Notes under the pieces: generated by a model
What the model was told of the DNA's origin: nothing
What the model saw: only the letters and a program-made list of their open reading frames with translations
Databases searched by the model: none
Made by a program: the position numbers and the translations under genes
Source of the DNA: Lysobacter sp. MMG2
GTDB lineage: Bacteria > Pseudomonadota > Gammaproteobacteria > Xanthomonadales > Xanthomonadaceae
NCBI RefSeq assembly: GCF_016735495.2
Contig: NZ_JAERQY020000002.1
Coordinates: forward strand, 124,001-188,000
Reading direction: 5' to 3'
DNA length: 64,000 nucleotides
Shown here: one piece after another, positions 1 to 64,000 of the stretch
How positions within the stretch are numbered: position 1 is the stretch's first letter
Layout: each line of letters starts with the position of its first letter

Positions 1-960
1 GGGCTGGACCGTGAGTCGATCGCGGGGCTGGCGGCCTACCTGGCCACGCTGGAAGGCCACGCTCCGGAACCATCGACGCTCACGGTCATGCCCACGGTGT
101 CGCCGCTGTCGACATCCACCGAGCGCTTCGAAGTGATCGCACGCGACGGACTGCGCCTTCGCACGGGGCCTTCGACCGGCCACGACATCAAGCGCGTCCT
201 GCCCGCCGGCACGCAGTTGTTCGTCATGAATCGAAGCGAAGGCTGGGCGCTGGTCGACCTGCTCGGCGATGGTCTGGCCGACGGCTTCGTGAGCGCGGCC
301 TTCCTGCGCGCGCAAGACGGCGTTTCGCCTGTCGCGATCGCCGCCGCGCCTGCAATCGTGCCCGTGGAAACCGGACGCGCGGACATCACAGGCAACGTGA
401 CCGCCGAGCTGGTCGCACGCATGTTCCCCAGCACGCCCAAGGCGAACATCGTCACGCACCTGCCCGACGTGCTCGCAGGACTGCATGCCGGTGGACTGGG
501 CGACCGGGACATGGTGCTGATGGCGCTGGCCACCATCCGCGCGGAAACCGAAGGCTTCCGCCCGATCTCCGAAGGCCGCAGCGGTTTCAACACGCGCACG
601 CATCCCTTCGATCTGTACGACCCGGGCACTCGGGTGGGCAGCAATCTCGGGAACACCGAACCCGGTGACGGAGCGCGGTTCAAGGGCCGCGGATTCGTGC
701 AACTGACGGGACGAGACAACTATCGCCGCATCGGCGGACAGATCGGTACGGATCTCATCGGCAATCCGGAACTGGCCAACGACAGCCGAGTGGCGGGCCG
801 GATCCTCGCGCAGTTCCTGCGCAACTGCCAACCCCGCCTGCGCGCCGCGCTCGCCGCGAACGATCTGGTCAAGGCGCGACGCTGCGTCAACGGAGGCACG
901 CACGGCATGTCGCGGTTCCGCGATGCGTGGGAACGGGGTGAGGCAGCGATTCCCGGCTGA
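1..960 (+). CDS. SH3 plus GH19 chitinase/lysozyme-like muralytic protein, 5' end outside window
   Basis: The reading frame is open from the first base, so the true start lies left of the window. About 319 codons are visible. An SH3-type region (LRLRTGPSTGHDIKRVL, a typical bacterial SH3 pattern) is followed by a GH19-like catalytic region with RAETEGF, carrying the expected acidic residue, and GRGFVQLTGRDNY, close to the GH19 signature. GH19-like enzymes of this type cleave chitin or peptidoglycan glycan strands. The SH3 part would bind the wall. The gene ends 1 base from the stop of the convergent gene. What precedes residue 1 is unknown, so the full architecture cannot be given. Confidence 0.75.
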   Translation, partial: GLDRESIAGLAAYLATLEGHAPEPSTLTVMPTVSPLSTSTERFEVIARDGLRLRTGPSTGHDIKRVLPAGTQLFVMNRSEGWALVDLLGDGLADGFVSAAFLRAQDGVSPVAIAAAPAIVPVETGRADITGNVTAELVARMFPSTPKANIVTHLPDVLAGLHAGGLGDRDMVLMALATIRAETEGFRPISEGRSGFNTRTHPFDLYDPGTRVGSNLGNTEPGDGARFKGRGFVQLTGRDNYRRIGGQIGTDLIGNPELANDSRVAGRILAQFLRNCQPRLRAALAANDLVKARRCVNGGTHGMSRFRDAWERGEAAIPG

Positions 961-961
961 G

Positions 962-1423
962 TCAGCCTGCCTTCTTGCCGCGGAATTCCGCCACGACTTC
1001 CTGCGGCGTCGGGTTGGCCTTGGCCCTGCCGTTGACGTAGACGATCGGCACCGGGCCGTTCATCACCGACATCACGCGCGTGGCCTCTTCCTGCGAGGTA
1101 ATGCTGTTGAAGCTGGCGCTGTCGGTTCGCGAATAGGCAACGCCATGCTTCGACAGGTGCCGCACGAGTTCGTCCGTGCGCCGTGCGGCGTCGGAGGTGC
1201 AATGCTTCGGCGCGAACACCACGACGCCGCGCGACGGGACACCATCGGGCAGCGGCATCGATTTGAAGCCGCGCGCGCTGTCGCCTTCGGCCTTGCCGCC
1301 GGAGCCGACGTGTTCGCTCACCCATGCCTTCGGATCGACGCGTCCGGTCGATACGTACGTCTTCCAGACCCCCACGCCGGCGACGAGCAGCAGTGCGCCC
1401 GCGCAGACCTTCAATGCGTTCAT
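962..1423 (-). CDS. Membrane-anchored glutaredoxin/thioredoxin-like protein
   Basis: This is a 153-residue protein. The start at 1423 is chosen because AAGGGGAAGG sits just before the ATG and the N-terminus (MNALKVCAGALLLVAG) gives a single membrane segment. The C-terminal half has the glutaredoxin-like layout: strand VVVFAPKHC, a helix, PVPIVYVNG, then a helix. Only one cysteine (KHCTSD) occupies the active-site position, so it would be a monothiol or non-redox relative. An upstream ATG at 1486 would add 21 basic residues without a better ribosome site. The gene converges on the muralytic gene. Its function is not known beyond the fold. Confidence 0.6.
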   Translation of the reverse strand: MNALKVCAGALLLVAGVGVWKTYVSTGRVDPKAWVSEHVGSGGKAEGDSARGFKSMPLPDGVPSRGVVVFAPKHCTSDAARRTDELVRHLSKHGVAYSRTDSASFNSITSQEEATRVMSVMNGPVPIVYVNGRAKANPTPQEVVAEFRGKKAG

Positions 1424-1536
1424 TGCCTTCCCCTTTGCGATGACGCGGCGAGCCGCCTGGCTGCCGTCCTTCCCTGTGCGGCGCACCGCGGCACCGCGCC
1501 TCGGCAGAAGCCTCGCACACTCGGCGATGGGCCGGC

Positions 1537-1542
1537 TACCAT
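1537..1542 (+). promoter_or_regulatory. Possible -10 box for a leaderless transcript
   Basis: TACCAT lies 6 bases before the ATG of the serine hydrolase, so transcription would start at or next to the start codon. No Shine-Dalgarno sequence is visible before this ATG. No clear -35 box is seen. The same arrangement occurs before several other genes in the window. Confidence 0.35.
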
Positions 1543-1548
1543 CGGCCG

Positions 1549-2610
1549 ATGCGCATCCCTTCCTGGCTTCTGGGCACCGTCCTGCTCCTCGCCGGTTGCG
1601 CGAGCAGAGGACCCTCCATGCAAGACCACATCGATGCGCTGATGCGCCAGTACAACGGCCCCGTCCCGGGCGCTTCGGTGCTGGTGCTGCGCGATGGCGA
1701 CGCCGTGGTGCGCCGCACTTACGGCATGGCGGACCTGGAAGCGGGCGTCGCCGCCACGCCGGCCACTCACTACCGCCTCGCCTCGGTCAGCAAGCAGTTC
1801 ACCGCCACGGCCGTGCTGCTGCTTGCGCAGGACGGCCGGCTCGGCCTGGACGATCCGGTCCGACGCTGGCTCCCGTCCCTGCCCGCCGCAGCGGACACGG
1901 TGACGATCCGCCACCTGCTCACGCACACCTCGGGCCTGATCGACTACGAGGACGTGATGGACCCGGCCGATCCGCGCCAGGTGCATGACGCCGACGTGCT
2001 GCGATTGCTCGAATCGCAGGACCGCACGTACTTCGCGCCCGGTGCCGGCTATCGCTACAGCAACAGCGGCTATGCGCTGCTGGCGTTGATCGTGGAGCGC
2101 GCGTCAGGCCAGCGCTATGCGCAGTTCCTGCGCGAGCGGATCTTCCTGCCGCTGCACATGGACGATGCGGTCGCGTTCGAGGCGGGCATCTCGCAGGTGC
2201 GCGATCGCGCCTACGGCTACAGCTTCGTGGACGGCGCATGGAAACGCACCGACCAGAGCACGACCAGTGCGGTGCTCGGCGACGGCGGCATCTATGCCTC
2301 GATCGACGATCTGGCGAAGTGGGACGCGGCGCTCTACGACGGCCGGCTGCTTCCGGTGGAAACGTTGCGCGCGGCGTTCACGCCCGCCACGCAGACCGAC
2401 GATCCGGACGTGCAGTACGGCTTCGGCTGGCGCATCACCGGGGAGACCCTGTGGCATTCGGGCGAAAGCATCGGTTTCCGCAACGTCATCGTGCGCTGGC
2501 CGAAACGCCATCTCACCGTCGTCGTGCTGACCAATCGCGACGATCCGGAACCTTATGAGACGGCGAAGAAGATCGGTGCGCTGGCAATGCGCGATCCGGC
2601 TCCGCGCTGA
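1549..2610 (+). CDS. Serine hydrolase of the class C beta-lactamase/penicillin-binding fold, lipoprotein
   Basis: The protein has 353 residues. The N-terminus has a lipoprotein signal with lipobox LLAGC at about residue 16. The three active-site motifs are present in order: SVSK (SxxK) near residue 80, YSN in YRYSNSGY near 171, and HSG in LWHSGES near 303, which replaces the KTG triad as in many esterase and peptidase members of this fold. Relatives act as D-aminopeptidases, esterases or carboxypeptidases; few are true beta-lactamases. It stands alone on the plus strand between two minus-strand genes. The substrate cannot be named from sequence, although neighbouring genes point to cell-wall peptides. 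Confidence 0.85.
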   Translation: MRIPSWLLGTVLLLAGCASRGPSMQDHIDALMRQYNGPVPGASVLVLRDGDAVVRRTYGMADLEAGVAATPATHYRLASVSKQFTATAVLLLAQDGRLGLDDPVRRWLPSLPAAADTVTIRHLLTHTSGLIDYEDVMDPADPRQVHDADVLRLLESQDRTYFAPGAGYRYSNSGYALLALIVERASGQRYAQFLRERIFLPLHMDDAVAFEAGISQVRDRAYGYSFVDGAWKRTDQSTTSAVLGDGGIYASIDDLAKWDAALYDGRLLPVETLRAAFTPATQTDDPDVQYGFGWRITGETLWHSGESIGFRNVIVRWPKRHLTVVVLTNRDDPEPYETAKKIGALAMRDPAPR

Positions 2611-2614
2611 TCGA

Positions 2615-3319
2615 CTACCGGATCGGCACGTCGAAGAACACCTTCGGCGCCGGTTCCGGATCGAGCGTGTAGTGCCACCATTCCATCGGGTAGTTGCGCA
2701 GGCCCGCGCTGCGCATCGCTTCGCGCAGGCGTTCGCGGTTGGCGCGCTGCTGCGGTGTCGCGCGCGGCGAATCGGTGTTGGCCAGCGGATCGAAGAAGTC
2801 GAACGGCGTGCCCATGTCGAGCGGCGAACACGCGCCTGCCGCGTCGCATTGCATCAGCGTGAGATCGATCGTCGCTCCGCGACTGTGTCCCGAGGTCGGC
2901 GAAATGTACTCGCCCAGCAGGTCGCGCTTCTCCAACGCCGGGTAGTAGTCCGGCTTCGTACGCTGATCGTCGTCGTGCGCCCAAGCGATGAATCGACGAA
3001 CCGCGCGCGCGGGACGGTAGCAATCGTAGATGCGCAGGCGCAGGCCTTGCGCACGCAGCACAGCTTCGGCGCGCTGGATCGCCTGCGCGGCCGGCGCGAG
3101 CAGGTAGCAGCGCGGTGCGCCGTAGCCGTCGACGGGTGCGCCGGTGAAGTTGTCGTGGCCGGCGTAGCGGATGTCGAGATCGATGTCCGGAACGAGCGTG
3201 CGCAGATCCACCAAACCCGCGGCTTCGGGCGTGGCGGCCGGCGATACGTTCATCGTTGGCGTGGACGCGCAGCCGGCGAAGCAGAGCAGCGCGACGGCCG
3301 CGAGCGCGCCGCCGTGCAT
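2615..3319 (-). CDS. ddpX: D-alanyl-D-alanine dipeptidase (VanX/DdpX family), lipoprotein
   Basis: The protein has 234 residues. The start at 3319 gives a lipoprotein signal peptide with lipobox FAGC. The VanX zinc site is complete: SGHSRGATID supplies His and Asp, and MEWWHY supplies the catalytic Glu and the third zinc ligand His. The conserved arginine of YRPARA is also present. The family hydrolyses D-Ala-D-Ala to free D-alanine. Here the enzyme would be tethered in the periplasm rather than cytoplasmic. Its ATG shares one base with the stop of the upstream hydrolase gene (TGATG), so the two are translationally coupled. There is no vanH/vanA-type partner, so glycopeptide resistance is unlikely; nutritional use or wall turnover is more likely. 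Confidence 0.88.
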   Translation of the reverse strand: MHGGALAAVALLCFAGCASTPTMNVSPAATPEAAGLVDLRTLVPDIDLDIRYAGHDNFTGAPVDGYGAPRCYLLAPAAQAIQRAEAVLRAQGLRLRIYDCYRPARAVRRFIAWAHDDDQRTKPDYYPALEKRDLLGEYISPTSGHSRGATIDLTLMQCDAAGACSPLDMGTPFDFFDPLANTDSPRATPQQRANRERLREAMRSAGLRNYPMEWWHYTLDPEPAPKVFFDVPIR

Positions 3320-4865
3320 CACGGGCAGTTCCCGACGCGCTCGAACGCGAGGTCTTCGTAGTCGTAGCTGAAATCGGCCTGCGGATCGACCTTCGCCATG
3401 CGCAACCCGTTGCCAGCCATGTCGAGCCAGGCCTCGGCGTCCACGCTCGGATCGTCCCAGTCGACGAGCCAGCGATCGCCGACCTTCTGCACCACGCCGT
3501 CCAGCTGCGGCGACTTGCGCGCGCGCAGGCGAACCGCATCGCCATCGCGACACAACGTCACTTCGCCGAACCAGGGATCGCGGTACACGCCCAGGTGCGG
3601 AGCGAGTTCCTTCGCGGTGGCACGACGGCGACGCGACGTATCCGGCGCCTTTTCGGCGGCGGGTCGGGCCGCTTCTTCCTTCTCAAGCAGGCCTGCGTAA
3701 TGCGCGACGGACAGCGCGGGATCGCCCGAGGTGTAGCGCTTGACCAGAACCTGCGTCAGTGCGGTGCGCGCATCTTCACCCTCGCCGTTGATGAGGATGA
3801 CGAAGCCGGCGCCCTTGTCGGGCAGCATCGTCACCGCCGAGTACATGCCCATCAACGTGCCGGTGTGCGCGACCTTGAACACGCCGTCCACGTCGGCCAG
3901 CCGCCATCCGTAACCGTACGCGGAGAAGTGACTGTGGTCCCATTCGCGCATGCGCTTGGAAACGGGCATCGGCATCTGCGGGCCCACAGGGCCTGGCGTT
4001 GTTCCTGCGAAAGCCAGCCGGCGTTCTTCGCCTCCGGCTTCAGCCAGTTGGCGGTCCAGCGCAGCATGTCGTTGAGGCTGCAGCGCACGCCGCCGGCGGG
4101 GTCCATCGTGGTGGCGCGCACGACGTCGCCGTCGCTGCGCACCGGAACGTTGCGCTCGCCTTCGCGACGGTGAGGCTGGGCGACGTTGCCGACCTCGCGC
4201 CGGTTCCATTCGCCGATCTGGCAGCGCGTCATGCCCAGCGGTTCGAACACTTGGCGTCGAACCAGCGTTTCGTACGACGCGCCGCCCGCCGCGGCGGCGA
4301 CTTCGCCGGCGACGATGTACATCAGGTTGTCGTAGTCGTAGCCCGACCGGAAACTGCGGTACGGCTTGAGGTAGGCAAGCCCATGGATGATGTCCGCCCG
4401 CGTGAACGTGTTCGGCTCCGGCCACAGCATCAGATCGCCCGCGCCGGCGCGCAGGCCGCTGTTGTGAATCAGCAGGTCCCGCACCTGCATCTGCTGGCCC
4501 ACCCACGCGTCATGCATGCGGAATTGCGGCAGCCACTTCACGACCGGGTCGTCCCAGCGCAGCTTGCCGGCGTCGACCAGCCGCGCCAGCGTCGCGCTGG
4601 TCATCGACTTGGTGTTCGAAGCGACCTTGAACAAGGTGTCCGCGTCGATGCGTTCGCCCTCGCCCGCCACGAGTTCACCCGCCGTGCGCGAGTACACCAC
4701 GCGCCCATCCTCGACGATGCCCAGCGCGAGCCCGGGAAGGCGATAACGCGCGACGACGTCGTCGAAGATCGCATCGACCGCGGCGCGATCGGTTTGCGCG
4801 TGCGCCGGCAGCCACGCCAGCGACAGGGCCAGGAGGAAGCCGCGGAAACGTCGCTCAGGTTTCAT
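3319..4865 (-). pseudogene. Serine hydrolase of the beta-lactamase fold, disrupted by a single-base frameshift
   Basis: Two frames together encode one long serine hydrolase. The first part starts at 4865 (MKPERRFRG with a signal peptide ending near AHAQ) and contains SNTK (SxxK) and YDN. The homologous reading jumps frame at the G run 3980-3982, after WLSQEQRQALWA. The second part continues with PQMPMPVSKRM, YGWRL and the third motif HTG in VAHTGTL, then a C-terminal domain ending at 3319. One extra G would restore the whole gene of about 515 residues. It overlaps the end of lysA by 11 bases and the start of the VanX gene by 1 base. It is either a real recent mutation or a sequencing error in a short homopolymer. 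Confidence 0.8.
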
Positions 4866-6168
4866 GCCATGCCTGCGCAAGCTGCTCGCCGGCGATCATC
4901 TCCTCGAAAGTCTGGCGCCGACGGATGATCGCGTAGCGGCCGTCGTCGAGCAGAACTTCCGCGATGAGCGGCCGCGAATTGTAGGTGGATGCCATGGACG
5001 CACCGTACGCGCCCGCGGCGCCGATCAGCAACAGATCGCCGGCCTCACAAGTCGGCAGGGCGCGATCGCGGGCGAAGGTGTCGCCGGTTTCGCACACCGG
5101 CCCGACCACGTCGTAACGCGCCGTCCCGCTGCGATCGTGCAGCGGCACGATCTCGTGCCAGGCGTCGTAGAGCGAAGGGCGCAACAGGTCGTTCATCGCT
5201 GCGTCCACCACGAGGAAGCTGCGGTCCGTGCCGTGCTTGACGCGGATCGCGCGCGTCAGCAACACGCCCGCTTCCGCCACCAGGTATCGACCTGGTTCGA
5301 GCACCAGCGTTCCGCCGAAATCGGCGAAGGTCTCGCGCACGAGCGCGGCGTAGTCTTCGATCGGAATCGGCCGATCCACACCGCGCCGGTACGCGACGCC
5401 CATGCCGCCGCCGATGTCCACGCTGGCGATGCAATGGCCGGCTTCTTCCAGCTCCCGCCTGAAGTCGTCGACACGGCGCAGCGCCTCGCGGAACGGATCC
5501 AGGCTGAGGATCTGCGAACCGATGTGCGCGTGCAGGCCATCCAGGCGCACATGGCTCATCGACGCCGCCGCGGCGAACCAGCCACGCGCCTCGTCGATGG
5601 AGACGCCGAACTTGTTCTCCGCCTTGCCCGTGGAGATCTTCGCGTGTGTCTGCGCGTCGACGTCCGGGTTGATGCGCACCGCGGCACGCGCGGTCACACC
5701 GCGTGCGCTGGCGATGCGTTGCAGCAGTGCGAGCTCGTCCGCCGATTCGACGTTGAAGCGCCACACGCCCGCATCCAGCGCCGCGCCGATCTCTTCGCCC
5801 GTCTTGCCAACGCCGGAGAAGACGATGCATGCGGCGGGAATGCCCGCCTTCAGGCTGCGCTGCATCTCGCCGAGCGACACGATGTCGGCACCGACGCCCT
5901 GCTGCGCCATCAACTGCAGGATCGCGATGTTCGAATTGGCCTTGACCGCATAGCAGATGCGCAGGTCGAGGCCGTGGAATGCGCTTCGCAGCCCGGAGAT
6001 GCGCTCGCGGATCGCGTTGGCCGAGTAGGCGTAAAACGGCGTAGGCAGGATCGCGGCCAGCCCGGCCAGGTCGACACCGTCGAACCGATGCGTGGCCCGA
6101 TACGCGGCTTCCGGGCTGGGCTGCGCCATCGTCAAGGGCGCGACCGCTAATCCCGTCTCAAGTGGCAT
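4855..6168 (-). CDS. lysA: Diaminopimelate decarboxylase
   Basis: LysA is a pyridoxal-phosphate enzyme that converts meso-diaminopimelate to L-lysine. The protein has 437 residues, slightly longer than usual. Visible motifs are CYAVKANSN with the PLP lysine, LHAHIGSQ, VDIGGGMGV that binds phosphate, LEPGRYLVAEAG, and CETGDTFA with the active-site cysteine. The start at 6168 is preferred because CGGAG lies 5 bases upstream; the ATG at 6183 has none. The end overlaps the start of the hydrolase gene, so lysA heads a run of lysA, hydrolase and VanX-type dipeptidase. A terminator hairpin lies only 13 bases before its start codon, so its promoter must sit further up or depend on readthrough. Confidence 0.95.
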   Translation of the reverse strand: MPLETGLAVAPLTMAQPSPEAAYRATHRFDGVDLAGLAAILPTPFYAYSANAIRERISGLRSAFHGLDLRICYAVKANSNIAILQLMAQQGVGADIVSLGEMQRSLKAGIPAACIVFSGVGKTGEEIGAALDAGVWRFNVESADELALLQRIASARGVTARAAVRINPDVDAQTHAKISTGKAENKFGVSIDEARGWFAAAASMSHVRLDGLHAHIGSQILSLDPFREALRRVDDFRRELEEAGHCIASVDIGGGMGVAYRRGVDRPIPIEDYAALVRETFADFGGTLVLEPGRYLVAEAGVLLTRAIRVKHGTDRSFLVVDAAMNDLLRPSLYDAWHEIVPLHDRSGTARYDVVGPVCETGDTFARDRALPTCEAGDLLLIGAAGAYGASMASTYNSRPLIAEVLLDDGRYAIIRRRQTFEEMIAGEQLAQAWHET

Positions 6169-6181
6169 GCGGGCTCCGTGC

Positions 6182-6214
6182 AAAAAAAGAAGCGACCCGC
6201 AATACGCGGGTCGC
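6182..6214 (-). terminator. Rho-independent terminator after the TonB receptor gene
   Basis: Read on the minus strand, a 9-bp perfect stem (6192-6200 with 6206-6214, arms GCGACCCGC and its complement) with a 5-base loop is followed by a T tract (6182-6188). It lies between the receptor stop at 6227 and the lysA ribosome site, directly against the latter. Confidence 0.85.
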
Positions 6215-6226
6215 CTTCGAGGGTCT

Positions 6227-9214
6227 TCAGAAATCGACGGTCACCGTCAGCTGCGCATAGCGCGGCTGCTGGAAGCCTTCACCGAAGCCGAAGTTCGTAT
6301 TGATCACGCCGACGCTGGGCTGCAGGTCCTGGTCCACGCGCACTTCGCGCTGCTCGTTGAGCAGGTTGAAGATGGTGAACTTGATGCGCATGTCGGCGCG
6401 GTTGAAGCTCTGCAGGTACGTCACGCTGGTGCCCACGTCGTAGGTCCACGGCATGTCGCCGTAACCGCCACGCGGGGAATGCACGTACGTCGGCTGCGTC
6501 GTGTTGCAGTTCGCCACGCAGATGAAGTAGCTGTGGTACTTCTTCCGATCGTACGGATTGCCCACGCCGAAGCCGGTGATCGGACCACCCGAACTGACGT
6601 CGAGCGTTGCGCCCACCTGCCAGTGTTCGTTGAACGCATAGGTGCCGCGCAACTTGAGCTGGTGCTCGCGGTTGTTGGCCAGCGGGCCGTCGCCCATGAA
6701 GTTCACCCACGGATCGTCGAAGTTCTCAGTGCGCCCCGTGTCGCCGAAGTTGGTGTCGGAGTTCACCGGACCTTCGGCGTTGCCCTCGCTCTTGGACCAC
6801 GTGTAGGACGCATTCATCGCCCACTTCTCGTCCCAGGCGCGATCCAGCTGCAGCTCGATGGCCTTGTAGGTGCGCTTGGGCTTTACCCAGCCGCGTTGGC
6901 CGAGGTAGTTGCCCCGCGAGTCGATCAGCGCCCAGCCTTCCTTAGCGGTGTCCACGGTCACCCAGCCGTCGTTGTCGCCGTCGCAGTTGGTATCGCCCCA
7001 AACGGTGACCTTCTCGCCCGGATTTGCCATTACCCAGCCGATGTAGCCGTCGCGACCGCATGCGCCGGTCGCGGTGATCTCCATGTCGTCGATCGCGCGA
7101 TGCAATTTGCGGTAGATGCCGCGCACGCCCCATGACCACTTTTCGCCGAGCATCTGCTGGAAGCCGAGGATTGCCTCGTCCTGGTAGACCGAATCCAGAT
7201 CGCGGTCCACTTCCGAGCGCAGGTCGCCGACCGTACCGTCGCCCTGCGAGACGTCCACGCCACCGATCTGCGGCCCCAGCCGCGGCACGGCGTATGGGAC
7301 GCCGTTCAGCTCACGGACTTCCCAGCCGTCGAAGGCATAGTAGGTGCGCTGATCGAGCAAGCCGCCAGCCTGCTTGATGTTGATGACGTTGGCCACCGGC
7401 AGGTAGTAGCGGCCGACGTTGCCGAACAGCTTCATCGTCGCGTTGCCGCCGATATCCCAGGCGAAGCCCAGGCGCGGGGCCCACATGTCGTCCATCTGGA
7501 TGTAGGTCTTGCCGTCGCCGTCCTTATTGTCGAAGGACTCGTTGCGGATGCCGATGCTCAGCAGCAGGTTGTCGGTGACCGACCAGCTGTCTTCCAGGTA
7601 GAACGCGGTGTTGGTGCTCTCGAACGTGCCGGCCACTTCGTTGCGGCGCGCACGCACGTAGCCGGAGTAGCCCGCCGGAACCACGCCGCCTGGCGGGTTC
7701 GGGATCGACGTACCCGGACCACCCACGTACACGTTGTAGAACAACGCGCCTGGACCGGCGTAGTACTGCTTGTGGTCGGAAGTGTTGATCTCGTGGTCGA
7801 CGCCGAAGCGCAGCAGGTGGTCGCCGATCGACCATTCGAAGTCCGCGCGGGTCTGTTCGCGCGTGTCATCGCGGTTGAACACGGTCGAGTTCGTACTACA
7901 GCCCAGTTGCACCCCGCCCGGAGGAGCCGGGAAAGCCGACTCCTTCTGCACGCGGTTGCACTCCAAATCGAGCATCGACCGGGTGAAGGCTTCGCGGTGG
8001 TTCTCGCCGTACATCAGCTTCATGGAGAAGTCCGGCGTGAAGTTCGATGCCCAGGTCAACGCCCAGTTGTCGCCGCCGGTGTCGGTGTAGATCTCGTTCT
8101 GCTTCTGGCCGACTTCGTTGGTGGCCAGGTCGTAGCTGAAGACGGCGCCGGTGTTCTCGTCCTTGTTCGAGAACGCCATCAGGCTGAGGATGTTGTTGTC
8201 GGTGACGTACCAGTCGAGCGTGCCGCCCCAGAACCCGTTGCCGGAATTGTTCTTGGTGATCGTGCGACCCAGGTCGTCTGTGTTGGTCGGCTCGTAGTCA
8301 CGCAGCTCGTACAGGCCGAAGAAGAACAGTTTGTCCTTGATCAGCGCGCCCGAAGCCCACACGTCCAGGCGGGTGTCGGAGTAGTCGTCCTGACTCTGTG
8401 CAAGGTACAGATCGCCGTCGGCGTCGTACTTGTCCTTCGCCGAGGACTGCCACGCACGCGGTTCGAAGCTCAGCTCGGCTCCGGCGTGGAAATCGTTGCT
8501 GCCCGAGCGCGCCACGGTGTTGACCACGCCGCCGGTCGTGCGCCCGAACTCGACGGAGTAGCCGCCGGTCTTCACCTGGAACTCCTTGTAGAACGAGAAG
8601 GGCGCTTCGGAGAAGCCGTTGCGGTTGTAGAAGTCGGTGACGTTGAGACCGTTGATGTAGAACGCGTTCTCCGCCACCGACGAACCGCCGAAGGAGATGC
8701 CGCCGAAGGAGGCTTCGCCCTTGGTGACGCCGGGTGCGAGCAGTGCGACCGATGCGAGATCACGGTCCACCGGCAGGCGCGCCACTTCGGTGCGCGTGAG
8801 CGTCATCGAGGTTTCGGTGGACGTCACGTCCACCATGGGCACGATGCGCGAACCCACGACCTGTACCGCCGCGAGGTTGACGGCGCCGTCGCCGCCCAGA
8901 TTCACCGTGGTCGCGCTGCCCATCGACACCGCGACTTCGACTGATTCTCCCAGCGGTTCGCCGTTGCGCGTCGCCTGCAGGCTGTAGTTGCCCACCGGCA
9001 GCTGCGAGATGCGGTAGTTGCCGCGCGCGTCGGCGGTGGCCGAACGCGTAAGGCCGGTCGCGATGTTGGTGATGGTGATCTGGTCGCCCTGTGTGGCGCG
9101 GCCCACGACTGCGCCGCTGACCGCCTGTGCGGTGGCCACCATCGGCACCATCGATGCTATGCACGCGCCTAGCGCGATACCTAGTGTCGCCTTGCGAAAC
9201 GCCCTGCCGCTCAT
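6227..9214 (-). CDS. TonB-dependent receptor, Oar-like, with N-terminal carboxypeptidase-regulatory-like domain
   Basis: This is a 995-residue outer-membrane protein. It has a signal peptide (residues 1-30, ending VATAQA), then a CarboxypepD_reg/Cna-B-like domain of about 70 residues (GLTRSATADARGNYRIS), then a plug starting near VVGSRI and a beta-barrel ending in the aromatic TVDF. Oar-like receptors are abundant in Xanthomonadaceae and import unknown, often peptide or glycan, ligands with TonB energy. GAGGGGACGAGGGG precedes the ATG. The gene follows a transglutaminase-fold gene by 26 bases and is closed by a terminator. One barrel loop carries an acidic repeat, GDTNCDGDNDGW (about 6960-7000), that resembles a calcium-binding loop. 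The ligand is not predictable. Confidence 0.9.
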   Translation of the reverse strand: MSGRAFRKATLGIALGACIASMVPMVATAQAVSGAVVGRATQGDQITITNIATGLTRSATADARGNYRISQLPVGNYSLQATRNGEPLGESVEVAVSMGSATTVNLGGDGAVNLAAVQVVGSRIVPMVDVTSTETSMTLTRTEVARLPVDRDLASVALLAPGVTKGEASFGGISFGGSSVAENAFYINGLNVTDFYNRNGFSEAPFSFYKEFQVKTGGYSVEFGRTTGGVVNTVARSGSNDFHAGAELSFEPRAWQSSAKDKYDADGDLYLAQSQDDYSDTRLDVWASGALIKDKLFFFGLYELRDYEPTNTDDLGRTITKNNSGNGFWGGTLDWYVTDNNILSLMAFSNKDENTGAVFSYDLATNEVGQKQNEIYTDTGGDNWALTWASNFTPDFSMKLMYGENHREAFTRSMLDLECNRVQKESAFPAPPGGVQLGCSTNSTVFNRDDTREQTRADFEWSIGDHLLRFGVDHEINTSDHKQYYAGPGALFYNVYVGGPGTSIPNPPGGVVPAGYSGYVRARRNEVAGTFESTNTAFYLEDSWSVTDNLLLSIGIRNESFDNKDGDGKTYIQMDDMWAPRLGFAWDIGGNATMKLFGNVGRYYLPVANVINIKQAGGLLDQRTYYAFDGWEVRELNGVPYAVPRLGPQIGGVDVSQGDGTVGDLRSEVDRDLDSVYQDEAILGFQQMLGEKWSWGVRGIYRKLHRAIDDMEITATGACGRDGYIGWVMANPGEKVTVWGDTNCDGDNDGWVTVDTAKEGWALIDSRGNYLGQRGWVKPKRTYKAIELQLDRAWDEKWAMNASYTWSKSEGNAEGPVNSDTNFGDTGRTENFDDPWVNFMGDGPLANNREHQLKLRGTYAFNEHWQVGATLDVSSGGPITGFGVGNPYDRKKYHSYFICVANCNTTQPTYVHSPRGGYGDMPWTYDVGTSVTYLQSFNRADMRIKFTIFNLLNEQREVRVDQDLQPSVGVINTNFGFGEGFQQPRYAQLTVTVDF

Positions 9215-9240
9215 CCCCTCGTCCCCTCAGAATCGGAAAG

Positions 9241-10731
9241 TTAATGGGCTGCCGACACCGGGCGTGCGCCCGGCATCGGCAGAACCTTTGCTTCAAAGCT
9301 GTATTCCCACTGGTCGAAGTAGAGGTTTCCCCCTGACCACTCGACCTCGCCGCGTTGCGAATCCACGGTCTCCGACCGCATGTGCTGCTTGGCCGGCACG
9401 AAGTCCGTGCCGTAGTCGTCGTTGAAAGTCAGGCGGTACGCGTCCAGGCCGCCGAGGTAGAACCACTCCACGTCCGGATCGCGCGCGCCTTTGAACTGCC
9501 CGGTCGTCACGTCCATCGGCACCCACCCGTAGGGCTCCAGGTACAGCGCGCCCCAGTCGTGCAGGTTGTCGTAGGTGCCGTCGGAATAGACCACGCCGGA
9601 CTGCCAGCGCGACGGGATGCCGTTCATGCGCAGCAGCGTCATCAGCAGCAGCGTCTGCTGGCCGCAGTCGGCATGGCCGGCGTGCAGCGCGTAATCGCTG
9701 ATGTTGGTGATGGTGGAGTACTCGCGCGCGCCGCCCCAGGGAATGCGGTCGACGGCTTCGAACAGCTTGCGCGCGATGCGGTACGGATTCTTTTCATCGC
9801 CCACGACCTGCTGCGAGAACGCGCGCATCTGGTCGGTGAAGACGATGTGCGGCGGACGCTGTGCCAGGTACGGCGCGAGGTCGGGGCGGTTGGCGACGGC
9901 AACGACCTTGTCCGGATCGATGACGTGGTGTTCGCCGAACACCGTGAGTTCGTAGCTGATCGAGAACGTCGTCGGCTTGCCGGCCACGGCGGGCTGCTCG
10001 AGGTACACCGTGCGCTGCTGCGTCGACTCCGGCGCGATGCGGTGCTTCGCCGGCGTGCTGGACGCGAACCGGATGCCTTCCTGCCGGCCCGGCAGCGCAC
10101 GCGGATACGGAATCCAGGCGCGCACGGTCTCGCCCGCGGGCACAGCGTCCGCATCGACCGTGATGCCCTGCGTCACCCGAACGCGACGCGGCGCGACGCT
10201 CGACGTGCCACTGCGGCGCGCGTCGGCGACGGCTTCGTCGTGGTACGCGTTGGCGTTCTCCATCGGCCCGTCGTTGCGCTGGAACGGCGTGGCGCGGCGC
10301 GCGAGCGCCTCGGGGCTGACGCGGAACAGGTTCGACACCGAGCGATTGAAGTACCAGGGCGTTCCGTCGATGACGAGGTGCTCGAGCTGGTTCGATGCGG
10401 TCCAGCGTGCGAACTCGTCATCGCGCAGGTCCGGAATGGATTCGCGCAGCTTCGCCTTCGCCTGATCCGCGGTGAGCGTGAAGTCCAGTCGGATGCGGCG
10501 CATGCGTTCGCGCTGGAATTCCAGGTCGGCGCGGGTGGCGGCATCCAGGCCGGGCTTGGCGAGTGCCGTATCGATGCGGGTCTGCGCGCCGCTGAAATCG
10601 CCGGCGTCGATCCGCGCGACGATCTCAGGAAGCGGCGACGACGTGGCGGTGATCGCCGCATCCGTGGCGACCATGGCGGCCAGCGCGATGACGGCCGCGG
10701 CCAGGACGTGCCGGGGGCGCGTCCGGGGCAT
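9241..10731 (-). CDS. Secreted transglutaminase-fold (papain-like) protein
   Basis: The protein has 496 residues from the preferred start (MPRTRPRHVLAAAVIALAA, a signal peptide); an upstream ATG at 10773 adds 14 residues. The C-terminal half is a transglutaminase-like domain with the full triad: Cys in HADCGQQ near 356, His in LHDWG near 391 and Asp in PMDVT near 406. Bacterial members are usually proteases or amidases rather than cross-linking enzymes. The N-terminal half is helical and unrecognised. It is the first gene of a two-gene unit with the TonB receptor 26 bases downstream, which suggests it trims or releases the ligand that the receptor imports. That link is inference. Confidence 0.8.
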   Translation of the reverse strand: MPRTRPRHVLAAAVIALAAMVATDAAITATSSPLPEIVARIDAGDFSGAQTRIDTALAKPGLDAATRADLEFQRERMRRIRLDFTLTADQAKAKLRESIPDLRDDEFARWTASNQLEHLVIDGTPWYFNRSVSNLFRVSPEALARRATPFQRNDGPMENANAYHDEAVADARRSGTSSVAPRRVRVTQGITVDADAVPAGETVRAWIPYPRALPGRQEGIRFASSTPAKHRIAPESTQQRTVYLEQPAVAGKPTTFSISYELTVFGEHHVIDPDKVVAVANRPDLAPYLAQRPPHIVFTDQMRAFSQQVVGDEKNPYRIARKLFEAVDRIPWGGAREYSTITNISDYALHAGHADCGQQTLLLMTLLRMNGIPSRWQSGVVYSDGTYDNLHDWGALYLEPYGWVPMDVTTGQFKGARDPDVEWFYLGGLDAYRLTFNDDYGTDFVPAKQHMRSETVDSQRGEVEWSGGNLYFDQWEYSFEAKVLPMPGARPVSAAH

Positions 10732-10806
10732 TGGCGATCGCAGGGAAGACCGAAGACCGTCCACGCATGCCACTCACTGGGCGGCCGTTCTGGGGCCGTT
10801 CATCGC

Positions 10807-10835
10807 TGTGTAACATGGGAGGAGTAGCCGGTCAA
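10807..10835 (-). promoter_or_regulatory. Promoter for the transglutaminase/TonB receptor unit
   Basis: On the minus strand TTGACC (10830-10835) is followed after exactly 17 bases by TACACA (10807-10812), which has TGT just upstream of it. This would start transcription near 10800, about 70 bases before the preferred start codon. The -35 hexamer forms one arm of a palindrome shared with the divergent promoter. Confidence 0.5.
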
Positions 10836-10850
10836 TAATTTATTCTTGAC
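10831..10850. promoter_or_regulatory. Palindrome between divergent promoters, possible operator
   Basis: GTCAA (10831-10835), ten AT-rich bases and TTGAC (10846-10850) form an exact dyad. Each arm is part of a -35 box, one for each direction. The centre is much more AT-rich than the surroundings. A repressor or activator bound here could control both units at once. Confidence 0.4.
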
Positions 10851-10873
10851 TATCGCAACGAAAGAAGTATCTA
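10846..10873 (+). promoter_or_regulatory. Promoter for the muropeptide salvage run
   Basis: TTGACT (10846-10851) is followed after 16 bases by TATCTA (10868-10873). TATTCT at 10872 is an alternative -10 with a longer spacer. The region from here to the preferred NlpC/P60 start at 11055 is a leader of about 180 bases in which I see no separate gene. Confidence 0.45.
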
Positions 10874-11054
10874 TTCTGGCCCGAGCGGCCGCCCTACGTT
10901 CGGGCGGTCATGAGGGGACGCGATGATGGATGACGCTCAGGCCCAGGGCTGCCCGACCGGCAATGGCGCCGCGTTCCCGTCGTTTATGCCGGAACCCGAC
11001 GCCCGCCCTGCGGCTCGCCCCGCCCGCCTCGGGCCGTTCGCGCCAGGACTTCGC

Positions 11055-12455
11055 ATGCGAATTTTTCTTTGCCTTGCCGCCCCACTGCTGTCGCTGGGCC
11101 TGCTTTCGTCCGCGGCCGCCCACGAGCGCGCCTGGACCGTACCCGCCGAGACCGGCGTCGTCGGCGTCGAACGCGCCCAGCTCGATCCGGCCTGGTGGGT
11201 CGCGCGCCAGGCCGAACCGGATCGGGTGATCCTCGACGCCCGGGCGATCGCCGCGCAGAACGCGAAGCTGATGCAGCTCGACCGGAGCATGCACGACCTG
11301 GACGCACTGCCGGCAACGCTGGAGCGCACGCGGGTCGCCGCATGGGTCGACGGCATTTCGAAGCGGCCCACGCGCGCGCTCTACGACGTGCAGGGCCAGC
11401 CCGTCGCGGCGTCGGACCTCGACGCGATCGTCGCCAACGCCAACGCATCGGCGATTCCCGCCTCGCAGCCCACGCGTTTCGGCCTGGTCGTCCATCGCGC
11501 CGACCTGCGCGCATTCCCCACACGCACACGCATGTTCAGTTCGAACGACGATCACGACATCGACCGCTTCCAGGAAAGCGCCCTGTTCCCGGGCGATCCC
11601 GTCGCGATCGTGCACGAAAGCCGCGACGGCCTCTGGTGGTTCGTGGTCAACACACGCTATGCGGCGTGGATCGAGAAGCAGTACGTCGCCGAAGGCCGCG
11701 CGGAGGAGGTGCTCGGTTACGGCCGCAGGACGCCGTTCCGCATCGTCACCGGCGCGCGCGCGACCACCGTCTACACACCCGAGGAGCCGCGCGTCTCCGA
11801 GCTCCAGCTCGACATGGGCGTGCGTGTGCCGGTCCTTGCGGACTGGCCGATGGGCGAGCCGGTCAACGGTCAGCACGCGTATACCGCGCATGTGATCCAG
11901 CTTCCCGTGCGCGACGACGACGGCCGCCTCGCGTTCGCGCCGGCGCTGCTGCCGCGCCGTGAACCGACGTCCGACGCCCCGCTCGCGCTCACGTCGCGGC
12001 ATCTGATCGAACAGGGCTTCAAGTTCCTCGGCGAGCGCTACGGCTGGGGCCACAGCTATAACGCGCGCGATTGCAGCGGCTTCGTTTCCGAGATCTACCG
12101 CAGCATGGGCGTGCAGCTGCCGCGCAACACCAGCGACCAGGCGGTGAGCCCGGCGCTCAACCGCATCGCGTTCAACGAGAAGGACGGCCGCGACAAGCGC
12201 ATGGCCGTGGTGCGCGGGTTGCAGGTGGGCGATCTGGTCTACATCCCGGGCCACGTGATGATGGTGATCGGCGAGGTCGACGGCGAACCGTACGTGATCC
12301 ACGACACCACCGGCCTGAGCTTCGCCGGTGCGGACGGGCGCACGATGCGTGCCAAGACCAACGGCGTGACCGTTTCGCCGCTGACGCCGCTGCTGTTCAA
12401 CGGCACGCAAACCTTCGTCGACCGCATCACCAACATCCAGCGCATCCGGCCGTAA
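11055..12455 (+). CDS. Periplasmic NlpC/P60 endopeptidase with SH3 domains
   Basis: The protein has 466 residues from 11055, where a signal peptide begins (MRIFLCLAAPLLSLG) and AGGA lies 6 bases upstream. A second in-frame ATG at 10923 with GAGGGG upstream would add 44 residues before the signal peptide, which is less sensible. N-terminal SH3-type regions (about 130-300) precede an NlpC/P60 domain with Cys in RDCSGF near 340, His in PGHVMMV near 400 and His in YVIHDT near 416. Such enzymes cut the D-Glu-DAP bond in wall peptides, releasing L-Ala-D-Glu. The next gene is an Ala-Glu epimerase, which would process that product. It is the first gene of the run to 16628. Confidence 0.88.
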   Translation: MRIFLCLAAPLLSLGLLSSAAAHERAWTVPAETGVVGVERAQLDPAWWVARQAEPDRVILDARAIAAQNAKLMQLDRSMHDLDALPATLERTRVAAWVDGISKRPTRALYDVQGQPVAASDLDAIVANANASAIPASQPTRFGLVVHRADLRAFPTRTRMFSSNDDHDIDRFQESALFPGDPVAIVHESRDGLWWFVVNTRYAAWIEKQYVAEGRAEEVLGYGRRTPFRIVTGARATTVYTPEEPRVSELQLDMGVRVPVLADWPMGEPVNGQHAYTAHVIQLPVRDDDGRLAFAPALLPRREPTSDAPLALTSRHLIEQGFKFLGERYGWGHSYNARDCSGFVSEIYRSMGVQLPRNTSDQAVSPALNRIAFNEKDGRDKRMAVVRGLQVGDLVYIPGHVMMVIGEVDGEPYVIHDTTGLSFAGADGRTMRAKTNGVTVSPLTPLLFNGTQTFVDRITNIQRIRP

Positions 12456-12514
12456 TCACGGCGCTGCGCCACATCGAATCCGAATCCCGAAAACCCCACT
12501 TTCGAACCTCCAGA

Positions 12515-13612
12515 ATGAAAATCACCGAAATCCGGTTCGGCATGCTGCGTGTTCCGCTGAAGACACCGTTCAAGACCGCGTTGCGCACGGTCGAGGCGAT
12601 CGAGGACATCGTCGTGGCCGTGCACACCGATACCGGGCACATCGGCTACGGCGAAGCGCCGGCCACCGCGGTCATCACCGGCGACACGCACGGCTCGATC
12701 ATCGAGGCGATCCGCAAGTTCATCGCGCCGCGCCTGATCGGCCAGGAAATCGCCAACCTCAACCGCATCACCCAGCTGATCCAGACCGCGCTGGAGAAGA
12801 ACACCAGCGCGAAAGCGGCGGTGGAAATCGCGGTGTACGACCTGTTCGGCCAGCTCTACGGCGTGCCGCTGTACAAGATGCTCGGCGGCGGCGATCCGGT
12901 GATCACCACCGACATCACCATCTCGGTGGACTACATCGACAAGATGGTCGCCGATTCGATCAGCGCGGTGGACCGCGGCTTCGAATCGCTGAAGATCAAG
13001 GTCGGCAAGGACATCGGCGTCGACGTCGAGCGCGTCAAGGCGATCTATGCCGCCGTGCAGGGCCGCGCCCTGCTCCGCCTGGACGCGAACCAGGGCTGGA
13101 CCGCGAAGCAGGCCGTGCACGCGATCCGCATGCTCGAGGACGCCGGCGTGCGCCTGGAACTGGTCGAGCAGCCGGTGAAAGCGCAGGACCTGGACGGCAT
13201 GAAGTACGTCACCGAACGCGTGCACACGCCGATCATGGCCGACGAGAGCGTGTTCGGCCCGACCGAAGTGATCGACCTGATCAAGATGCGCGCGGCCGAC
13301 ATCATCAACATCAAGCTGATGAAAACCGGTGGATTGTCCAACGCGATCCGCATCGCCGACATCGCCGCGCTTTACGGCGTGGAATGCATGATCGGCTGCA
13401 TGCTGGAAAGCAGCATCAGCGTCGCCGCTGCCGTGCACCTGGCGGTGGCCAAGTCCAACGCGATCACCAAGGTCGACCTGGACGGCCCGTCGTTGAGTGC
13501 GTTCAATCCGGTCGATGGCGGCGTGATCTTCAACGAATCGGAGATCTCGGTGACCGACGCGCCGGGCCTGGGCATCCGCGAGATCCGCGGGCTGGAACTT
13601 CTGCCAGACTGA
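12515..13612 (+). CDS. L-Ala-D/L-Glu dipeptide epimerase, enolase superfamily
   Basis: The protein has 365 residues. It has the muconate lactonizing subgroup layout: the catalytic pair in SLKIKVGKD (KxK), metal ligands in LRLDANQGW, LELVEQPV and IMADESVFG, and the second catalytic lysine in NIKLMKTGG. Family members of this type (YcjG/YkfB) epimerise the Glu of L-Ala-D-Glu from peptidoglycan so that ordinary peptidases can use it. It begins 59 bases after the NlpC/P60 gene, which fits that role. No clear ribosome site precedes the ATG. Other substrates within the dipeptide epimerase group cannot be excluded, but the neighbours favour Ala-Glu. Confidence 0.88.
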   Translation: MKITEIRFGMLRVPLKTPFKTALRTVEAIEDIVVAVHTDTGHIGYGEAPATAVITGDTHGSIIEAIRKFIAPRLIGQEIANLNRITQLIQTALEKNTSAKAAVEIAVYDLFGQLYGVPLYKMLGGGDPVITTDITISVDYIDKMVADSISAVDRGFESLKIKVGKDIGVDVERVKAIYAAVQGRALLRLDANQGWTAKQAVHAIRMLEDAGVRLELVEQPVKAQDLDGMKYVTERVHTPIMADESVFGPTEVIDLIKMRAADIINIKLMKTGGLSNAIRIADIAALYGVECMIGCMLESSISVAAAVHLAVAKSNAITKVDLDGPSLSAFNPVDGGVIFNESEISVTDAPGLGIREIRGLELLPD

Positions 13613-13636
13613 CCGCCCACCGAGTCCGGAGCCCGC

Positions 13637-14488
13637 ATGTCGCCGCTGCTCAAGATCCGCGCCGAACGCGACCAGATGTCGGCCATCGAACGGCGCATCG
13701 GCGACTTCCTGCTGGAGAACGCTCACCTGCTGCGCGACTACTCGTCGCAGCAGCTGGCCAACGCATTGGGGATCAGCCAGTCCAGCGTGGTGAAGTTCAG
13801 CCAGAAGCTAGGTTACAAGGGCTATCCGGATCTGAAGTACTCCATCGGCCAGGCCGTGGCGCGCGGCGACGGTGGCGAGGAAAACGGTACCGCGCGCGAA
13901 GCGCGCATCGAGGACCCCCACGCCGCGCTGGCCGAGAACCTGTGGCACCTGAAGGCACTGGCCGAGGCGCAGACGCGCACGATCAATCCGCCCGAGCGCA
14001 TCGACGCCATTGCCCACGCGGTGCAGCAGGCGGGCAAGGTGTTCATCATTGGCCTGGGCGAGGACGGCATTCCGGCGCGTGCGTTCGCGACGCGGCTGTC
14101 GATGCTGGGCATCCTTACCGTGCACTACGTCGATGCGATCCTGATGCAGTCGGGCGTGTCCACCGCCGCACCGGGCGACGTGCTGCTGGTGTTCTCCGAG
14201 CAGGGCCGGCAGCCGGCGCTGTGCCAGATCAGCCGCCTGTTCCGCGAGCACGGTGGCAAGGTCATCACGGTCACGCGGCACACGCCCAACCCGCTGCGCG
14301 CGCACGGCGACGCGGCGCTGCTGGTGTCCGCGCACGATGAGCGCCGGCATATCGAGCCGCTGCTGTACCAGTCGGCGTTGCAGCACCTGCTCGACCTCAT
14401 CTTCGTCCTGCTGTGCGATGCCAGCGAAGAACGCCGCCTGCAGCTCGACTTCAACTTCGAGCGCATGCAGGATCTGCTCGACCACTGA
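13637..14488 (+). CDS. MurR/RpiR family transcriptional regulator
   Basis: The protein has 283 residues. An N-terminal RpiR-type helix-turn-helix (about 1-77, with LANALGISQSSVVKFSQKLG) is followed by a SIS sugar-isomerase-fold domain (about 120-250, KVFIIGLGEDG and DVLLVFSEQG) that binds phosphosugars. Relatives such as MurR control MurNAc-6-phosphate use. It starts 24 bases after the epimerase with CCGGAG upstream, inside the salvage run, so it probably regulates this run. The inducer would be a wall-derived phosphosugar such as MurNAc-6-P; this is inference. Confidence 0.88.
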   Translation: MSPLLKIRAERDQMSAIERRIGDFLLENAHLLRDYSSQQLANALGISQSSVVKFSQKLGYKGYPDLKYSIGQAVARGDGGEENGTAREARIEDPHAALAENLWHLKALAEAQTRTINPPERIDAIAHAVQQAGKVFIIGLGEDGIPARAFATRLSMLGILTVHYVDAILMQSGVSTAAPGDVLLVFSEQGRQPALCQISRLFREHGGKVITVTRHTPNPLRAHGDAALLVSAHDERRHIEPLLYQSALQHLLDLIFVLLCDASEERRLQLDFNFERMQDLLDH

Positions 14489-14502
14489 TCCGGGATTTGC
14501 GC

Positions 14503-15282
14503 ATGCGCGTCACCGCCGCACTCGTACGAAGCCTCGCTGCCCTGTCGTTCCTCGCGCTGGCCGGCTGCGCCAGCGTTGCGCCGACGCCCACCACGCCGTG
14601 GGACGACGCGCGCCAGCTGGTGATGGTTACCACCGCCGACTGGAACGCGACCACCGGCACGCTGCGGCGTTACGAGCGCGAAGGAGAGCAGTGGCGCGAA
14701 GTGGGTGAAGCGACGCCGATCACGGTGGGACGCAGCGGCGCCGCGTGGGGCATCGGCCTGAATCCCGCGCAGTCCGATGGCCCGCAGAAACAAGAAGGCG
14801 ACGGTCGCGCGCCGGCGGGCGTGTTCCGCATCGGCACGGCGTTCGGTTACGCCGACACCGTCGCGAGCGCGTGGCCTTACGAGGCGATGAGCGCGTCGGA
14901 CTGGTGCATCGACGTCAACGCATCCCCGCTCTACAACCGCATTGTGGACGCGAAGCAGGTCGGCCAGGCGGCCGTGGAAGGCTCCAGCGAACCCATGCGC
15001 CGCGACCTGCACGCAGGCGGCGACGTGCGCTACAAGCTCGGCTTCGTGATCGAACACAACCCCGACAACCGCAGTGGCGCGGGCAGTTGCATCTTCGCCC
15101 ACCTGTGGCGCGCGCCGGGCGAACCCACGGCGGGCTGCACCGCCATGCCCGAGCCGGCGATGCAGGAACTGCTGGCATGGCTCGACCCGCGCCGTAAACC
15201 CGTGTTCGCGTTATTGCCCGATAACGAACTGGAACGACTGCACGACGCCTGGCACCTGCCACGCGCGGCCTCGCGGCGCTGA
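14503..15282 (+). CDS. L,D-transpeptidase (YkuD-like) lipoprotein
   Basis: The protein has 259 residues. It has a lipoprotein signal with lipobox LALAGC near residue 21. The catalytic segment HLWRAPGEPTAGCTAM, with Cys near 212, matches the YkuD/ErfK pattern (HGxx...S/TxGC) in its YafK-like variant. Such enzymes make or trim 3-3 cross-links or attach proteins to the wall. The start at 14503 is 14 bases after the regulator stop and gives the signal peptide. Its place in the salvage run suggests wall remodelling or trimming rather than bulk synthesis. Confidence 0.8.
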   Translation: MRVTAALVRSLAALSFLALAGCASVAPTPTTPWDDARQLVMVTTADWNATTGTLRRYEREGEQWREVGEATPITVGRSGAAWGIGLNPAQSDGPQKQEGDGRAPAGVFRIGTAFGYADTVASAWPYEAMSASDWCIDVNASPLYNRIVDAKQVGQAAVEGSSEPMRRDLHAGGDVRYKLGFVIEHNPDNRSGAGSCIFAHLWRAPGEPTAGCTAMPEPAMQELLAWLDPRRKPVFALLPDNELERLHDAWHLPRAASRR

Positions 15283-15362
15283 GAATACGGCGCCCCTGGC
15301 CTTCCGCTGCGCGACTGCGCGAGGATGGCCACCGAACCACCGACTTTCCCAACGGACACCCG

Positions 15363-16628
15363 ATGTCGACCACCGCCCGCGTACTCCTCGGACTCTTCCT
15401 CGGCGCCGTCATCGGCCTGTTGCTGGCTTGGCTGGATCCCGCGCTGGCCGGCAAAGTGGCCGACTTCGTCGCGCCCATCGGGCGTTTGTGGCTCAACGCG
15501 CTGCAGATGACGGTGGTGCCGCTGGTCGCGGCGCTGGTGGTGATCGGCGTGAACAACGCCACCGATGCCGCCGCGTCCGGACGCACGGCGCGCAAGGCCA
15601 TCGTCACCTTCGTGGTGATCCTTGCCGTCTGCGCTGCGTTCGCCGCGACGCTGGCGCCGATCCTGTTCTCGTTCGTCCCGCGCCAGGAAGGGCTCGCCGA
15701 TTCGTTGCGCGCGGCCACTGCCGGCGCGGCGCAACTGTCGCTGCCCAGCTCGCTGGCGGAATGGTTCGCCGGGATCATCCCCGCCAACGCACTGTCCGCC
15801 GCCGCCTCGAGCGCGATGCTGCCGCTGGTGGTGTTCGCTCTGTTCTTCGGCTTCGCGCTGACGAAGATCGAGGCCGGTCGCCGCGCGCGCGTGCTCGACC
15901 TGGTGCAGGGCATCGCCGACGTGATGATCGTGATCGTGCACTGGGTGCTGTGGATCGCGCCGATCGGCGTGTTCGCGCTGGTGCTGGCGGTGTGCGCGCG
16001 CGTGGGCCACGGCATGATCGGCGCGTTCGGCTGGTACATCGCGATCCTATCTACGATGTATCTGCTGGCGACCGCGCTGATGTACCCCATCGCGGTGATC
16101 GCCGGCCGCGAGCGCCTGCAACGCTTCGCATCGGCAATCGCACCGGCGCAGGTGGTGGCGGCGAGCACGCAGTCCTCGCTGGCCTCGCTGCCGGCGATGA
16201 TCGAATCCTCGCGCGAACGCCTGGGCCACCCGCTCAGCGTGACCTCGCTGGTGCTGCCGATGGCGGTGTCGCTGTTCCGCATCACCAGCCCGATCCAGTA
16301 CCTGGGCGTGGCGGCCTTCATCAGCTGGGCCTACGGCGTGGACCTGACCTTCGCGCAGTGGGCCGCCGCGGCCGCGCTGGCGGTGGTAATCAGCATGGGC
16401 TCGGTGGGTCTGCCCGGGCAGGTCAGCTTCATGGCGACCAACATGCCGGTGACGCAGGCACTGGGGCTGCCGATCGAGCCGCTGGGCCTGCTGCTGGCGC
16501 TGGACACGATTCCGGACGTGTTCGCCACGCTGGGCAACGTGACCGGCGACCTCACGGCGACCACCGTGGTCGCCAAGGGGCAGCACGATCCGGTGGAACC
16601 CGCGCTGGGCGAAGGCGGCGATTCGTAG
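15363..16628 (+). CDS. DAACS-family cation symporter, atypical
   Basis: The protein has 421 residues and about eight membrane segments plus two re-entrant loops. HP1 shows the serine-rich loop STQSSLASLP and HP2 shows SMGSVGLPG, both typical of the glutamate/dicarboxylate symporter family. The last transport helix reads LDTIPDVFATLGNVTGD: the two Asp, the Asn and the final Asp of the family are kept, but the arginine that binds a substrate side-chain carboxylate is Ala. The NMDGT sodium-site motif of helix 7 is also missing (FRITSPIQYLG instead). It ends the salvage run, 80 bases after the L,D-transpeptidase-like gene. Uptake of wall dipeptides or amino acids is a reasonable guess. Confidence 0.85.
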   Translation: MSTTARVLLGLFLGAVIGLLLAWLDPALAGKVADFVAPIGRLWLNALQMTVVPLVAALVVIGVNNATDAAASGRTARKAIVTFVVILAVCAAFAATLAPILFSFVPRQEGLADSLRAATAGAAQLSLPSSLAEWFAGIIPANALSAAASSAMLPLVVFALFFGFALTKIEAGRRARVLDLVQGIADVMIVIVHWVLWIAPIGVFALVLAVCARVGHGMIGAFGWYIAILSTMYLLATALMYPIAVIAGRERLQRFASAIAPAQVVAASTQSSLASLPAMIESSRERLGHPLSVTSLVLPMAVSLFRITSPIQYLGVAAFISWAYGVDLTFAQWAAAAALAVVISMGSVGLPGQVSFMATNMPVTQALGLPIEPLGLLLALDTIPDVFATLGNVTGDLTATTVVAKGQHDPVEPALGEGGDS

Positions 16629-16657
16629 CCCTTCCAACGAACGGGCGAAGGCCCTGC

Positions 16658-16757
16658 CGTCATCCCCGCGCAGGCGGGGATCCAGGCGAGCGCGCCCTCA
16701 CCTTCCGGAGAACGGAAGCACCCGGCCAGCTGGATTCTCGCCTGCGCGGGAATGACG
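16658..16757. repeat. Inverted pair of REP-like elements
   Basis: Left arm CGTCATCCCCGCGCAGGCGG (starting 16658) and right arm (16730-16757) are imperfect inverted copies of about 28 bases, each also able to fold on itself. They surround about 44 unrelated bases between the symporter gene and tRNA-Arg. At least four other copies of this family occur in the window. The rest of 16629-16883 shows no gene. Confidence 0.75.
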
Positions 16758-16883
16758 CCATTGAAACCCGCTGGCCACCGGCACGGGGACGCGCAAACAC
16801 GCACGAAAACGTCGGAATCTGCCCCGCGGCGGCAGCGACCCGGCCCGATTCGCGCGCGTTCATGCGAAAATGCCCGGACTCAT

Positions 16884-16960
16884 GGCCCCGTAGCTCAGCT
16901 GGATAGAGCGTCCCCCTCCTAAGGGGAAGGTCGCACGTTCGAATCGTGTCGGGGCCGCCA
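16884..16960 (+). tRNA. tRNA-Arg, anticodon CCU
   Basis: The 77-base gene includes the encoded CCA. The acceptor stem pairs GGCCCCG (16884-16890) with CGGGGCC (16950-16956), the D arm reads GCTC...GAGC, the anticodon stem is TCCCC/GGGGA around loop CTCCTAA (anticodon CCT), and the T arm contains TTCGAAT. No integrase or partial tRNA copy is nearby, so it is not marking an island here. Confidence 0.95.
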
Positions 16961-17032
16961 ATTCGGCGAACGCAGGAGACCCGTGGCGACCGTGCCGCGC
17001 CTGCTTTCCGCCCGTCCTACAGGAGCACGTCG

Positions 17033-18565
<1,533 letters not shown>

Positions 18566-18567
18566 AG

Positions 18568-18722
18568 TCGGGATTCGTGATTCGGGATTGGGGATTCGTG
18601 AAAGCGGCGCGCGACGTCGTTGACTTGTCCCGTGAAGTCCGGTTCATTCCAATCACGATCACGGGCTCCCAGTTCGACCGAGTTCCCACCGAATCCCGAA
18701 TCTCGAATCCCTAATCCCGAAC
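18568..18722. repeat. Two opposing ATTCGTG/CGAATCC repeat tracts
   Basis: 18568-18600 holds three near-copies of GGGATTCGTG in tandem and 18691-18722 holds the reverse form (GAATCCCGAA and variants), so the two tracts could pair into a long stem. They fill most of the space between the aldehyde dehydrogenase and pyrD. Similar tracts are at 47534-47555 and 53636-53667. Confidence 0.6.
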
Positions 18723-18724
18723 AA

Positions 18725-19783
18725 ATGTACGGACTTGCCCGCCCCTTCCTGTTCGGCCTCGATGCCGAAACCGCGCACGGCGCCGCGCTCAGCGCGCTGG
18801 AAGTGGCGTACCGCACCGGCGCGGGCGCGTTCCTCGCGCGCCCGCCGACGCCACTGCCGACGCGCGCCTTCGGCCTGACCTTCCCCAATCCGGTCGGCCT
18901 GGCCGCCGGGCTGGACAAGAACGGCGCGCATATCGACGCCCTGCTCGCGCTGGGCTTCGGCTTCGTCGAGGTCGGCACGGTCACGCCGCGTCCGCAGGAA
19001 GGCAACCCGAAGCCGCGCATGTTCCGTCTGCCGGACCAGCAGGCCGTCATCAACCGCCTGGGCTTCAACAACGGCGGCGTGGATGCGCTGGTGCGCAATG
19101 TCGAGAAGGCCAAGCGTCGCCACGGCCTGCTCGGCATCAACATCGGCAAGAACAAGGACACGCCCAACGAGTCGGCCGAGAACGACTACCTGCTCTGCCT
19201 GGAGCGCGTGTATCCGTTGGCCGATTACGTCACCGTCAACATCTCCTCGCCCAATACCGCTGGCTTGCGTGAATTGCAGGAAGAGCAGGCACTGCGCCGC
19301 CTGGTGGGCACGCTGCGCGAGGCGCAGGAGCGCCTGGCCGCCGTGCACGGCCGGCGCGTGCCGATGCTGGTGAAGATCGCGCCCGACCTCACCGACGACG
19401 ACGTCGAAGCCGCCGCGCGCGTGCTGGGCGATCTGCAGGTGGACGGCGTGATCGCCACCAACACGACCGTCTCGCGCGTGGGCATCGAAGGCGCGCCGCA
19501 TGCGCAGGAAACCGGCGGGCTGTCCGGCAAGCCGCTGCTCGGCCAGGCGACTGCCGTGCTGCGCATGATGCGTACGCGTCTGCCCGAATCGATTCCGATG
19601 ATCGGTGTGGGCGGCATCCTCTCCGGCGCCGACGCGGCCGCGAAGATGGCGGCCGGCGCGACGCTGGTGCAGACCTACACGGGGCTGGTCTATCGCGGCC
19701 CGGCGCTGGTGAAGGAGTGCGTCGAGGCCATGCGCCGGCGCAAGGAAGCACCGAGCCGCGGCAACATGCCGCCGATCGTATGA
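18725..19783 (+). CDS. pyrD: Dihydroorotate dehydrogenase, class 2 (quinone)
   Basis: The protein has 352 residues. The N-terminal segment [18 protein letters not shown] is the membrane-docking helix pair of class 2 enzymes. FMN-site and catalytic features include [45 protein letters not shown] with the catalytic Ser, ATNTTV and MIGVGGI. It oxidises dihydroorotate to orotate with ubiquinone in pyrimidine synthesis. No strong ribosome site is seen and the leader is the repeat tract. It is followed by a perfect 16-bp hairpin before murB. Confidence 0.96.
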
Positions 19784-19794
19784 GACTCTCTTTC

Positions 19795-19835
19795 CGTCAT
19801 TCCCGCGAAAGCGGGAATCTTTCGCGGGAATGACG
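19795..19835. repeat. Perfect 16-bp hairpin of the REP-like family
   Basis: The bases 19795-19810 (CGTCATTCCCGCGAAA) pair exactly with 19820-19835 around a 9-base loop that itself is part of another copy. No T tract follows, so it is more likely an mRNA-stabilising or REP element than a terminator. It lies between pyrD and murB. Confidence 0.75.
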
Positions 19836-19848
19836 AGCGTTGAGTGAC

Positions 19849-20895
19849 ATGAGCTACGGGAATCCCATCCGCCTCTTCCGCGACGCGCCGCTGCAAACGC
19901 GCAACACCTTCGGCGTCGCCGCGACCGCGGCATTGCTGGCGGAAGTCGCCGACGCGACCGCACTCCCGGACCTTTTCGCACGCCCCGAATTCGCCGGGCA
20001 CGCGCCGCTCGTCCTCGGCGGCGGCAGCAATTTCCTGTTTGCCGGCGATCCGGATGCGCCGATGCTCGCGCTCACCGGGCAGGACGTTCGCGTGGTGCGC
20101 GATGAAGGCGACGCGGCGATCGTGCGCGCCGACGCGGGCGTGCCGTGGCACGGCTTCGTCATGCGCATGCTCGACGCCGGTTTCGCCGGTCTGGAAAACC
20201 TCGCGCTGATTCCCGGCACCGTCGGCGCCGCGCCGATCCAGAACATCGGCGCCTACGGCGTGGAAGTGCGTGCGTTCGTCCACGCGGTGGAGTGCTTCGA
20301 GCCGGCCAGCGGACAAGTCCACCGTTTCGATGCGCAACGCTGCGCCTTCGCCTATCGCGATAGCGTGTTCAAGCACGAACCGGACCGCTACATCGTCACC
20401 GCGGTGGAGTTCGCGTTATCGCGCACGCCTGCGCTGAAGCTCGATTACGCCGGCATCGGCGACGAGATCATCGCGATGGGAATCGCCGTGCCGACCCCGC
20501 GCGACGTCGCCGAGGCGGTCATCGCGATCCGCCGCCGCAAGCTGCCCGACCCGGCGGTGCTCGGCAACGCCGGCAGTTTCTTCAAGAACCCGATCGTGCC
20601 GGTCGCGCAGGCCGATGCCTTGCATGCGCAGGACCCGACGATGCCGGTGTTCCGTGGCGACGCCGCCGACACGCGCAAGCTCTCCGCCGCCTGGTTCATC
20701 GACGCCTGCGGCTGGAAGGGGCACCGCGACGGCGATGCGGGCGTCGCGCCCAGCCACGCGCTGGTGCTGGTGAACCACGGCAAGGCGAGCGGGCACGAAC
20801 TGCTGGTCCTGGCGCGCCGCATCGCCGATTCGGTACGCACGCGCTTCGGCGTGTCCATCGAACCCGAGCCGCGCATCGTCGGCGCGAACTGGTAA
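19849..20895 (+). CDS. murB: UDP-N-acetylenolpyruvoylglucosamine reductase
   Basis: The protein has 348 residues from the ATG at 19849; an in-frame TTG at 19840 is possible. It is a type I MurB: FAD-binding region with VLGGGSNFLF and GLENLALIPGTVGAAPIQNIGAYG, the serine proton donor region GNAGSFFKNP, and the C-terminal EPEPRIVG with the catalytic Glu. It reduces UDP-GlcNAc-enolpyruvate to UDP-MurNAc with NADPH, in the cytoplasm. It is followed after 12 bases by a DMT transporter gene and may share its mRNA. Confidence 0.96.
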   Translation: MSYGNPIRLFRDAPLQTRNTFGVAATAALLAEVADATALPDLFARPEFAGHAPLVLGGGSNFLFAGDPDAPMLALTGQDVRVVRDEGDAAIVRADAGVPWHGFVMRMLDAGFAGLENLALIPGTVGAAPIQNIGAYGVEVRAFVHAVECFEPASGQVHRFDAQRCAFAYRDSVFKHEPDRYIVTAVEFALSRTPALKLDYAGIGDEIIAMGIAVPTPRDVAEAVIAIRRRKLPDPAVLGNAGSFFKNPIVPVAQADALHAQDPTMPVFRGDAADTRKLSAAWFIDACGWKGHRDGDAGVAPSHALVLVNHGKASGHELLVLARRIADSVRTRFGVSIEPEPRIVGANW

Positions 20896-20907
20896 GGAAC
20901 GGCGTCA

Positions 20908-21819
20908 GTGAGCGAAGCCCTGCCCCATCCGCTTCGTGCCGCCGGCTTCATGCTCGCCAGCACGCTGTGCTTCGGCGTGATGGCCATTGCGATCCGTCTG
21001 GCGTCGCATTCGCTCAACACGCTGGAAATCGCCTTCTTCCGCAATTTCTTCGGCCTGCTCACGGTGCTGCCGCTGCTGATGCGCATGGACCCGGCGTCGC
21101 TGCGCACGAAGCAATTGCCGCGCTACTTCGTGCGCTGCTTCATCGGCATCTTTTCGATGCTGTGCGGTTTCTGGGCCATCGGCCACCTGCCGCTGGCGCA
21201 GGCGATCTCGCTTTCGTATTCCTCGCCGGTGTTCGTGACGATCCTCGCCGCGCTGATGCTCGGCGAACACGTGCGCGGGCGACGCTGGGCCGCGGTGGCG
21301 CTGGGCTTCATCGGCGTGCTGGTGATCGTGCGGCCGGGCTCGCACGAGTTCACCGCCGGCACGCTGATCGCGTTGGCCGCGGCGGTATTGAGCGCGGTCG
21401 TGGCGATCCAGATCAAGCAGCTCTCGCGCGTGGATGCGGCCAACACCATCGTGCTCTACACGTACCTGTTCTGGGTGCCGTTGTCGCTGGTGCCGGCGTT
21501 GTTCGTGTGGGAGTGGCCGCAGGGCATCGCGTGGGTGTGGGTGGTCGCCGCCGGCTTGTTCGGCACGGGCGGACAGGTGCTGTGGACGCATGCGCTCAAG
21601 CTGGGCGAAGTCTCCGCGCTGACGCCGATCAGCTTCGTCCAGCTGCCGCTGGTGGCGCTGGTGGGCTGGCTGTGGTTCGGTGAAGTCGTCGATGTATGGA
21701 CCTGGGTCGGTGCCGGCATCATCCTCGCCGCCAACGCCTACATCACGCACCGCGAGGCCGTGTTGCTGCGCCGCCACGCCACGAACGCGCCGACGGAAGC
21801 GGCCAAGCCGGGCGAGTAA
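20908..21819 (+). CDS. EamA/DMT-family exporter
   Basis: The protein has 303 residues with ten predicted membrane helices in two EamA halves, typical of the drug/metabolite transporter group. The first half includes FRNFFGLLTVLP and PLAQAISLSYSSPVF, characteristic of this family. The start is GTG at 20908 with AAGGA upstream, 12 bases after murB. Members export amino acids, purines or other small metabolites; no substrate can be assigned. Confidence 0.85.
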   Translation: MSEALPHPLRAAGFMLASTLCFGVMAIAIRLASHSLNTLEIAFFRNFFGLLTVLPLLMRMDPASLRTKQLPRYFVRCFIGIFSMLCGFWAIGHLPLAQAISLSYSSPVFVTILAALMLGEHVRGRRWAAVALGFIGVLVIVRPGSHEFTAGTLIALAAAVLSAVVAIQIKQLSRVDAANTIVLYTYLFWVPLSLVPALFVWEWPQGIAWVWVVAAGLFGTGGQVLWTHALKLGEVSALTPISFVQLPLVALVGWLWFGEVVDVWTWVGAGIILAANAYITHREAVLLRRHATNAPTEAAKPGE

Positions 21820-21880
21820 CGCGGCGTCGACAGCATCGCGACCGCCCCCGTACGATGCGCGCATCATCAGGGGGATGGAC

Positions 21881-22981
21881 ATGAAGGCAAGGATCGCGCT
21901 GGCGGCGCTGGTGTCGCTTGTTTCATTGACCGCGTGCCAGGAATGGAACCCGGCGCACCGCCGAGCGAAAGCGGACGCCGCTTCGAACGCATCGTCCGGG
22001 TTTGCCGACCGCTCCGTCGCGCCGGCCGCGGATCTGCCGCCCGTGGGCCGGCCCGCGCCGCCTCCGGCTCCCGCGAAGGAAAGCCGCCTGGTGCCGTTCG
22101 AGGTCCCCGCCTCGCGTGACAGCCCCTCCTCCGTCCCCGGCTGCGAATTCGGCGGTCTCCCGTCCAGGTTCAACGTGTACGCCGCCGGCGCGTATTCGGG
22201 CCGCAAGCTCGATTACCAGATCGACCAGAGCGGCCACACGGCGACGCAGATCGACGTGGCCGTCAGCGAAGATGCGGCGCCGGTCGTGCTGATGCTGGGC
22301 GCGTACGAGCCCACGGTTTGGAACATCGGCTGGTCGCCCCGCACGCGCATCGTCGCCGTGCTGGTAAGCGGGTATCACCGGCAGGCCGTCGCCGGCTTGC
22401 CGCCGTCGGTGCCGCGCATCAACAGCAGCTACGACAACAAGGGTCAGTGCGGCCAGTTCTACGTGAGCGAGCGCAACCTGGGCGAGCTCAATCCGATCGC
22501 GCGCCGCGTCTTCGGACAGCGGGTGACGCGGGCGTATATCGCGCAGGACGGATTCGTCGCTATCGGCGACGGGTCGAAGTCCGCGCTGGTCACCGATGCC
22601 AACCAGAAGCCCGAGCAGTTCCGCGATCCCGATGCGCCGCTGGCCGGTGAAGCCGGCCTGCGCGAGGCCGTCGCCAAGGGGCTGCTGCGTGAAGCACGAT
22701 CCAGCGACATGCAAGCCTGGGCATCCGCGTTCGCCGCCATCGAACTGCGCGATGCACCACCGGTTTCCGGCGCGCCGCCGCGCAGCAGCCGCGACTATTC
22801 CATGCACAACGCCTACGTCGTGGTGCGGCCCCTGCGCATCCCCGCCGGCCTGTACGGCGCGCACTCGGCCACCTTCATCGTGCCCAAGGGCGTGCAGCGG
22901 CCGACGGGCGATCCGGGCCATTCGAGCATCCTCGACTGGAACACCATGACCTGCGCCGGCGCCACCTGCCGCATGCGATAA
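21881..22981 (+). CDS. Uncharacterised lipoprotein
   Basis: The protein has 366 residues. The start at 21881 is 6 bases after AGGGGG; an ATG two codons upstream is also possible. A lipoprotein signal with lipobox SLTAC is followed by a Pro/Ala-rich stretch to about residue 75 and then a globular region with four to six cysteines (for example PGCEFGG, KGQCGQFY, MTCAGATCRMR at the end), which suggests disulfides in the periplasm. I do not recognise a domain. TACGAT at 21851 could be its -10 box. It stands alone between a transporter and the pectinacetylesterase gene. Confidence 0.7.
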   Translation: MKARIALAALVSLVSLTACQEWNPAHRRAKADAASNASSGFADRSVAPAADLPPVGRPAPPPAPAKESRLVPFEVPASRDSPSSVPGCEFGGLPSRFNVYAAGAYSGRKLDYQIDQSGHTATQIDVAVSEDAAPVVLMLGAYEPTVWNIGWSPRTRIVAVLVSGYHRQAVAGLPPSVPRINSSYDNKGQCGQFYVSERNLGELNPIARRVFGQRVTRAYIAQDGFVAIGDGSKSALVTDANQKPEQFRDPDAPLAGEAGLREAVAKGLLREARSSDMQAWASAFAAIELRDAPPVSGAPPRSSRDYSMHNAYVVVRPLRIPAGLYGAHSATFIVPKGVQRPTGDPGHSSILDWNTMTCAGATCRMR

Positions 22982-23192
22982 GCGCGCGGTGGCGTGGTGC
23001 GCCGCACTAGGGACGGCGCCGCCTGCGGGGTGAAAGGGGGGCACAGCGGCCGCGCAGCGGGTGAAAGCGGCCGTTTGCCCGCATCTTCACGCGGCCTTCG
23101 TTGACCCGGCCGCGTTGGCGGCGGCAAGAAGTACGCGCTCGTACGGTTGCAGTGCGCCGCCCGCTGCGGCGGCCGTCAGCGCGTGGCCGCCG

Positions 23193-23220
23193 TTTGCCGC
23201 GCTCGCACGCCCCATAGGAT
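23193..23220 (+). promoter_or_regulatory. Possible promoter of the pectinacetylesterase gene
   Basis: TTTGCC (23193-23198) and TAGGAT (23215-23220) are 16 bases apart, and AGGAG follows at 23225 before the ATG at 23238, leaving a very short leader. The rest of the 22982-23237 gap is GC-rich with no gene visible. Confidence 0.3.
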
Positions 23221-23237
23221 CGACAGGAGTTGCTCCC

Positions 23238-24635
23238 ATGAACCGCAAGCCCGCAACGCTCGTGCTCCTCTTCGCCCTCGCCATGCCGGCCGCCGCACTG
23301 GCCGAGGAAGGCGATTACGCCTGGTGGCAGGTGCTGGTGAATCTGGTCTCGCCGCCCGCGGCCGACAACAAGGTGACGCCCGCGCAGCGCAATGCGCCGA
23401 CCTATCCGCTGCTGGCCAATCCCGCCGGCTTCGACGACGCATTCGCGCCCGGCCACTACAGCGGCTGGCAGACCGTGCAGCTCGCGCCGCAGACGGGCGC
23501 CGTATGCGGGAACGGCACGCCGTACAAGTTCTTCGTCAACCGCGTCGCCGACACGCGCAACACGCTCATCTACATGGAAGGCGGCGGCGCCTGCTGGGAC
23601 TACGCCAGCTGCAAGGGCCTCACGCCGCGCAGCGCGCGCAATCCCGACGGCATTCCGGACGACTACATGTCGCTGCTCAATCCAGGCGCGAGCTTGGTGA
23701 GCCCGTTCGTGCTGCGCATCTCGCCGACCGGCGACGTGGTCAAGACGCAGAAGTGGAACCTGGTCTACGTGCCCTATTGCACGGGCGACATCTACAGCGG
23801 CGATCGCGTCGCGGTGTATCCCGACCCGAACGGCGGCGCGCCGCTGGTCTACCACCACAACGGCCTGCGCAACGCGCGCGCGGTGGTGTCGTGGTTGAAG
23901 GACCACCTGCCGCGGCCAACGCAACTGGTGCAGGCCGGATGCAGCGCCGGCGGCGTGGGCAGCATGCTCAACTACGAACACATGCGCGGCGATCTCGCGC
24001 CCAATCGCGCGTTCCTGATCAACGATTCGGGCCCGGTGTTCAGCGCGCCCAATGGCGCCAGCCCGGCGCAGTATCCGTCGGTGCCGCTGTTCGCGACGAT
24101 CCGCCCCGCATGGGGCCTGGACGCCACCAACGGTCCGATCGACTACCTCGCCGGCCGCCTGGGCCCGGGCTTCAGCCGCAACGACTACGCCACGCTGATT
24201 CCCGCGCTGGCGAACAAGCGCCGCAGCGATCGCCTGGGCATCACCTATTTCTGGCAGGACCTGAACTACTCCTCGTACTCCTACGAGCGCTTCTTCCCGG
24301 AGATCCAGAACGCGCCGAACCAGGCCGCGAAGGAAGCGCTGCTGCACCAGAAGTGGGCGGTCGACACCACGCGCCTGAAGGCCACGACGGATAGCCTGTC
24401 CAACGTCGGCGGCTATTTCCCGCAGTTCCGCGCACTCAACGAAAGCCACTGCGACACGATCGTCGACTTCAAGAACGGCGACGTGCAGGAACGCGGGCTG
24501 GAGCTGTCGCACTTCATCGACAACGTGCTCAACGGCCAGGGCGCGGTGCTCGACGCTTCGGAAAGCAGCGACCAGGCCGATCGCGCCAAGCCGTTCAATC
24601 CCTTCTACGCACTCATCGATGCGCTGCTGAATTGA
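23238..24635 (+). CDS. Pectinacetylesterase/Notum-family secreted hydrolase
   Basis: The protein has 465 residues with a signal peptide (MNRKPATLVLLFALAMPAAALA). The family pattern is clear: oxyanion segment EGGGACWDY, nucleophile Ser in QAGCSAGGVGS near residue 235, and a late His in NESHCDT. Family members remove acetyl groups from pectin or act as carboxylesterases (Notum removes a lipid from Wnt). It would act in the periplasm or outside. No pectin-degradation gene is nearby, so another acetylated polymer or ester is possible. A small unknown gene follows after 55 bases. Confidence 0.85.
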   Translation: MNRKPATLVLLFALAMPAAALAEEGDYAWWQVLVNLVSPPAADNKVTPAQRNAPTYPLLANPAGFDDAFAPGHYSGWQTVQLAPQTGAVCGNGTPYKFFVNRVADTRNTLIYMEGGGACWDYASCKGLTPRSARNPDGIPDDYMSLLNPGASLVSPFVLRISPTGDVVKTQKWNLVYVPYCTGDIYSGDRVAVYPDPNGGAPLVYHHNGLRNARAVVSWLKDHLPRPTQLVQAGCSAGGVGSMLNYEHMRGDLAPNRAFLINDSGPVFSAPNGASPAQYPSVPLFATIRPAWGLDATNGPIDYLAGRLGPGFSRNDYATLIPALANKRRSDRLGITYFWQDLNYSSYSYERFFPEIQNAPNQAAKEALLHQKWAVDTTRLKATTDSLSNVGGYFPQFRALNESHCDTIVDFKNGDVQERGLELSHFIDNVLNGQGAVLDASESSDQADRAKPFNPFYALIDALLN

Positions 24636-24690
24636 ACCGCGACCGCCCCGCGAACGCCGTCACGGCGTTCGCCGGAGCACCGCACCGGCC

Positions 24691-25311
24691 ATGAAACGTC
24701 CCGCGCAGATCGCCATCTTCATCCTCATCGCCGTGCTCGGCGCAGCGGGCGTCGCCTGGCAGGTGCAGCGCGTGGACGCGCGCACTGGCGCATCGCCTTC
24801 CACACCGTCGGACGTGGAGCGCAACACGACATCGACGACGGCCACGCTGCTGGCGCGTCCGCAGGTACGCGAGTACCAGGAGCGGCTGGCGTTCGAGGAA
24901 CGCGCGCGCCGCTTCTTCCTGGAATCCTCGACGCTTCCGCCCGCCGCACGCGAACGCGAAGCGCAGGAGATTGCGCGCGGCACCGACCGCTACGCGAACA
25001 CCGGCGACCTGTCGGCGGGCGAATCGCTGATGCTGCGCATCGGCCTGATCCGCGCCACCGATCCCGACGCGGTGCGCCAGGCCGACCGCGTCGGTGAACT
25101 CATCGCGCATTACCGCCTCGACGCCGAACGCCGCAACGCCGCGTTCGTGCAGGCGCAGCAGCACGACCCGGCGTTCAACGATTACAAGCAGCGCGAGCGG
25201 CGCGTCGTCGCCGAAGTGATGGCGATGGCGACGATCCCCGACGGCCTCAGCCGCGATGAGTACCTGCGCCAGCGGCTGCAACGCGAACGCGAGATCGCGT
25301 ACGGCCGCTGA
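24691..25311 (+). CDS. Small single-pass membrane protein of unknown function
   Basis: The protein has 206 residues. An N-terminal membrane segment (PAQIAIFILIAVLGAAGVAW) is followed by a charged, helix-rich region (about 55-205) with many Arg/Glu/Gln residues. The layout, a membrane anchor and a long helical periplasmic arm beside a secreted esterase, resembles steric lipase chaperones, but I do not see their diagnostic motif, so this is only a thought. It is 55 bases after the esterase gene and on the same strand, so co-transcription is likely. Confidence 0.55.
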   Translation: MKRPAQIAIFILIAVLGAAGVAWQVQRVDARTGASPSTPSDVERNTTSTTATLLARPQVREYQERLAFEERARRFFLESSTLPPAAREREAQEIARGTDRYANTGDLSAGESLMLRIGLIRATDPDAVRQADRVGELIAHYRLDAERRNAAFVQAQQHDPAFNDYKQRERRVVAEVMAMATIPDGLSRDEYLRQRLQREREIAYGR

Positions 25312-25428
25312 CGGGGATGACCTTCAGCGCGATCCCGCCGCAGGCGTGGGTGCGGCCTGCGCGGATTCGTGGCGGCGACGCGACAGCTCGAGCATCGCCT
25401 TGCGGTTCTCCTCGTCCAGCGCCGGCCA

Positions 25429-26040
25429 CTATGCCTGCGGCACGGTGATCTCGTCGATGCCGTCGGGTTTGCCTTCCTGCGCGGCGAGCGCACTGCTCAC
25501 CGCGCGAATGCCGTGCAGCGCGAGCCAGCGGCGGTCGTACTGCGGCGGGTTCGCACGGTCCCATTCGATCGCACGGCTGACCTGCGGCCATTCGTCTTGC
25601 GGGTGCGTCTTCAGATGCTCGCGAAAACGCGTGCCGAACACCTGCCGGATCGTCACCACGCCCGGCACGGCGGTGCGGTCGGTGATGATCTGCGCATCGG
25701 CCACCGCGCGCGTGTTGGCGACGGCGAACCAGAACACGCCTTCCTGCGGCCGGCCGCGTTCGAACAGCGTGTCGGACATCGCGAACAGCACCGCCGGGTT
25801 GTAGCGCGACGGCTGCGCCAGCACCTCGTCGGCGGCCTTGAAACGCGTTTGCGCATCGGGCGAACGCAGACGCTCCATCGCCGAGCGCGACGGCTCCACT
25901 TCGATCTGTGCGTATTCGTCCTGCGCATCGACCGCGACGGTCTTGCCCAGGACGCCCTGCGCCATCGCACTGCCTTGCACAAGACCCAGCACCATGGCTG
26001 CGGCGCACGCGAGCGTGAAACGACGGTTGCGCAATTCCAT
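25429..26040 (-). CDS. Secreted protein of unknown function, possibly truncated by an amber codon
   Basis: The visible protein has 203 residues with a signal peptide (cleavage near SAMAQG) and no domain I recognise; the body is helical with KAADEVLAQPSRYNPAV and RAIEWDRANPPQYD. It stops at TAG (25429-25431). The same frame continues coding-like sequence past it, WPALDEENRKAMLELSRRRH, to a TGA at 25324, just 12 bases from the end of the convergent gene. A sense codon at the TAG would give 238 residues. So the gene may carry a recent nonsense mutation near its end, or the extension may be chance. Confidence 0.6.
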   Translation of the reverse strand: MELRNRRFTLACAAAMVLGLVQGSAMAQGVLGKTVAVDAQDEYAQIEVEPSRSAMERLRSPDAQTRFKAADEVLAQPSRYNPAVLFAMSDTLFERGRPQEGVFWFAVANTRAVADAQIITDRTAVPGVVTIRQVFGTRFREHLKTHPQDEWPQVSRAIEWDRANPPQYDRRWLALHGIRAVSSALAAQEGKPDGIDEITVPQA

Positions 26041-26092
26041 TGCATGTCCCCGGTTGGCCCCGCGCCAATGTGGGCGGCGCCGGGAGGGACGG

Positions 26093-26809
26093 TCAAGCCG
26101 CGTCCGACGACCGGTCGTGGCGACGCCAGGGGCGACGCGATGACCGGAACAGGATCAGGTACACGCCGGCCACCCACGCCGTCGCGACCGCCCAGCCGGC
26201 CAGGATGTCGGAGGGGTAATGCACGCCCAGGTACACGCGCGAGAGGCCCACCAGCACCACGAACGGCAGCATCACCGCCGCCACCGGCCAGCGCCAGCGC
26301 GTGTTCCAGGCCAGCAGGAACAGCACGCAGGCCAGCGTCATCGAACCCATCGCGTGACCGCTGGGAAAGCTGTAGCTGGATTCCGGCGCGATGGAATCCC
26401 ACAGCGACGGACGCTCGCGCGCGAAGGTCAGCTTCGCGCCGATGTTGAGCAGCGCCGAGCCGCCCAGTGCGATGCCCGCGAACACCGCCTCGCGGTTCTT
26501 GCGCAGCACGGCGAGCACGAGGACGAAGGCGATGTCGAACGGCACCACGCCCCACTCGTAGCCGAGCCGGGACATGAAGACGAAGAAATCGTCGAAGCCC
26601 TGCCGCGCCATCGACTGCGCGAAGCGCAGCAGCGGTTCATCGAAGGCGATGGCTTCCTGCTCGTGGATCTCGTCGGCCAGTTCGCCGAACACCCACAGCG
26701 GCAGCAGCAGGCCGCCGAATACGAGCATCAGGCGCAGGCCGTGCCGGCGCAGCACATCCGCGCCGAAGCGCAGCGCGGTTTGCAGCGCGCCGTCGGACTC
26801 AGACGCCAC
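26093..26809 (-). CDS. PAP2-family membrane phosphatase
   Basis: The protein has 238 residues and about six membrane helices. The three phosphatase motifs are complete: [18 protein letters not shown] and [12 protein letters not shown]. Members dephosphorylate phosphatidic acid, phosphatidylglycerophosphate or undecaprenyl diphosphate at the membrane. The start is GTG at 26809, overlapping the ispG stop by 11 bases, so the two are coupled. The overlap with an isoprenoid-precursor gene makes an isoprenyl diphosphate substrate attractive, but that is inference. Confidence 0.88.
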
Positions 26810-28073
26810 GCGCGGCGTCGGCCCCGTACTTGCGCTCGACGTAGCTGTCGATCAGCGCCACGAATTCGTGCGCGATGTTTTCACCGCGCAGCGTCACGGT
26901 CTTCTCGCCGTCCTCGAACACCGGCGCCGAGGGCGCCTCGCCCGTGCCCGGCAACGAGATGCCGATGTTGGCGTGGCGCGATTCGCCCGGCCCGTTGACC
27001 ACGCAGCCCATCACGGCGAGCGTGAGGTTCTCCGCGCCCGGGTGGCTGATCTTCCATTCGGGCATCTTCGCGCGCACGTGTTCCTGCACGGTCTTGGCCA
27101 GTTCCTGGAAGAACGTGCTGGTGGTGCGGCCGCAGCCCGGGCACGCGGTGACCATCGGCGTGAATGCGCGCAGGCCCATGGTCTGCAGCAGTTCCTGCGC
27201 GACGACGACTTCGTTGGTGCGCGACTGGCCGGGTTCGGGCGTGAGCGAGATGCGGATCGTGTCGCCGATGCCTTCCTGCAACAGCACGCCGAGCGCCGCG
27301 CTGGAGGCGACGATGCCCTTGCTGCCGATACCGGCCTCGGTGAGGCCCAGATGCAGCGCGTAGTCACCACGGCGGGCGAGTTCGCGATACACCGCGATCA
27401 GCTCCTGCACGCCGCTGACCTTGGCGCTGAGCACGATGCGCTCGCGCGGCAGGCCGATCTCCTCCGCACGCGCGGCCGAATCCAGCGCCGAGCGGATCAG
27501 CGCCTCACGCAGCACTTCGGCAGCGTCCAGCGGCTGGGCGAGCTTGTGGTTCTCGTCCATCAGCTGCGCGGCCAGCGCCTGGTCGAGCGAGCCCCAGTTC
27601 GCACCGATGCGCACCGGCTTGCCGTGCTTGATCGCCAGTTCGATCAGCGTGGCGAACTGGCTGTCCTTCTTCTTGCCGAAACCGACGTTGCCGGGGTTGA
27701 TGCGGTACTTCGCCAGCGCCTCGGCGCAGGCGGGTTCGGCGGTGAGCAGCTGGTGCCCGTTGTAGTGGAAGTCGCCGATGATCGGCACTTCCACGCCCAT
27801 CATCGCCAGCTTGTCGACGATGCGCGGCACGGCCGCGGCAGCTTCGACGGTGTTGACGGTGACGCGCACCATTTCCGAGCCCGCACGCCACAGTTCGGCG
27901 ACCTGCTTGGTCGTGGACGCCACGTCGGCGGTGTCGGTGTTGGTCATCGACTGCACGACGACCGGATGGCCGCCGCCCACGTCGACGCCACCGATGCGCA
28001 CCGCGCGTGTGATGCGGCGCGACAGGGGGCCGAACGAGGGCTGGGCGCAGGGGGGAACGGCTTCGGAGTTCAT
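26799..28073 (-). CDS. ispG: 4-hydroxy-3-methylbut-2-en-1-yl diphosphate synthase (flavodoxin)
   Basis: The protein has 424 residues. IspG is an iron-sulfur enzyme of the MEP isoprenoid pathway that converts MEcPP to HMBPP. The TIM-barrel part begins at [12 protein letters not shown]. The [4Fe-4S] cysteines are in TACPGCGRT near residue 311 and [11 protein letters not shown] near 355, with the nearby Glu of the last motif. The start at 28073 gives a normal N-terminus. It has no Shine-Dalgarno sequence, but TACAAT lies 7 bases upstream. It is followed by an overlapping PAP2 gene and diverges from xseA. Confidence 0.96.
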
Positions 28074-28080
28074 GGGCCGT

Positions 28081-28086
28081 ATTGTA
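28081..28086 (-). promoter_or_regulatory. -10 box for a probably leaderless ispG transcript
   Basis: Read on the minus strand TACAAT is followed by seven bases and then the ispG ATG, so transcription should begin on or beside the start codon. TACAAT matches the consensus in five of six positions. No good -35 box is visible at normal distance. Confidence 0.5.
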
Positions 28087-28264
28087 GCCGGGACCGGTTT
28101 TCGACAGGCCGCGTCGACGGGCCACCCTCGGTGAATGCCCGCGCCGCGTGAATGCATCCGGGGCGATCCCGGGTATCCTGCCGCATCGCTCGCCCCCACC
28201 GCCTTCCCTCGTCGTTCCCGCGCAACGGAGCGACGGCGCCGGAGTTTTCGCCCCACCGCCCGCA

Positions 28265-29614
28265 ATGCCCGACCTGCGCCCCGACGACGTCCTCACCCCC
28301 AGCCAGCTGAACACGCTGGCCCGCGACCTGCTGGAGGGGGCCTTCCCCTCGATCTGGATCGAGGGCGAGCTGGGCAACGTGTCGCGCCCCTCGTCCGGCC
28401 ATCTGTACTTCACGCTGAAGGACGCGCGCGCCCAGGTGCGCTGCGCGATGTTCCGGCCCAAGAGCAGCTGGCTGCGTTTCCAGCCGCGCGAGGGCCTGCG
28501 CGTGCTCGGCCGCGGCCGGCTCACGCTGTACGAAGCGCGCGGCGAGTACCAGATGGTGTTCGACCATCTGGAGGAAGCCGGCGAAGGCGCGCTGCGACGG
28601 GCGTTCGATGAACTCAAGGCCAAGCTCGCCGCCGAAGGACTCTTCGACGCCGAACGCAAGCGGCCGCTGCCGCGTTATGCGCGACGCATCGCGGTCATCA
28701 CCTCGCCCACCGGCGCCGCCGTGCGCGACGTGCTGAGCGTGCTCGCGCGCCGTTTCCCGCTGGTCCACGCCGACGTGCTGCCCGTGCCCGTGCAGGGCGA
28801 CGGCGCGGCGGCGCAGATCACGGCCATGCTGCAACGCGCGATCGCCGCGCAGCGTTATGACGTGATCGTGCTGGCGCGCGGTGGCGGTTCGCTGGAAGAT
28901 CTGTGGGCGTTCAACGATGAGCGACTGGCGCGCGCGATCGCGGCTTCGCCCGTGCCGATCGTCTCCGCCGTCGGCCACGAGACCGACTTCAGTCTCAGCG
29001 ACTTCGCCGCCGACGTGCGCGCACCGACGCCCTCGGTCGCCGCCGAGCTGCTGGTGCCCAATCGCGACGATCTCCTGCACCGCCTGCATGTGCTCGACGC
29101 GCGCCTGCGCAACCTGCAACTGCAGCGACTGCGCGGGGCCATGCAGCGCACCGATCGCGCCGCGCTGCGACTGAGCGCGATGCGTCCGCGCGCGCGGCTG
29201 GACATGCTCGCGCGTCGCCAGGCCGATGCGCTGCGTCGTCTCGAAGCCGCGTGGAAGCGCCGCCTCGAACACGAGCGCTCCCGCCTGCGCCACGCCGACG
29301 CGGTGCTGCGCGCCGCGCATCCGCGCCGACGCATCACGCGCCTGCGCGAGCGCCTCGCCGCGCTCGCGCAGCGGCCGCAATCGGCCATCGTGCGTCGCCT
29401 GGCGAACGAGGCGCTGCACCTGCGCGGGCTGGCGCGTTCGCTGGAAGCGGTGAGCCCGCTGGCGACGGTCGCGCGCGGCTATTCGATCCTGCGCCACGAA
29501 GACGGCCGCATCGTGCGCAGCGTGCTGGATGCGGCGCCGGGCGATCGGTTGTCGGCACGGTTGACGGATGGCGAGCTGGCGGTGCGGGTCGAGCCGCACG
29601 ACGGCAACGCCTGA
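28265..29614 (+). CDS. xseA: Exodeoxyribonuclease VII large subunit
   Basis: The protein has 449 residues. The N-terminal OB-fold (about 1-100, [23 protein letters not shown]) precedes the nuclease core with [34 protein letters not shown] and [28 protein letters not shown], all strongly conserved. A long arginine-rich coiled coil (about 265-390) and a C-terminal segment follow. With XseB it degrades single-stranded DNA to short oligonucleotides. It diverges from ispG. A REP-like pair lies behind it. Confidence 0.97.
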
Positions 29615-29638
29615 GGCGATGACGCGGGCATCAGAGCT

Positions 29639-29738
29639 GTCATCCCCGCGAAGGCGGGGATCCAACTCGCCGACGGTGTTCCGGCTCGATCATGCATGAT
29701 GCGCCTGACAGTTGGATTCCCGCCTTCGCGGGAATGAC
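29639..29738. repeat. Inverted pair of REP-like elements
   Basis: Arms at 29639-29667 (GTCATCCCCGCGAAGGCGGG onward) and 29710-29738 are near-perfect inverted copies with about 42 bases between. They lie between xseA and the aldehyde dehydrogenase gene. Nothing else is seen in the 220-base gap apart from the short leader. Confidence 0.8.
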
Positions 29739-29835
29739 GGATCTCCAGGATCGCGGCATGCCGCGACCGCCCATGTGACCCACGCGTAACGCAACCTCGC
29801 CTACCCTTTCCGCCTCGTTCTGACGGGAGCAGACC

Positions 29836-31305
29836 ATGGCCAAGAACAAGAAGAACCGCGCCGGCAAGGGACTGAAGTCGAGCTATCCCTATTACCTCGC
29901 CAACCGCCCGGTCGCGGCCAACACCGCGCTGGAGGTGCTGGACAAGTACAGCGGCGAGCGAGCCACGCGCGTGGCGCTCGCCGATGCGGCGGCGGTGCGC
30001 AAGGCCATCGTCGCCGGCTACCAGGCGCGCGAATCGGTGGCGGCGTTCCCGCCCGACGCGCGCCGCGACGTGCTCGAACACTGCGTGCAGCGCTTCACCG
30101 AACGCTTCGACGAACTCGCACTCGCGCTGTGCATCGAAGCCGGCAAGCCCATCCGCGACGCACGCGGTGAAGTCACGCGCCTGATCGACACCTTCCGCAT
30201 CGCCGCCGGTGAGGCCACGCGCATCGGCGGCGAAGTGATCGAAATGCAGATCTCGCCGCGCACGCGCGGCTATCGCGGCATGGTCAAGCGCGTTCCGGTG
30301 GGGCTGTGCAGCTTCATCACGCCGTTCAACTTTCCGTTGAACCTGGTCGCGCACAAGGTTGCGCCGGCGATCGCCGCGGGCTGCCCGTTCGTGCTCAAGC
30401 CGTCGGAGAAGACGCCGATCGGCGCGCTCATCATCGCCGAGGTGCTCGCCGAGACCGACCTGCCCAAGGGCGCGTTCTCCGTGCTCGCGTGCAGCAACGA
30501 CGACGCCGCGCAGCTGGTCGAGGACGAACGCGTCGCGTTGCTCAGCTTCACCGGCGGACTGGTCGGCTGGGACCTGAGGGCACGCGCCGGACGCAAGAAG
30601 GTCACGCTGGAACTGGGCGGCAACGCGGCGTGCATCGTTGACGAGGATCCGGGCGTGTCGCTGGACCATGTGGTGGAGCGCCTCGTGTTCGGCGCGTACT
30701 ACCAGAGCGGCCAGAGCTGCATCAGCGTGCAGCGCATCTACGCGCACGCGGCGGTGTACGAGAAGCTGCGCAAGAAGCTCAAAGCCGCCGTGTCGAAGCT
30801 GCGCATGGGCGATCCGCGCGTGGAGACGACCTTCATCGGCCCGATGATCGACGAGAACGCCGCCAAGCGCCTGGAGTCGTGGATCGCCGCCGCGCGCAAG
30901 GGCGGTGCGAAGCGGCTGGTGGGCGGTGATCGCCAGCGCAACCTGGTGCCGGCGACGCTGCTGGAGAACGTGCCGCGCGATGCCGACCTGTATCGCAAGG
31001 AGGCGTTCGCGCCGGTGGCGCTGATGGAGCCGTTCGAGGATTTCGAGCAGGCTTTGGACCGCGTCAACGACAGCGACTTCGGCCTGCAGGCCGGCGTTTT
31101 CACCGGCCGGCTGGAGCATGCGATGCGCGCCTGGGACCGGCTGGAGGTCGGCGGCGTGATCGTCGGCGACGTGCCGAGCTTCCGCGTCGACAACATGCCC
31201 TACGGCGGCGTGAAGCACTCCGGCCTGGGCCGCGAGGGCGTGCGCAGCGCCATCGAGGACATGACCGAGCCGCGCCTGCTGGTGATCCGCGACCCGGTCG
31301 GCTGA
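29836..31305 (+). CDS. Aldehyde dehydrogenase family protein
   Basis: The protein has 489 residues after GGGAG. ALDH motifs are ITPFNFPLN with the oxyanion Asn, VTLELGGNAA with the general-base Glu, and SGQSCISVQR with the nucleophilic Cys, followed by EAFAPVALM and GGVKHSGLGREG. The lysine-rich N-terminus (MAKNKKNRAGKG) is unusual. It resembles NAD(P)-dependent glyceraldehyde-3-phosphate or succinate-semialdehyde-type enzymes, but the substrate cannot be fixed. It is a single gene between repeat elements and the VWA gene. Confidence 0.85.
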   Translation: MAKNKKNRAGKGLKSSYPYYLANRPVAANTALEVLDKYSGERATRVALADAAAVRKAIVAGYQARESVAAFPPDARRDVLEHCVQRFTERFDELALALCIEAGKPIRDARGEVTRLIDTFRIAAGEATRIGGEVIEMQISPRTRGYRGMVKRVPVGLCSFITPFNFPLNLVAHKVAPAIAAGCPFVLKPSEKTPIGALIIAEVLAETDLPKGAFSVLACSNDDAAQLVEDERVALLSFTGGLVGWDLRARAGRKKVTLELGGNAACIVDEDPGVSLDHVVERLVFGAYYQSGQSCISVQRIYAHAAVYEKLRKKLKAAVSKLRMGDPRVETTFIGPMIDENAAKRLESWIAAARKGGAKRLVGGDRQRNLVPATLLENVPRDADLYRKEAFAPVALMEPFEDFEQALDRVNDSDFGLQAGVFTGRLEHAMRAWDRLEVGGVIVGDVPSFRVDNMPYGGVKHSGLGREGVRSAIEDMTEPRLLVIRDPVG

Positions 31306-31378
31306 GCCGCCAATCGCCTCAACCCCGTTTGGCGCGGGCAGGCGTTCATTACCGGCGACCCAACCACGGAGTTCGCCG

Positions 31379-33136
31379 ATGAACCGCACGACCCTTGCTC
31401 CCACGCTGTTGTTCGCTGCGGTGATCGCCGCGCTGGCCGGCTGCCGCAGCACGTCCGATCCGGCCCAGCAAGCCGACGCCGAAGCGCGCGCCACGCGCGA
31501 AGAGGCATACAAGCGCCAGGCCAAGGCCATTGCGCCGCCGACGGAGCCGGCGACGCTGGATCGGGTCGAGATCTCCGGCAGCCGGCTCGCCGACCAGGCC
31601 CAGTACGCCCCGCCGGCTTCGCCGCCGGCGCCGATGGCGCTTCGCGAATCGGCCGCTGCGGTGATGCTGGTACGCCCGGCTCCGATGGCCGCTCCAGCCA
31701 ACACCGAGAAGTACGCGCAACGCACCGACAACCCCGTGCAGCGCGCCGCCGAGCAGCCCGTCTCCACGTTCTCCATCGACGTGGACACCGGCAGCTACGC
31801 CAACGTGCGCCGCATGTTGAACGACGGCGAACGACCGCCCAGCGACGCCGTGCGCGCCGAGGAGTTCATCAACTACTTCGACTACGGCCACCCCGCGCCG
31901 ACCACGCGCGAGACGCCGTTCCGCGTCACCACCGAACTCGCACCCGCGCCCTGGAACGCGCAGCGTCAGCTGCTGATGATCGGCATCAAGGGCTATGACG
32001 TTCCCAAGGCGACGCTGGCACCGGCGAACCTGGTGTTCCTGATCGACACCTCCGGCTCGATGCAGGATCCCGACAAGCTGCCGCTGGTGAAGCAGGCGCT
32101 GCGCCAGCTGGTGCCGCAGCTGCGCGCGCAGGACCGCGTGTCGATGGTGGTCTACGCCGGCAGCGCCGGACTCGTGCTGCCTCCCACGCCGGGCGACCAC
32201 CACGGCGAGATCCTCGCCGCACTCGACCGCCTGGAAGCCGGCGGCAGCACCAACGGCGGCGACGGCATCCGCCTGGCTTATGCGATGGCGAAGCAGAGTT
32301 TCGTCGAAGGCGGCGCGAACCGCGTGATCCTCGCCACCGACGGCGATTTCAACGTCGGCACCGTGGATCAGAACGCGCTGGAAACGCTGGTCTCCGAACA
32401 GCGCAAGAGCGGCATCGCGCTGACTACGCTCGGATTCGGCACGGGCAACTACAACGACGAGATGGCCGAACGCCTGGCCGACGTCGGCGACGGCAACCAC
32501 GCCTACATCGACAGCGTGCGCGAGGCGCGCAAGGTGCTGGTGCAGCAGATGGGCGGCACGCTGCTGACGATCGCGCGCGACGTGAAGATCCAGGTGGAGT
32601 TCAACCCCGAGCAGGTCGCCGAGTACCGGCTGATCGGCTACGAGAACCGCATCCTGCAGCGCGAGGACTTCGCCAACGACAAGGTCGACGCGGGCGATAT
32701 CGGCGCGGGCCATCAGGTGACCGCGCTGTACGAGATCACGCCGGCCGGTTCGGCCGCGCAACGCATTGAACCGCTGCGCTACGGCGCGAAGGCGACGCAG
32801 GCGGACAAGTCCGGCACGGGCGAACTGGCCCACCTGCGCCTGCGCTACAAGCTGCCGGGGCAGGACAGCAGCCGCCTGATCGAAACGCCGATCCTGGCCT
32901 CGACGCTGACGCGTACACCGAGTCCGTCGCTGCGCTTCGCCAGCGCCGTCGCGGGCTTCGCCGACGCGCTGCGCGGCGGCGAGCGCATGGACGGCTGGAG
33001 CTGGGACGCGATGATCACCACGGCACGTGGCGCGCGTGGCGACGATCCGCGCGGGGAGCGTTCGGAGCTGATCCAGTTGATGGATGCGGCGCGTCAGCAG
33101 TCCGCGGGCGATGAGCGCGTGGGCATCCGGCAGTAA
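31379..33136 (+). CDS. yfbK: VWA-domain lipoprotein, YfbK family
   Basis: The protein has 585 residues. The lipoprotein signal has lipobox LAGC near residue 22. Residues about 35-70 carry EEAYKRQAKA and then TLDRVEISGSR, a segment shared with the anti-sigma-like protein at 36980. The YfbK N-terminal region (STFSIDVDTGSYANVRRML) leads into a VWA domain (about 215-390) with a complete metal site, DTSGSM and later ATDGDFN, and a C-terminal YfbK-type domain (LAHLRLRYKLPG, FASAVAGFADALR). VWA domains bind proteins through a metal ion. It would face the periplasm. GGAG precedes the ATG by 7 bases. Its partner is unknown. Confidence 0.88.
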   Translation: MNRTTLAPTLLFAAVIAALAGCRSTSDPAQQADAEARATREEAYKRQAKAIAPPTEPATLDRVEISGSRLADQAQYAPPASPPAPMALRESAAAVMLVRPAPMAAPANTEKYAQRTDNPVQRAAEQPVSTFSIDVDTGSYANVRRMLNDGERPPSDAVRAEEFINYFDYGHPAPTTRETPFRVTTELAPAPWNAQRQLLMIGIKGYDVPKATLAPANLVFLIDTSGSMQDPDKLPLVKQALRQLVPQLRAQDRVSMVVYAGSAGLVLPPTPGDHHGEILAALDRLEAGGSTNGGDGIRLAYAMAKQSFVEGGANRVILATDGDFNVGTVDQNALETLVSEQRKSGIALTTLGFGTGNYNDEMAERLADVGDGNHAYIDSVREARKVLVQQMGGTLLTIARDVKIQVEFNPEQVAEYRLIGYENRILQREDFANDKVDAGDIGAGHQVTALYEITPAGSAAQRIEPLRYGAKATQADKSGTGELAHLRLRYKLPGQDSSRLIETPILASTLTRTPSPSLRFASAVAGFADALRGGERMDGWSWDAMITTARGARGDDPRGERSELIQLMDAARQQSAGDERVGIRQ

Positions 33137-33153
33137 CGGACAGCCGCACGTTC

Positions 33154-33286
33154 ACTCCCTCCCCCCTAGCGGGAGAGGGAAACGCCGCGCAGCGGCGAGG
33201 GAGAGGGGCCGGCTTTTCGCGGCAGCGCCACAGCCCTCTCCCTGGCGCTGCGCGCCTGTCCCTCTCCCGCAAGGGGAGAGGGAGAG
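33154..33286. repeat. Large imperfect inverted repeat rich in CTCTCCC
   Basis: A left arm (about 33154-33209) and a right arm (about 33234-33286) are inverted relatives of each other, each containing CCCTCTCCC and GGGAGAGGG blocks and a central GCGC palindrome. The two arms could fold separately or together. It fills most of the space between the convergent VWA and GGDEF-EAL genes. A short relative is at 49159-49187. Confidence 0.7.
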
Positions 33287-33346
33287 ATGCCCAGTCGTCG
33301 ATCAAGTCGCGCGAGCAGTCCGCACCGCGATGAACCCAGGCGCAAC

Positions 33347-36259
33347 TCAGCCCGTAACAGCCAACCGCAACGGCACCACGTTCGTGCGCTCGGCCGGGTA
33401 ACCGAACAGGTAGCCCTGCCCGTAGGTACAGCCCAGCTCGCGCAACGTCGCGCGCTGGGCTTCGTTCTCCACCCCTTCGCCGATGGTGTGGATGCCCAGC
33501 GTGCCGGCCAGCGCCTGGATCGCGCGCACCACCGCCACGCTTTCAGGCTGCGTATCGCCGACCAGGCCCGAGACGAAACTCTGGTCGATCTTCAGGCATT
33601 CGATCGGGAAACGGTGCAGGTACGACAACGCGGAGAAGCCGGTGCCGAAGTCGTCCAGCTGCGCCAGCACGCCGTGGCTGCGCAAGGTGCGGAGCATGCG
33701 CAACGCGCGCGGGACGTCGTCCAGCAGCGCGACTTCGGTGATCTCGATGCGCAGGCGGTGCGGGTCCGCGCCGGCCTGGTCGATCATGCGCAGCAGGCGG
33801 TCGGCGAAGTCGGACGAACGGAAATGCCGCGGCGAGACGTTGACCGAGATGTAGCCCTCGCCACCGCGCGCCAGCTCTTCCATGACCTGCCGGTAGAGGA
33901 TCCAGTCGACTTCCTCGATCAGCGCGCTGTCTTCGCCCACGCCGATGAACTCGCTGGGCGTGAGCAGTCCGCGGCGCTCGTGGCGCCAGCGCAGCAGCGC
34001 TTCGTGGCCGATCACGCGATGGTCGTCCAGGCGCACGATCGGCTGGTAGAACGCGACGAAGCCGTCGCCGTTGATGGCGCGGCGCAGGTCGGCTTCCAGG
34101 TCGAGGATGCGCACGGCTTCCTCGCGCATGGCCTCGTCGAACACGGCGCAACGGTCGCGGCCGGCGGACTTGGCGCGGTACATGGCCGCGTCCGCGTCGC
34201 GCAGCAGCTCGGCACCGGTGCGGTAACGCGGGTGCCACAGGGCGATGCCCAGGCTCGCCGACGGGAACACTTCACGACCGGCGATCCAGCACGGCTCGCC
34301 GAGCGCGCGCAGCACACGCTGCGCAAGGTCTTCGGCCACCTGCGGGCCGTCGATGTCTTCGATGAGGATCGCGTATTCGTCGCCGCCCAGGCGCGCGACG
34401 GTGTCGCCGGTGCGCACGGCGTCGACGATGCGGCGTCCGGTTTCGATCAGCAGTTCGTCGCCGGCCGAATGACCCACCGAGTCGTTGACCAGCTTGAAGC
34501 GGTCCAGGTCGAGGAACAGCACCGCGAAGGTGCGCTGCGAATCGCTCTGTGCACGCGCGATGGCGTGCGAGAGACGGTCCAGCAGCTGGCTGCGATTCGG
34601 CAACCCTGTGAGCGCGTCGTGCGTGGCCTGGTGGGTGAGCTGCTGCTCCACGCGCAGGCGCTCGCCGATCTGCGACAGCAGCTCCGCGTTGGCCTGCGCG
34701 AGTTCGCGCGTACGCGATTCCACGCGCTGCTCGAGTTCCGCATGCGCGGACACCAGGCGGTCCTGCGACTGCTTGCGCGCCAGGCCGATCGAAATATGGT
34801 GCGCGACGAAGGTCAGCAGTTCCTGGTCGCGCACGCTGAAGCTGATCGCCGGCGAGTAGCTCTGCACGGTGATCACGCCGACCACCGACTCGTTGCGGAA
34901 CAGAGGCACGCCGAGCCAGCAATGCGCCAGCGAACCGCGACTGCGCACCAGCCCCTGCGACTCCAGCGCGGCGATGCGCTTGCGGTCGGCCAGCAGCGGG
35001 CGGCCGCGCGCGATCACGTACTCGGTCAGGCCCGAGGTGAGGTTGCGCGTCACGCGCACGGCGTCGCGTTCGTCGATGGAGTACGGGAATTCCAGCCGCT
35101 CGCCGTCCTCGGTGAGCAGCGCGATGTAGAAGTTGCGCGCGTACAGCAGGTCGCTGACGACGTCGTGCACCTGCGTGTAGAAACGCTCCAGCGTCTCGGA
35201 GGTGATCGACAGCTCGGCGATGCGGAACAGCGCGCGTTGCAGGCGCTCGGCGCGCTGGCGCTCGATGATCTCCGCCTGCAGGTCGCGGTTGCTCAGCTGC
35301 AGCGCCTGGGTGCGTTCCTCGACGCGGCGTTCGAGTTCCTCGCGCGCGTGGAAGCGGTCCAGCGCGGTGAGGATGTGCTGGGCGACGAAGGCCAGCAGCG
35401 CGCGTTCCTCTTCGCCGTAGACATCCGGGCGGTCGTAGCTCTGCACCACGATCGCGCCGCAGATGCGCTCATCGCGACGCATCGGCACGCCGAGCCAGTC
35501 CTCGCTGTCCGGCCCGTGCTGGATGTCGCGCGCCACGCCCAGGCGTTCGCGGATCTGTGCGGAAGGGCCCTGCAACGGCTCGCCGTGGCGCAGCAGCGCG
35601 ACGGTCACGCTGTTGGGCATCTCCTCGATGGGGATGTCGCGCTCGGGCTCGGCGACGTAGGTGTCGCGCTGGTCGGCGAAGTACAGGAAGCGCAGGCTGT
35701 CGCGCACGTCGTCGTACAGCACGATGTACAGGTTGGCCGCGTACATCAGGCCGGCGACGACGGTGTGGATCCGGCGCAGCATGTCGGCCAGTTCCAGGTC
35801 CGAACCGGCCAGGTCGGCGATCTCGAACAACGCCTGCTGCAAGCGCTCGGATTTCTCCAGCGATTCGGCGCGGGCCAGCGTGCGCAGGGCGACGAGGTGG
35901 GCGCCGATGACGATTCGCGCCAGCGCCACCCACATGGTCCGGGTTTCCGCGCCGATCGGGGCCGGCAGCTGCGCGGCGATGGCCACGCGCACGCCTTCGT
36001 TGGTGGTCCAGCAGGCTTCGATGCGCTGGGAATGCTGGCCAAGCGGATCGCGTCCGAGCAGCGATTCGGCCCGGTTGGCCAGCGCGGTGGTCGCGCCCAT
36101 GGAGGCCGAACCGGCGACCGCGCCGCCGTGGGGGTCGCGCCACAGCACCGCCACCTCGGAACCGGCCGGCAGGGCTTCCTGCAGGGTGTCCGCGAGCGCG
36201 TCCCGCCCGCTTCGGGCGTCGACGATTCTCACGGCCTTTGGCCTGGTTCGTGTGGACAC
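33347..36259 (-). CDS. GAF-GAF-GGDEF-EAL cyclic-di-GMP enzyme
   Basis: The protein has 970 residues, cytoplasmic, with no membrane segment. Two GAF domains (about 150-300 and 350-505), each followed by a coiled coil, precede a GGDEF domain with ARLGGDEYAIL near 625 and an inhibitory site RTGD five residues before it. An EAL domain follows with HEALLRW near 753, ISVNVSP, IEITE, LDDFGTGFSALSYL, LKIDQSFV and IGEGVEN. Both active sites look intact, so it could make and break cyclic di-GMP under control of ligands bound by the GAF domains. The start is GTG at 36259; TATCCT at 36291 may be its -10 box. It diverges from the sigma factor operon. Confidence 0.92.
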   Translation of the reverse strand: MSTRTRPKAVRIVDARSGRDALADTLQEALPAGSEVAVLWRDPHGGAVAGSASMGATTALANRAESLLGRDPLGQHSQRIEACWTTNEGVRVAIAAQLPAPIGAETRTMWVALARIVIGAHLVALRTLARAESLEKSERLQQALFEIADLAGSDLELADMLRRIHTVVAGLMYAANLYIVLYDDVRDSLRFLYFADQRDTYVAEPERDIPIEEMPNSVTVALLRHGEPLQGPSAQIRERLGVARDIQHGPDSEDWLGVPMRRDERICGAIVVQSYDRPDVYGEEERALLAFVAQHILTALDRFHAREELERRVEERTQALQLSNRDLQAEIIERQRAERLQRALFRIAELSITSETLERFYTQVHDVVSDLLYARNFYIALLTEDGERLEFPYSIDERDAVRVTRNLTSGLTEYVIARGRPLLADRKRIAALESQGLVRSRGSLAHCWLGVPLFRNESVVGVITVQSYSPAISFSVRDQELLTFVAHHISIGLARKQSQDRLVSAHAELEQRVESRTRELAQANAELLSQIGERLRVEQQLTHQATHDALTGLPNRSQLLDRLSHAIARAQSDSQRTFAVLFLDLDRFKLVNDSVGHSAGDELLIETGRRIVDAVRTGDTVARLGGDEYAILIEDIDGPQVAEDLAQRVLRALGEPCWIAGREVFPSASLGIALWHPRYRTGAELLRDADAAMYRAKSAGRDRCAVFDEAMREEAVRILDLEADLRRAINGDGFVAFYQPIVRLDDHRVIGHEALLRWRHERRGLLTPSEFIGVGEDSALIEEVDWILYRQVMEELARGGEGYISVNVSPRHFRSSDFADRLLRMIDQAGADPHRLRIEITEVALLDDVPRALRMLRTLRSHGVLAQLDDFGTGFSALSYLHRFPIECLKIDQSFVSGLVGDTQPESVAVVRAIQALAGTLGIHTIGEGVENEAQRATLRELGCTYGQGYLFGYPAERTNVVPLRLAVTG

Positions 36260-36415
36260 TGCGGAAGGGACCCCTGGGTGGACGGGGCAGGATAGCGCGG
36301 CAATTCGCCCGCGTGCTCAACCCCATCCAGAACTGCGACCCGTTCGTCTGAATATGAGCCTCGCAACATGGGACCTCCCCGGCCCCGCCCGCTTCACGCC
36401 GGCGTCCTCACCCCG

Positions 36416-36421
36416 TACGCT
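36416..36421 (+). promoter_or_regulatory. Possible -10 box for leaderless sigma factor transcript
   Basis: TACGCT lies 7 bases before the preferred ATG at 36429 and no Shine-Dalgarno sequence is seen. The position is the same as for the TANNNT boxes before ispG and era. Confidence 0.3.
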
Positions 36422-36428
36422 GCCGCGC

Positions 36429-36983
36429 ATGAATGCGGGTGCGGACACCGACGATGACGTGCTGATGCTGGCCTGGGCGGCCGGCGACGCGGCGTCGTTC
36501 GAGCTGCTCTACGCCCGCCACCGGGGCCCGCTGTACCGTTTCCTGCTGCGCCAGCTGCGCGATCCGGCGCTGGCGGACGAGTTCTTCCAGGACGTCTGGC
36601 AGCGCGTCATCGCCGCCCATCATGGCTGGAAACCCGAGGCCGCATTCAGGACCTGGCTCTTCCGCATCGCCCACAATCGCCTGGGCGACCATTGGCGCGG
36701 CCTGAAGCACCGCCCGCCCGCGCCGGACGATGCCGACGAACGCGCCGCGCGCGTGCCCGACCCGACCAGCCCGGAGCGCGAACTGTCCGAGTTCGAACAG
36801 CGCCGCCGCCTGCAGCTGGCCATCGAAGAGTTACCTGACGAGCAGCGCGAAGTGGTGCTGCTGCGCCTGGAGCAGGAACTGAGCCTGGAGGAGATCGGCG
36901 CCATCACCGGCGCCGGCCGGGAAACCGTCAAGTCGCGGCTTCGCTATGCGATGGACAAGCTGCGCGCGAGATTGAACGAATGA
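36429..36983 (+). CDS. ECF-type RNA polymerase sigma factor
   Basis: The protein has 184 residues from 36429; an ATG at 36354 would add 25 unlikely residues. Region 2 (about 15-80) shows FELLYARHRGPLYRFLLRQL, FFQDVWQRVI and FRTWLFRIAHNRLGDHWR. Region 4 (about 125-180) shows LPDEQREVVLLRLEQELSLEEIGAITG followed by the recognition helix TVKSRLRYAMDKLR. It directs RNA polymerase to a small set of promoters. The next gene, an anti-sigma-like membrane protein, starts inside its stop codon (ATGA), the usual sigma/anti-sigma arrangement. Confidence 0.93.
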   Translation: MNAGADTDDDVLMLAWAAGDAASFELLYARHRGPLYRFLLRQLRDPALADEFFQDVWQRVIAAHHGWKPEAAFRTWLFRIAHNRLGDHWRGLKHRPPAPDDADERAARVPDPTSPERELSEFEQRRRLQLAIEELPDEQREVVLLRLEQELSLEEIGAITGAGRETVKSRLRYAMDKLRARLNE

Positions 36984-38002
36984 ACCGCTTCGACGACGAA
37001 CCGCTGAGCCCGGAAGAACGCGCGCTGGCCGACCGCCTGGCGCGGCTGGGTCCGCACGACGGCCCGTCGGCGGCGCTCGACGCGAAGATCCTGGCCGCCG
37101 CGCACGCGGCCGTGGCGCCTGCGCCGTCGCGCCGCCGTCGCTGGCTGGGGCTGGCGGCGCTGCCGGGCGGCCTCATCACGGGCGCAGGCATGGCCGCGGC
37201 ACTGGTGCTGGTGGTCGGCGTGGTCTGGCAGCTTCGGCCGTCCGACCCGGCCCCCAGGCCCGCGCGGAGCGAAGGCGTCGCCTACGTTTCGGCCGAGATC
37301 ATCCAGCGCAAGCAGCCCGTCGTGGCGCCGCCTCCGCCCGCCGAGGCCGCCGTTGCCAGGGCGCTGGAGCCGGCTCCGATCCAGCGCCGAGTCGCATCGG
37401 CGCGAAGCGAGGCCGCACCCGCGATCGCCAGTGCCCCGCCGCCCATGCCGGCCGCAGCACCGGCGCCGAAAATCATGGCGACCGTCGGACCTGACGAACA
37501 GTCCCACTACCTCGACGAGGCCATCATGCAGGCGCCCGCCCCTGCGGCGTACTCGTCGGCGCCTGCGGCAGCGGCACCTGCCGCACCGGCCCCGCCGGCC
37601 GCCCTGTCGAGCGAAGCGGCTGCGGACGCCGCCCGCCGCGAGGCGTTCGGCCTGAAACGGGCACGCCAGGAAGAGGCCTACAGCGAGACGACGGCCGCCG
37701 CCGAATCACGCGCGGCCGCGAAAGCGAGCGCCGAATCGGCGACGCTGGATCGTATCGAGGTGTCCGGCAGCCGCGTGAAGAACGACGCCTCGCTGATTTC
37801 CGCCGTGGTGCTGGCCGACATTCCGCTCGACGAGGATGCCCGACTCGAAGCCAAGGCCTGGCTCGAACGCATCCGCGAACGCCGCGCCACCGGCGACATT
37901 GACGGCGCGCGCGCGAGTCTGGCGCGCTTCCGCCAGGTCCATCCGGATGTGCGCGTGCCGCGCGACCTGCGCGCCCTCGCCCAGCCTCCCGCGACGCGAT
38001 GA
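36980..38002 (+). CDS. Anti-sigma-like single-pass membrane protein with TonB-plug-like motif
   Basis: The protein has 340 residues. A short cytoplasmic region (1-58), one membrane helix (about 65-85, GMAAALVLVVGVVW) and a long Ala/Pro-rich periplasmic region (about 90-215) are followed by a helical part with RQEEAYSETTAAAESRAAAK, TLDRIEVSGSRV near 255, and a C-terminal domain ending VPRDLRALAQ. No classical zinc anti-sigma motif is visible in the cytoplasmic part. Coupling to the sigma gene by ATGA supports an anti-sigma or signal-sensing role. TLDRIEVSGSR resembles the start of TonB receptor plugs and recurs in the VWA protein at 31379. Confidence 0.7.
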   Translation: MNRFDDEPLSPEERALADRLARLGPHDGPSAALDAKILAAAHAAVAPAPSRRRRWLGLAALPGGLITGAGMAAALVLVVGVVWQLRPSDPAPRPARSEGVAYVSAEIIQRKQPVVAPPPPAEAAVARALEPAPIQRRVASARSEAAPAIASAPPPMPAAAPAPKIMATVGPDEQSHYLDEAIMQAPAPAAYSSAPAAAAPAAPAPPAALSSEAAADAARREAFGLKRARQEEAYSETTAAAESRAAAKASAESATLDRIEVSGSRVKNDASLISAVVLADIPLDEDARLEAKAWLERIRERRATGDIDGARASLARFRQVHPDVRVPRDLRALAQPPATR

Positions 38003-38583
38003 GCAGCACGCTGGCCGGCCCGACCTCGCACCTGCTGGAGGTCAAGCACAGCCGTTTCCTCGTCCATGCCGCCCCGGTGGACACGCCCGAGCAGGCGCTG
38101 GCCTTCGTCGCCCAGGTCGGCGATCCGGCGGCCACGCACAACTGCTGGGCCTACCGCATCGGCAGCGAATACCGTTTCAACGACGACGGCGAACCGGCCG
38201 GCACCGCCGGGCGACCGATCCTGGCGGCCATCGACGGCCAGGGACTGGACCGCGTGGTCGCCGTGGTCACGCGCTGGTTCGGCGGGATCAAGCTGGGCGC
38301 CGGCGGGCTGGTGCGTGCCTATGGCGGCAGCGCGGCCGAATGCCTGCGCGTGGCAGCGCGACGCGAACTCATCGTCCACGCGGACCTCCGCCTCGCCTAC
38401 CCCTTCACCGAAACCGGCGCGGTGCACGCGCTGATCTCGCAATTCGATGCGGAAAAGCTCGACGAACAGTTCGACGCCGACGGCGCCCGGCTGCATGTGC
38501 GCATGCCGGCCGATCGCGTGGAAGGCTTGAAAGTCCGCCTGCGCGACGCCACCCGGGACCGGGTGCGCTTCTTCGATACCTGA
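37999..38583 (+). CDS. yigZ: YigZ/IMPACT family protein
   Basis: The protein has 194 residues. The IMPACT N-terminal fold is clear: EVKHSRFLVHAAPV, THNCWAYRIG, FNDDGEPAGTAGRPIL and VTRWFGGIKLGAGGLVRAYGG. The C-terminal part is the DUF1949-type domain. Family members are linked to translation and stress response, but no reaction is established. The ATG overlaps the stop of the anti-sigma-like gene (ATGA), so three genes form one translationally coupled unit. Confidence 0.93.
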   Translation: MSSTLAGPTSHLLEVKHSRFLVHAAPVDTPEQALAFVAQVGDPAATHNCWAYRIGSEYRFNDDGEPAGTAGRPILAAIDGQGLDRVVAVVTRWFGGIKLGAGGLVRAYGGSAAECLRVAARRELIVHADLRLAYPFTETGAVHALISQFDAEKLDEQFDADGARLHVRMPADRVEGLKVRLRDATRDRVRFFDT

Positions 38584-38682
38584 AACGTCCACCTCCTACG
38601 CGCTGGCGCGGAAACTTCCGACCCGGCCGCGAGGTCTTGTTCGCGTTCGCGAATGCCCCGCCGCCTTCATACTGCCCCCTCG

Positions 38683-40443
38683 ATGACCGACGCCTCCTCC
38701 GCCAAAGCCCCCATCGGCAGCCTGCGCACGCTGTGGCCGTTCGTCCGCCGGCACCGCACGCTCTTCATTGCGTGGCTGTTCGCGCTCGCCGCGTCCAGTG
38801 CCGCCACGTTGAGCCTGCCGGTCGCGTTCCGCACGATGATCGACCAGGGCTTCGCCCAGGGCGGCGGCGCGGCCATCGACCGCGCCTTCCTGCTGCTGTT
38901 CGCCGTGGCCGTGGCGTTGGCGCTGGCGACGGCGGCGCGCTTCTTCTTCGTCTCGCTGCTGGGCGAACGCGTGGTCGCCGACCTGCGCGAGCGTCTGTAC
39001 GCGCACCTCATCGGCCTCGATGCCGGTTTCCACGACCGCAACCGCAGCGGCGAGCTCGTCTCGCGCCTCACCGCCGACGCGGAGCTGCTGCGCAACGTGG
39101 TCGGCACCAGCATGTCGGTCGCGCTGCGAAGCCTCGTCACGGTGATCGGCAGCCTGGCGATGCTCTTCATCACGGCGCCGCGCCTGGCGGCGTTCGCGCT
39201 GGTCGGCATTCCGCTGGCGGTGCTGCCGATCGTGATCGGCGGGCGGCGCCTGAAGAAGATGTCGCGCGCCAGCCAGGACCGCGTCGCCGACGCCAACACG
39301 CTGGCCAACGAAACCCTCGGCGCGATCCGCACCGTGCAGGCGCACGCGCGCGAACCGTACGAGCTCGGCCGCTTCGGCGCCGCGCTCATGGAAGCGGTGA
39401 ACACCGCGCGCCGCCGCATCCAGTCGCAGGCGTGGGTCACGGCGATCGCCATCACGCTGATCTTCGGCGCGATCACATTGGTGCTGTGGTCCGGCGCGCA
39501 CGACGTCGTCGCCGGCCGAATGACGGCCGGCACACTCGGCCAGTTCGTGCTGTACGCGCTGATCGGCGGCGGCTCGGTCGGCGCGCTGGCGGAAGTGTGG
39601 AACGAACTGCAACGCGCGGCCGGCGGCATGGGCCGCATCAGCGAATTGCTGGTCGAGACCGCCGACGTGCAGTCGCCGACGCACCCCGCACCGCTACCGC
39701 TACCGGTGCGCGGCGAGCTGTCGTTCGACCACGTGAGCTTCCACTACCCGCTGCGTCCCGACGCACCTGCGCTGGAAGACTTCGACCTGCACGTGAAGCC
39801 CGGCGAGACGGTGGCGCTGGTCGGTCCGTCCGGCGCCGGCAAGAGCACCGTATTCTCGATGCTGCTGCGCTTCCACGATCCGCAGTCCGGCACGATCCGC
39901 GTGGACGGCGCGGACATCCGCCAGCTCGACCTGGCCGCATTGCGCGAATCCATCGCGTTGGTGCCGCAGCAGCCGACGATCTTCGCCGCCAGCGCGCGCG
40001 ACAACATCCGTTACGGCCGTCTGGATGCGACCGACACCGATGTCGAGCACGCCGTCGAGGCCGCGCACGCCGCGGACTTCATCGCCGCGCTTCCGCAGCG
40101 CCTGGACACCGAACTGGGCGAACGCGGCGCGCGCCTGTCCGGCGGCCAGCAGCAGCGCATCGCCATTGCCCGCGCGCTGCTCAAGGACGCGCCGATCCTG
40201 CTGCTGGACGAAGCCACCAGCGCCCTGGACGCACAGAGCGAGCGCGCCGTGCAGCAGGCGCTGGAAACGCTGATGGAAGGCCGCACCACGCTGGTCATCG
40301 CGCATCGCCTCGCCACCGTGCTGAAGGCCGACCGCATCGTGGTCATGGACCGCGGCCGCATCATCGCGGAAGGAACGCACGAGCAGTTGCTTGCCCAAGG
40401 CGGGCTGTATGCGGAGCTGGCGAAGCTGCAGTTCCTCGATTAA
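38683..40443 (+). CDS. ABC exporter, fused membrane and ATPase half-transporter (MsbA-like)
   Basis: The protein has 586 residues. Six membrane helices (about 25-310) with the intracellular segment DLRERLYAHLIGLDAGFHDRNRSGELVSR precede the ATPase domain: Walker A GPSGAGKST near 381, Q-loop region VPQQPTIF, signature LSGGQQQR near 486, Walker B ILLLDEATS and the switch His in VIAHRLA. It would work as a homodimer in the inner membrane, exporting lipids, drugs or peptides. Homologues in Xanthomonadaceae are annotated only at family level. CATACT lies 9 bases before the ATG. Its TAA overlaps the TAA of the convergent acyl-CoA dehydrogenase gene. Confidence 0.93.
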   Translation: MTDASSAKAPIGSLRTLWPFVRRHRTLFIAWLFALAASSAATLSLPVAFRTMIDQGFAQGGGAAIDRAFLLLFAVAVALALATAARFFFVSLLGERVVADLRERLYAHLIGLDAGFHDRNRSGELVSRLTADAELLRNVVGTSMSVALRSLVTVIGSLAMLFITAPRLAAFALVGIPLAVLPIVIGGRRLKKMSRASQDRVADANTLANETLGAIRTVQAHAREPYELGRFGAALMEAVNTARRRIQSQAWVTAIAITLIFGAITLVLWSGAHDVVAGRMTAGTLGQFVLYALIGGGSVGALAEVWNELQRAAGGMGRISELLVETADVQSPTHPAPLPLPVRGELSFDHVSFHYPLRPDAPALEDFDLHVKPGETVALVGPSGAGKSTVFSMLLRFHDPQSGTIRVDGADIRQLDLAALRESIALVPQQPTIFAASARDNIRYGRLDATDTDVEHAVEAAHAADFIAALPQRLDTELGERGARLSGGQQQRIAIARALLKDAPILLLDEATSALDAQSERAVQQALETLMEGRTTLVIAHRLATVLKADRIVVMDRGRIIAEGTHEQLLAQGGLYAELAKLQFLD

Positions 40444-42095
40444 GTCGTGGCGGCTCCCGCCGCCCACGCACGCGCCATCAACGCGCCCAGGTCGAAATCC
40501 CGCGACAAGGTCCCGTACGCATTGCCGTGATCGCCACCGATTCGGCTGGTGCAGAACGCGTCCGCCATCGGGCTGTCGGAGCGCAGGAGCAGGCTGGCCT
40601 GCAGCGCCATCGCGAGCGCTTCCACCCAGCGCCGCGCTTCGACTTCGTGCAGTGTGGCGCGGCCTTCCAGCACGGGCCGGAGTTCGTTGAGCTCGGCGTC
40701 GAAATCCGGATCCAGATGCTGCGCGGCCTCCAGTTGGGCCAGCAGCGCCTGGCCTGTCTGCGGCTCGCGTTGCAGCGCACGCAGCACATCCAGGCATTGG
40801 ATGTTGCCGCTGCCTTCCCAGATCGAGTTCAGCGGCGCCTGACGGTACAGGCGCGGCAGCATCGATTCCTCGATGTAGCCCGCACCGCCCAGGCATTCCT
40901 GCGCTTCGTTGACGAAGCCCGGCGCGCGCCGGCACACCCAGTACTTGCCGACAGCGGTGGCGATGCGCGCGAACGCCGCTTCCTGTGCGTCGTACGGCGC
41001 GCGATCCACCGCCCGCGCCACCCGCATCGCCAACACGATCGCCGCCTCGGCTTCGACCGCCAGGTCGGCCAGCACGTTGCGCATCAGCGCGTGATCGGCC
41101 AGCGGCTTGCCGAACGTCGCGCGGTGGTGCGTGTGGTGCATCGCCTGCGCCAGCGCCATGCGCATCTCTGCGGCCGCGCCGAGCATGCAGTCCAGGCGGG
41201 TGAGCATCACCATTTCGAGGATCGTCGCCACGCCGCGTCCTTCCTCGCCGATGCGGTACGCCCAGGCGTCCATGAACTCCACCTCGGACGAGGCGTTGGA
41301 CCAGTCGCCGAGCTTGTCCTTCAGGCGCATCAGCGCGAAGGCGTTCTTCGCACCGTCGGGCGTCCAGCGCGGCATCAGGAAGCAGCTCAGTCCGCCCGGC
41401 GCCTGCGCCAGGACGAGGAAGGCGTCGGACATCGGCGCTGAGAAGAACCACTTGTGACCGACCAGCCGGTATTCGTTTTCCGCGGCCAGTGGCGTGGCGA
41501 CGGTGCGGTTGGCGCGCACGTCGCTGCCGCCCTGCTTCTCGGTCATGCCCATGCCGAGCGTCACGCCGAGCTTGTCTTCGCTGGGGAGGTCGCGCGGGTC
41601 GTAGAACGGCGACACCGCCTTGGTTTCCCATCCCGACAGCTCCGGCGCGTGGCGCAGCACGGGGATTGCGGCATGCGTCATCGTCAGCGGACAACTGGTG
41701 CCCGGCTCGACCTGGTGGTGGAGGTAGCTCAACGCCGCGCGCGCGATGTGCGAACCCGGCCGCAGTTGCGACCACGACAGCCCCGCCACGCCGTGCTCGA
41801 TCGCCACCTGCATGATGCGGTGGTAGTTGGGATGGAATTCGACCAGGTCGATGCGCTGGCCGAAGCGGTCGTGGGTGCGCAGGCGCGGGCGGTCGCGATG
41901 CGCGTCGAAGCTCAGCCGGTAGACCTCGTCGCCGGCGAGGGCGCCGTAGGTCGCCAGCGCATCGGCGAAGTCGCCGCCGCCTTCGCGCACGACCGCCTCG
42001 CGCAACGCGGCGTCGTCGCGCCACAGATCGCGCGGGGCGAACTCCGGCGGCTGGTTGTCCACGCGGTGCGTGACGAACGGCGGCAACGGTTCCAT
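40440..42095 (-). CDS. aidB: Acyl-CoA dehydrogenase family protein, AidB-like
   Basis: The protein has 551 residues, the length of AidB rather than ordinary acyl-CoA dehydrogenases (about 380). Features include GVTLGMGMTEKQGGSDVRANRT for FAD, the regulatory-type loop FSAPMSDAFLVLAQ, ATFGKPLADHALMRNVLADL, ECLGGAGYIEESMLPRLYRQAPLNSIWEGSGN and a C-terminal helical domain. AidB in E. coli is an isovaleryl-CoA dehydrogenase made during alkylation damage and binds DNA. TAGAAT at 42122 with CGGAG before the ATG gives a short leader. Its stop shares bases with that of the ABC exporter. Confidence 0.88.
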   Translation of the reverse strand: MEPLPPFVTHRVDNQPPEFAPRDLWRDDAALREAVVREGGGDFADALATYGALAGDEVYRLSFDAHRDRPRLRTHDRFGQRIDLVEFHPNYHRIMQVAIEHGVAGLSWSQLRPGSHIARAALSYLHHQVEPGTSCPLTMTHAAIPVLRHAPELSGWETKAVSPFYDPRDLPSEDKLGVTLGMGMTEKQGGSDVRANRTVATPLAAENEYRLVGHKWFFSAPMSDAFLVLAQAPGGLSCFLMPRWTPDGAKNAFALMRLKDKLGDWSNASSEVEFMDAWAYRIGEEGRGVATILEMVMLTRLDCMLGAAAEMRMALAQAMHHTHHRATFGKPLADHALMRNVLADLAVEAEAAIVLAMRVARAVDRAPYDAQEAAFARIATAVGKYWVCRRAPGFVNEAQECLGGAGYIEESMLPRLYRQAPLNSIWEGSGNIQCLDVLRALQREPQTGQALLAQLEAAQHLDPDFDAELNELRPVLEGRATLHEVEARRWVEALAMALQASLLLRSDSPMADAFCTSRIGGDHGNAYGTLSRDFDLGALMARAWAAGAATT

Positions 42096-42121
42096 CGGCG
42101 ACTCCGGCGAGGGATCGACCG

Positions 42122-42127
42122 ATTCTA
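42122..42127 (-). promoter_or_regulatory. -10 box of the AidB-like gene
   Basis: On the minus strand TAGAAT (five of six consensus bases) lies 26 bases before the ATG at 42095, leaving room for a leader with CGGAG. A matching -35 is not obvious. Confidence 0.45.
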
Positions 42128-42145
42128 GGCCCCCGTTACCGAGGG

Positions 42146-43429
42146 CTACGCGATTTCGCCGCCCGGGCGGTCGGTGGCCGGGTGTTGGGAACTGCGAGGC
42201 GCGCGTTCGGACAGGGCGTCGATGAACGCCGGGGCCATCGCGTAAGTGCCCAACCAGCCCCGGCGCGTGCCGGTGAGCACGCGCAGCATCTGCCCTCGCC
42301 CGCCGGGCAGGCGCGACATGGGATGGAAGACGCGGTCGCGCATCGCCGCCAGGCGGTCTCGTTCGGACTGGAACAGCGGCGTGAGCCAGCGGCTCCAGAA
42401 GTGGTAGATGCCCAGGTGATCGCGACGGCGGCGCTCGTAGGCGGCGAAGGCGTCGGGCAGCGCCGCATGCGTGCGCAGGGCGTCGCGCAGCGCCAACGCG
42501 TCGGCCAGCGCCATGTTCACGCCCTGCCCCAGCTGCGGGCTCATCGCGTGGGCGGCATCGCCCATCAGCGCCGCGCGGCCGCGGTGCCAGCGGCGCTGCA
42601 CGGTATCGCGATAGCGCGCCTGCGCGAGTCCGCCCGGCACGGCGGTGTCGCGCAACAAGGCCGCCGCCTCGGGCCAGACCTCGGCGACATCACGCCGCCA
42701 CGCGGCCTCGTCTTCGCCCGCTGCCGGCAGGTCGGCCGTCGGCAGACTCCAGAAGAAGCTCAGCCGCGGCGTGGGATCACCCGGCCGGGTGCCGACCGGC
42801 AGCATGCCCGCCATCCGCCGCGCACCGACGTAGCGCTGGCGCAGTTCGTCGACGAAGCCCCAGTCGCGCTGCGCAACCAGGCACCACTGCGCGCCCCACG
42901 GGTACGGTCGATCCAATGCCGGCGCGGCCACCGAACTGCGCAGCGCCGACGCCGCGCCGTCGGCCACGATCACCAGGTCGAACGCGCCGTGTTCCTCGCC
43001 GTGCTCGTCGCGCAGGAGACCGCACTCGGCATCCATCTCGACGATCCGTCGGCCACAGTGCACGGAGCGGCCATCCCGCCAGGCCTCGTCGAGCAGGCCG
43101 AACAGCGCGCCGCGCTGCATGCCCAGACCGAACAGGCACGGATCGAGTTCGCGATAACGCATGTCCATGACGGCGCGGCCGGCGACGGTCTCGCCGAACA
43201 GACGGCCCACGCGGGCGCCGTGCGCGAGTGCGGCGTCGAGCAGCCCCAGCTCCCACAACACCGCCAAGCCCGTCGGCTGGAGCAGGAAGCCGGCGCCCAC
43301 GGGGCCGAGCTGCGGTGCGCGCTCGAAGACCTCGACGCGATGGCCGTCGGCGGTCAGCAGCAGCGCGGACGCCTGCCCCGCGGTGCCATAGCCGACGATG
43401 CCGATGCGAAGCGGTCTGGATGCAGACAC
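42146..43429 (-). CDS. FAD-dependent monooxygenase (aromatic hydroxylase fold)
   Basis: The protein has 427 residues. The dinucleotide-binding motif is IGIVGYGTAGQASALLL followed by the acidic VEVFERAP. The second FAD motif is present as ALMGDAAHAMSPQLGQGVNMAL, and the middle DG motif as VIVADGAASALRS. These place it in the PHBH/UbiH/TetX-like group of single-component flavin hydroxylases that use NAD(P)H. The substrate is unknown. The start is a GTG at 43429 with CGGAG upstream. It lies downstream of the cold-shock gene but behind that gene's terminator. Confidence 0.87.
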   Translation of the reverse strand: MSASRPLRIGIVGYGTAGQASALLLTADGHRVEVFERAPQLGPVGAGFLLQPTGLAVLWELGLLDAALAHGARVGRLFGETVAGRAVMDMRYRELDPCLFGLGMQRGALFGLLDEAWRDGRSVHCGRRIVEMDAECGLLRDEHGEEHGAFDLVIVADGAASALRSSVAAPALDRPYPWGAQWCLVAQRDWGFVDELRQRYVGARRMAGMLPVGTRPGDPTPRLSFFWSLPTADLPAAGEDEAAWRRDVAEVWPEAAALLRDTAVPGGLAQARYRDTVQRRWHRGRAALMGDAAHAMSPQLGQGVNMALADALALRDALRTHAALPDAFAAYERRRRDHLGIYHFWSRWLTPLFQSERDRLAAMRDRVFHPMSRLPGGRGQMLRVLTGTRRGWLGTYAMAPAFIDALSERAPRSSQHPATDRPGGEIA

Positions 43430-43472
43430 GGCGACTCCGGTCGAAAGGACGCTGCTCGGATCAGCGGCGCAT

Positions 43473-43500
43473 AAAAAAGGCCCCGCGACGCGGGGCCTTT
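43473..43500 (-). terminator. Rho-independent terminator of the cold-shock gene
   Basis: On the minus strand an 8-bp GC stem (43490-43497 with 43479-43486), extended by three A-T pairs, is followed by T residues (43473-43478). It lies 32 bases after the cold-shock stop and 44 bases before the monooxygenase start. Confidence 0.85.
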
Positions 43501-43531
43501 GAATCGCCGCAGTGCGGGATCCCCTTCGGGA

Positions 43532-43738
43532 TCACGCCACCACGTTGATGTTGGACGCCTGGGCGCCCTTCGGGCCCTGCGTAAGCTCGTAGCTCACGCG
43601 CTGGCCTTCCTGCAGGCTGCGAAAGCCCTTGGCGTTGATTGCGGAGAAGTGCGCGAACACATCTGCGCTGCCATCTTCGGGAGAAATGAACCCAAAGCCC
43701 TTGGCGTCGTTGAACCACTTCACGGTGCCGTACTGCAT
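43532..43738 (-). CDS. cspA: Cold-shock domain protein
   Basis: The protein has 68 residues, the family norm. [18 protein letters not shown] contains the first RNA-binding motif (KGFGFI) and DVFAHFSAI the second. Such proteins bind single-stranded RNA and melt secondary structure. AAGGAC lies directly before the ATG. A good promoter (43806-43834) gives a leader of about 60 bases, shorter than the long cold-regulated leader of E. coli cspA, and a terminator follows, so it is a single-gene unit. Many paralogues exist in this group of bacteria, so the symbol is only a family name. Confidence 0.95.
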
Positions 43739-43805
43739 GTCCTTGTCAACCTCATGCTGGATGCGAGTCGCGCACCGACGCGGATGCGATCCGGGGCGCG
43801 GGTCG

Positions 43806-43834
43806 AGTATGCAAACTGAACGCCGCCTTGACAA
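43806..43834 (-). promoter_or_regulatory. Promoter of the cold-shock gene
   Basis: On the minus strand TTGTCA (43829-43834) and CATACT (43806-43811) are separated by exactly 17 bases. The -35 box abuts the stop codon of the upstream mtiP gene. Transcription would start near 43800. Confidence 0.6.
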
Positions 43835-44599
43835 TCATCTTTTGACACGTGTCCCGAGCAGGGCCGACAGGAGGCGTGGCAGGCCCGACGAGGCGGCTGC
43901 GACATTGTCTAAGACATCCTGGAGGGTGATGACCTCGTCCGGGTCGGGTCCGGCGCCAGCCGCCCAGTTCGCGACGATGGCCAGGCAGGCGTAGTCCAGG
44001 CCCAGTTCGCGGGCCAGTCCGGCCTCGGGCATGCCGGTCATGCCGACCAGATCGCAGCCGTCGCGGCGCATGCGGGCGATCTCCGCGCGAGTCTCCAGAC
44101 GCGGCCCTTGGGTCGCCCCGTAGCAACCGTCGGCGACCAGGTCGACGCCGGCCGTGGCCGCCGCCGCAACCACCGCCTCGCGGAGCGAACGCGTGTACGG
44201 CTCGCCGAAGTCGACATGCAGCACTTCAGTGCCGGGCTCCTCGCAGATCGTGGAGACACGGCCCCAGGTGTAGTCGATCAGCTGGTCCGGGCAGGCCAGC
44301 ACACGCGGGCCGAACCGCTCGGTGATGCCGCCCACCGTATTGAGCGCAAGCACCTGCGTCGCGCCCAGCGCCTGCAGCGCGGCCAGGTTGGCGCGGTAGT
44401 TGATCTTGTGCGGCGGCAGCGAATGGCCTTCGCCATGGCGGGCCAGGAACGCCACACGATGCCCGTCGAGGGTGCCGACGCGGATCGGCCCGGACGGCGC
44501 GCCGAAGCGCGTGTCGGGCTGGTGCGTCTCCACGTCCTGCAGGTCGGTCAGCTTGTACAGGCCGGTGCCGCCGATGACGGCCAGGGCGATGTCGCTCAT
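43835..44599 (-). CDS. mtiP: S-methyl-5'-thioinosine phosphorylase (MTAP/PNP family)
   Basis: The protein has 254 residues. Family features are AVIGGTGLY, FLARHGEGHSLPPHKINYRAN for phosphate binding, LALNTVGGI, GPRLETRAEI and GMTGMPEAGLARELGLDYACLAIVANWAAG. The NTVGGI segment differs from the SAVGS form of true MTA phosphorylases and matches the methylthioinosine type known from Pseudomonas. The enzyme splits methylthioinosine into hypoxanthine and methylthioribose-1-phosphate. hpt, which salvages hypoxanthine, ends 4 bases upstream, which supports this substrate. AAGGA precedes the ATG. Confidence 0.88.
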   Translation of the reverse strand: MSDIALAVIGGTGLYKLTDLQDVETHQPDTRFGAPSGPIRVGTLDGHRVAFLARHGEGHSLPPHKINYRANLAALQALGATQVLALNTVGGITERFGPRVLACPDQLIDYTWGRVSTICEEPGTEVLHVDFGEPYTRSLREAVVAAAATAGVDLVADGCYGATQGPRLETRAEIARMRRDGCDLVGMTGMPEAGLARELGLDYACLAIVANWAAGAGPDPDEVITLQDVLDNVAAASSGLPRLLSALLGTRVKR

Positions 44600-44603
44600 C
44601 GGT

Positions 44604-45173
44604 TCAATCCTTCAGTGCGTAGATCGCCGGCAGGTTGCGGCCCTGCTCGTGGTAGTCCATGCCGTAGCCGAACACGTAGCGGTCCGGCACTTCCACGCCG
44701 ACGTAATCGGCGCACACGCCTTCCACGCAGCGGTCGTGCTTCTTCACGGCCAGCGCGGCGATGCGCACGTCGCGCGCGCCCTGCTCCAGGCACCAGTCGC
44801 GGATCGCCGCGAGCGTGTGGCCCTCGTCCAGGATGTCGTCGGCCAGCAGCACGCGGCGACCTTTGAGCTTCGTGGCCGGCCGGTGCTTCCACACCAGTTC
44901 GCCGCCGGAGGTCGCACCGCGGTAGCGCGTGGCGTGCAGGTAATCGAACTCCAGGTCCTGCCCCAGCGCGCCCAGCTCCATCGCCAGCTGCGCGGCGAAC
45001 GGCAGGCCGCCGTGCATGATCGTGAGGTACACCGGCACGTCGTCGTTGCGGTAGTCGGTCTTCATCTCGGAAGCCATCCGCGCGATCGCCCGCTCCAGCG
45101 TGGCGCGATCAAAGATGACATCGGAGTTGGCCAGCGCCGCGGCCAGGTCGTGCGTGTTCGAAACGGTTTCCAT
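44604..45173 (-). CDS. hpt: Hypoxanthine-guanine phosphoribosyltransferase
   Basis: The protein has 189 residues from 45173. The PRPP-binding loop is VLLADDILDEGHTL, and MHGGLPFAAQL and the C-terminal VGVEVPDRYVFGYGMDY (base-binding region) are typical. It makes IMP and GMP from hypoxanthine and guanine. Its ATG shares a base with the nagZ stop (TGATG), and mtiP starts 4 bases after its own stop, so nagZ, hpt and mtiP are one coupled run. The product of MtiP is a substrate of Hpt. Confidence 0.93.
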   Translation of the reverse strand: METVSNTHDLAAALANSDVIFDRATLERAIARMASEMKTDYRNDDVPVYLTIMHGGLPFAAQLAMELGALGQDLEFDYLHATRYRGATSGGELVWKHRPATKLKGRRVLLADDILDEGHTLAAIRDWCLEQGARDVRIAALAVKKHDRCVEGVCADYVGVEVPDRYVFGYGMDYHEQGRNLPAIYALKD

Positions 45174-46168
45174 CAGGCCAGTCCTTCCTGCCGGTTGCGA
45201 GCGGCGTCGTAGCGCGCGTCGGCCAGCAATCCATCCCATCCCATGGCGCCGCGGCCGATCAGGCCGGCCAGCGCCATCGTGTTGAGCTTGCGGTCCTGCA
45301 CGGCCGCCAGCGATTCCTCGACGAGCTGCGGATGGCAGACCAGCACCGCATCGCAGCCGGCGTCATAGTGCGCGTCGATGCGCGCTTTCACGCCGCCTGC
45401 GGAGAACGCCGCCTTCATGCCGATGTCGTCGCTGAAGACCACGCCCCGGAAGCCCATCTCGCCGCGCAGGATCTCTTCGATCCAGCGCCTGGAATAACCC
45501 GCCGGCTCGTCCGAGACGGCCGGGTACTTCACGTGCGCCATCATCACCGCGTCGGCCTTGGCCTCGATGCCGGCGACGAAGGGGACGAGGTCGGTCGCGC
45601 GCAGCTCCTCCAGCGAACGCGGATCGACCGCGTCGTCGAAATGCGTGTCGGCCTTGACCGATCCGTGCCCCGGGAAATGCTTGAGCGTGGCGGCCATGCC
45701 CGCGCCGTGCATGCCGCGCACGTAGGCACGGGTGAAGGCGGCCACGACGGCCGGATCCTCCGAGAACGCGCGGTTGCCGATGGCGAGATTGCCGCGGCCC
45801 AGGTCCACCACCGGCGCGAAGCTCAGGTCCACGCCGCTGGCGAGCACTTCCTTGGCCATCAGCCAGGCGTGTTCTTCGGCGAGCTTGAGTGCGGCCTCGG
45901 CATCGGCGGCGTAACGACGGCCAAAACCCTCCAGCGGCGGCAGCGCGCTGTAGCCGTCGCGGAAGCGCTGCACACGACCGCCCTCCTGGTCGACGCAGAT
46001 GAGTTGCGGGCGCGGCGCGGCCGCGCGGATCGCCTGGGACAGCTCCGCCACCTGCGCCTTCGACGCGAAGTTGCGGCTGAACAGGATCACGCCGGCGCAG
46101 GCGTCATGCTGCAGCCAGTCGCGCTCCTGCGCGGAAAGTTCGGTGCCGGCGACGCCGATCACGAGCAT
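45173..46168 (-). CDS. nagZ: Beta-N-acetylhexosaminidase (muropeptide recycling)
   Basis: The protein has 331 residues, a GH3 enzyme of the short bacterial type. KHFPGHGSVKADTH holds the histidine of the catalytic dyad and its loop, and VVFSDDIGMKAA holds the nucleophile Asp. It removes GlcNAc from GlcNAc-anhydroMurNAc peptides in the cytoplasm, a step that also shapes AmpC induction in other bacteria. CGGAG lies before the ATG. A terminator hairpin sits immediately upstream of this ribosome site. It is first in the coupled run with hpt and mtiP. Confidence 0.95.
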   Translation of the reverse strand: MLVIGVAGTELSAQERDWLQHDACAGVILFSRNFASKAQVAELSQAIRAAAPRPQLICVDQEGGRVQRFRDGYSALPPLEGFGRRYAADAEAALKLAEEHAWLMAKEVLASGVDLSFAPVVDLGRGNLAIGNRAFSEDPAVVAAFTRAYVRGMHGAGMAATLKHFPGHGSVKADTHFDDAVDPRSLEELRATDLVPFVAGIEAKADAVMMAHVKYPAVSDEPAGYSRRWIEEILRGEMGFRGVVFSDDIGMKAAFSAGGVKARIDAHYDAGCDAVLVCHPQLVEESLAAVQDRKLNTMALAGLIGRGAMGWDGLLADARYDAARNRQEGLA

Positions 46169-46181
46169 GCGGAAAACTCCG

Positions 46182-46212
46182 AAAAAAGGGGCCGCACGTT
46201 GGGTGCGGCCCC
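46182..46212 (-). terminator. Rho-independent terminator upstream of nagZ
   Basis: On the minus strand a perfect 10-bp stem (46203-46212 with 46188-46197, arm GGGGCCGCAC) with a 5-base loop is followed by six T residues (46182-46187). It closes the transcript from the DsbA-like gene and ends only 13 bases before the nagZ ATG. Confidence 0.85.
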
Positions 46213-46274
46213 GCATTGTGGCGCAGATGCCCGCGACGGGCATCCGACCGCGTCGCGGTAGCGTGAAGCCGCGC

Positions 46275-46985
46275 TCAGACCGCGCAGCCGTCGGGGCCGC
46301 AGGTCCCACCTGATACCGCCTGGCCTTCGGCCGGCTTCGCTTCCAGGCCGAGCCGCTCGAACACCTGCGCGAACACCGCCGGCGTCTGCGCGCCCTGCAC
46401 GGCCAGGCGTCCGTCGAAGACGAACGTCGGCACGGCCTGGATGCCCAGCGCCTGCGCCTGACCGAGCTGCGCGCGCACCTCGGCGATGCCTTCGTCGGAG
46501 TCGAGCATCGCGCGAATGCGCGCCTCGTCCAGCCCGCCCTGGGCACCCGCGTCGATGAGCGTGCGGATGTCGGCCAGGTTGCGCCCTTCAGCGAAGTGCG
46601 CGCGGAACAGCGCTTCGCCGACCTTGTCCGCATCGCCTTCGCGACCGGCCAGCCAGATCAGCCGATGCGCCTTGAGCGTGCTCACGCGCACCTGGCCGCG
46701 ATCGAAATCGAACGGCAGTCCTTCCGCGCGGCCGGTGGCCTGCGTCTGCGACAGGATCTGCTCGGTGCGCTGCGCACCGCCGAACTTCCGCTCGTAGGCC
46801 TGGCGCAACGGCACCGGGGTTTCGTCGGATTCCGGATCGAGCTGGTAGGCATGCCAGTGGATCTCGGCGTTCTGCCCGACCTCGCCAAGCTGCCGCAGCG
46901 CTTCACCCAATCGATGCTTGCCGATCCAGCACCAGGGACAGACCACGTCGGACCATATGTCGATGCGCAAAGGTGTCGTTTCCAT
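46275..46985 (-). CDS. DsbA family oxidoreductase, FrnE-like
   Basis: The protein has 236 residues and no signal peptide, so it is probably cytoplasmic. The active site is SDVVCPWCWIG (CPWC) near residue 17, followed by the helical insertion typical of FrnE/2-hydroxychromene isomerase-like members and the cis-proline region IQAVPTFVFDG. The extreme C-terminus carries two more cysteines, GTCGPDGCAV, which may bind metal or exchange with the active site. FrnE of Deinococcus is linked to oxidative stress. It starts 26 bases after the CYTH gene on the same strand and is followed by a terminator. Confidence 0.88.
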   Translation of the reverse strand: METTPLRIDIWSDVVCPWCWIGKHRLGEALRQLGEVGQNAEIHWHAYQLDPESDETPVPLRQAYERKFGGAQRTEQILSQTQATGRAEGLPFDFDRGQVRVSTLKAHRLIWLAGREGDADKVGEALFRAHFAEGRNLADIRTLIDAGAQGGLDEARIRAMLDSDEGIAEVRAQLGQAQALGIQAVPTFVFDGRLAVQGAQTPAVFAQVFERLGLEAKPAEGQAVSGGTCGPDGCAV

Positions 46986-47011
46986 GGGCGAAAGATGGGG
47001 GCCCGGGCCGG

Positions 47012-47527
47012 TTATGCAACCGTGCCGGCGCGCTCGTCCGCGTTCCACTGCGAGTACGGGCGGGTCGCCAGCGCGAGGTTGTAGTAACGCGAGGCGTCGG
47101 TGACTTCCGCGCCGATCCACGACGGCCGCGCGAAGGCTTCGTCGGCGCTGGCCAACTCGATCTCCGCGACGACGAGCCCGGCGTTGTCGCCGAGGAATTC
47201 GTCGACCTCCCACAGGTGGCCTTCGTGCTCGACGTAATGACGGCGCTTGTCGACCAGTCCGCCGACACACAGCTCGAGCAGCGCGCGGGCGTCGGCGACG
47301 GGGACGGCGTAGTCGAACTCCTGCCGCGTGTGGCCGAGCTCGCGCGACTTGAGGTTGAGGAAGGCTTCGTCGCCCGCGATGCGCACGCGCACAGAGGCTT
47401 TCATCGCGCCGGAGTCCATCGCCTTCTGGTCGTTGATGTAGCCCTGCGCCATCGGCACGACCTTGTGCGCCGCCGCGCGCCAGCCGTCGCCGGTGACCAG
47501 GAATTTGCGTTCGATTTCGAGGGCCAT
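47012..47527 (-). CDS. CYTH-domain triphosphatase-like protein
   Basis: The protein has 171 residues, a single CYTH domain. The signature EIERKF (ExExK) opens the protein, and alternating charged strands such as ASVRVRIAGDEAFL, NLKSRELGHTRQEFDYAV and LWEVDEF form the tunnel pattern. Short bacterial CYTH proteins hydrolyse inorganic triphosphate or long-chain polyphosphate with a metal ion. It probably shares a transcript with the DsbA-like gene 26 bases downstream. ATTCGTG repeats lie directly before its ATG and no ribosome site is visible. Confidence 0.9.
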   Translation of the reverse strand: MALEIERKFLVTGDGWRAAAHKVVPMAQGYINDQKAMDSGAMKASVRVRIAGDEAFLNLKSRELGHTRQEFDYAVPVADARALLELCVGGLVDKRRHYVEHEGHLWEVDEFLGDNAGLVVAEIELASADEAFARPSWIGAEVTDASRYYNLALATRPYSQWNADERAGTVA

Positions 47528-47533
47528 GGGGAA

Positions 47534-47676
47534 CTCGTGATTCGTGATTCGTGATGAAGCCTATCGCTTGTTGGCGTCATTCCCGCGAAGGCGGGAATCC
47601 AACTGTCCGGCGCGATCCCGGCTCCCGGAAGCGGTGAGGCCAGCAAGCGTGGATTCCCGCCTTCGCGGGAATGACG
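47534..47676. repeat. ATTCGTG tract plus inverted REP-like pair
   Basis: 47534-47555 contains three tandem CGTGATT units. 47575-47602 (CGTCATTCCCGCGAAGGCGG onward) and 47650-47676 are inverted REP-like arms about 47 bases apart. They fill the gap between the CYTH gene and rlmD, whose other 80 bases hold nothing recognisable. Confidence 0.75.
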
Positions 47677-47753
47677 GCTTACTTGGGTGACGGCCTACTT
47701 GCATGACGAATTGTTTGCGTGACTTGCCTGCGTGACCGCTCGCCCGCCCCGCC

Positions 47754-49082
47754 TCAGCGCTCGAACAACGCAATCGACTCCACATGCGCCGTATGCGGGA
47801 ACATGTCCATCACACCCGCGGCCTTCAGCTTCCAACCGCGCTCCTTCACCAGGAATCCCGCGTCGCGCGCGAGCGACGCCGGGTGGCAGCTCACGTAGAC
47901 GATGCGGTCGAATTGTTTCAGCGGCAGCTGCGCGAGCACGACGTCGGCGCCCGAACGCGGCGGATCGAGCAGCAGCTTGTCGAAGGGCTGCTTCATCCAG
48001 TATTCGCCGCTGAGGTCCTTGGCTAGGTCGGCCGCATGGAATTCGGCATTGGCGATGCCGTTGTGCTCGGCGTTCTCGCGCGCGCGGCGCACGAGTCCGG
48101 CCTCGCCTTCCACGCCCACCACCTCGCGCAACTGGCGCGCCAGCGGCAGGGTGAAGTTGCCCAGGCCCGCGAACAGGTCGAGCACACGGTCTTCCGGCTT
48201 CGGGTCGAGCAGATCGATCGCCAGCTGGATCATCTTGCCGTTGAGGCCGGCGTTGACCTGGATGAAATCCAGCGGACGGAACAGGTATTCCAGGTTCCAC
48301 TGCGGCAGCGAGAACGCCAACTTCGGCGACTCCGGCCACAGCGCGTGCACGCTGTCCACGCCGCCGGGTTGCAGGAAGATCGCGAAGCCGTGCTGCTTGC
48401 CGAACGCGACCAGTGCATCGCGATCGCTGTCAACCAGCGGAACCAGGTGGCGGATCGTCAGGGCGATGCCGCTGAAATCCTCCTGCGCATCGCCGGCGAT
48501 GAACTCGATCTGCGGGATCTCGCGCCGCGCCTGCAGGCTGTCGACCAGCGCGGACAGGTCCGGCAGCTTGGAGGCGATCTGCGGGATCACCGTATGGCAT
48601 TCGCGGATGTCGGCGACGAAGCGCGGATCGGTCTCGCGGAAACCGACCAGCGTCTTGTCCTTCTTCTCCACGCGGCGCACCGAGAACCGGCCCTTGCGGC
48701 GGTAACCCCACTGCGCGTCGGTGAGCGGCGACAGCACGCGCTCGGGCGCGATGTGGCCGATGCGCTCGAAGTTCTCCATCAGCACGCGCTGCTTGGCGAG
48801 GATCTGCTTTTCCTCGTCGAAGTGCTGCAAGGCACAGCCGCTGCACACGCCGAAGTGGGCGCAACGCGGCGTCACGCGCTCGGGCGCGGCGTCGAGCACT
48901 TCCACGGTCTTGGCTTCGTCGAAGCTGCGGTGGCGGCCGGTCTGCGAGGCCATGACGCGCTCGCCCGGCAATGCGCCGGCAACGAACACCGCCTTGCCGT
49001 CCGGACGGCGGGCTACGCCGCGGCCGTCATGGGTGAGATCGGTGATCTGGATTTCGAAGGGGGTCTGGTCGATGCGGGCCAC
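47754..49082 (-). CDS. rlmD: 23S rRNA (uracil-1939-C5) methyltransferase
   Basis: The protein has 442 residues. An N-terminal TRAM domain (FEIQITDLTHDGRGVAR) and iron-sulfur cysteines (CAHFGVCSGCALQH) precede the methyltransferase domain with VLDLFAGLGNFTLPLA, LLLDPPRSGA and the catalytic Cys in YVSCHPASLARD. It methylates U1939 of 23S rRNA with S-adenosylmethionine. The start is GTG at 49082. The gap to the next gene upstream contains a CTCTCCC hairpin. Confidence 0.95.
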   Translation of the reverse strand: MARIDQTPFEIQITDLTHDGRGVARRPDGKAVFVAGALPGERVMASQTGRHRSFDEAKTVEVLDAAPERVTPRCAHFGVCSGCALQHFDEEKQILAKQRVLMENFERIGHIAPERVLSPLTDAQWGYRRKGRFSVRRVEKKDKTLVGFRETDPRFVADIRECHTVIPQIASKLPDLSALVDSLQARREIPQIEFIAGDAQEDFSGIALTIRHLVPLVDSDRDALVAFGKQHGFAIFLQPGGVDSVHALWPESPKLAFSLPQWNLEYLFRPLDFIQVNAGLNGKMIQLAIDLLDPKPEDRVLDLFAGLGNFTLPLARQLREVVGVEGEAGLVRRARENAEHNGIANAEFHAADLAKDLSGEYWMKQPFDKLLLDPPRSGADVVLAQLPLKQFDRIVYVSCHPASLARDAGFLVKERGWKLKAAGVMDMFPHTAHVESIALFER

Positions 49083-49158
49083 AGCGGCTGGCAGGTACTG
49101 CTGAACTGGGCCGCGTATTGTCGCAGATCCGGCCCGCCGTCCGGCCCTGCCTTGCTTT

Positions 49159-49187
49159 GCCCCTCTCCCGCGAGACGGGAGAGGGGC
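49159..49187. repeat. Perfect 12-bp CTCTCCC hairpin
   Basis: The bases 49159-49170 pair exactly with 49176-49187 around the loop CGAGA. No T tract follows on either strand, so it is not a standard terminator. It lies 9 bases after the YdbL-like gene and is related to the larger element at 33154-33286. Confidence 0.7.
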
Positions 49188-49196
49188 CGGGCTGGC

Positions 49197-49832
49197 TTAC
49201 TTCTGGCGCCAGCCGCCGCCGGCGTCCTGCACCCACCAGCCCGAACGGGCACTGTCGGCCCACTGGCGCGTGAACACCGCGCGGATCTGCTGCTCCCATT
49301 CGGGATGGTTGTTGGCCACCGCGATCTCGCGATACACGGCCTTGGCGTCGCGGTTCTGGTCGGACACGGCCTGGTTCACGGCAACGCGCTGCGGCAGCGG
49401 GATCTTGGACGCATCGCGCACGTCGACGGTGCCGTCGTTGGCGAACCCCAACGCACCGCTGTCGAAATGCGCATGCAGCTGGCTGTCGAAACGCGAGGCC
49501 ATGCGCGACTGGATCGCCTGGATCGCCGGCGTCTTGATCGTGATGTCCGGCTGGTCCTGCGCGTACGCGCTGCCGATGCCGACCAGCGCATACCAGTCGA
49601 TGCGCGAAGCCAGCGCGCGCTGCGGCGCGGGCAATGCGGCGCTCTGCCCGCCCGGCTTGTCCTGCGACTTGGGCGCCGGCTGCGCGTCGTCGCCGATGAC
49701 CTTCTCGACGAACTCGCGGGCCGCTTCCTTGGCCTCCGCGGCCGGGAAGTACACATTGATCGTGACGCAGGCAGTAAGCGCCACGGCCGCGACCGGAACG
49801 CCCATCCAACGACTTCCCATCCAACGACGCAT
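49197..49832 (-). CDS. YdbL/DUF1318-family lipoprotein
   Basis: The protein has 211 residues. A lipoprotein signal with lipobox ALTAC is followed by VTINVYFPAAEAKEAAREFV, then a Gln/Ala-rich linker with a second hydrophobic stretch, then the DUF1318 region (LHAHFDSGALGFANDGTVDV, AVSDQNRDAKAVYREIA). In E. coli YdbL is encoded with the AsmA-like YdbH and the small lipoprotein YnbE. Here the YdbH-like gene lies 67 bases upstream and no YnbE gene fits in between; the N-terminal lipoprotein part may take its place. GAGGAG precedes the ATG at 49832. Confidence 0.75.
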   Translation of the reverse strand: MRRWMGSRWMGVPVAAVALTACVTINVYFPAAEAKEAAREFVEKVIGDDAQPAPKSQDKPGGQSAALPAPQRALASRIDWYALVGIGSAYAQDQPDITIKTPAIQAIQSRMASRFDSQLHAHFDSGALGFANDGTVDVRDASKIPLPQRVAVNQAVSDQNRDAKAVYREIAVANNHPEWEQQIRAVFTRQWADSARSGWWVQDAGGGWRQK

Positions 49833-49899
49833 ATCGATTCTCCTCGGAACGCGCTTCGGCCGAAGCCGACGATTGCTGTCTATGACTTAACGATGATGC

Positions 49900-51936
49900 T
49901 TACTCGAAGACCGGCTTCACATCGCCCGTGCTGGCCGCCTTCAGGCGCTCCATCAGAGTGGGCCAGTCCACCCGGCGGTTGTAACCCACCACGCTCAGGC
50001 GCGGCAGTCCCGAACCTTCCACGATAGTGAATCCGTTGCCGGCTGAACCCAGGCCGCTCATGTCGCAGACCTGGTCGCTGAGATAGCACGACAGGCCGAT
50101 GCGGCGATACCCGAAATCGTCGAACAGGCCGATCAACTGCGCCTGCAGCGTGCTCACGAACGAGGCATCGGAGACGCTGGAAAGATCCTGCACGGCGCGC
50201 TGGCTGATGCGCTGCCGCACGCCGTCGCGACGCGCGGCCGCCGCGTCGCTGGCGATCACCGCCTGGAACGCGACGGGCTGCCAATCCACCAGGCGCAGGT
50301 GGTCGAAGCGGCCGTCCAGCTTCCCGGTGATGGTGCCGAAGCCGAGCACGCCGGTCAGCGATTCCAGGTCGATGTCCTCGAAGGCGATGTCCGACGACAG
50401 CGTCGGCGCGACCCCGAACGGCCGTTCCATTGCCAGCGACGACACCTGCACGGTGCCGCCGAAAAGTTCTACCGACAGCCCGCCTTCGAAATCCAGTCGA
50501 TCGTCCGCGTAAAGCGCTTCGGGGATGTGGCCGGTCAGCTCGCCGGTGAACGCGGGCCAGCCCAGTGCCTGCGACAGTTGCGCGATGTCGAGCCGGTCCA
50601 GCTCCAGTCCGAAGCGGACCTGCAGCCCCTGCCCCGCTGCGGGAGGACGGATGTGCAGCGGGTCGACCGTGACGGTGCCGCCGAGCATCGGCAGGTGCGT
50701 GGGCTCGCGCAATCGCAGCTCGCCGGCGCCGCTGGCGAACGGCAGGCGCGCCGCGCCGAATGCCAGTCCGTGCAGGCGACCGCCGCTCCAACGCAGTTCG
50801 CTTTGCAGTTCCTGCGTGGTGGAGAAGCGCACGTCGCCTTCGAGCCCGGCGAAATCGAAACGCCCTTGCGGATCGTCGATGGCGACCATGTACGGCACGA
50901 AATGCGCCTCGTGCACGGTACCCCCGTCGATGCGCAGGCGCACGTCGGCCGCACCGCGAAGTTGCAACTCGGCCAGGCCGGCCTGCCCCAGGAATCCGGT
51001 GAGGTAGCCGTCGCGCAGCGGGGCGAGGTCGTCACTGCGCGCACGCAGGTCCAGCGCGCGCAGCGTCGCGTCCGGGGCGAGCGCGGCGCTGCCTTCGGCA
51101 TGGAGGATGCCGGGGTCGTCCCAGCGCAGGTCCGGCATGCGCCAGCCTTCGTTGCCGCGCTGCTCGGCGCGCATCTCGATGGCGATTCGACGCTTCTGCA
51201 GAGCCAGGTAAGTCGTGCCGAACAGAAGGTCGCCGCCGTGCAGGGCGCCGTCCAGGGCGACGGTCGTGACGGCGCCGAAGCTCGTGTCCAGGCGCACCTG
51301 GGCCGCGACGTTCTCGCCGGCGATCGTGCCGTCGGGCGTGTCGAAGGCCACACCGTCCAGGCGCAGCGGCCCGCTGACCCGCAGCGGCGCGTTGGCCGGC
51401 GCGCGCACGTCCAGCTGACCGCCCAGCGTACCGGCGCTGAAACGACCGGCCGCCCATCCCTTCGCCACCAGCGCCTGTGCCCAGGCCACCGGCACCTGTG
51501 TCAGGTCGATCCGGGTGAGATCGGGCGTACGGGCCTGCCGGTTGAGCGCAATGGACCCTCGGCCCTGGGACAGACGCGCGTCGGTTCGGACCTCGTCCAG
51601 GTCGATGGCCAGCGTCATCGCCGACCCGCGGCCGCCGCGCACGGGGCCTTCACACCGCCAGCGGTTTCCTGAGTGAGAGAGTGGGCATTGCCAGGTGACA
51701 TCGCCGAAGCGGTAACCCAGGTCGGGCGCGTCGATGCGCGCCGCGTGCATGCGCAAGATGCCCTGTGCCGCGGTGTCGGGCCAGTGGAGTTGCACGCGCA
51801 CGCCTTCCAGCGTGGCCACGGCGGTTCGCACCTTGGCGATGCGCGCCTGCGCCGTCGCGGCCGACGCGACGCCGCACGCCACCCAAGGTGCGATGGTCAG
51901 GCAGGCCAGCAGCAGGCGTAAGATCGACCGTGACAT
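49900..51936 (-). CDS. YdbH-like (AsmA-related) periplasmic protein
   Basis: The protein has 678 residues. A signal peptide or N-terminal anchor (MSRSILRLLLACLTIAPWVAC) is followed by a long beta-rich region built of repeating strands, the pattern of AsmA/YdbH proteins, with a conserved C-terminal part (LTGHIPEALYADDRLDFEGG, LESLTGVLGFGTITGKLDG, DDFGYRRIGLSCYL). YdbH with YnbE and YdbL moves phospholipid between membranes in E. coli. The cysteine at VAC could be lipid-modified. TATGCT lies 6 bases before the start at 51936, suggesting a leaderless mRNA. The YdbL-like gene follows. Confidence 0.75.
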   Translation of the reverse strand: MSRSILRLLLACLTIAPWVACGVASAATAQARIAKVRTAVATLEGVRVQLHWPDTAAQGILRMHAARIDAPDLGYRFGDVTWQCPLSHSGNRWRCEGPVRGGRGSAMTLAIDLDEVRTDARLSQGRGSIALNRQARTPDLTRIDLTQVPVAWAQALVAKGWAAGRFSAGTLGGQLDVRAPANAPLRVSGPLRLDGVAFDTPDGTIAGENVAAQVRLDTSFGAVTTVALDGALHGGDLLFGTTYLALQKRRIAIEMRAEQRGNEGWRMPDLRWDDPGILHAEGSAALAPDATLRALDLRARSDDLAPLRDGYLTGFLGQAGLAELQLRGAADVRLRIDGGTVHEAHFVPYMVAIDDPQGRFDFAGLEGDVRFSTTQELQSELRWSGGRLHGLAFGAARLPFASGAGELRLREPTHLPMLGGTVTVDPLHIRPPAAGQGLQVRFGLELDRLDIAQLSQALGWPAFTGELTGHIPEALYADDRLDFEGGLSVELFGGTVQVSSLAMERPFGVAPTLSSDIAFEDIDLESLTGVLGFGTITGKLDGRFDHLRLVDWQPVAFQAVIASDAAAARRDGVRQRISQRAVQDLSSVSDASFVSTLQAQLIGLFDDFGYRRIGLSCYLSDQVCDMSGLGSAGNGFTIVEGSGLPRLSVVGYNRRVDWPTLMERLKAASTGDVKPVFE

Positions 51937-51942
51937 CCGATC

Positions 51943-51948
51943 AGCATA
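51943..51948 (-). promoter_or_regulatory. Possible -10 box for leaderless YdbH-like transcript
   Basis: On the minus strand TATGCT is followed by six bases and the ATG at 51936. No Shine-Dalgarno sequence is visible. The divergent REC-Hpt gene starts within 35 bases. Confidence 0.4.
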
Positions 51949-51969
51949 CCGACAGGACGCGAATTGCCG

Positions 51970-52737
51970 ATGATGCCCCAACAACTCCCTCGCATCCTGC
52001 TGGTCGAGGACGACCCGACCAGTCGCAGCTTCCTGACCGCCGCGCTGCGCGCGACGCCGGTGGATGTCGACGCTGCCGACAGTCTGGCCGCGGCGCTGGC
52101 GATGGCGTCATCGCAAACGTATTCGGCATGGATGATCGATGCGCGACTGCCCGACGGCAGCGGTGCCGACCTGCTCGCGCGGTTGCGCGAACGCGATCCG
52201 CATACGCCGGCCATCGCCCACACCGCTGCGCACGAGTCGACCATTCTCGACGCGCTCGTCTCGGCGGGTTTCGCCGAAGCGCTGGTCAAGCCGATGCCGG
52301 CTGCGACCGTGCAGGCCGCGCTGCGGCGCGTGCTCGGGCTCACGCCGAACCTGGCGCCGGCGATCGCGACGGCGTACATCGACGGCGACCTGCCGCTGTG
52401 GGATGACGATGCCGCTGCGCTGGCGCTCAACGGCAATCGCGTGCACGTGGAAACGCTGCGCGAATTGTTCGTGCAGGAACTGTCCAAGTCCGTCTACGCG
52501 ATCACCACTGCCGCCGAGCGCGGCGACCTGGATTCGGTCCGCAGCGACCTGCACCGGCTGCGCGCCAGTTGCGGTTTCGTCGGTGCGCAGCGTCTTGCGG
52601 CCGCAGTGCAGGCGCTACAGCAGGACCCCGCCTCGTCGGTGCTGCTGGACACGCTGGAACGCGTGGCGCAGGAAACGCTGGCGCAGGCCAAATCCGCCGC
52701 TGCGCCGGCAACGGATCAATCGCCCGCGCCAGCCTGA
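51970..52737 (+). CDS. REC-Hpt two-component signalling protein
   Basis: The protein has 255 residues from the ATG at 51970; a TTG at 51964 has AGGA at better spacing and may be the true start. The receiver domain (about 8-125) has LLVEDDPTS, phospho-acceptor Asp in [17 protein letters not shown] and LVKPM. The C-terminal domain (about 150-240) is a histidine phosphotransfer domain with the motif [15 protein letters not shown]. No kinase is adjacent, so it probably works as a relay for a distant hybrid kinase. It diverges from the YdbH-like gene and its last 22 bases overlap the end of recO. Confidence 0.88.
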
Positions 52738-53471
52738 TCCCCAGGCGGCCGCGTCACGCGGTTCAACTCGGCAAGCATCTCCCACGACTTGAGCCCACGC
52801 GGGCCCAGGTAATGCGTCAGCACCTCGCGCATCGCGCGTCGCAGGCCGGGAAGGTCGTCGGCTTCGGGCACGGTGTCATCGGCCAGCGCGAGCAGACCGC
52901 GGCCGGTTGCGGCCTGGCTGCGATCGCCGTGGCCGCGATCGCTCAGCACGCGACGCGGTCCGTATTCGGGATCCAGCCGATAGCGCGCGGCCGTGTCGAT
53001 CGGCGTGCCGTCGCCGTCGTGGTGCCAGTCGAAACCGAAGCCGAGTGCGTCGAGCAGGTCGCGTTCGTAGCGACGCAGCGTCCACGCCAGCGGCTCGCCC
53101 GCGCCCAGGCGAGCCCGTGCCAACGCATACGCCGCATAGAGTTCCGGGGCGGGATCCTGGCGAGGCGCCAGCCGTAGCGTGAGTTCGTTGAGATAGAAGC
53201 CAGACAGCATGGCCTCGCCCGCCAGGCGCGGGGCGACGTCGAGCGCCTCGGCGGTATTCAATCGCGCCAGTTCCCCCACCTGCACGGCGTCGAAGCGGAT
53301 CCATTGCAGCGGCTGCAATGCCGCACGCAGCGCCTGCCGTTTCGGCCCCTGCACACCGCGTGCGACCAGCCCGAGCCGACCGTACTGCTCGCTCAGCACT
53401 TCCACCAATGCACTGGTTTCACGCCAAGGGCGCGCATGCAGGACGAAGGCGGCTTCGGCGGTGAGGCGCAT
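52716..53471 (-). CDS. recO: DNA repair protein RecO
   Basis: The protein has 251 residues. The N-terminal OB-fold begins [21 protein letters not shown] and continues [13 protein letters not shown]; the helical C-terminal domain contains [15 protein letters not shown]. RecO anneals single strands and loads RecA with RecR. It lies downstream of era with a 199-base gap that contains a repeat pair and an ATTCGTG-type tract, so it may not be on the era mRNA. Its 3' end overlaps the convergent REC-Hpt gene by 22 bases. Confidence 0.93.
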
Positions 53472-53502
53472 GGGTTGGGCGGGGTTCGGCGTTGTGGGGG
53501 AA

Positions 53503-53667
53503 CGTTATTCCCGCGAAGGCGGGAACCCATGGTGCTGATGTAATTCCGACCTGCGTTGGCGGTGATGCCCGCAAGCCTGGATCCCCGCCTTCGCGGGGAT
53601 GACGGCTGGAATGCAAACCGTGGCGCCTTTGCCGCTCACGAATCACGAATCACGAATCCCGACTCAC
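53503..53667. repeat. Inverted REP-like pair and CACGAAT tract
   Basis: Arms at 53503-53529 and 53578-53605 are inverted copies of the GTTATTCCCGCGAAGGCGGG type. 53636-53667 holds tandem TCACGAA units ending at the era stop codon. No gene is seen between recO and era. Confidence 0.75.
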
Positions 53668-53670
53668 AAG

Positions 53671-54567
53671 TCAATCGTGATACCCGAACGCCCGCAACGC
53701 CGCCTCGTCGTCCGACCAACCCTCGCGCACGCGCACCCAGGTTTCCAGGAACACCTTGCTGCCGAACAGGCGCTCCATCTGCTGACGCGCCTTGGCGCCG
53801 ATCTCGCGCAGGCGTTCGCCGCCCTTGCCGATCACGATGGCCTTCTGGCCGTCGCGCTCGACCCAGATCACCGCGCCGATGCGCAGCAGGTTGCCGTCGA
53901 CCTCGAACTTTTCGATCTCCACCGTCGTCGCATACGGCAGTTCCTCGCCGAGCTGACGCATCAACTGTTCGCGCACCATCTCGCCAGCGAGGAACCGCTG
54001 GCTCTTGTCGGTGATCTCGTCCTCGCCGTACAGCGCGGGCTGTTCGGGCAAGTGGGCCAGGACGGTCTTCACCAGCGCGTCCAGGCCGCTGCGCTTGAGC
54101 GCAGAGATCGGATGCACGCCCGCGAAGTCGCGGCCTTCGCTGATCTTCGCCAGGTAAGGCAGCAGCGTGCCCTTGTCCTTGATCCGGTCGACCTGGTTGA
54201 CGACCAGCACGACCGGCACACCGGCCTTCTTGAGCGCGTCGTAGGCCAGCGCGTCGTCGTCGTCCCACTGACCGGCGCGCACGACCAGCACGGCGGCGTC
54301 GACGCCTTCCACGGCACCGCGCGCGGCGCGGTTCATCCAGCGGTTCATCGCCCGCTTCTGTTCGCGATGAATGCCGGGGGTGTCGACCAGCAGCAACTGG
54401 CCTTCCGGGAAGGTGGCGATGCCCAGCAACTGGTGCCGGGTCGTCTGCGGACGGTTGGAGGTGATGCTGACCTTCGCGCCGACCAGGGCGTTCACGAGGG
54501 TGGATTTGCCGACGTTGGGACGGCCGATGACGGCCACGTGGCCGGCGCGATAAGCGGGGGTATTCAT
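53671..54567 (-). CDS. era: GTPase Era
   Basis: The protein has 298 residues. The GTPase motifs are GRPNVGKST, the switch region [18 protein letters not shown], and a G4 motif that reads NQVD instead of the usual NKxD, followed by PISALKRSG. The C-terminal KH domain shows [19 protein letters not shown]. Era binds 16S rRNA and helps mature the small ribosomal subunit. It follows rnc, as in most proteobacteria, but after an unusually long gap of 297 bases, and it has its own TACAAT box. Confidence 0.96.
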
Positions 54568-54864
54568 ACGGGAATTGTAAGCGCGTGGGTGTCAGGGACG
54601 CGGGTTCGGCGCATCCGGTTCATGCCGGCAGGGACATCGGGCGGTTCTGGACGGCCCGATGGCGGCAGTTCGGCCTCCCGGCCGGGTCGAGTCCGGCCGG
54701 AGATGGCGAGCGATCGAGTGCCGTGCCGCGCTTGCAGTGGCGCCCAGGGGCCGCCGGCTCGGCCATCCTGTGGACGGCCGGACATGCATACCTGCGGATT
54801 TGGGTTTGCCACGCCGGTCTCGCCCCAGATGCGGACGGCCCTTGCACCGCGCAGCGTCGAGCGC
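54568..54864. other. Non-coding gap between rnc and era
   Basis: No convincing gene is visible in these 297 bases; the open frames have random-looking composition. It contains a hairpin in which CCGGCCGG (54678-54685) pairs with CCGGCCGG (54693-54700) around GTCGAGT, without a T tract, and the era -10 box at its end. All other intervals in the lepA-lepB-DUF4845-rnc stretch are at most about 190 bases. Confidence 0.6.
54574..54579 (-). promoter_or_regulatory. -10 box for probably leaderless era transcript
   Basis: On the minus strand TACAAT is followed by six bases and the era ATG. There is no Shine-Dalgarno sequence. A CTGACA hexamer is only 10 bases upstream, too close for a normal -35 box. 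Confidence 0.5.
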
Positions 54865-55524
54865 TCAGCGCTCCTGCAGATGCTCGAGCACGGCCTCGGC
54901 CGCGGCCTGCTCGGCGGCGCGACGCGAACTGCCGACGCCCTCGGCCACCAGCGAAGGCTGGCTGAGTGTGCAGCTCACCTGGAAACTCTTGGCGTGATCC
55001 TCGCCGGATTCGGCCAGCAGGGCATACACCGGCAGCGGCTTCTGCCGGGCCTGCAGCCATTCCTGCAGGCGGGTCTTGGCATCCTTGCCGACCTTGTGCG
55101 GCGGCGGCAGTGCGGCGATGGCGTCCTGGAACCACGGCATCACCGCAGCGCGGCAGGTGTCGAAGTCCGAATCCAGGTAGATCGCGGCGATCACCGCTTC
55201 CAGCGCGTCGGCCAGGATGGAGTCGCGCCGATGGCCGCCGGACTTCATTTCGCCCGGACCGAGCGTGAGGCGGGCGCCCAGCTCCAGCGTGCGCGCGATC
55301 GGCGCCAGTGCCGATTCGCGCACCAGTTCCGCCCGGGCGCGGGTCAGCGCGCCCTCGTCGGCCTTGGGCCAGTGCACGTACAGCGCTTCGGCGACGATCA
55401 GGTTTACCAGTGCGTCGCCGAGGAATTCCAGGCGCTCGTTATGCGGAGCGCCTGCACTTCGGTGGGTCAGGGCCTGCTGCAGCAGTTCCGGACGGGTGAA
55501 GCGATGGCCGATGCGATCAATCAT
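54865..55524 (-). CDS. rnc: Ribonuclease III
   Basis: The protein has 219 residues. The RNase III signature [13 protein letters not shown], with catalytic acidic residues, and a second acidic patch in [18 protein letters not shown] are present. The C-terminal double-stranded-RNA-binding domain runs from about 150 ([13 protein letters not shown] to [18 protein letters not shown]). It cuts double-stranded RNA in rRNA and mRNA processing. Its start overlaps the end of the DUF4845 gene by 8 bases. Confidence 0.96.
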
Positions 55525-55894
55525 CCGAACCGCGCGCGAGCTGCTGCTCGGCGTTGAAGTGACCCACGATGTCGAAGTTGCCGATCAACTGGCGACGGAC
55601 TTCGTAGTCCACGGTCATCAGGTAGCCCGAATCACGGCGCGCCAGCTTGACGTCGGCGGGCTTCACGTTGTCGGCGTAGCTCACGTACAGGCGGCGGAAG
55701 AAGGCGTCCTTGATACGGCCCGGGTCCTGCTGGCTGATGCCCGATTCCTGGGACATCTGCTTCAGGGCCTGCTTCACGGCGAAGTACTCCGAGTACATCG
55801 GAATGACCTTCATGCCCATGTAGATGAACACGCCCACCACACCCAGCACGATGACGAACCCGATCAGGGTCATGCCGCTCTGCGTACGCTTCAT
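55517..55894 (-). CDS. DUF4845 membrane protein with pilin-like N-terminus
   Basis: The protein has 125 residues from 55894, with GGGGGA 8 bases upstream. The N-terminus [20 protein letters not shown] resembles a type IV pilin start but lacks the glutamate at position 5 of the mature helix. One membrane helix is followed by a periplasmic region of about 90 residues. The gene sits between lepB and rnc in many gammaproteobacteria; the function is not known. It overlaps rnc and follows lepB by 68 bases. Confidence 0.88.
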
Positions 55895-55962
55895 TTCACC
55901 AATCCCCCATGAGGTTGCATTGCCACGGTGCCGGCGCATTCCCCTCGCCGGCACACGCAGTA

Positions 55963-56748
55963 TTACTGGATCTTGTTGCCGATGCGCGAGGTGTCCACGC
56001 CACCGTCGATGTTCATCCAGATCAGGAACGCCTTGCCGCGCAGATTCTGCTCCGGCAGGAAGCCCCAGTATCGGCTGTCCTCGCTGTTGTCGCGGTTGTC
56101 GCCCATCACGAAATAGTGACCCGGCGGCACGATCCAGTCGCCTTCGCCCTGGTCGATGAACGGCAGGTTGGTGCGCTCCAGGATGTGATGCTGGCGGCCG
56201 AGCAGGTCTTCCTGCAGTTCCTCGGCGCCGGTCATTTCCGTGCCGTTGCCCTTGCCCTGGTAGACGCCGACGGTCGCGTACGAAAGCGCCTTGCCGTTCA
56301 CGCTGACCTGGTTGTCGTGATAGCCGATGCGGTCGCCCGGCAGGCCGACGACGCGCTTGATCCAGTCCTGGTCCGGATGGTGCGGCGGACGGAAGACGAC
56401 GACATCGCCACGCTGCGGCTCGCCGAGGGCGACGAACTTGCTGTTGGTGATCGGCAGACGCAGGCCGTAGGTGAACTTGTTGACCAGGATGAAGTCCCCG
56501 GTCAGCAGCGTCGGCATCATCGAGTTGGACGGGATGCGGAACGGCTCGGCCACGAAGCTTCGCAGGATCAGCACCACCGCCAGGACCGGGAAGAACGCCT
56601 TGGAGTAGTCGACGACGATCGGCTCCTTGCCGTCGTCGAGCAGACCTTGTCGCGCCTCGCGACGTCTGGCCAGGAAGAGCTTGTCGAGCAGCCAGACCAG
56701 GCCGGTGAACAGCGTCAGGACGACCAGGGCGATTTCAAACCAGCGCAT
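55963..56748 (-). CDS. lepB: Signal peptidase I
   Basis: The protein has 261 residues. Two N-terminal membrane helices precede the catalytic motifs: Ser in IPSNSMMPTL near 75, Lys in DWIKRVVGLPGD near 131, and the MGDNRDNSEDSRYWGF box near 210. It cleaves signal peptides at the outer face of the inner membrane. GAGGAG precedes the ATG. It follows lepA by 186 bases of non-coding sequence in which I see no gene. Confidence 0.97.
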   Translation of the reverse strand: MRWFEIALVVLTLFTGLVWLLDKLFLARRREARQGLLDDGKEPIVVDYSKAFFPVLAVVLILRSFVAEPFRIPSNSMMPTLLTGDFILVNKFTYGLRLPITNSKFVALGEPQRGDVVVFRPPHHPDQDWIKRVVGLPGDRIGYHDNQVSVNGKALSYATVGVYQGKGNGTEMTGAEELQEDLLGRQHHILERTNLPFIDQGEGDWIVPPGHYFVMGDNRDNSEDSRYWGFLPEQNLRGKAFLIWMNIDGGVDTSRIGNKIQ

Positions 56749-56934
56749 GCAGGCTCCTCGGGAGAGCGGTGTACGGGAAGACGGAGGGGTGGACCGGAGC
56801 CGGACAGCGGGGTGTTCCCCGGCACCCTGCCACCGGCAGGATAACGGCGGGCGTGCCGTCCGTCATGGGTGAAGCTCTCCCGATACCCGCGGGAACTTCC
56901 TCCCGCGCCGTAGGGAAACGCCGCGCCATCCCCT

Positions 56935-58728
56935 TTACTTGCTGTCCACCTGCAGGACGGCCAGGAAGGCCTCCTGCGGGATCTCGACGCGGCCGACCTG
57001 CTTCATCCGCTTCTTGCCCTCTTTCTGCTTCTCGAGGAGCTTCTTCTTGCGGGAGATGTCGCCGCCGTAGCACTTGGCCAGCACGTTCTTGCGCATCGCC
57101 TTGACCGTGCTGCGGGCGATGATCTGCGAGCCGATGGCCGCCTGGATCGCCACGTCGAACATCTGGCGCGGGATGAGTTCCTTCATCTTCTCGCACAGGT
57201 CGCGACCACGACGATCGGCGTGGCTGCGGTGCGTGATGATGGACAGCGCGTCGACCTTGTCGCCGTTGATGAGCGTGTCCACGCGCACGAACGGACCGGC
57301 GGAGAAGCGCAGGAAGTGGTAGTCCAGCGAGGCGTAGCCGCGACTGACCGACTTGAGCTTGTCGAAGAAGTCCAGGACGACTTCGGCCATCGGCAGCTCA
57401 TAGCTGATCTGCACCTGCCCGCCCATGTATTGGATGCCGATCTGCACGCCGCGCTTTTCTTCGCACAGCGTGATCACGTTGCCCACGTAGTCCGGCGGCG
57501 TGAGGATGTTGGCACGGATGATCGGTTCGCGGATTTCCTCGACCATGTTCACCGGCGGCAGCTTGGCCGGGTTGTCCATCGGCACGATGGTGCCGTCGGT
57601 CTTGAGGACTTCGTAGATCACCGTCGGCGCGGTGCTGATGAGGTTGAGGTTGTACTCGCGCTCCAGGCGCTCCTGCACGATTTCCATGTGCAGCATGCCC
57701 AGGAAGCCGCAGCGGAAACCGAAGCCCATCGCTTCGGAGCTTTCCGGCTCGAAGCGCAGCGCCGCGTCGTTGAGGCGCAGCTTGTCCAATGCTTCGCGCA
57801 GGTCCGGGTAGTCTTCGGCATCCACCGGGAACAGGCCGGCGAACACGCGCGGCTGCATTTCCTGGAAACCCGGCAGCGGCTTGGCGGCGGGGTCGCCGGC
57901 GAGGGTCAGCGTGTCGCCGACCGGTGCGCCGTGCACGTCCTTGATGGACGCGTGGATCCAGCCCACCTCGCCCGCGCCGAGCTTGGGCAGGTCCTTGCGC
58001 TTGGGCGTGAACACGCCGACCTTGTCGACCTGGTGCGTGCGGCCGGTGGACATCACCAGCAGCTTGTCGCCGGGCTTGATCTCGCCCTGCATCACGCGCA
58101 CCAGCGACACCACGCCGAGGTAGTTGTCGAACCAGGAGTCGATGATCAGCGCCTGCAGCTTGTCGGTGTCGCGCGGCTTCGGCGGCGGGATGCGATGCAC
58201 GATCGCCTCCAGCACGTCCACCACGTTCAGGCCGGTCTTGGCGCTGATGGCGACCGCGTCCTCGGCGTCGATGCCGATGACGGCTTCGATCTCGGCCTTG
58301 GCGCGTTCGATGTCGGCCGTGGGCAGGTCGATCTTGTTGAGCACCGGCACCACTTCCAGGCCCTGCTCCACCGCCGTGTAGCAGTTGGCGACGGACTGCG
58401 CTTCAACGCCCTGCGCGGCGTCGACGACCAGCAGCGCGCCTTCGCACGCGGCCAGCGAACGGCTGACTTCGTAGCTGAAGTCGACGTGGCCGGGCGTGTC
58501 GATGAAGTTCAGGAAGTAGGTCTGCCCATCCTTCGCCTTGTACGGCAGCGAAACGGACTGCGCCTTGATGGTGATGCCACGCTCGCGCTCGATCGGGTTG
58601 GAATCGAGCACCTGCGCTTCCATCTCGCGGGCCTCGAGGCCGCCACAGAGCTGGATGATGCGGTCGGCGAGGGTCGACTTGCCGTGGTCGACGTGGGCGA
58701 TGATGGAGAAGTTTCTGATCTGCTGCAT
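56935..58728 (-). CDS. lepA: Elongation factor 4 (LepA)
   Basis: The protein has 597 residues, the family norm. GTP-binding motifs are [21 protein letters not shown] and NKIDLP; domains II, III and V follow, and the LepA-specific C-terminal domain contains [20 protein letters not shown]. It acts on the ribosome as a back-translocase or biogenesis factor. It lies between mucD and lepB, in the order known from Xanthomonas. GATAAT at 58772 may provide a local promoter. Confidence 0.98.
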
Positions 58729-58771
58729 GCGAGGCCGCGCGGGGCTAGCCGTTCCTTGAAATCAACGCGCG

Positions 58772-58777
58772 ATTATC
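58772..58777 (-). promoter_or_regulatory. Possible -10 box of lepA
   Basis: On the minus strand TGC-GATAAT (five of six consensus bases) lies 43 bases before the lepA ATG, with AAGGAACGG between. No -35 box is recognisable 16-18 bases upstream. Confidence 0.4.
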
Positions 58778-58845
58778 GCACAGGCCCCGCGACTGCCGGC
58801 CCCGCGCGCCTTTGGAGCGGCGCGGAACCGGCCGGGACGCGGCCG

Positions 58846-60387
58846 TCAGCCGGTCTGGGCGTCCTGCGCGGTGACGGCGATGAACTGGGTCGAGCCCTGA
58901 CGGCGCACCAGCAGCATGACGGTGTCGCCGCTCTTGACCGAGGCCAGCTCGCGGTCCAGGGCCGAGGCGCTGCCCACGGACGTGCGACCGACCTGCAGCA
59001 CCACGTCGCCCGGTCGCAGGCCAGCTTCGGCGCCGGAGTCGCCCGGATTGCGGATCAGCACGCCCTCGCCCGTGCGCAGGCCCATCCGCTGGCGGTCGTT
59101 GGCCGAGAGATCCTGGCCGATCACGCCCAGCGCATTGCCGTTGGACGGACGCGACGGCGCGCTGTCGGAGGCGGGGCGCGGAGCCGAGCCGCCGGCCAGA
59201 TCGTCCAGTTCATTGACCGTGACGGTCTTCTCCACCGAACGGCCGTCGCGGAACACGGTGACCTTGGTCTTCGTGCCCGGGGCCATCGAACCGATGATCG
59301 GCGGCAGGTCGGCGGAGTCGTTGATGGTGCGACCGTCGACCGAGCGGATCACGTCGCCGCGCTCGATGCCGGCCTTCTCGGCCGGGCTGCCGGGCAGCAC
59401 TTCGGCGATCAGCGCGCCATTGCCGTCCGGCAGGCCTGCACTCTTGGCCAACTCCGCCGTCAGCTGCTGCACCTGCACGCCCAACTGGCCGCGGCTGACC
59501 TTGCCGGTCGAGCGCAGCTGTTCGGCCGCGCTCATCGCCACGTCGATCGGGATGGCGAAACTCACGCCCATGTAGCCGCCGGAATTGCTGAAGATCTGCG
59601 AATTGATGCCGACCACTTCGCCGCTCGTGTTGAGCAGCGGACCGCCCGAGTTGCCCTGGTTGATGGCGACGTCGGTCTGGATGAAAGGCACGTAACGCTG
59701 GTTCGCATACGGATTGCTGCGGCCGACCGCGCTGACGATGCCGGCGGTGACCGAGTGATCCAGACCGAACGGCGAACCGATCGCGATCACCCATTGACCG
59801 GCCTTGGCCGAGTTGGCCGGCGCCATGCGCAGGAACGGCAGGCCCTTGCCGTCGATCTTGAGAAGGGCGACATCGGACTGCTCATCGCTGCCGACGACCT
59901 TGGCAGTGAACTCGCGACGGTCGGACAGCGTGACGGTCACGTTGTCGGCGCCTTCGACCACGTGGTGGTTGGTCATCACGTAACCGTCGGCGGACATCAG
60001 GAAGCCGCTGCCCAGCGACGTGCCGCCGCCACCGCGCGGACCGCGCGGGCCACCCGGACCGCCGGGGCCGCCCGGGAACGGCATGTCGTCGCCGAAGAAG
60101 CGACGGAAGATTTCAGGAATCTGTTCTTCGTCGGGCATCTGCGAGCGCGCATTGCGACGCGGCGTCACTTCGGCGCGGATGTTGACCACGGCCGGCCCGA
60201 CGCGCTGCACCAGGTTGGTGAAGTCAGGCAGACCCGACACCAGCGTCGGCGCCGGCGTCGAAGCGGGCGGCGATGCAATCGGATTGGCGGGCGGCTGAGC
60301 AGTGCACGCGACCGGCAGGGCCGCGGCGATCGCAGTCACCAGGAACATGCTGCGCAAAGGAGTGAGTTGCATCCGGTTCATCGGCAT
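58846..60387 (-). CDS. mucD: Periplasmic serine endoprotease MucD/DegP
   Basis: The protein has 513 residues. A signal peptide is followed by a trypsin-like domain with the triad His (VMTNHHVVEG, near 140), Asp (QSDVALLKI, near 172) and Ser (GNSGGPLLN, near 246), then two PDZ domains (about 310-400 and 420-510). Before the protease core is a Gly/Pro run (PGGPGGPGGPRGPRGGGG, about 105-122), longer than usual for this loop. It degrades misfolded envelope proteins and works with rseA and rpoE, which lie upstream in the same orientation after a 112-base gap. The cluster is the standard sigma-E layout of xanthomonads. Confidence 0.95.
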   Translation of the reverse strand: MPMNRMQLTPLRSMFLVTAIAAALPVACTAQPPANPIASPPASTPAPTLVSGLPDFTNLVQRVGPAVVNIRAEVTPRRNARSQMPDEEQIPEIFRRFFGDDMPFPGGPGGPGGPRGPRGGGGTSLGSGFLMSADGYVMTNHHVVEGADNVTVTLSDRREFTAKVVGSDEQSDVALLKIDGKGLPFLRMAPANSAKAGQWVIAIGSPFGLDHSVTAGIVSAVGRSNPYANQRYVPFIQTDVAINQGNSGGPLLNTSGEVVGINSQIFSNSGGYMGVSFAIPIDVAMSAAEQLRSTGKVSRGQLGVQVQQLTAELAKSAGLPDGNGALIAEVLPGSPAEKAGIERGDVIRSVDGRTINDSADLPPIIGSMAPGTKTKVTVFRDGRSVEKTVTVNELDDLAGGSAPRPASDSAPSRPSNGNALGVIGQDLSANDRQRMGLRTGEGVLIRNPGDSGAEAGLRPGDVVLQVGRTSVGSASALDRELASVKSGDTVMLLVRRQGSTQFIAVTAQDAQTG

Positions 60388-60499
60388 GGGCCTTGGAGAA
60401 ATCGTTGGGTGAGTGTGGGCTTTGACGCCGTTGCGGGGGCGCGAAATCGAAGGGGAAGCGGGGCCGATCCGATCGCGCTGCGACGCGGACCCGCGGGTA

Positions 60500-61375
60500 T
60501 CAGTTGCGCGGCTCGCGGTCGGCCGGCGCCTCGTTGCCGGACGGCGCGGCCGCCTGCGGCTCGAAGGGATAGAACGACGGCGACACCGGGCTGCTCGTCC
60601 CGAAACTGGCCGTCATCGCGCCATTGCCGGAGTACTGCGGTAGCACCGCGCGCGGCCAGGGTCGCGAAGCAGGCTCCATGTGCTCGGGCTGGAACGGCTT
60701 CGGCGTGGCCGGCGCGGTAACTTCGGCGACTGCGGATTGCGGAAGCGCGGCCGTCGCAACGGCTGCGGGCAGTTGGCTCTGGCGGTTGCCGCGCAGCGCG
60801 GCGCGCTGGGTCTGTCCGCGCGAGGCGCGACGCTCGGTGGCGCGGCGTGGGACTTCGGCGACGGCCACGGCGGCGGCGCTCAAGCCCAGCGAACGATCGG
60901 GGCCCGGCGCGTCGGGAACCTGCGGCGTCACGGGTGCGGTCACCGGTGTGGTCGCCACGGCCGTGGCCGGCACCACCGGCGCCGAGGCGCTCGCGACGCG
61001 CGCTGAGGGAGCAGAGGCATCGTCGGAGAACGGCCGCGTCACGAACAGCGCGGCCACGGCGACCGAGGCCGCCAACGCGCCGCCGATCCAGCCGCGACGT
61101 CCAGCGGCAGCACGGTGGTGCACGACCACCGTCTGCGTCGCCGTTTCCTGCTGGATGGCCAGTGCCACGCGTTCGGCGAAGCCGCTCGCGGCCACGCCCT
61201 GGGCCTGACCCCGCAGGGTGTCGCCATACAACTGCCAGCGCCCGACGGACTGGCGCCACTGCACGTCGTGACCGAGCCGCTTCAGCGCGAAGCGCGCTTC
61301 GTCGACGCGCAGTTCACCGTCGAACAGTGCACAAAGGGTTTCGCGGTCGTCGGGGGTTCGGGGTTCGGTAATCAT
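60500..61375 (-). CDS. rseA: Sigma-E negative regulator RseA
   Basis: The protein has 291 residues. The cytoplasmic RseA domain (about 1-85) shows RETLCALFDGELRVDEARFALKRL and WQLYGDTLRGQ. One membrane helix (about 97-113) is followed by a long low-complexity Ala/Pro/Thr periplasmic tail. It holds sigma-E at the membrane and is cut by DegS- and RseP-type proteases on envelope stress. It is coupled to rpoE by an ATGA overlap. No rseB is present between it and mucD. Confidence 0.9.
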   Translation of the reverse strand: MITEPRTPDDRETLCALFDGELRVDEARFALKRLGHDVQWRQSVGRWQLYGDTLRGQAQGVAASGFAERVALAIQQETATQTVVVHHRAAAGRRGWIGGALAASVAVAALFVTRPFSDDASAPSARVASASAPVVPATAVATTPVTAPVTPQVPDAPGPDRSLGLSAAAVAVAEVPRRATERRASRGQTQRAALRGNRQSQLPAAVATAALPQSAVAEVTAPATPKPFQPEHMEPASRPWPRAVLPQYSGNGAMTASFGTSSPVSPSFYPFEPQAAAPSGNEAPADREPRN

Positions 61376-61992
61376 CGCTTGGCAGCTTCCGCGGGGTCGT
61401 GGTCGAGCAGAGGCCGCAGTTCGACATCGATCGCCTCTCGCGCGCGGAAAATGCGCGAACGGACGGTGCCGATGGGGCAGCCCATCTTCTGCGCGATCTC
61501 CTCGTAGCTCAGGCCGTCCACCTCGCGCAGGGTGATTGCGGCCCTCAATTCCTCAGGCAGTGCTTCGACCACACGCATGACCGTGCGTTCAATTTCCTGC
61601 CGCAGAAGTTCATGTTCCGGTGTGTCGGTATCCCGCAGTCGCGTGCCGGTGTCGAACAGCTCCGCTTCGCCGGCATCGACGTCGTCCGTCGGCGGGCGGC
61701 GGTTCTGTGCGACCAGGTGATTCTTGGCAGTGTTCACGGCGATCCGGTGCAACCATGTATAGAACTGCGCGTCCCCACGGAAATTCGGCAGCGCCCGATA
61801 GGCGCGGATGAAGGTTTCCTGGGCCACGTCCTGGCATTCGCTCCAGTCGGCGATGTAGCGGCCGATCAGCGCGGTGATCCGGTGCTGGTACTTGCGCACC
61901 AACGCATCGAACGCCGTGCTGTCGCCACGCTGCACGCGCGCGACCAGCTCCTGGTCCAACTCAACATCCTTGGGCAACGTCATTTCGGCCAT
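61372..61992 (-). CDS. rpoE: RNA polymerase sigma-E factor
   Basis: The protein has 206 residues. Region 2 shows ALVRKYQHRITALIGRYI, DVAQETFIRAYRAL and TWLHRIAVNTAKNHL; region 4 shows LPEELRAAITLREVDGLSYEEIAQ and the recognition helix PIGTVRSRIFRAREAI. It is the envelope-stress sigma factor with RseA as its partner. A sequence TGAACTT at 62056 upstream resembles the start of a sigma-E-type -35 box, which would make it self-activating, but the -10 is poor. Confidence 0.95.
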   Translation of the reverse strand: MAEMTLPKDVELDQELVARVQRGDSTAFDALVRKYQHRITALIGRYIADWSECQDVAQETFIRAYRALPNFRGDAQFYTWLHRIAVNTAKNHLVAQNRRPPTDDVDAGEAELFDTGTRLRDTDTPEHELLRQEIERTVMRVVEALPEELRAAITLREVDGLSYEEIAQKMGCPIGTVRSRIFRAREAIDVELRPLLDHDPAEAAKR

Positions 61993-62034
61993 ACCGCTGC
62001 CGGCGCTCCTGTCAGCTCGGCCATGGCCGAACGA

Positions 62035-62078
62035 ATGGACAGCCCCGTGGAAGGAAAGTTCAACGACGAACGTTCAAC
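62035..62078 (-). promoter_or_regulatory. Possible autoregulatory promoter and repeat upstream of rpoE
   Basis: On the minus strand TGAACTT (62056-62062) lies 16 bases from TCCAT (62035-62039). On the plus strand GTTCAAC occurs twice, 62058-62064 and 62072-62078, and GAACGTTC (62068-62075) is a palindrome. The rest of the 250-base gap to the divergent fatty-acid oxidation gene shows no gene. Confidence 0.3.
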
Positions 62079-62242
62079 GGGGCGAGATTCGAATCAGGAT
62101 CATTAATGGGGACGGGCCCGGGGGCCGCAAGCGCCGGCCGTCACGGATCCGGGTGGGTCGCCGAACGCGACGGCGATTGACGCCGGCGAAACATCCTCGG
62201 GATGATAGCGGTCTCTCCATACCTGAACGGATGGTCCCGCAG

Positions 62243-64000
62243 ATGATCGCTGGCCTCGACGGTCTTCGCTTCCAGCACTGGCAGACGGAGCTTCGCCCCG
62301 ACGGCGTCCTGCTGCTGTCGTTCGACAAGGCCGGCACGCCGGTCAACACCTTCTCCCAGGACGTCCTGATCGAACTGGACATCCTGATCGAGCGCCTGGC
62401 GCTGGACCCGCCCAAGGCGGTGGTGCTCCGTTCGGCCAAGGCATCGGGCTTCATCGCCGGTGCGGACATCAAGGAATTCCAGAGTTTCGACCAGAAGGGC
62501 ACCGTCGGCGACGCCATTCGCCGCGGCCAGCAGACCTTCCAGCGCCTGGCCGAGCTGCCCTGCCCGACCGTCGCGGCCATCCACGGCTTCTGCATGGGCG
62601 GCGGCACCGAGATCTCCCTGGCCTGCCGCTACCGCGTGGCCAGCAACGACCCGTCCACCCGCATCGGCCTGCCGGAAGTGAAGCTGGGCATCTTCCCGGG
62701 CTGGGGCGGCAGCGTGCGCCTGCCGCGCCTGATCGGCGCGCCGGCGGCGTTCGACGTGATGCTCACCGGCCGCACGTTGTCGGCCTCGGCCGCGCGCGCG
62801 AACGGACTGGTCGACAAGGTCACCGATCCGGCCAGCCTGATCGACGTCGCCGCCGCGCTGGCCCTGAAGGGCACGCAGCGTCCGTTCAAGCAGCGCTTCC
62901 TCGGCTGGGCCACCAATACCCTGCCGGCGCGCAAGCTGCTGGCGCCGATGCTGACCAAGCAGGTCGCACGCAAGGCGCGCAAGGAGCACTACCCCGCGCC
63001 GTATGCGCTGATCAACAGCTGGGCCAACACCGGCGGCGGCATCCAGCAGCAGTTGTCGGCCGAACGCAAGGCGGTGGTGAAGCTTGCGTCCACGCCGACC
63101 GCGCGCAACCTGATCCGCGTGTTCTTCCTGCAGGAACGCCTGAAGGGACTGGGCGGCAAGGATCACGGCATCCGCCACGTGCATGTCGTCGGCGCCGGCG
63201 TGATGGGCGGCGACATCGCCGCATGGTCGGCTACGAAGGGTTTCAACGTCACGCTGCAGGATCGCGAGCAGCGTTTCATCGACGCCGCGCTGACCCGCGC
63301 GCAAGCGATGTTCGAGAAGAAGGTGAAGGACGAGGCCAAGCGCGCCGCGGTCTCGGCGCGCCTGAAGGGCGACCTGGCCGGCGACGGCGTGCCGGAAGCG
63401 GATCTGGTCATCGAGGCGATCATCGAAAACGCCGAAGCCAAGCGCGAGCTGTACGCCTCGCTCGAGCCGCGCATGAAGTTCGACGCGCTGCTCACCACCA
63501 ACACCTCGTCGATCCCGCTGACCGAACTGCGCGAACACATCGCACGCCCGGTGCATTTCGCCGGCCTGCATTACTTCAACCCGGTCGCGCTGATGCCGCT
63601 GGTGGAGATCATCCACCACGACCGCGTCGCGCCGCAGACCGAGCAGCGCCTGGCCGCGTTCTGCAAGGCCATCGACAAGCTGCCCGTTCCGGTGGCCGGC
63701 ACGCCGGGCTTCCTGGTCAACCGCGTGCTGTTCCCGTACATGCTTGAAGCCGCGACCGCGTACGCCGATGGCATTCCGGGTGCGGCGATCGACAAGGCCG
63801 CGGTGAAGTTCGGCATGCCGATGGGGCCAATCGAACTGATCGACACCGTGGGCCTGGACGTGGCCGCCGGCGTCGGCGCGGAACTGGCGCCGTTCCTCGG
63901 CCTGCCGATCCCGGCCGCGCTGGCGAAGCCGCCGGAAGCCGGAAAGCGCGGCAAGAAGGACAACCAGGGCCTGTACAAGTGGGAGAACGGCAAGCCGGTG
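62243..64000 (+). CDS. Fatty acid oxidation complex alpha subunit (FadB/FadJ type), 3' end outside window
   Basis: The frame is open to the right edge, with 586 codons visible from 62243; an ATG at 62231 would add four residues. The N-terminal enoyl-CoA hydratase domain has SGFIAGADIKEF, the oxyanion and catalytic Glu segment GFCMGGGTEISLACRYR, and GLPEVKLGIFPGWGGSVRLP. The 3-hydroxyacyl-CoA dehydrogenase domain starts near 315 with the NAD motif VVGAGVMGGDIA and has TNTSSIPLTEL and the catalytic His in HFAGLHYFNPV. It performs two steps of fatty acid beta-oxidation with a thiolase partner, which would lie beyond the window. It diverges from rpoE. Confidence 0.93.
   Translation, partial: MIAGLDGLRFQHWQTELRPDGVLLLSFDKAGTPVNTFSQDVLIELDILIERLALDPPKAVVLRSAKASGFIAGADIKEFQSFDQKGTVGDAIRRGQQTFQRLAELPCPTVAAIHGFCMGGGTEISLACRYRVASNDPSTRIGLPEVKLGIFPGWGGSVRLPRLIGAPAAFDVMLTGRTLSASAARANGLVDKVTDPASLIDVAAALALKGTQRPFKQRFLGWATNTLPARKLLAPMLTKQVARKARKEHYPAPYALINSWANTGGGIQQQLSAERKAVVKLASTPTARNLIRVFFLQERLKGLGGKDHGIRHVHVVGAGVMGGDIAAWSATKGFNVTLQDREQRFIDAALTRAQAMFEKKVKDEAKRAAVSARLKGDLAGDGVPEADLVIEAIIENAEAKRELYASLEPRMKFDALLTTNTSSIPLTELREHIARPVHFAGLHYFNPVALMPLVEIIHHDRVAPQTEQRLAAFCKAIDKLPVPVAGTPGFLVNRVLFPYMLEAATAYADGIPGAAIDKAAVKFGMPMGPIELIDTVGLDVAAGVGAELAPFLGLPIPAALAKPPEAGKRGKKDNQGLYKWENGKPV

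Follow-up and report, generated by a model that had tools for sequence, protein, structure and literature searches.

The window, a stretch of 64,000 nucleotides from Lysobacter sp. MMG2, encodes a YfbK-type VWA lipoprotein of 585 amino acids (31379..33136, + strand). The protein displays a signal peptide, a lipobox (LAGC, by sequence), a disordered linker and then the vWF_A, VWA and YfbK_C domains, all of which score over the Pfam cut-offs (PF12450, 1.8e-38; PF00092, 2.3e-19; PF12034, 1.5e-67) and place it in the YfbK family. A Foldseek search with its structure model returned general VWA folds, with the archaeal ArnA/ArnB and inter-alpha-inhibitor heavy chain 1 among the top matches; TM-scores were low across the full length. 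An ECF sigma factor of 184 amino acids (36429..36983, + strand) is recognized by Pfam Sigma70_r2 and r4 and by NCBIfam NF009166, over its cut-off, and its stop is overlapped by 4 bases by the start of a gene for a 340-residue protein (36980..38002, + strand) that we call anti-sigma-like from its position and its predicted membrane helix. This helix, at residues 69-84 (37184..37231, + strand; an AlphaFold helix of hydrophobic sequence), together with the sigma domains and the 4-base overlap, fits the layout of an ECF sigma/anti-sigma pair, in which the sigma gene adjoins or overlaps one for a membrane protein whose N-terminus is cytoplasmic; the anti-sigma activity itself is putative. The protein belongs to no named family: Pfam gave only a sub-threshold TPR_14 match, NCBIfam gave none, and a FecR domain was found in neither scan. 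The single predicted membrane helix is followed by a long Ala/Pro-rich stretch, the motif described below and, directly after it, a small helical, predicted periplasmic C-terminal domain (residues 270-334; 37787..37981, + strand; pLDDT mostly 84-97), which contains the conserved sequence WLxRIRxRR...VPxDLR. Foldseek found no match for this model at E<=0.001. Between the VWA and sigma genes lies, on the opposite strand, a gene for a GAF-GAF-GGDEF-EAL protein (33347..36259, − strand; Pfam), which is probably outside the VWA/sigma system because the VWA and sigma genes adjoin in four relatives (G046, G023, G044 and G050). A TonB-dependent receptor is encoded about 22 kb from the VWA gene (6227..9214, − strand; an open reading frame with a Plug match at G000:C3:132525-132815, window 8525-8815).

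The initial annotation had noticed a motif shared by the two envelope proteins, and this motif is real. The VWA copy, ATLDRVEISGSR, lies at 31550-31588, within PATLDRVEISGSRL (residues 57-70 of the + strand frame 31379-33136, window 31547-31588), and the anti-sigma-like copy, ATLDRIEVSGSR, at 37739-37777, within SATLDRIEVSGSRV (residues 253-266 of the + strand frame 36980-38002, window 37736-37777). Both are in frame and have 10 of 14 residues in common. The DNA, also described as very similar, is indeed close at the motif (34 of 42 bases alike), but barely above what the peptides lead one to expect (28.4 ± 2.5 of 42, P=0.016, with codons drawn at random from both genes' own usage). A single DNA repeat as the source of both copies was rejected, since the likeness is about that given by the peptides and codon use. 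The tetrapeptide EEAY, counted earlier as part of the motif, does not belong to it: it occurs in one of 30 VWA linkers and one of 51 anti-sigma frames, each time the window's own, and its presence in both window proteins is a coincidence in Ala/Glu-rich sequence. When all six frames of the window were scanned with a loose motif, three places were returned, namely the VWA lipoprotein, the anti-sigma-like protein and the TonB receptor at 6227-9214. The latter carries, as had been claimed, a comparable segment, LAAVQVVGSRI (8843..8878, − strand; E=1.18 with a profile built from receptors only), upstream of its Plug match. What had been taken for the start of the plug is, however, the position of the TonB box, directly before the Plug match in five receptors scanned.

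The motif has the form of the TonB boxes of its own genome. TxLDxVxVTG is the form taken by the box in all 30 receptors fetched from this genome, where it stands just before the Plug domain. The five receptors scanned were found with a 12-row motif profile whose rows included both window copies, and in these the Plug begins 17-19 residues past the start of the motif fragment. A second profile and a scoring matrix were built from the 30 receptors only. Over the genome, at E up to 10, this profile gave 38 matches; 31 lie just upstream of Plug matches, and 30 of these 31 had built the profile. Among the non-Plug matches are the anti-sigma-like segment ATLDRIEVSGSRV (37739..37777, + strand; E=0.023) and the VWA linker segment ATLDRVEISGSRL (31550..31588, + strand; E=2.1). 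The former match is clear; the latter is weak by itself, so the case for the VWA protein rests on its orthologues. The matrix scores were 25.5 and 16.5, respectively, compared with 18.8-39.4 for the receptors, which puts the VWA segment just below their range; its core, VEISGSR, departs from the strict box pattern given below. When six segments were compared with sets of 30, 10, 10 and 10 receptors, the best match lay in the segment's own genome for four of them, clearly so only for the window pair. Five non-Plug matches remain: one in a frame of 237 residues (E=0.003), one in a frame of 146 residues that runs antisense to a longer frame (E=0.02) and three in short frames (E from 1.2 to 6.1). 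The first of these (L353; match at G000:C3:579926-579961) has a receptor-like start and the TonB box TDLDAVTVTGTR, after which receptor likeness is soon lost; from its sequence it looks like a broken receptor gene, a receptor remnant. We consider it very likely that the segments of the two window proteins reflect TonB-box ancestry or mimicry.

Both copies lie in exposed segments that are predicted to be disordered. In structure models of modest confidence (mean pLDDT 63 and 64 for the two models), pLDDT is below 50 for residues 49-133 of the VWA linker and, by AlphaFold, for residues 258-268 of the anti-sigma-like protein. Pfam detected no Plug or barrel family in either protein at E up to 0.1, and no signalling or FecR domain. 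In E. coli, the residue at position +2 of the lipobox decides between the inner and the outer membrane. This residue is Arg rather than Asp in the window lipoprotein, which by the E. coli rule predicts an outer-membrane location, and Asp occurs at +2 in none of 127 lipobox-bearing YfbK linkers.

The box recurs in orthologues, although conservation is partial. With the receptor-only matrix at a score of at least 6, a threshold that was our choice, the wider family showed it in 23 of the 34 genomes scored for the VWA protein, with 11 lacking it, and in 21 of the 46 scored for the anti-sigma protein, with 25 lacking it. The VWA linkers of G057 (5.1) and G003 (2.6) look like worn boxes and were entered as absent. 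The VWA search had matched 58 genomes, 57 of which were read (G051 is cut by a contig end); the anti-sigma search had matched 49, of which 46 were scored (G026 and G030, both fragmentary, and G059 were left out). Counted by sequence at the same threshold, the box was found in 20 of 29 VWA linkers (0.11 in shuffles) and in 22 of 51 anti-sigma frames (0.76 in shuffles); in the latter set, two genomes are repeated and three entries are fragments. Several of the copies match a receptor box letter for letter; one example is TTLDRIEVTGSRIK, from the G025 anti-sigma protein. In both proteins the box is kept amid a poorly conserved linker, and between the membrane helix and the C-terminal domain no block is conserved more clearly in the 19-row anti-sigma alignment.

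A wider sample comprised 184 YfbK linkers of Proteobacteria, taken from relatives, from one order that looks alphaproteobacterial and from a draw across the phylum. They stem from a set of 189 loci; four loci are repeated, a few genomes contribute a second copy, and E. coli is represented. The strict box [IVL]xV[TS][GA][STN]R occurs in 46 of them; shuffling gave 0.046 on average (a maximum of 1 over 500 rounds) and the reversed linkers gave none. A looser box occurs in 63, against 2.9 in shuffles and 1 in reversed linkers. These comparisons treat related sequences as separate. By family, over 175 genomes including E. coli (families being known by code), the strict box was found in 16/33 (f1), 6/21 (f79), 8/18 (f47), 9/16 (f81), 3/12 (f60), 2/4 (f3), 1/5 (f8) and 1/1 (f14). 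It was absent from f54 (10 genomes), f42 (7), f17 (6; one loose box), f58 (5), f7 (5), f11 (3) and the single E. coli. The YfbK family can thus dispense with the box: E. coli YfbK, f58 and the rhizobium-like f54 are without it, as are the 11 VWA and 25 anti-sigma genomes counted above. For the phylum-wide draw, 62 of 64 genomes were read (L148 and L153 were without anchor), and for a further genome set 67 of 106, none of family f82. Among the 62, 18 genomes have at least 20 Plug domains, and 7 of these carry the loose box; of the 44 with a smaller number, 2 do (Mann-Whitney P=0.0002, a statistic that ignores kinship). The other 11 of the 18 receptor-rich genomes are without a box. Beyond the Proteobacteria sampled here, TonB-box-like segments may also occur in YfbK proteins of Bacteroidota.

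The genes of the two proteins are linked as well. The order VWA-sigma-anti-sigma, with the genes together, is found in G046, G023, G044 and G050, and sigma-VWA-anti-sigma in G052; a few kilobases separate the VWA gene from the sigma and anti-sigma genes in the window, in L. arvi (L007) and in G057. Outside these relatives, the order VWA-sigma-presumed anti-sigma was seen in both contexts read for f8 and in the one read for f17, and in G107, of another family, both proteins carry a box (VWA, GKIVVTGNR; presumed anti-sigma, GEITITGSR). In the single contexts read for f54 and f58, sigma comes before a YfbK protein that has a membrane-helix-like stretch of its own. At two alpha-type loci (L257:4827-6941 and L258:4358-6568) the YfbK gene follows an ECF sigma gene and such a stretch stands ahead of the VWA part; Pfam found no known anti-sigma domain in these rhizobium-like proteins, and our guess is that anti-sigma and VWA are fused in them as one protein. 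A phmmer search of the remaining alpha contexts (L249-L255) returned no such sigma factor. From these contexts, sigma linkage and the TonB box are separable.

The two boxes tend to occur together. Of 30 genomes with both genes, 17 have both boxes, 9 neither, 2 the VWA box only and 2 the anti-sigma box only, i.e., both or neither in 26 (Fisher P=1.8e-4, kinship ignored); the anti-sigma box is present in 19 of 30 genomes with a VWA gene versus 2 of 16 without (P=0.0015, kinship ignored). On the VWA tree, though, the two box traits change only 7 and 6 times, and a tree-aware test was not significant: it yields 3 to 4 independent pairs on well-supported branches, of which 2 to 3 agree and on average none disagrees (sign test, median P 0.5). 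The direction fits, and the power is too low. G007 and G036 have an anti-sigma homologue with a good TonB box, and at the cut-off applied their genomes gave no VWA match.

Likeness to the genome's TonB boxes, a disordered position, recurrence in orthologues and gene linkage can all be read at the level of sequence and predicted structure. We regard it as probable that the segment is a TonB box outside a receptor, and that such TonB-docking peptides tie the ECF sigma/anti-sigma/VWA system to TonB. The higher frequency of the box in receptor-rich genomes and the receptor-plug-like continuation of some segments, described below, also speak for this reading. The earlier proposal that TonB or a receptor could dock at the segment, linking sigma factor and VWA protein to outer-membrane transport, agrees with this as far as the receptor-like boxes in divergent orthologous linkers and the adjoining VWA, ECF sigma and anti-sigma genes of several relatives go; nothing in this analysis tied the motif to one particular receptor.

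The main rival is that the box is a relict of recombination, in which 5′ pieces of receptor genes were copied into insertion-tolerant linkers and are now without function. Of 12 segments picked by eye, 8 go on to resemble receptor plugs beyond the box (P<0.05), most strongly in the anti-sigma protein of L017 (0/1000 shuffles), and the slight excess in window DNA likeness over codon expectation (P=0.016), the frequent absence of the box in orthologues and the larger number of donors in receptor-rich genomes would also fit. Neither window copy continues in this way (P=0.52 and 0.84), nor do L246 and L024. A Plug domain inside the linkers was rejected: despite the hand-picked plug-like segments, Pfam detected none in L249, L245 and L017. 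A functionless relict would have to be reconciled with a box that is kept while the adjoining linker diverges, with the presence of both boxes or neither in 26 of 30 genomes (kinship ignored), and with copies in other families that change letters and keep the pattern. We consider this explanation unlikely. More improbable still is that the strand docks elsewhere, with a VWA, anti-sigma or receptor domain binding it by strand addition, or a common third binder other than TonB. Two linked proteins have the same peptide, and PMC11658791 describes pairing of the TonB-box strand with the signalling domain in FpvA as well; the peptide nevertheless matches receptor TonB boxes and not a separate motif, and neither window protein has a detectable signalling or FecR domain. 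Chance likeness in Ala/Pro/Glu linkers, which are low in complexity and did produce the EEAY coincidence, is hardly credible given the shuffled and reversed sequences (strict box 46/184 versus 0.046 and 0; receptor-only matrix 20/29 versus 0.11; related sequences counted as separate), and low complexity, named at the outset as what would undo the motif, is contradicted by them. The second condition named there, lack of conservation among orthologues, likewise turned out in the motif's favour, with the absences counted above.

If the segments are TonB boxes that serve a TonB, we infer a series of steps comprising outer-membrane location, TonB binding, force or competition, and an effect on sigma. 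The VWA/YfbK protein would probably be held by its lipid in the outer membrane with its box on a flexible tether, and the anti-sigma-like protein would cross the inner membrane with its box on a flexible stretch just before the C-terminal periplasmic domain. Energised TonB would engage the VWA protein at the outer membrane; the anti-sigma box would compete for, or be pulled by, the same TonB, and the ECF sigma factor would be released or held according to TonB engagement. The box quite likely binds a TonB; that this engagement alters sigma activity is a tentative suggestion. A bolder version, which we hold to be rather doubtful, makes TonB a direct input to transcription: energised TonB would pull on or occupy an ECF anti-sigma protein that has its own TonB box, the partner being a VWA lipoprotein tethered to TonB, and the cell would read the state of TonB or the proton-motive force without a ligand-specific receptor, the box having arisen or been renewed from receptor genes in several lineages.

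Known systems resemble parts of this arrangement. According to PMC11658791, the TonB box is present in all TBDTs and in colicins imported through TonB. The segments found here are like those of receptors and group B colicins in being a short strand in a disordered segment with the pattern of this genome's receptors, but they occur in a VWA lipoprotein and an anti-sigma-like protein without a Plug or barrel match. Contacts between TonB, transducer and anti-sigma in cell-surface signalling are described in PMC11637429. FecR/FoxR-type signalling and the window have in common an ECF sigma factor, an anti-sigma-like protein of the inner membrane and, possibly, an input from TonB; in the window, however, the anti-sigma-like protein is without a FecR domain, and the box is in the anti-sigma itself and its VWA partner and not only in a receptor. 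E. coli-type YfbK has three Pfam domains in common with the window lipoprotein, whereas the E. coli protein (L110) has a lipobox-type N-terminus and no box. For proposed vWA force transducers, PMC12204202 describes a vWA fold as YfbK-like and proposes a connection with Tol/Ton-type motors; they carry a membrane helix with an SHLS motif, where the window protein has a predicted lipobox, LAGC, and the TonB-box-like segment, and the term ‘TonB box’ has 0 occurrences in the available text of that paper. Unlike these transducers, the VWA protein would be made a client of TonB by its lipobox and TonB box. A search of the full-text literature, mostly without subscription journals and preprints, brought up no report of TonB boxes in YfbK/VWA or anti-sigma proteins, and nothing pairing the TonB box with von Willebrand or vWA.

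Because two neighbouring non-transporter envelope proteins and many of their relatives carry a receptor-type TonB tag, the data suggest a further role for TonB, in acting on a stress-signalling system or reporting to it. If this is true, cells tag their own non-transport proteins with a TonB box and TonB gains further clients, YfbK proteins acquire a function that can be tested, and TonB could have a direct line into an ECF sigma system. Several TonB-like proteins of the genome could be partners of the boxes: TonB_C gave 12 matches in it, some in long frames of up to 1078 residues.
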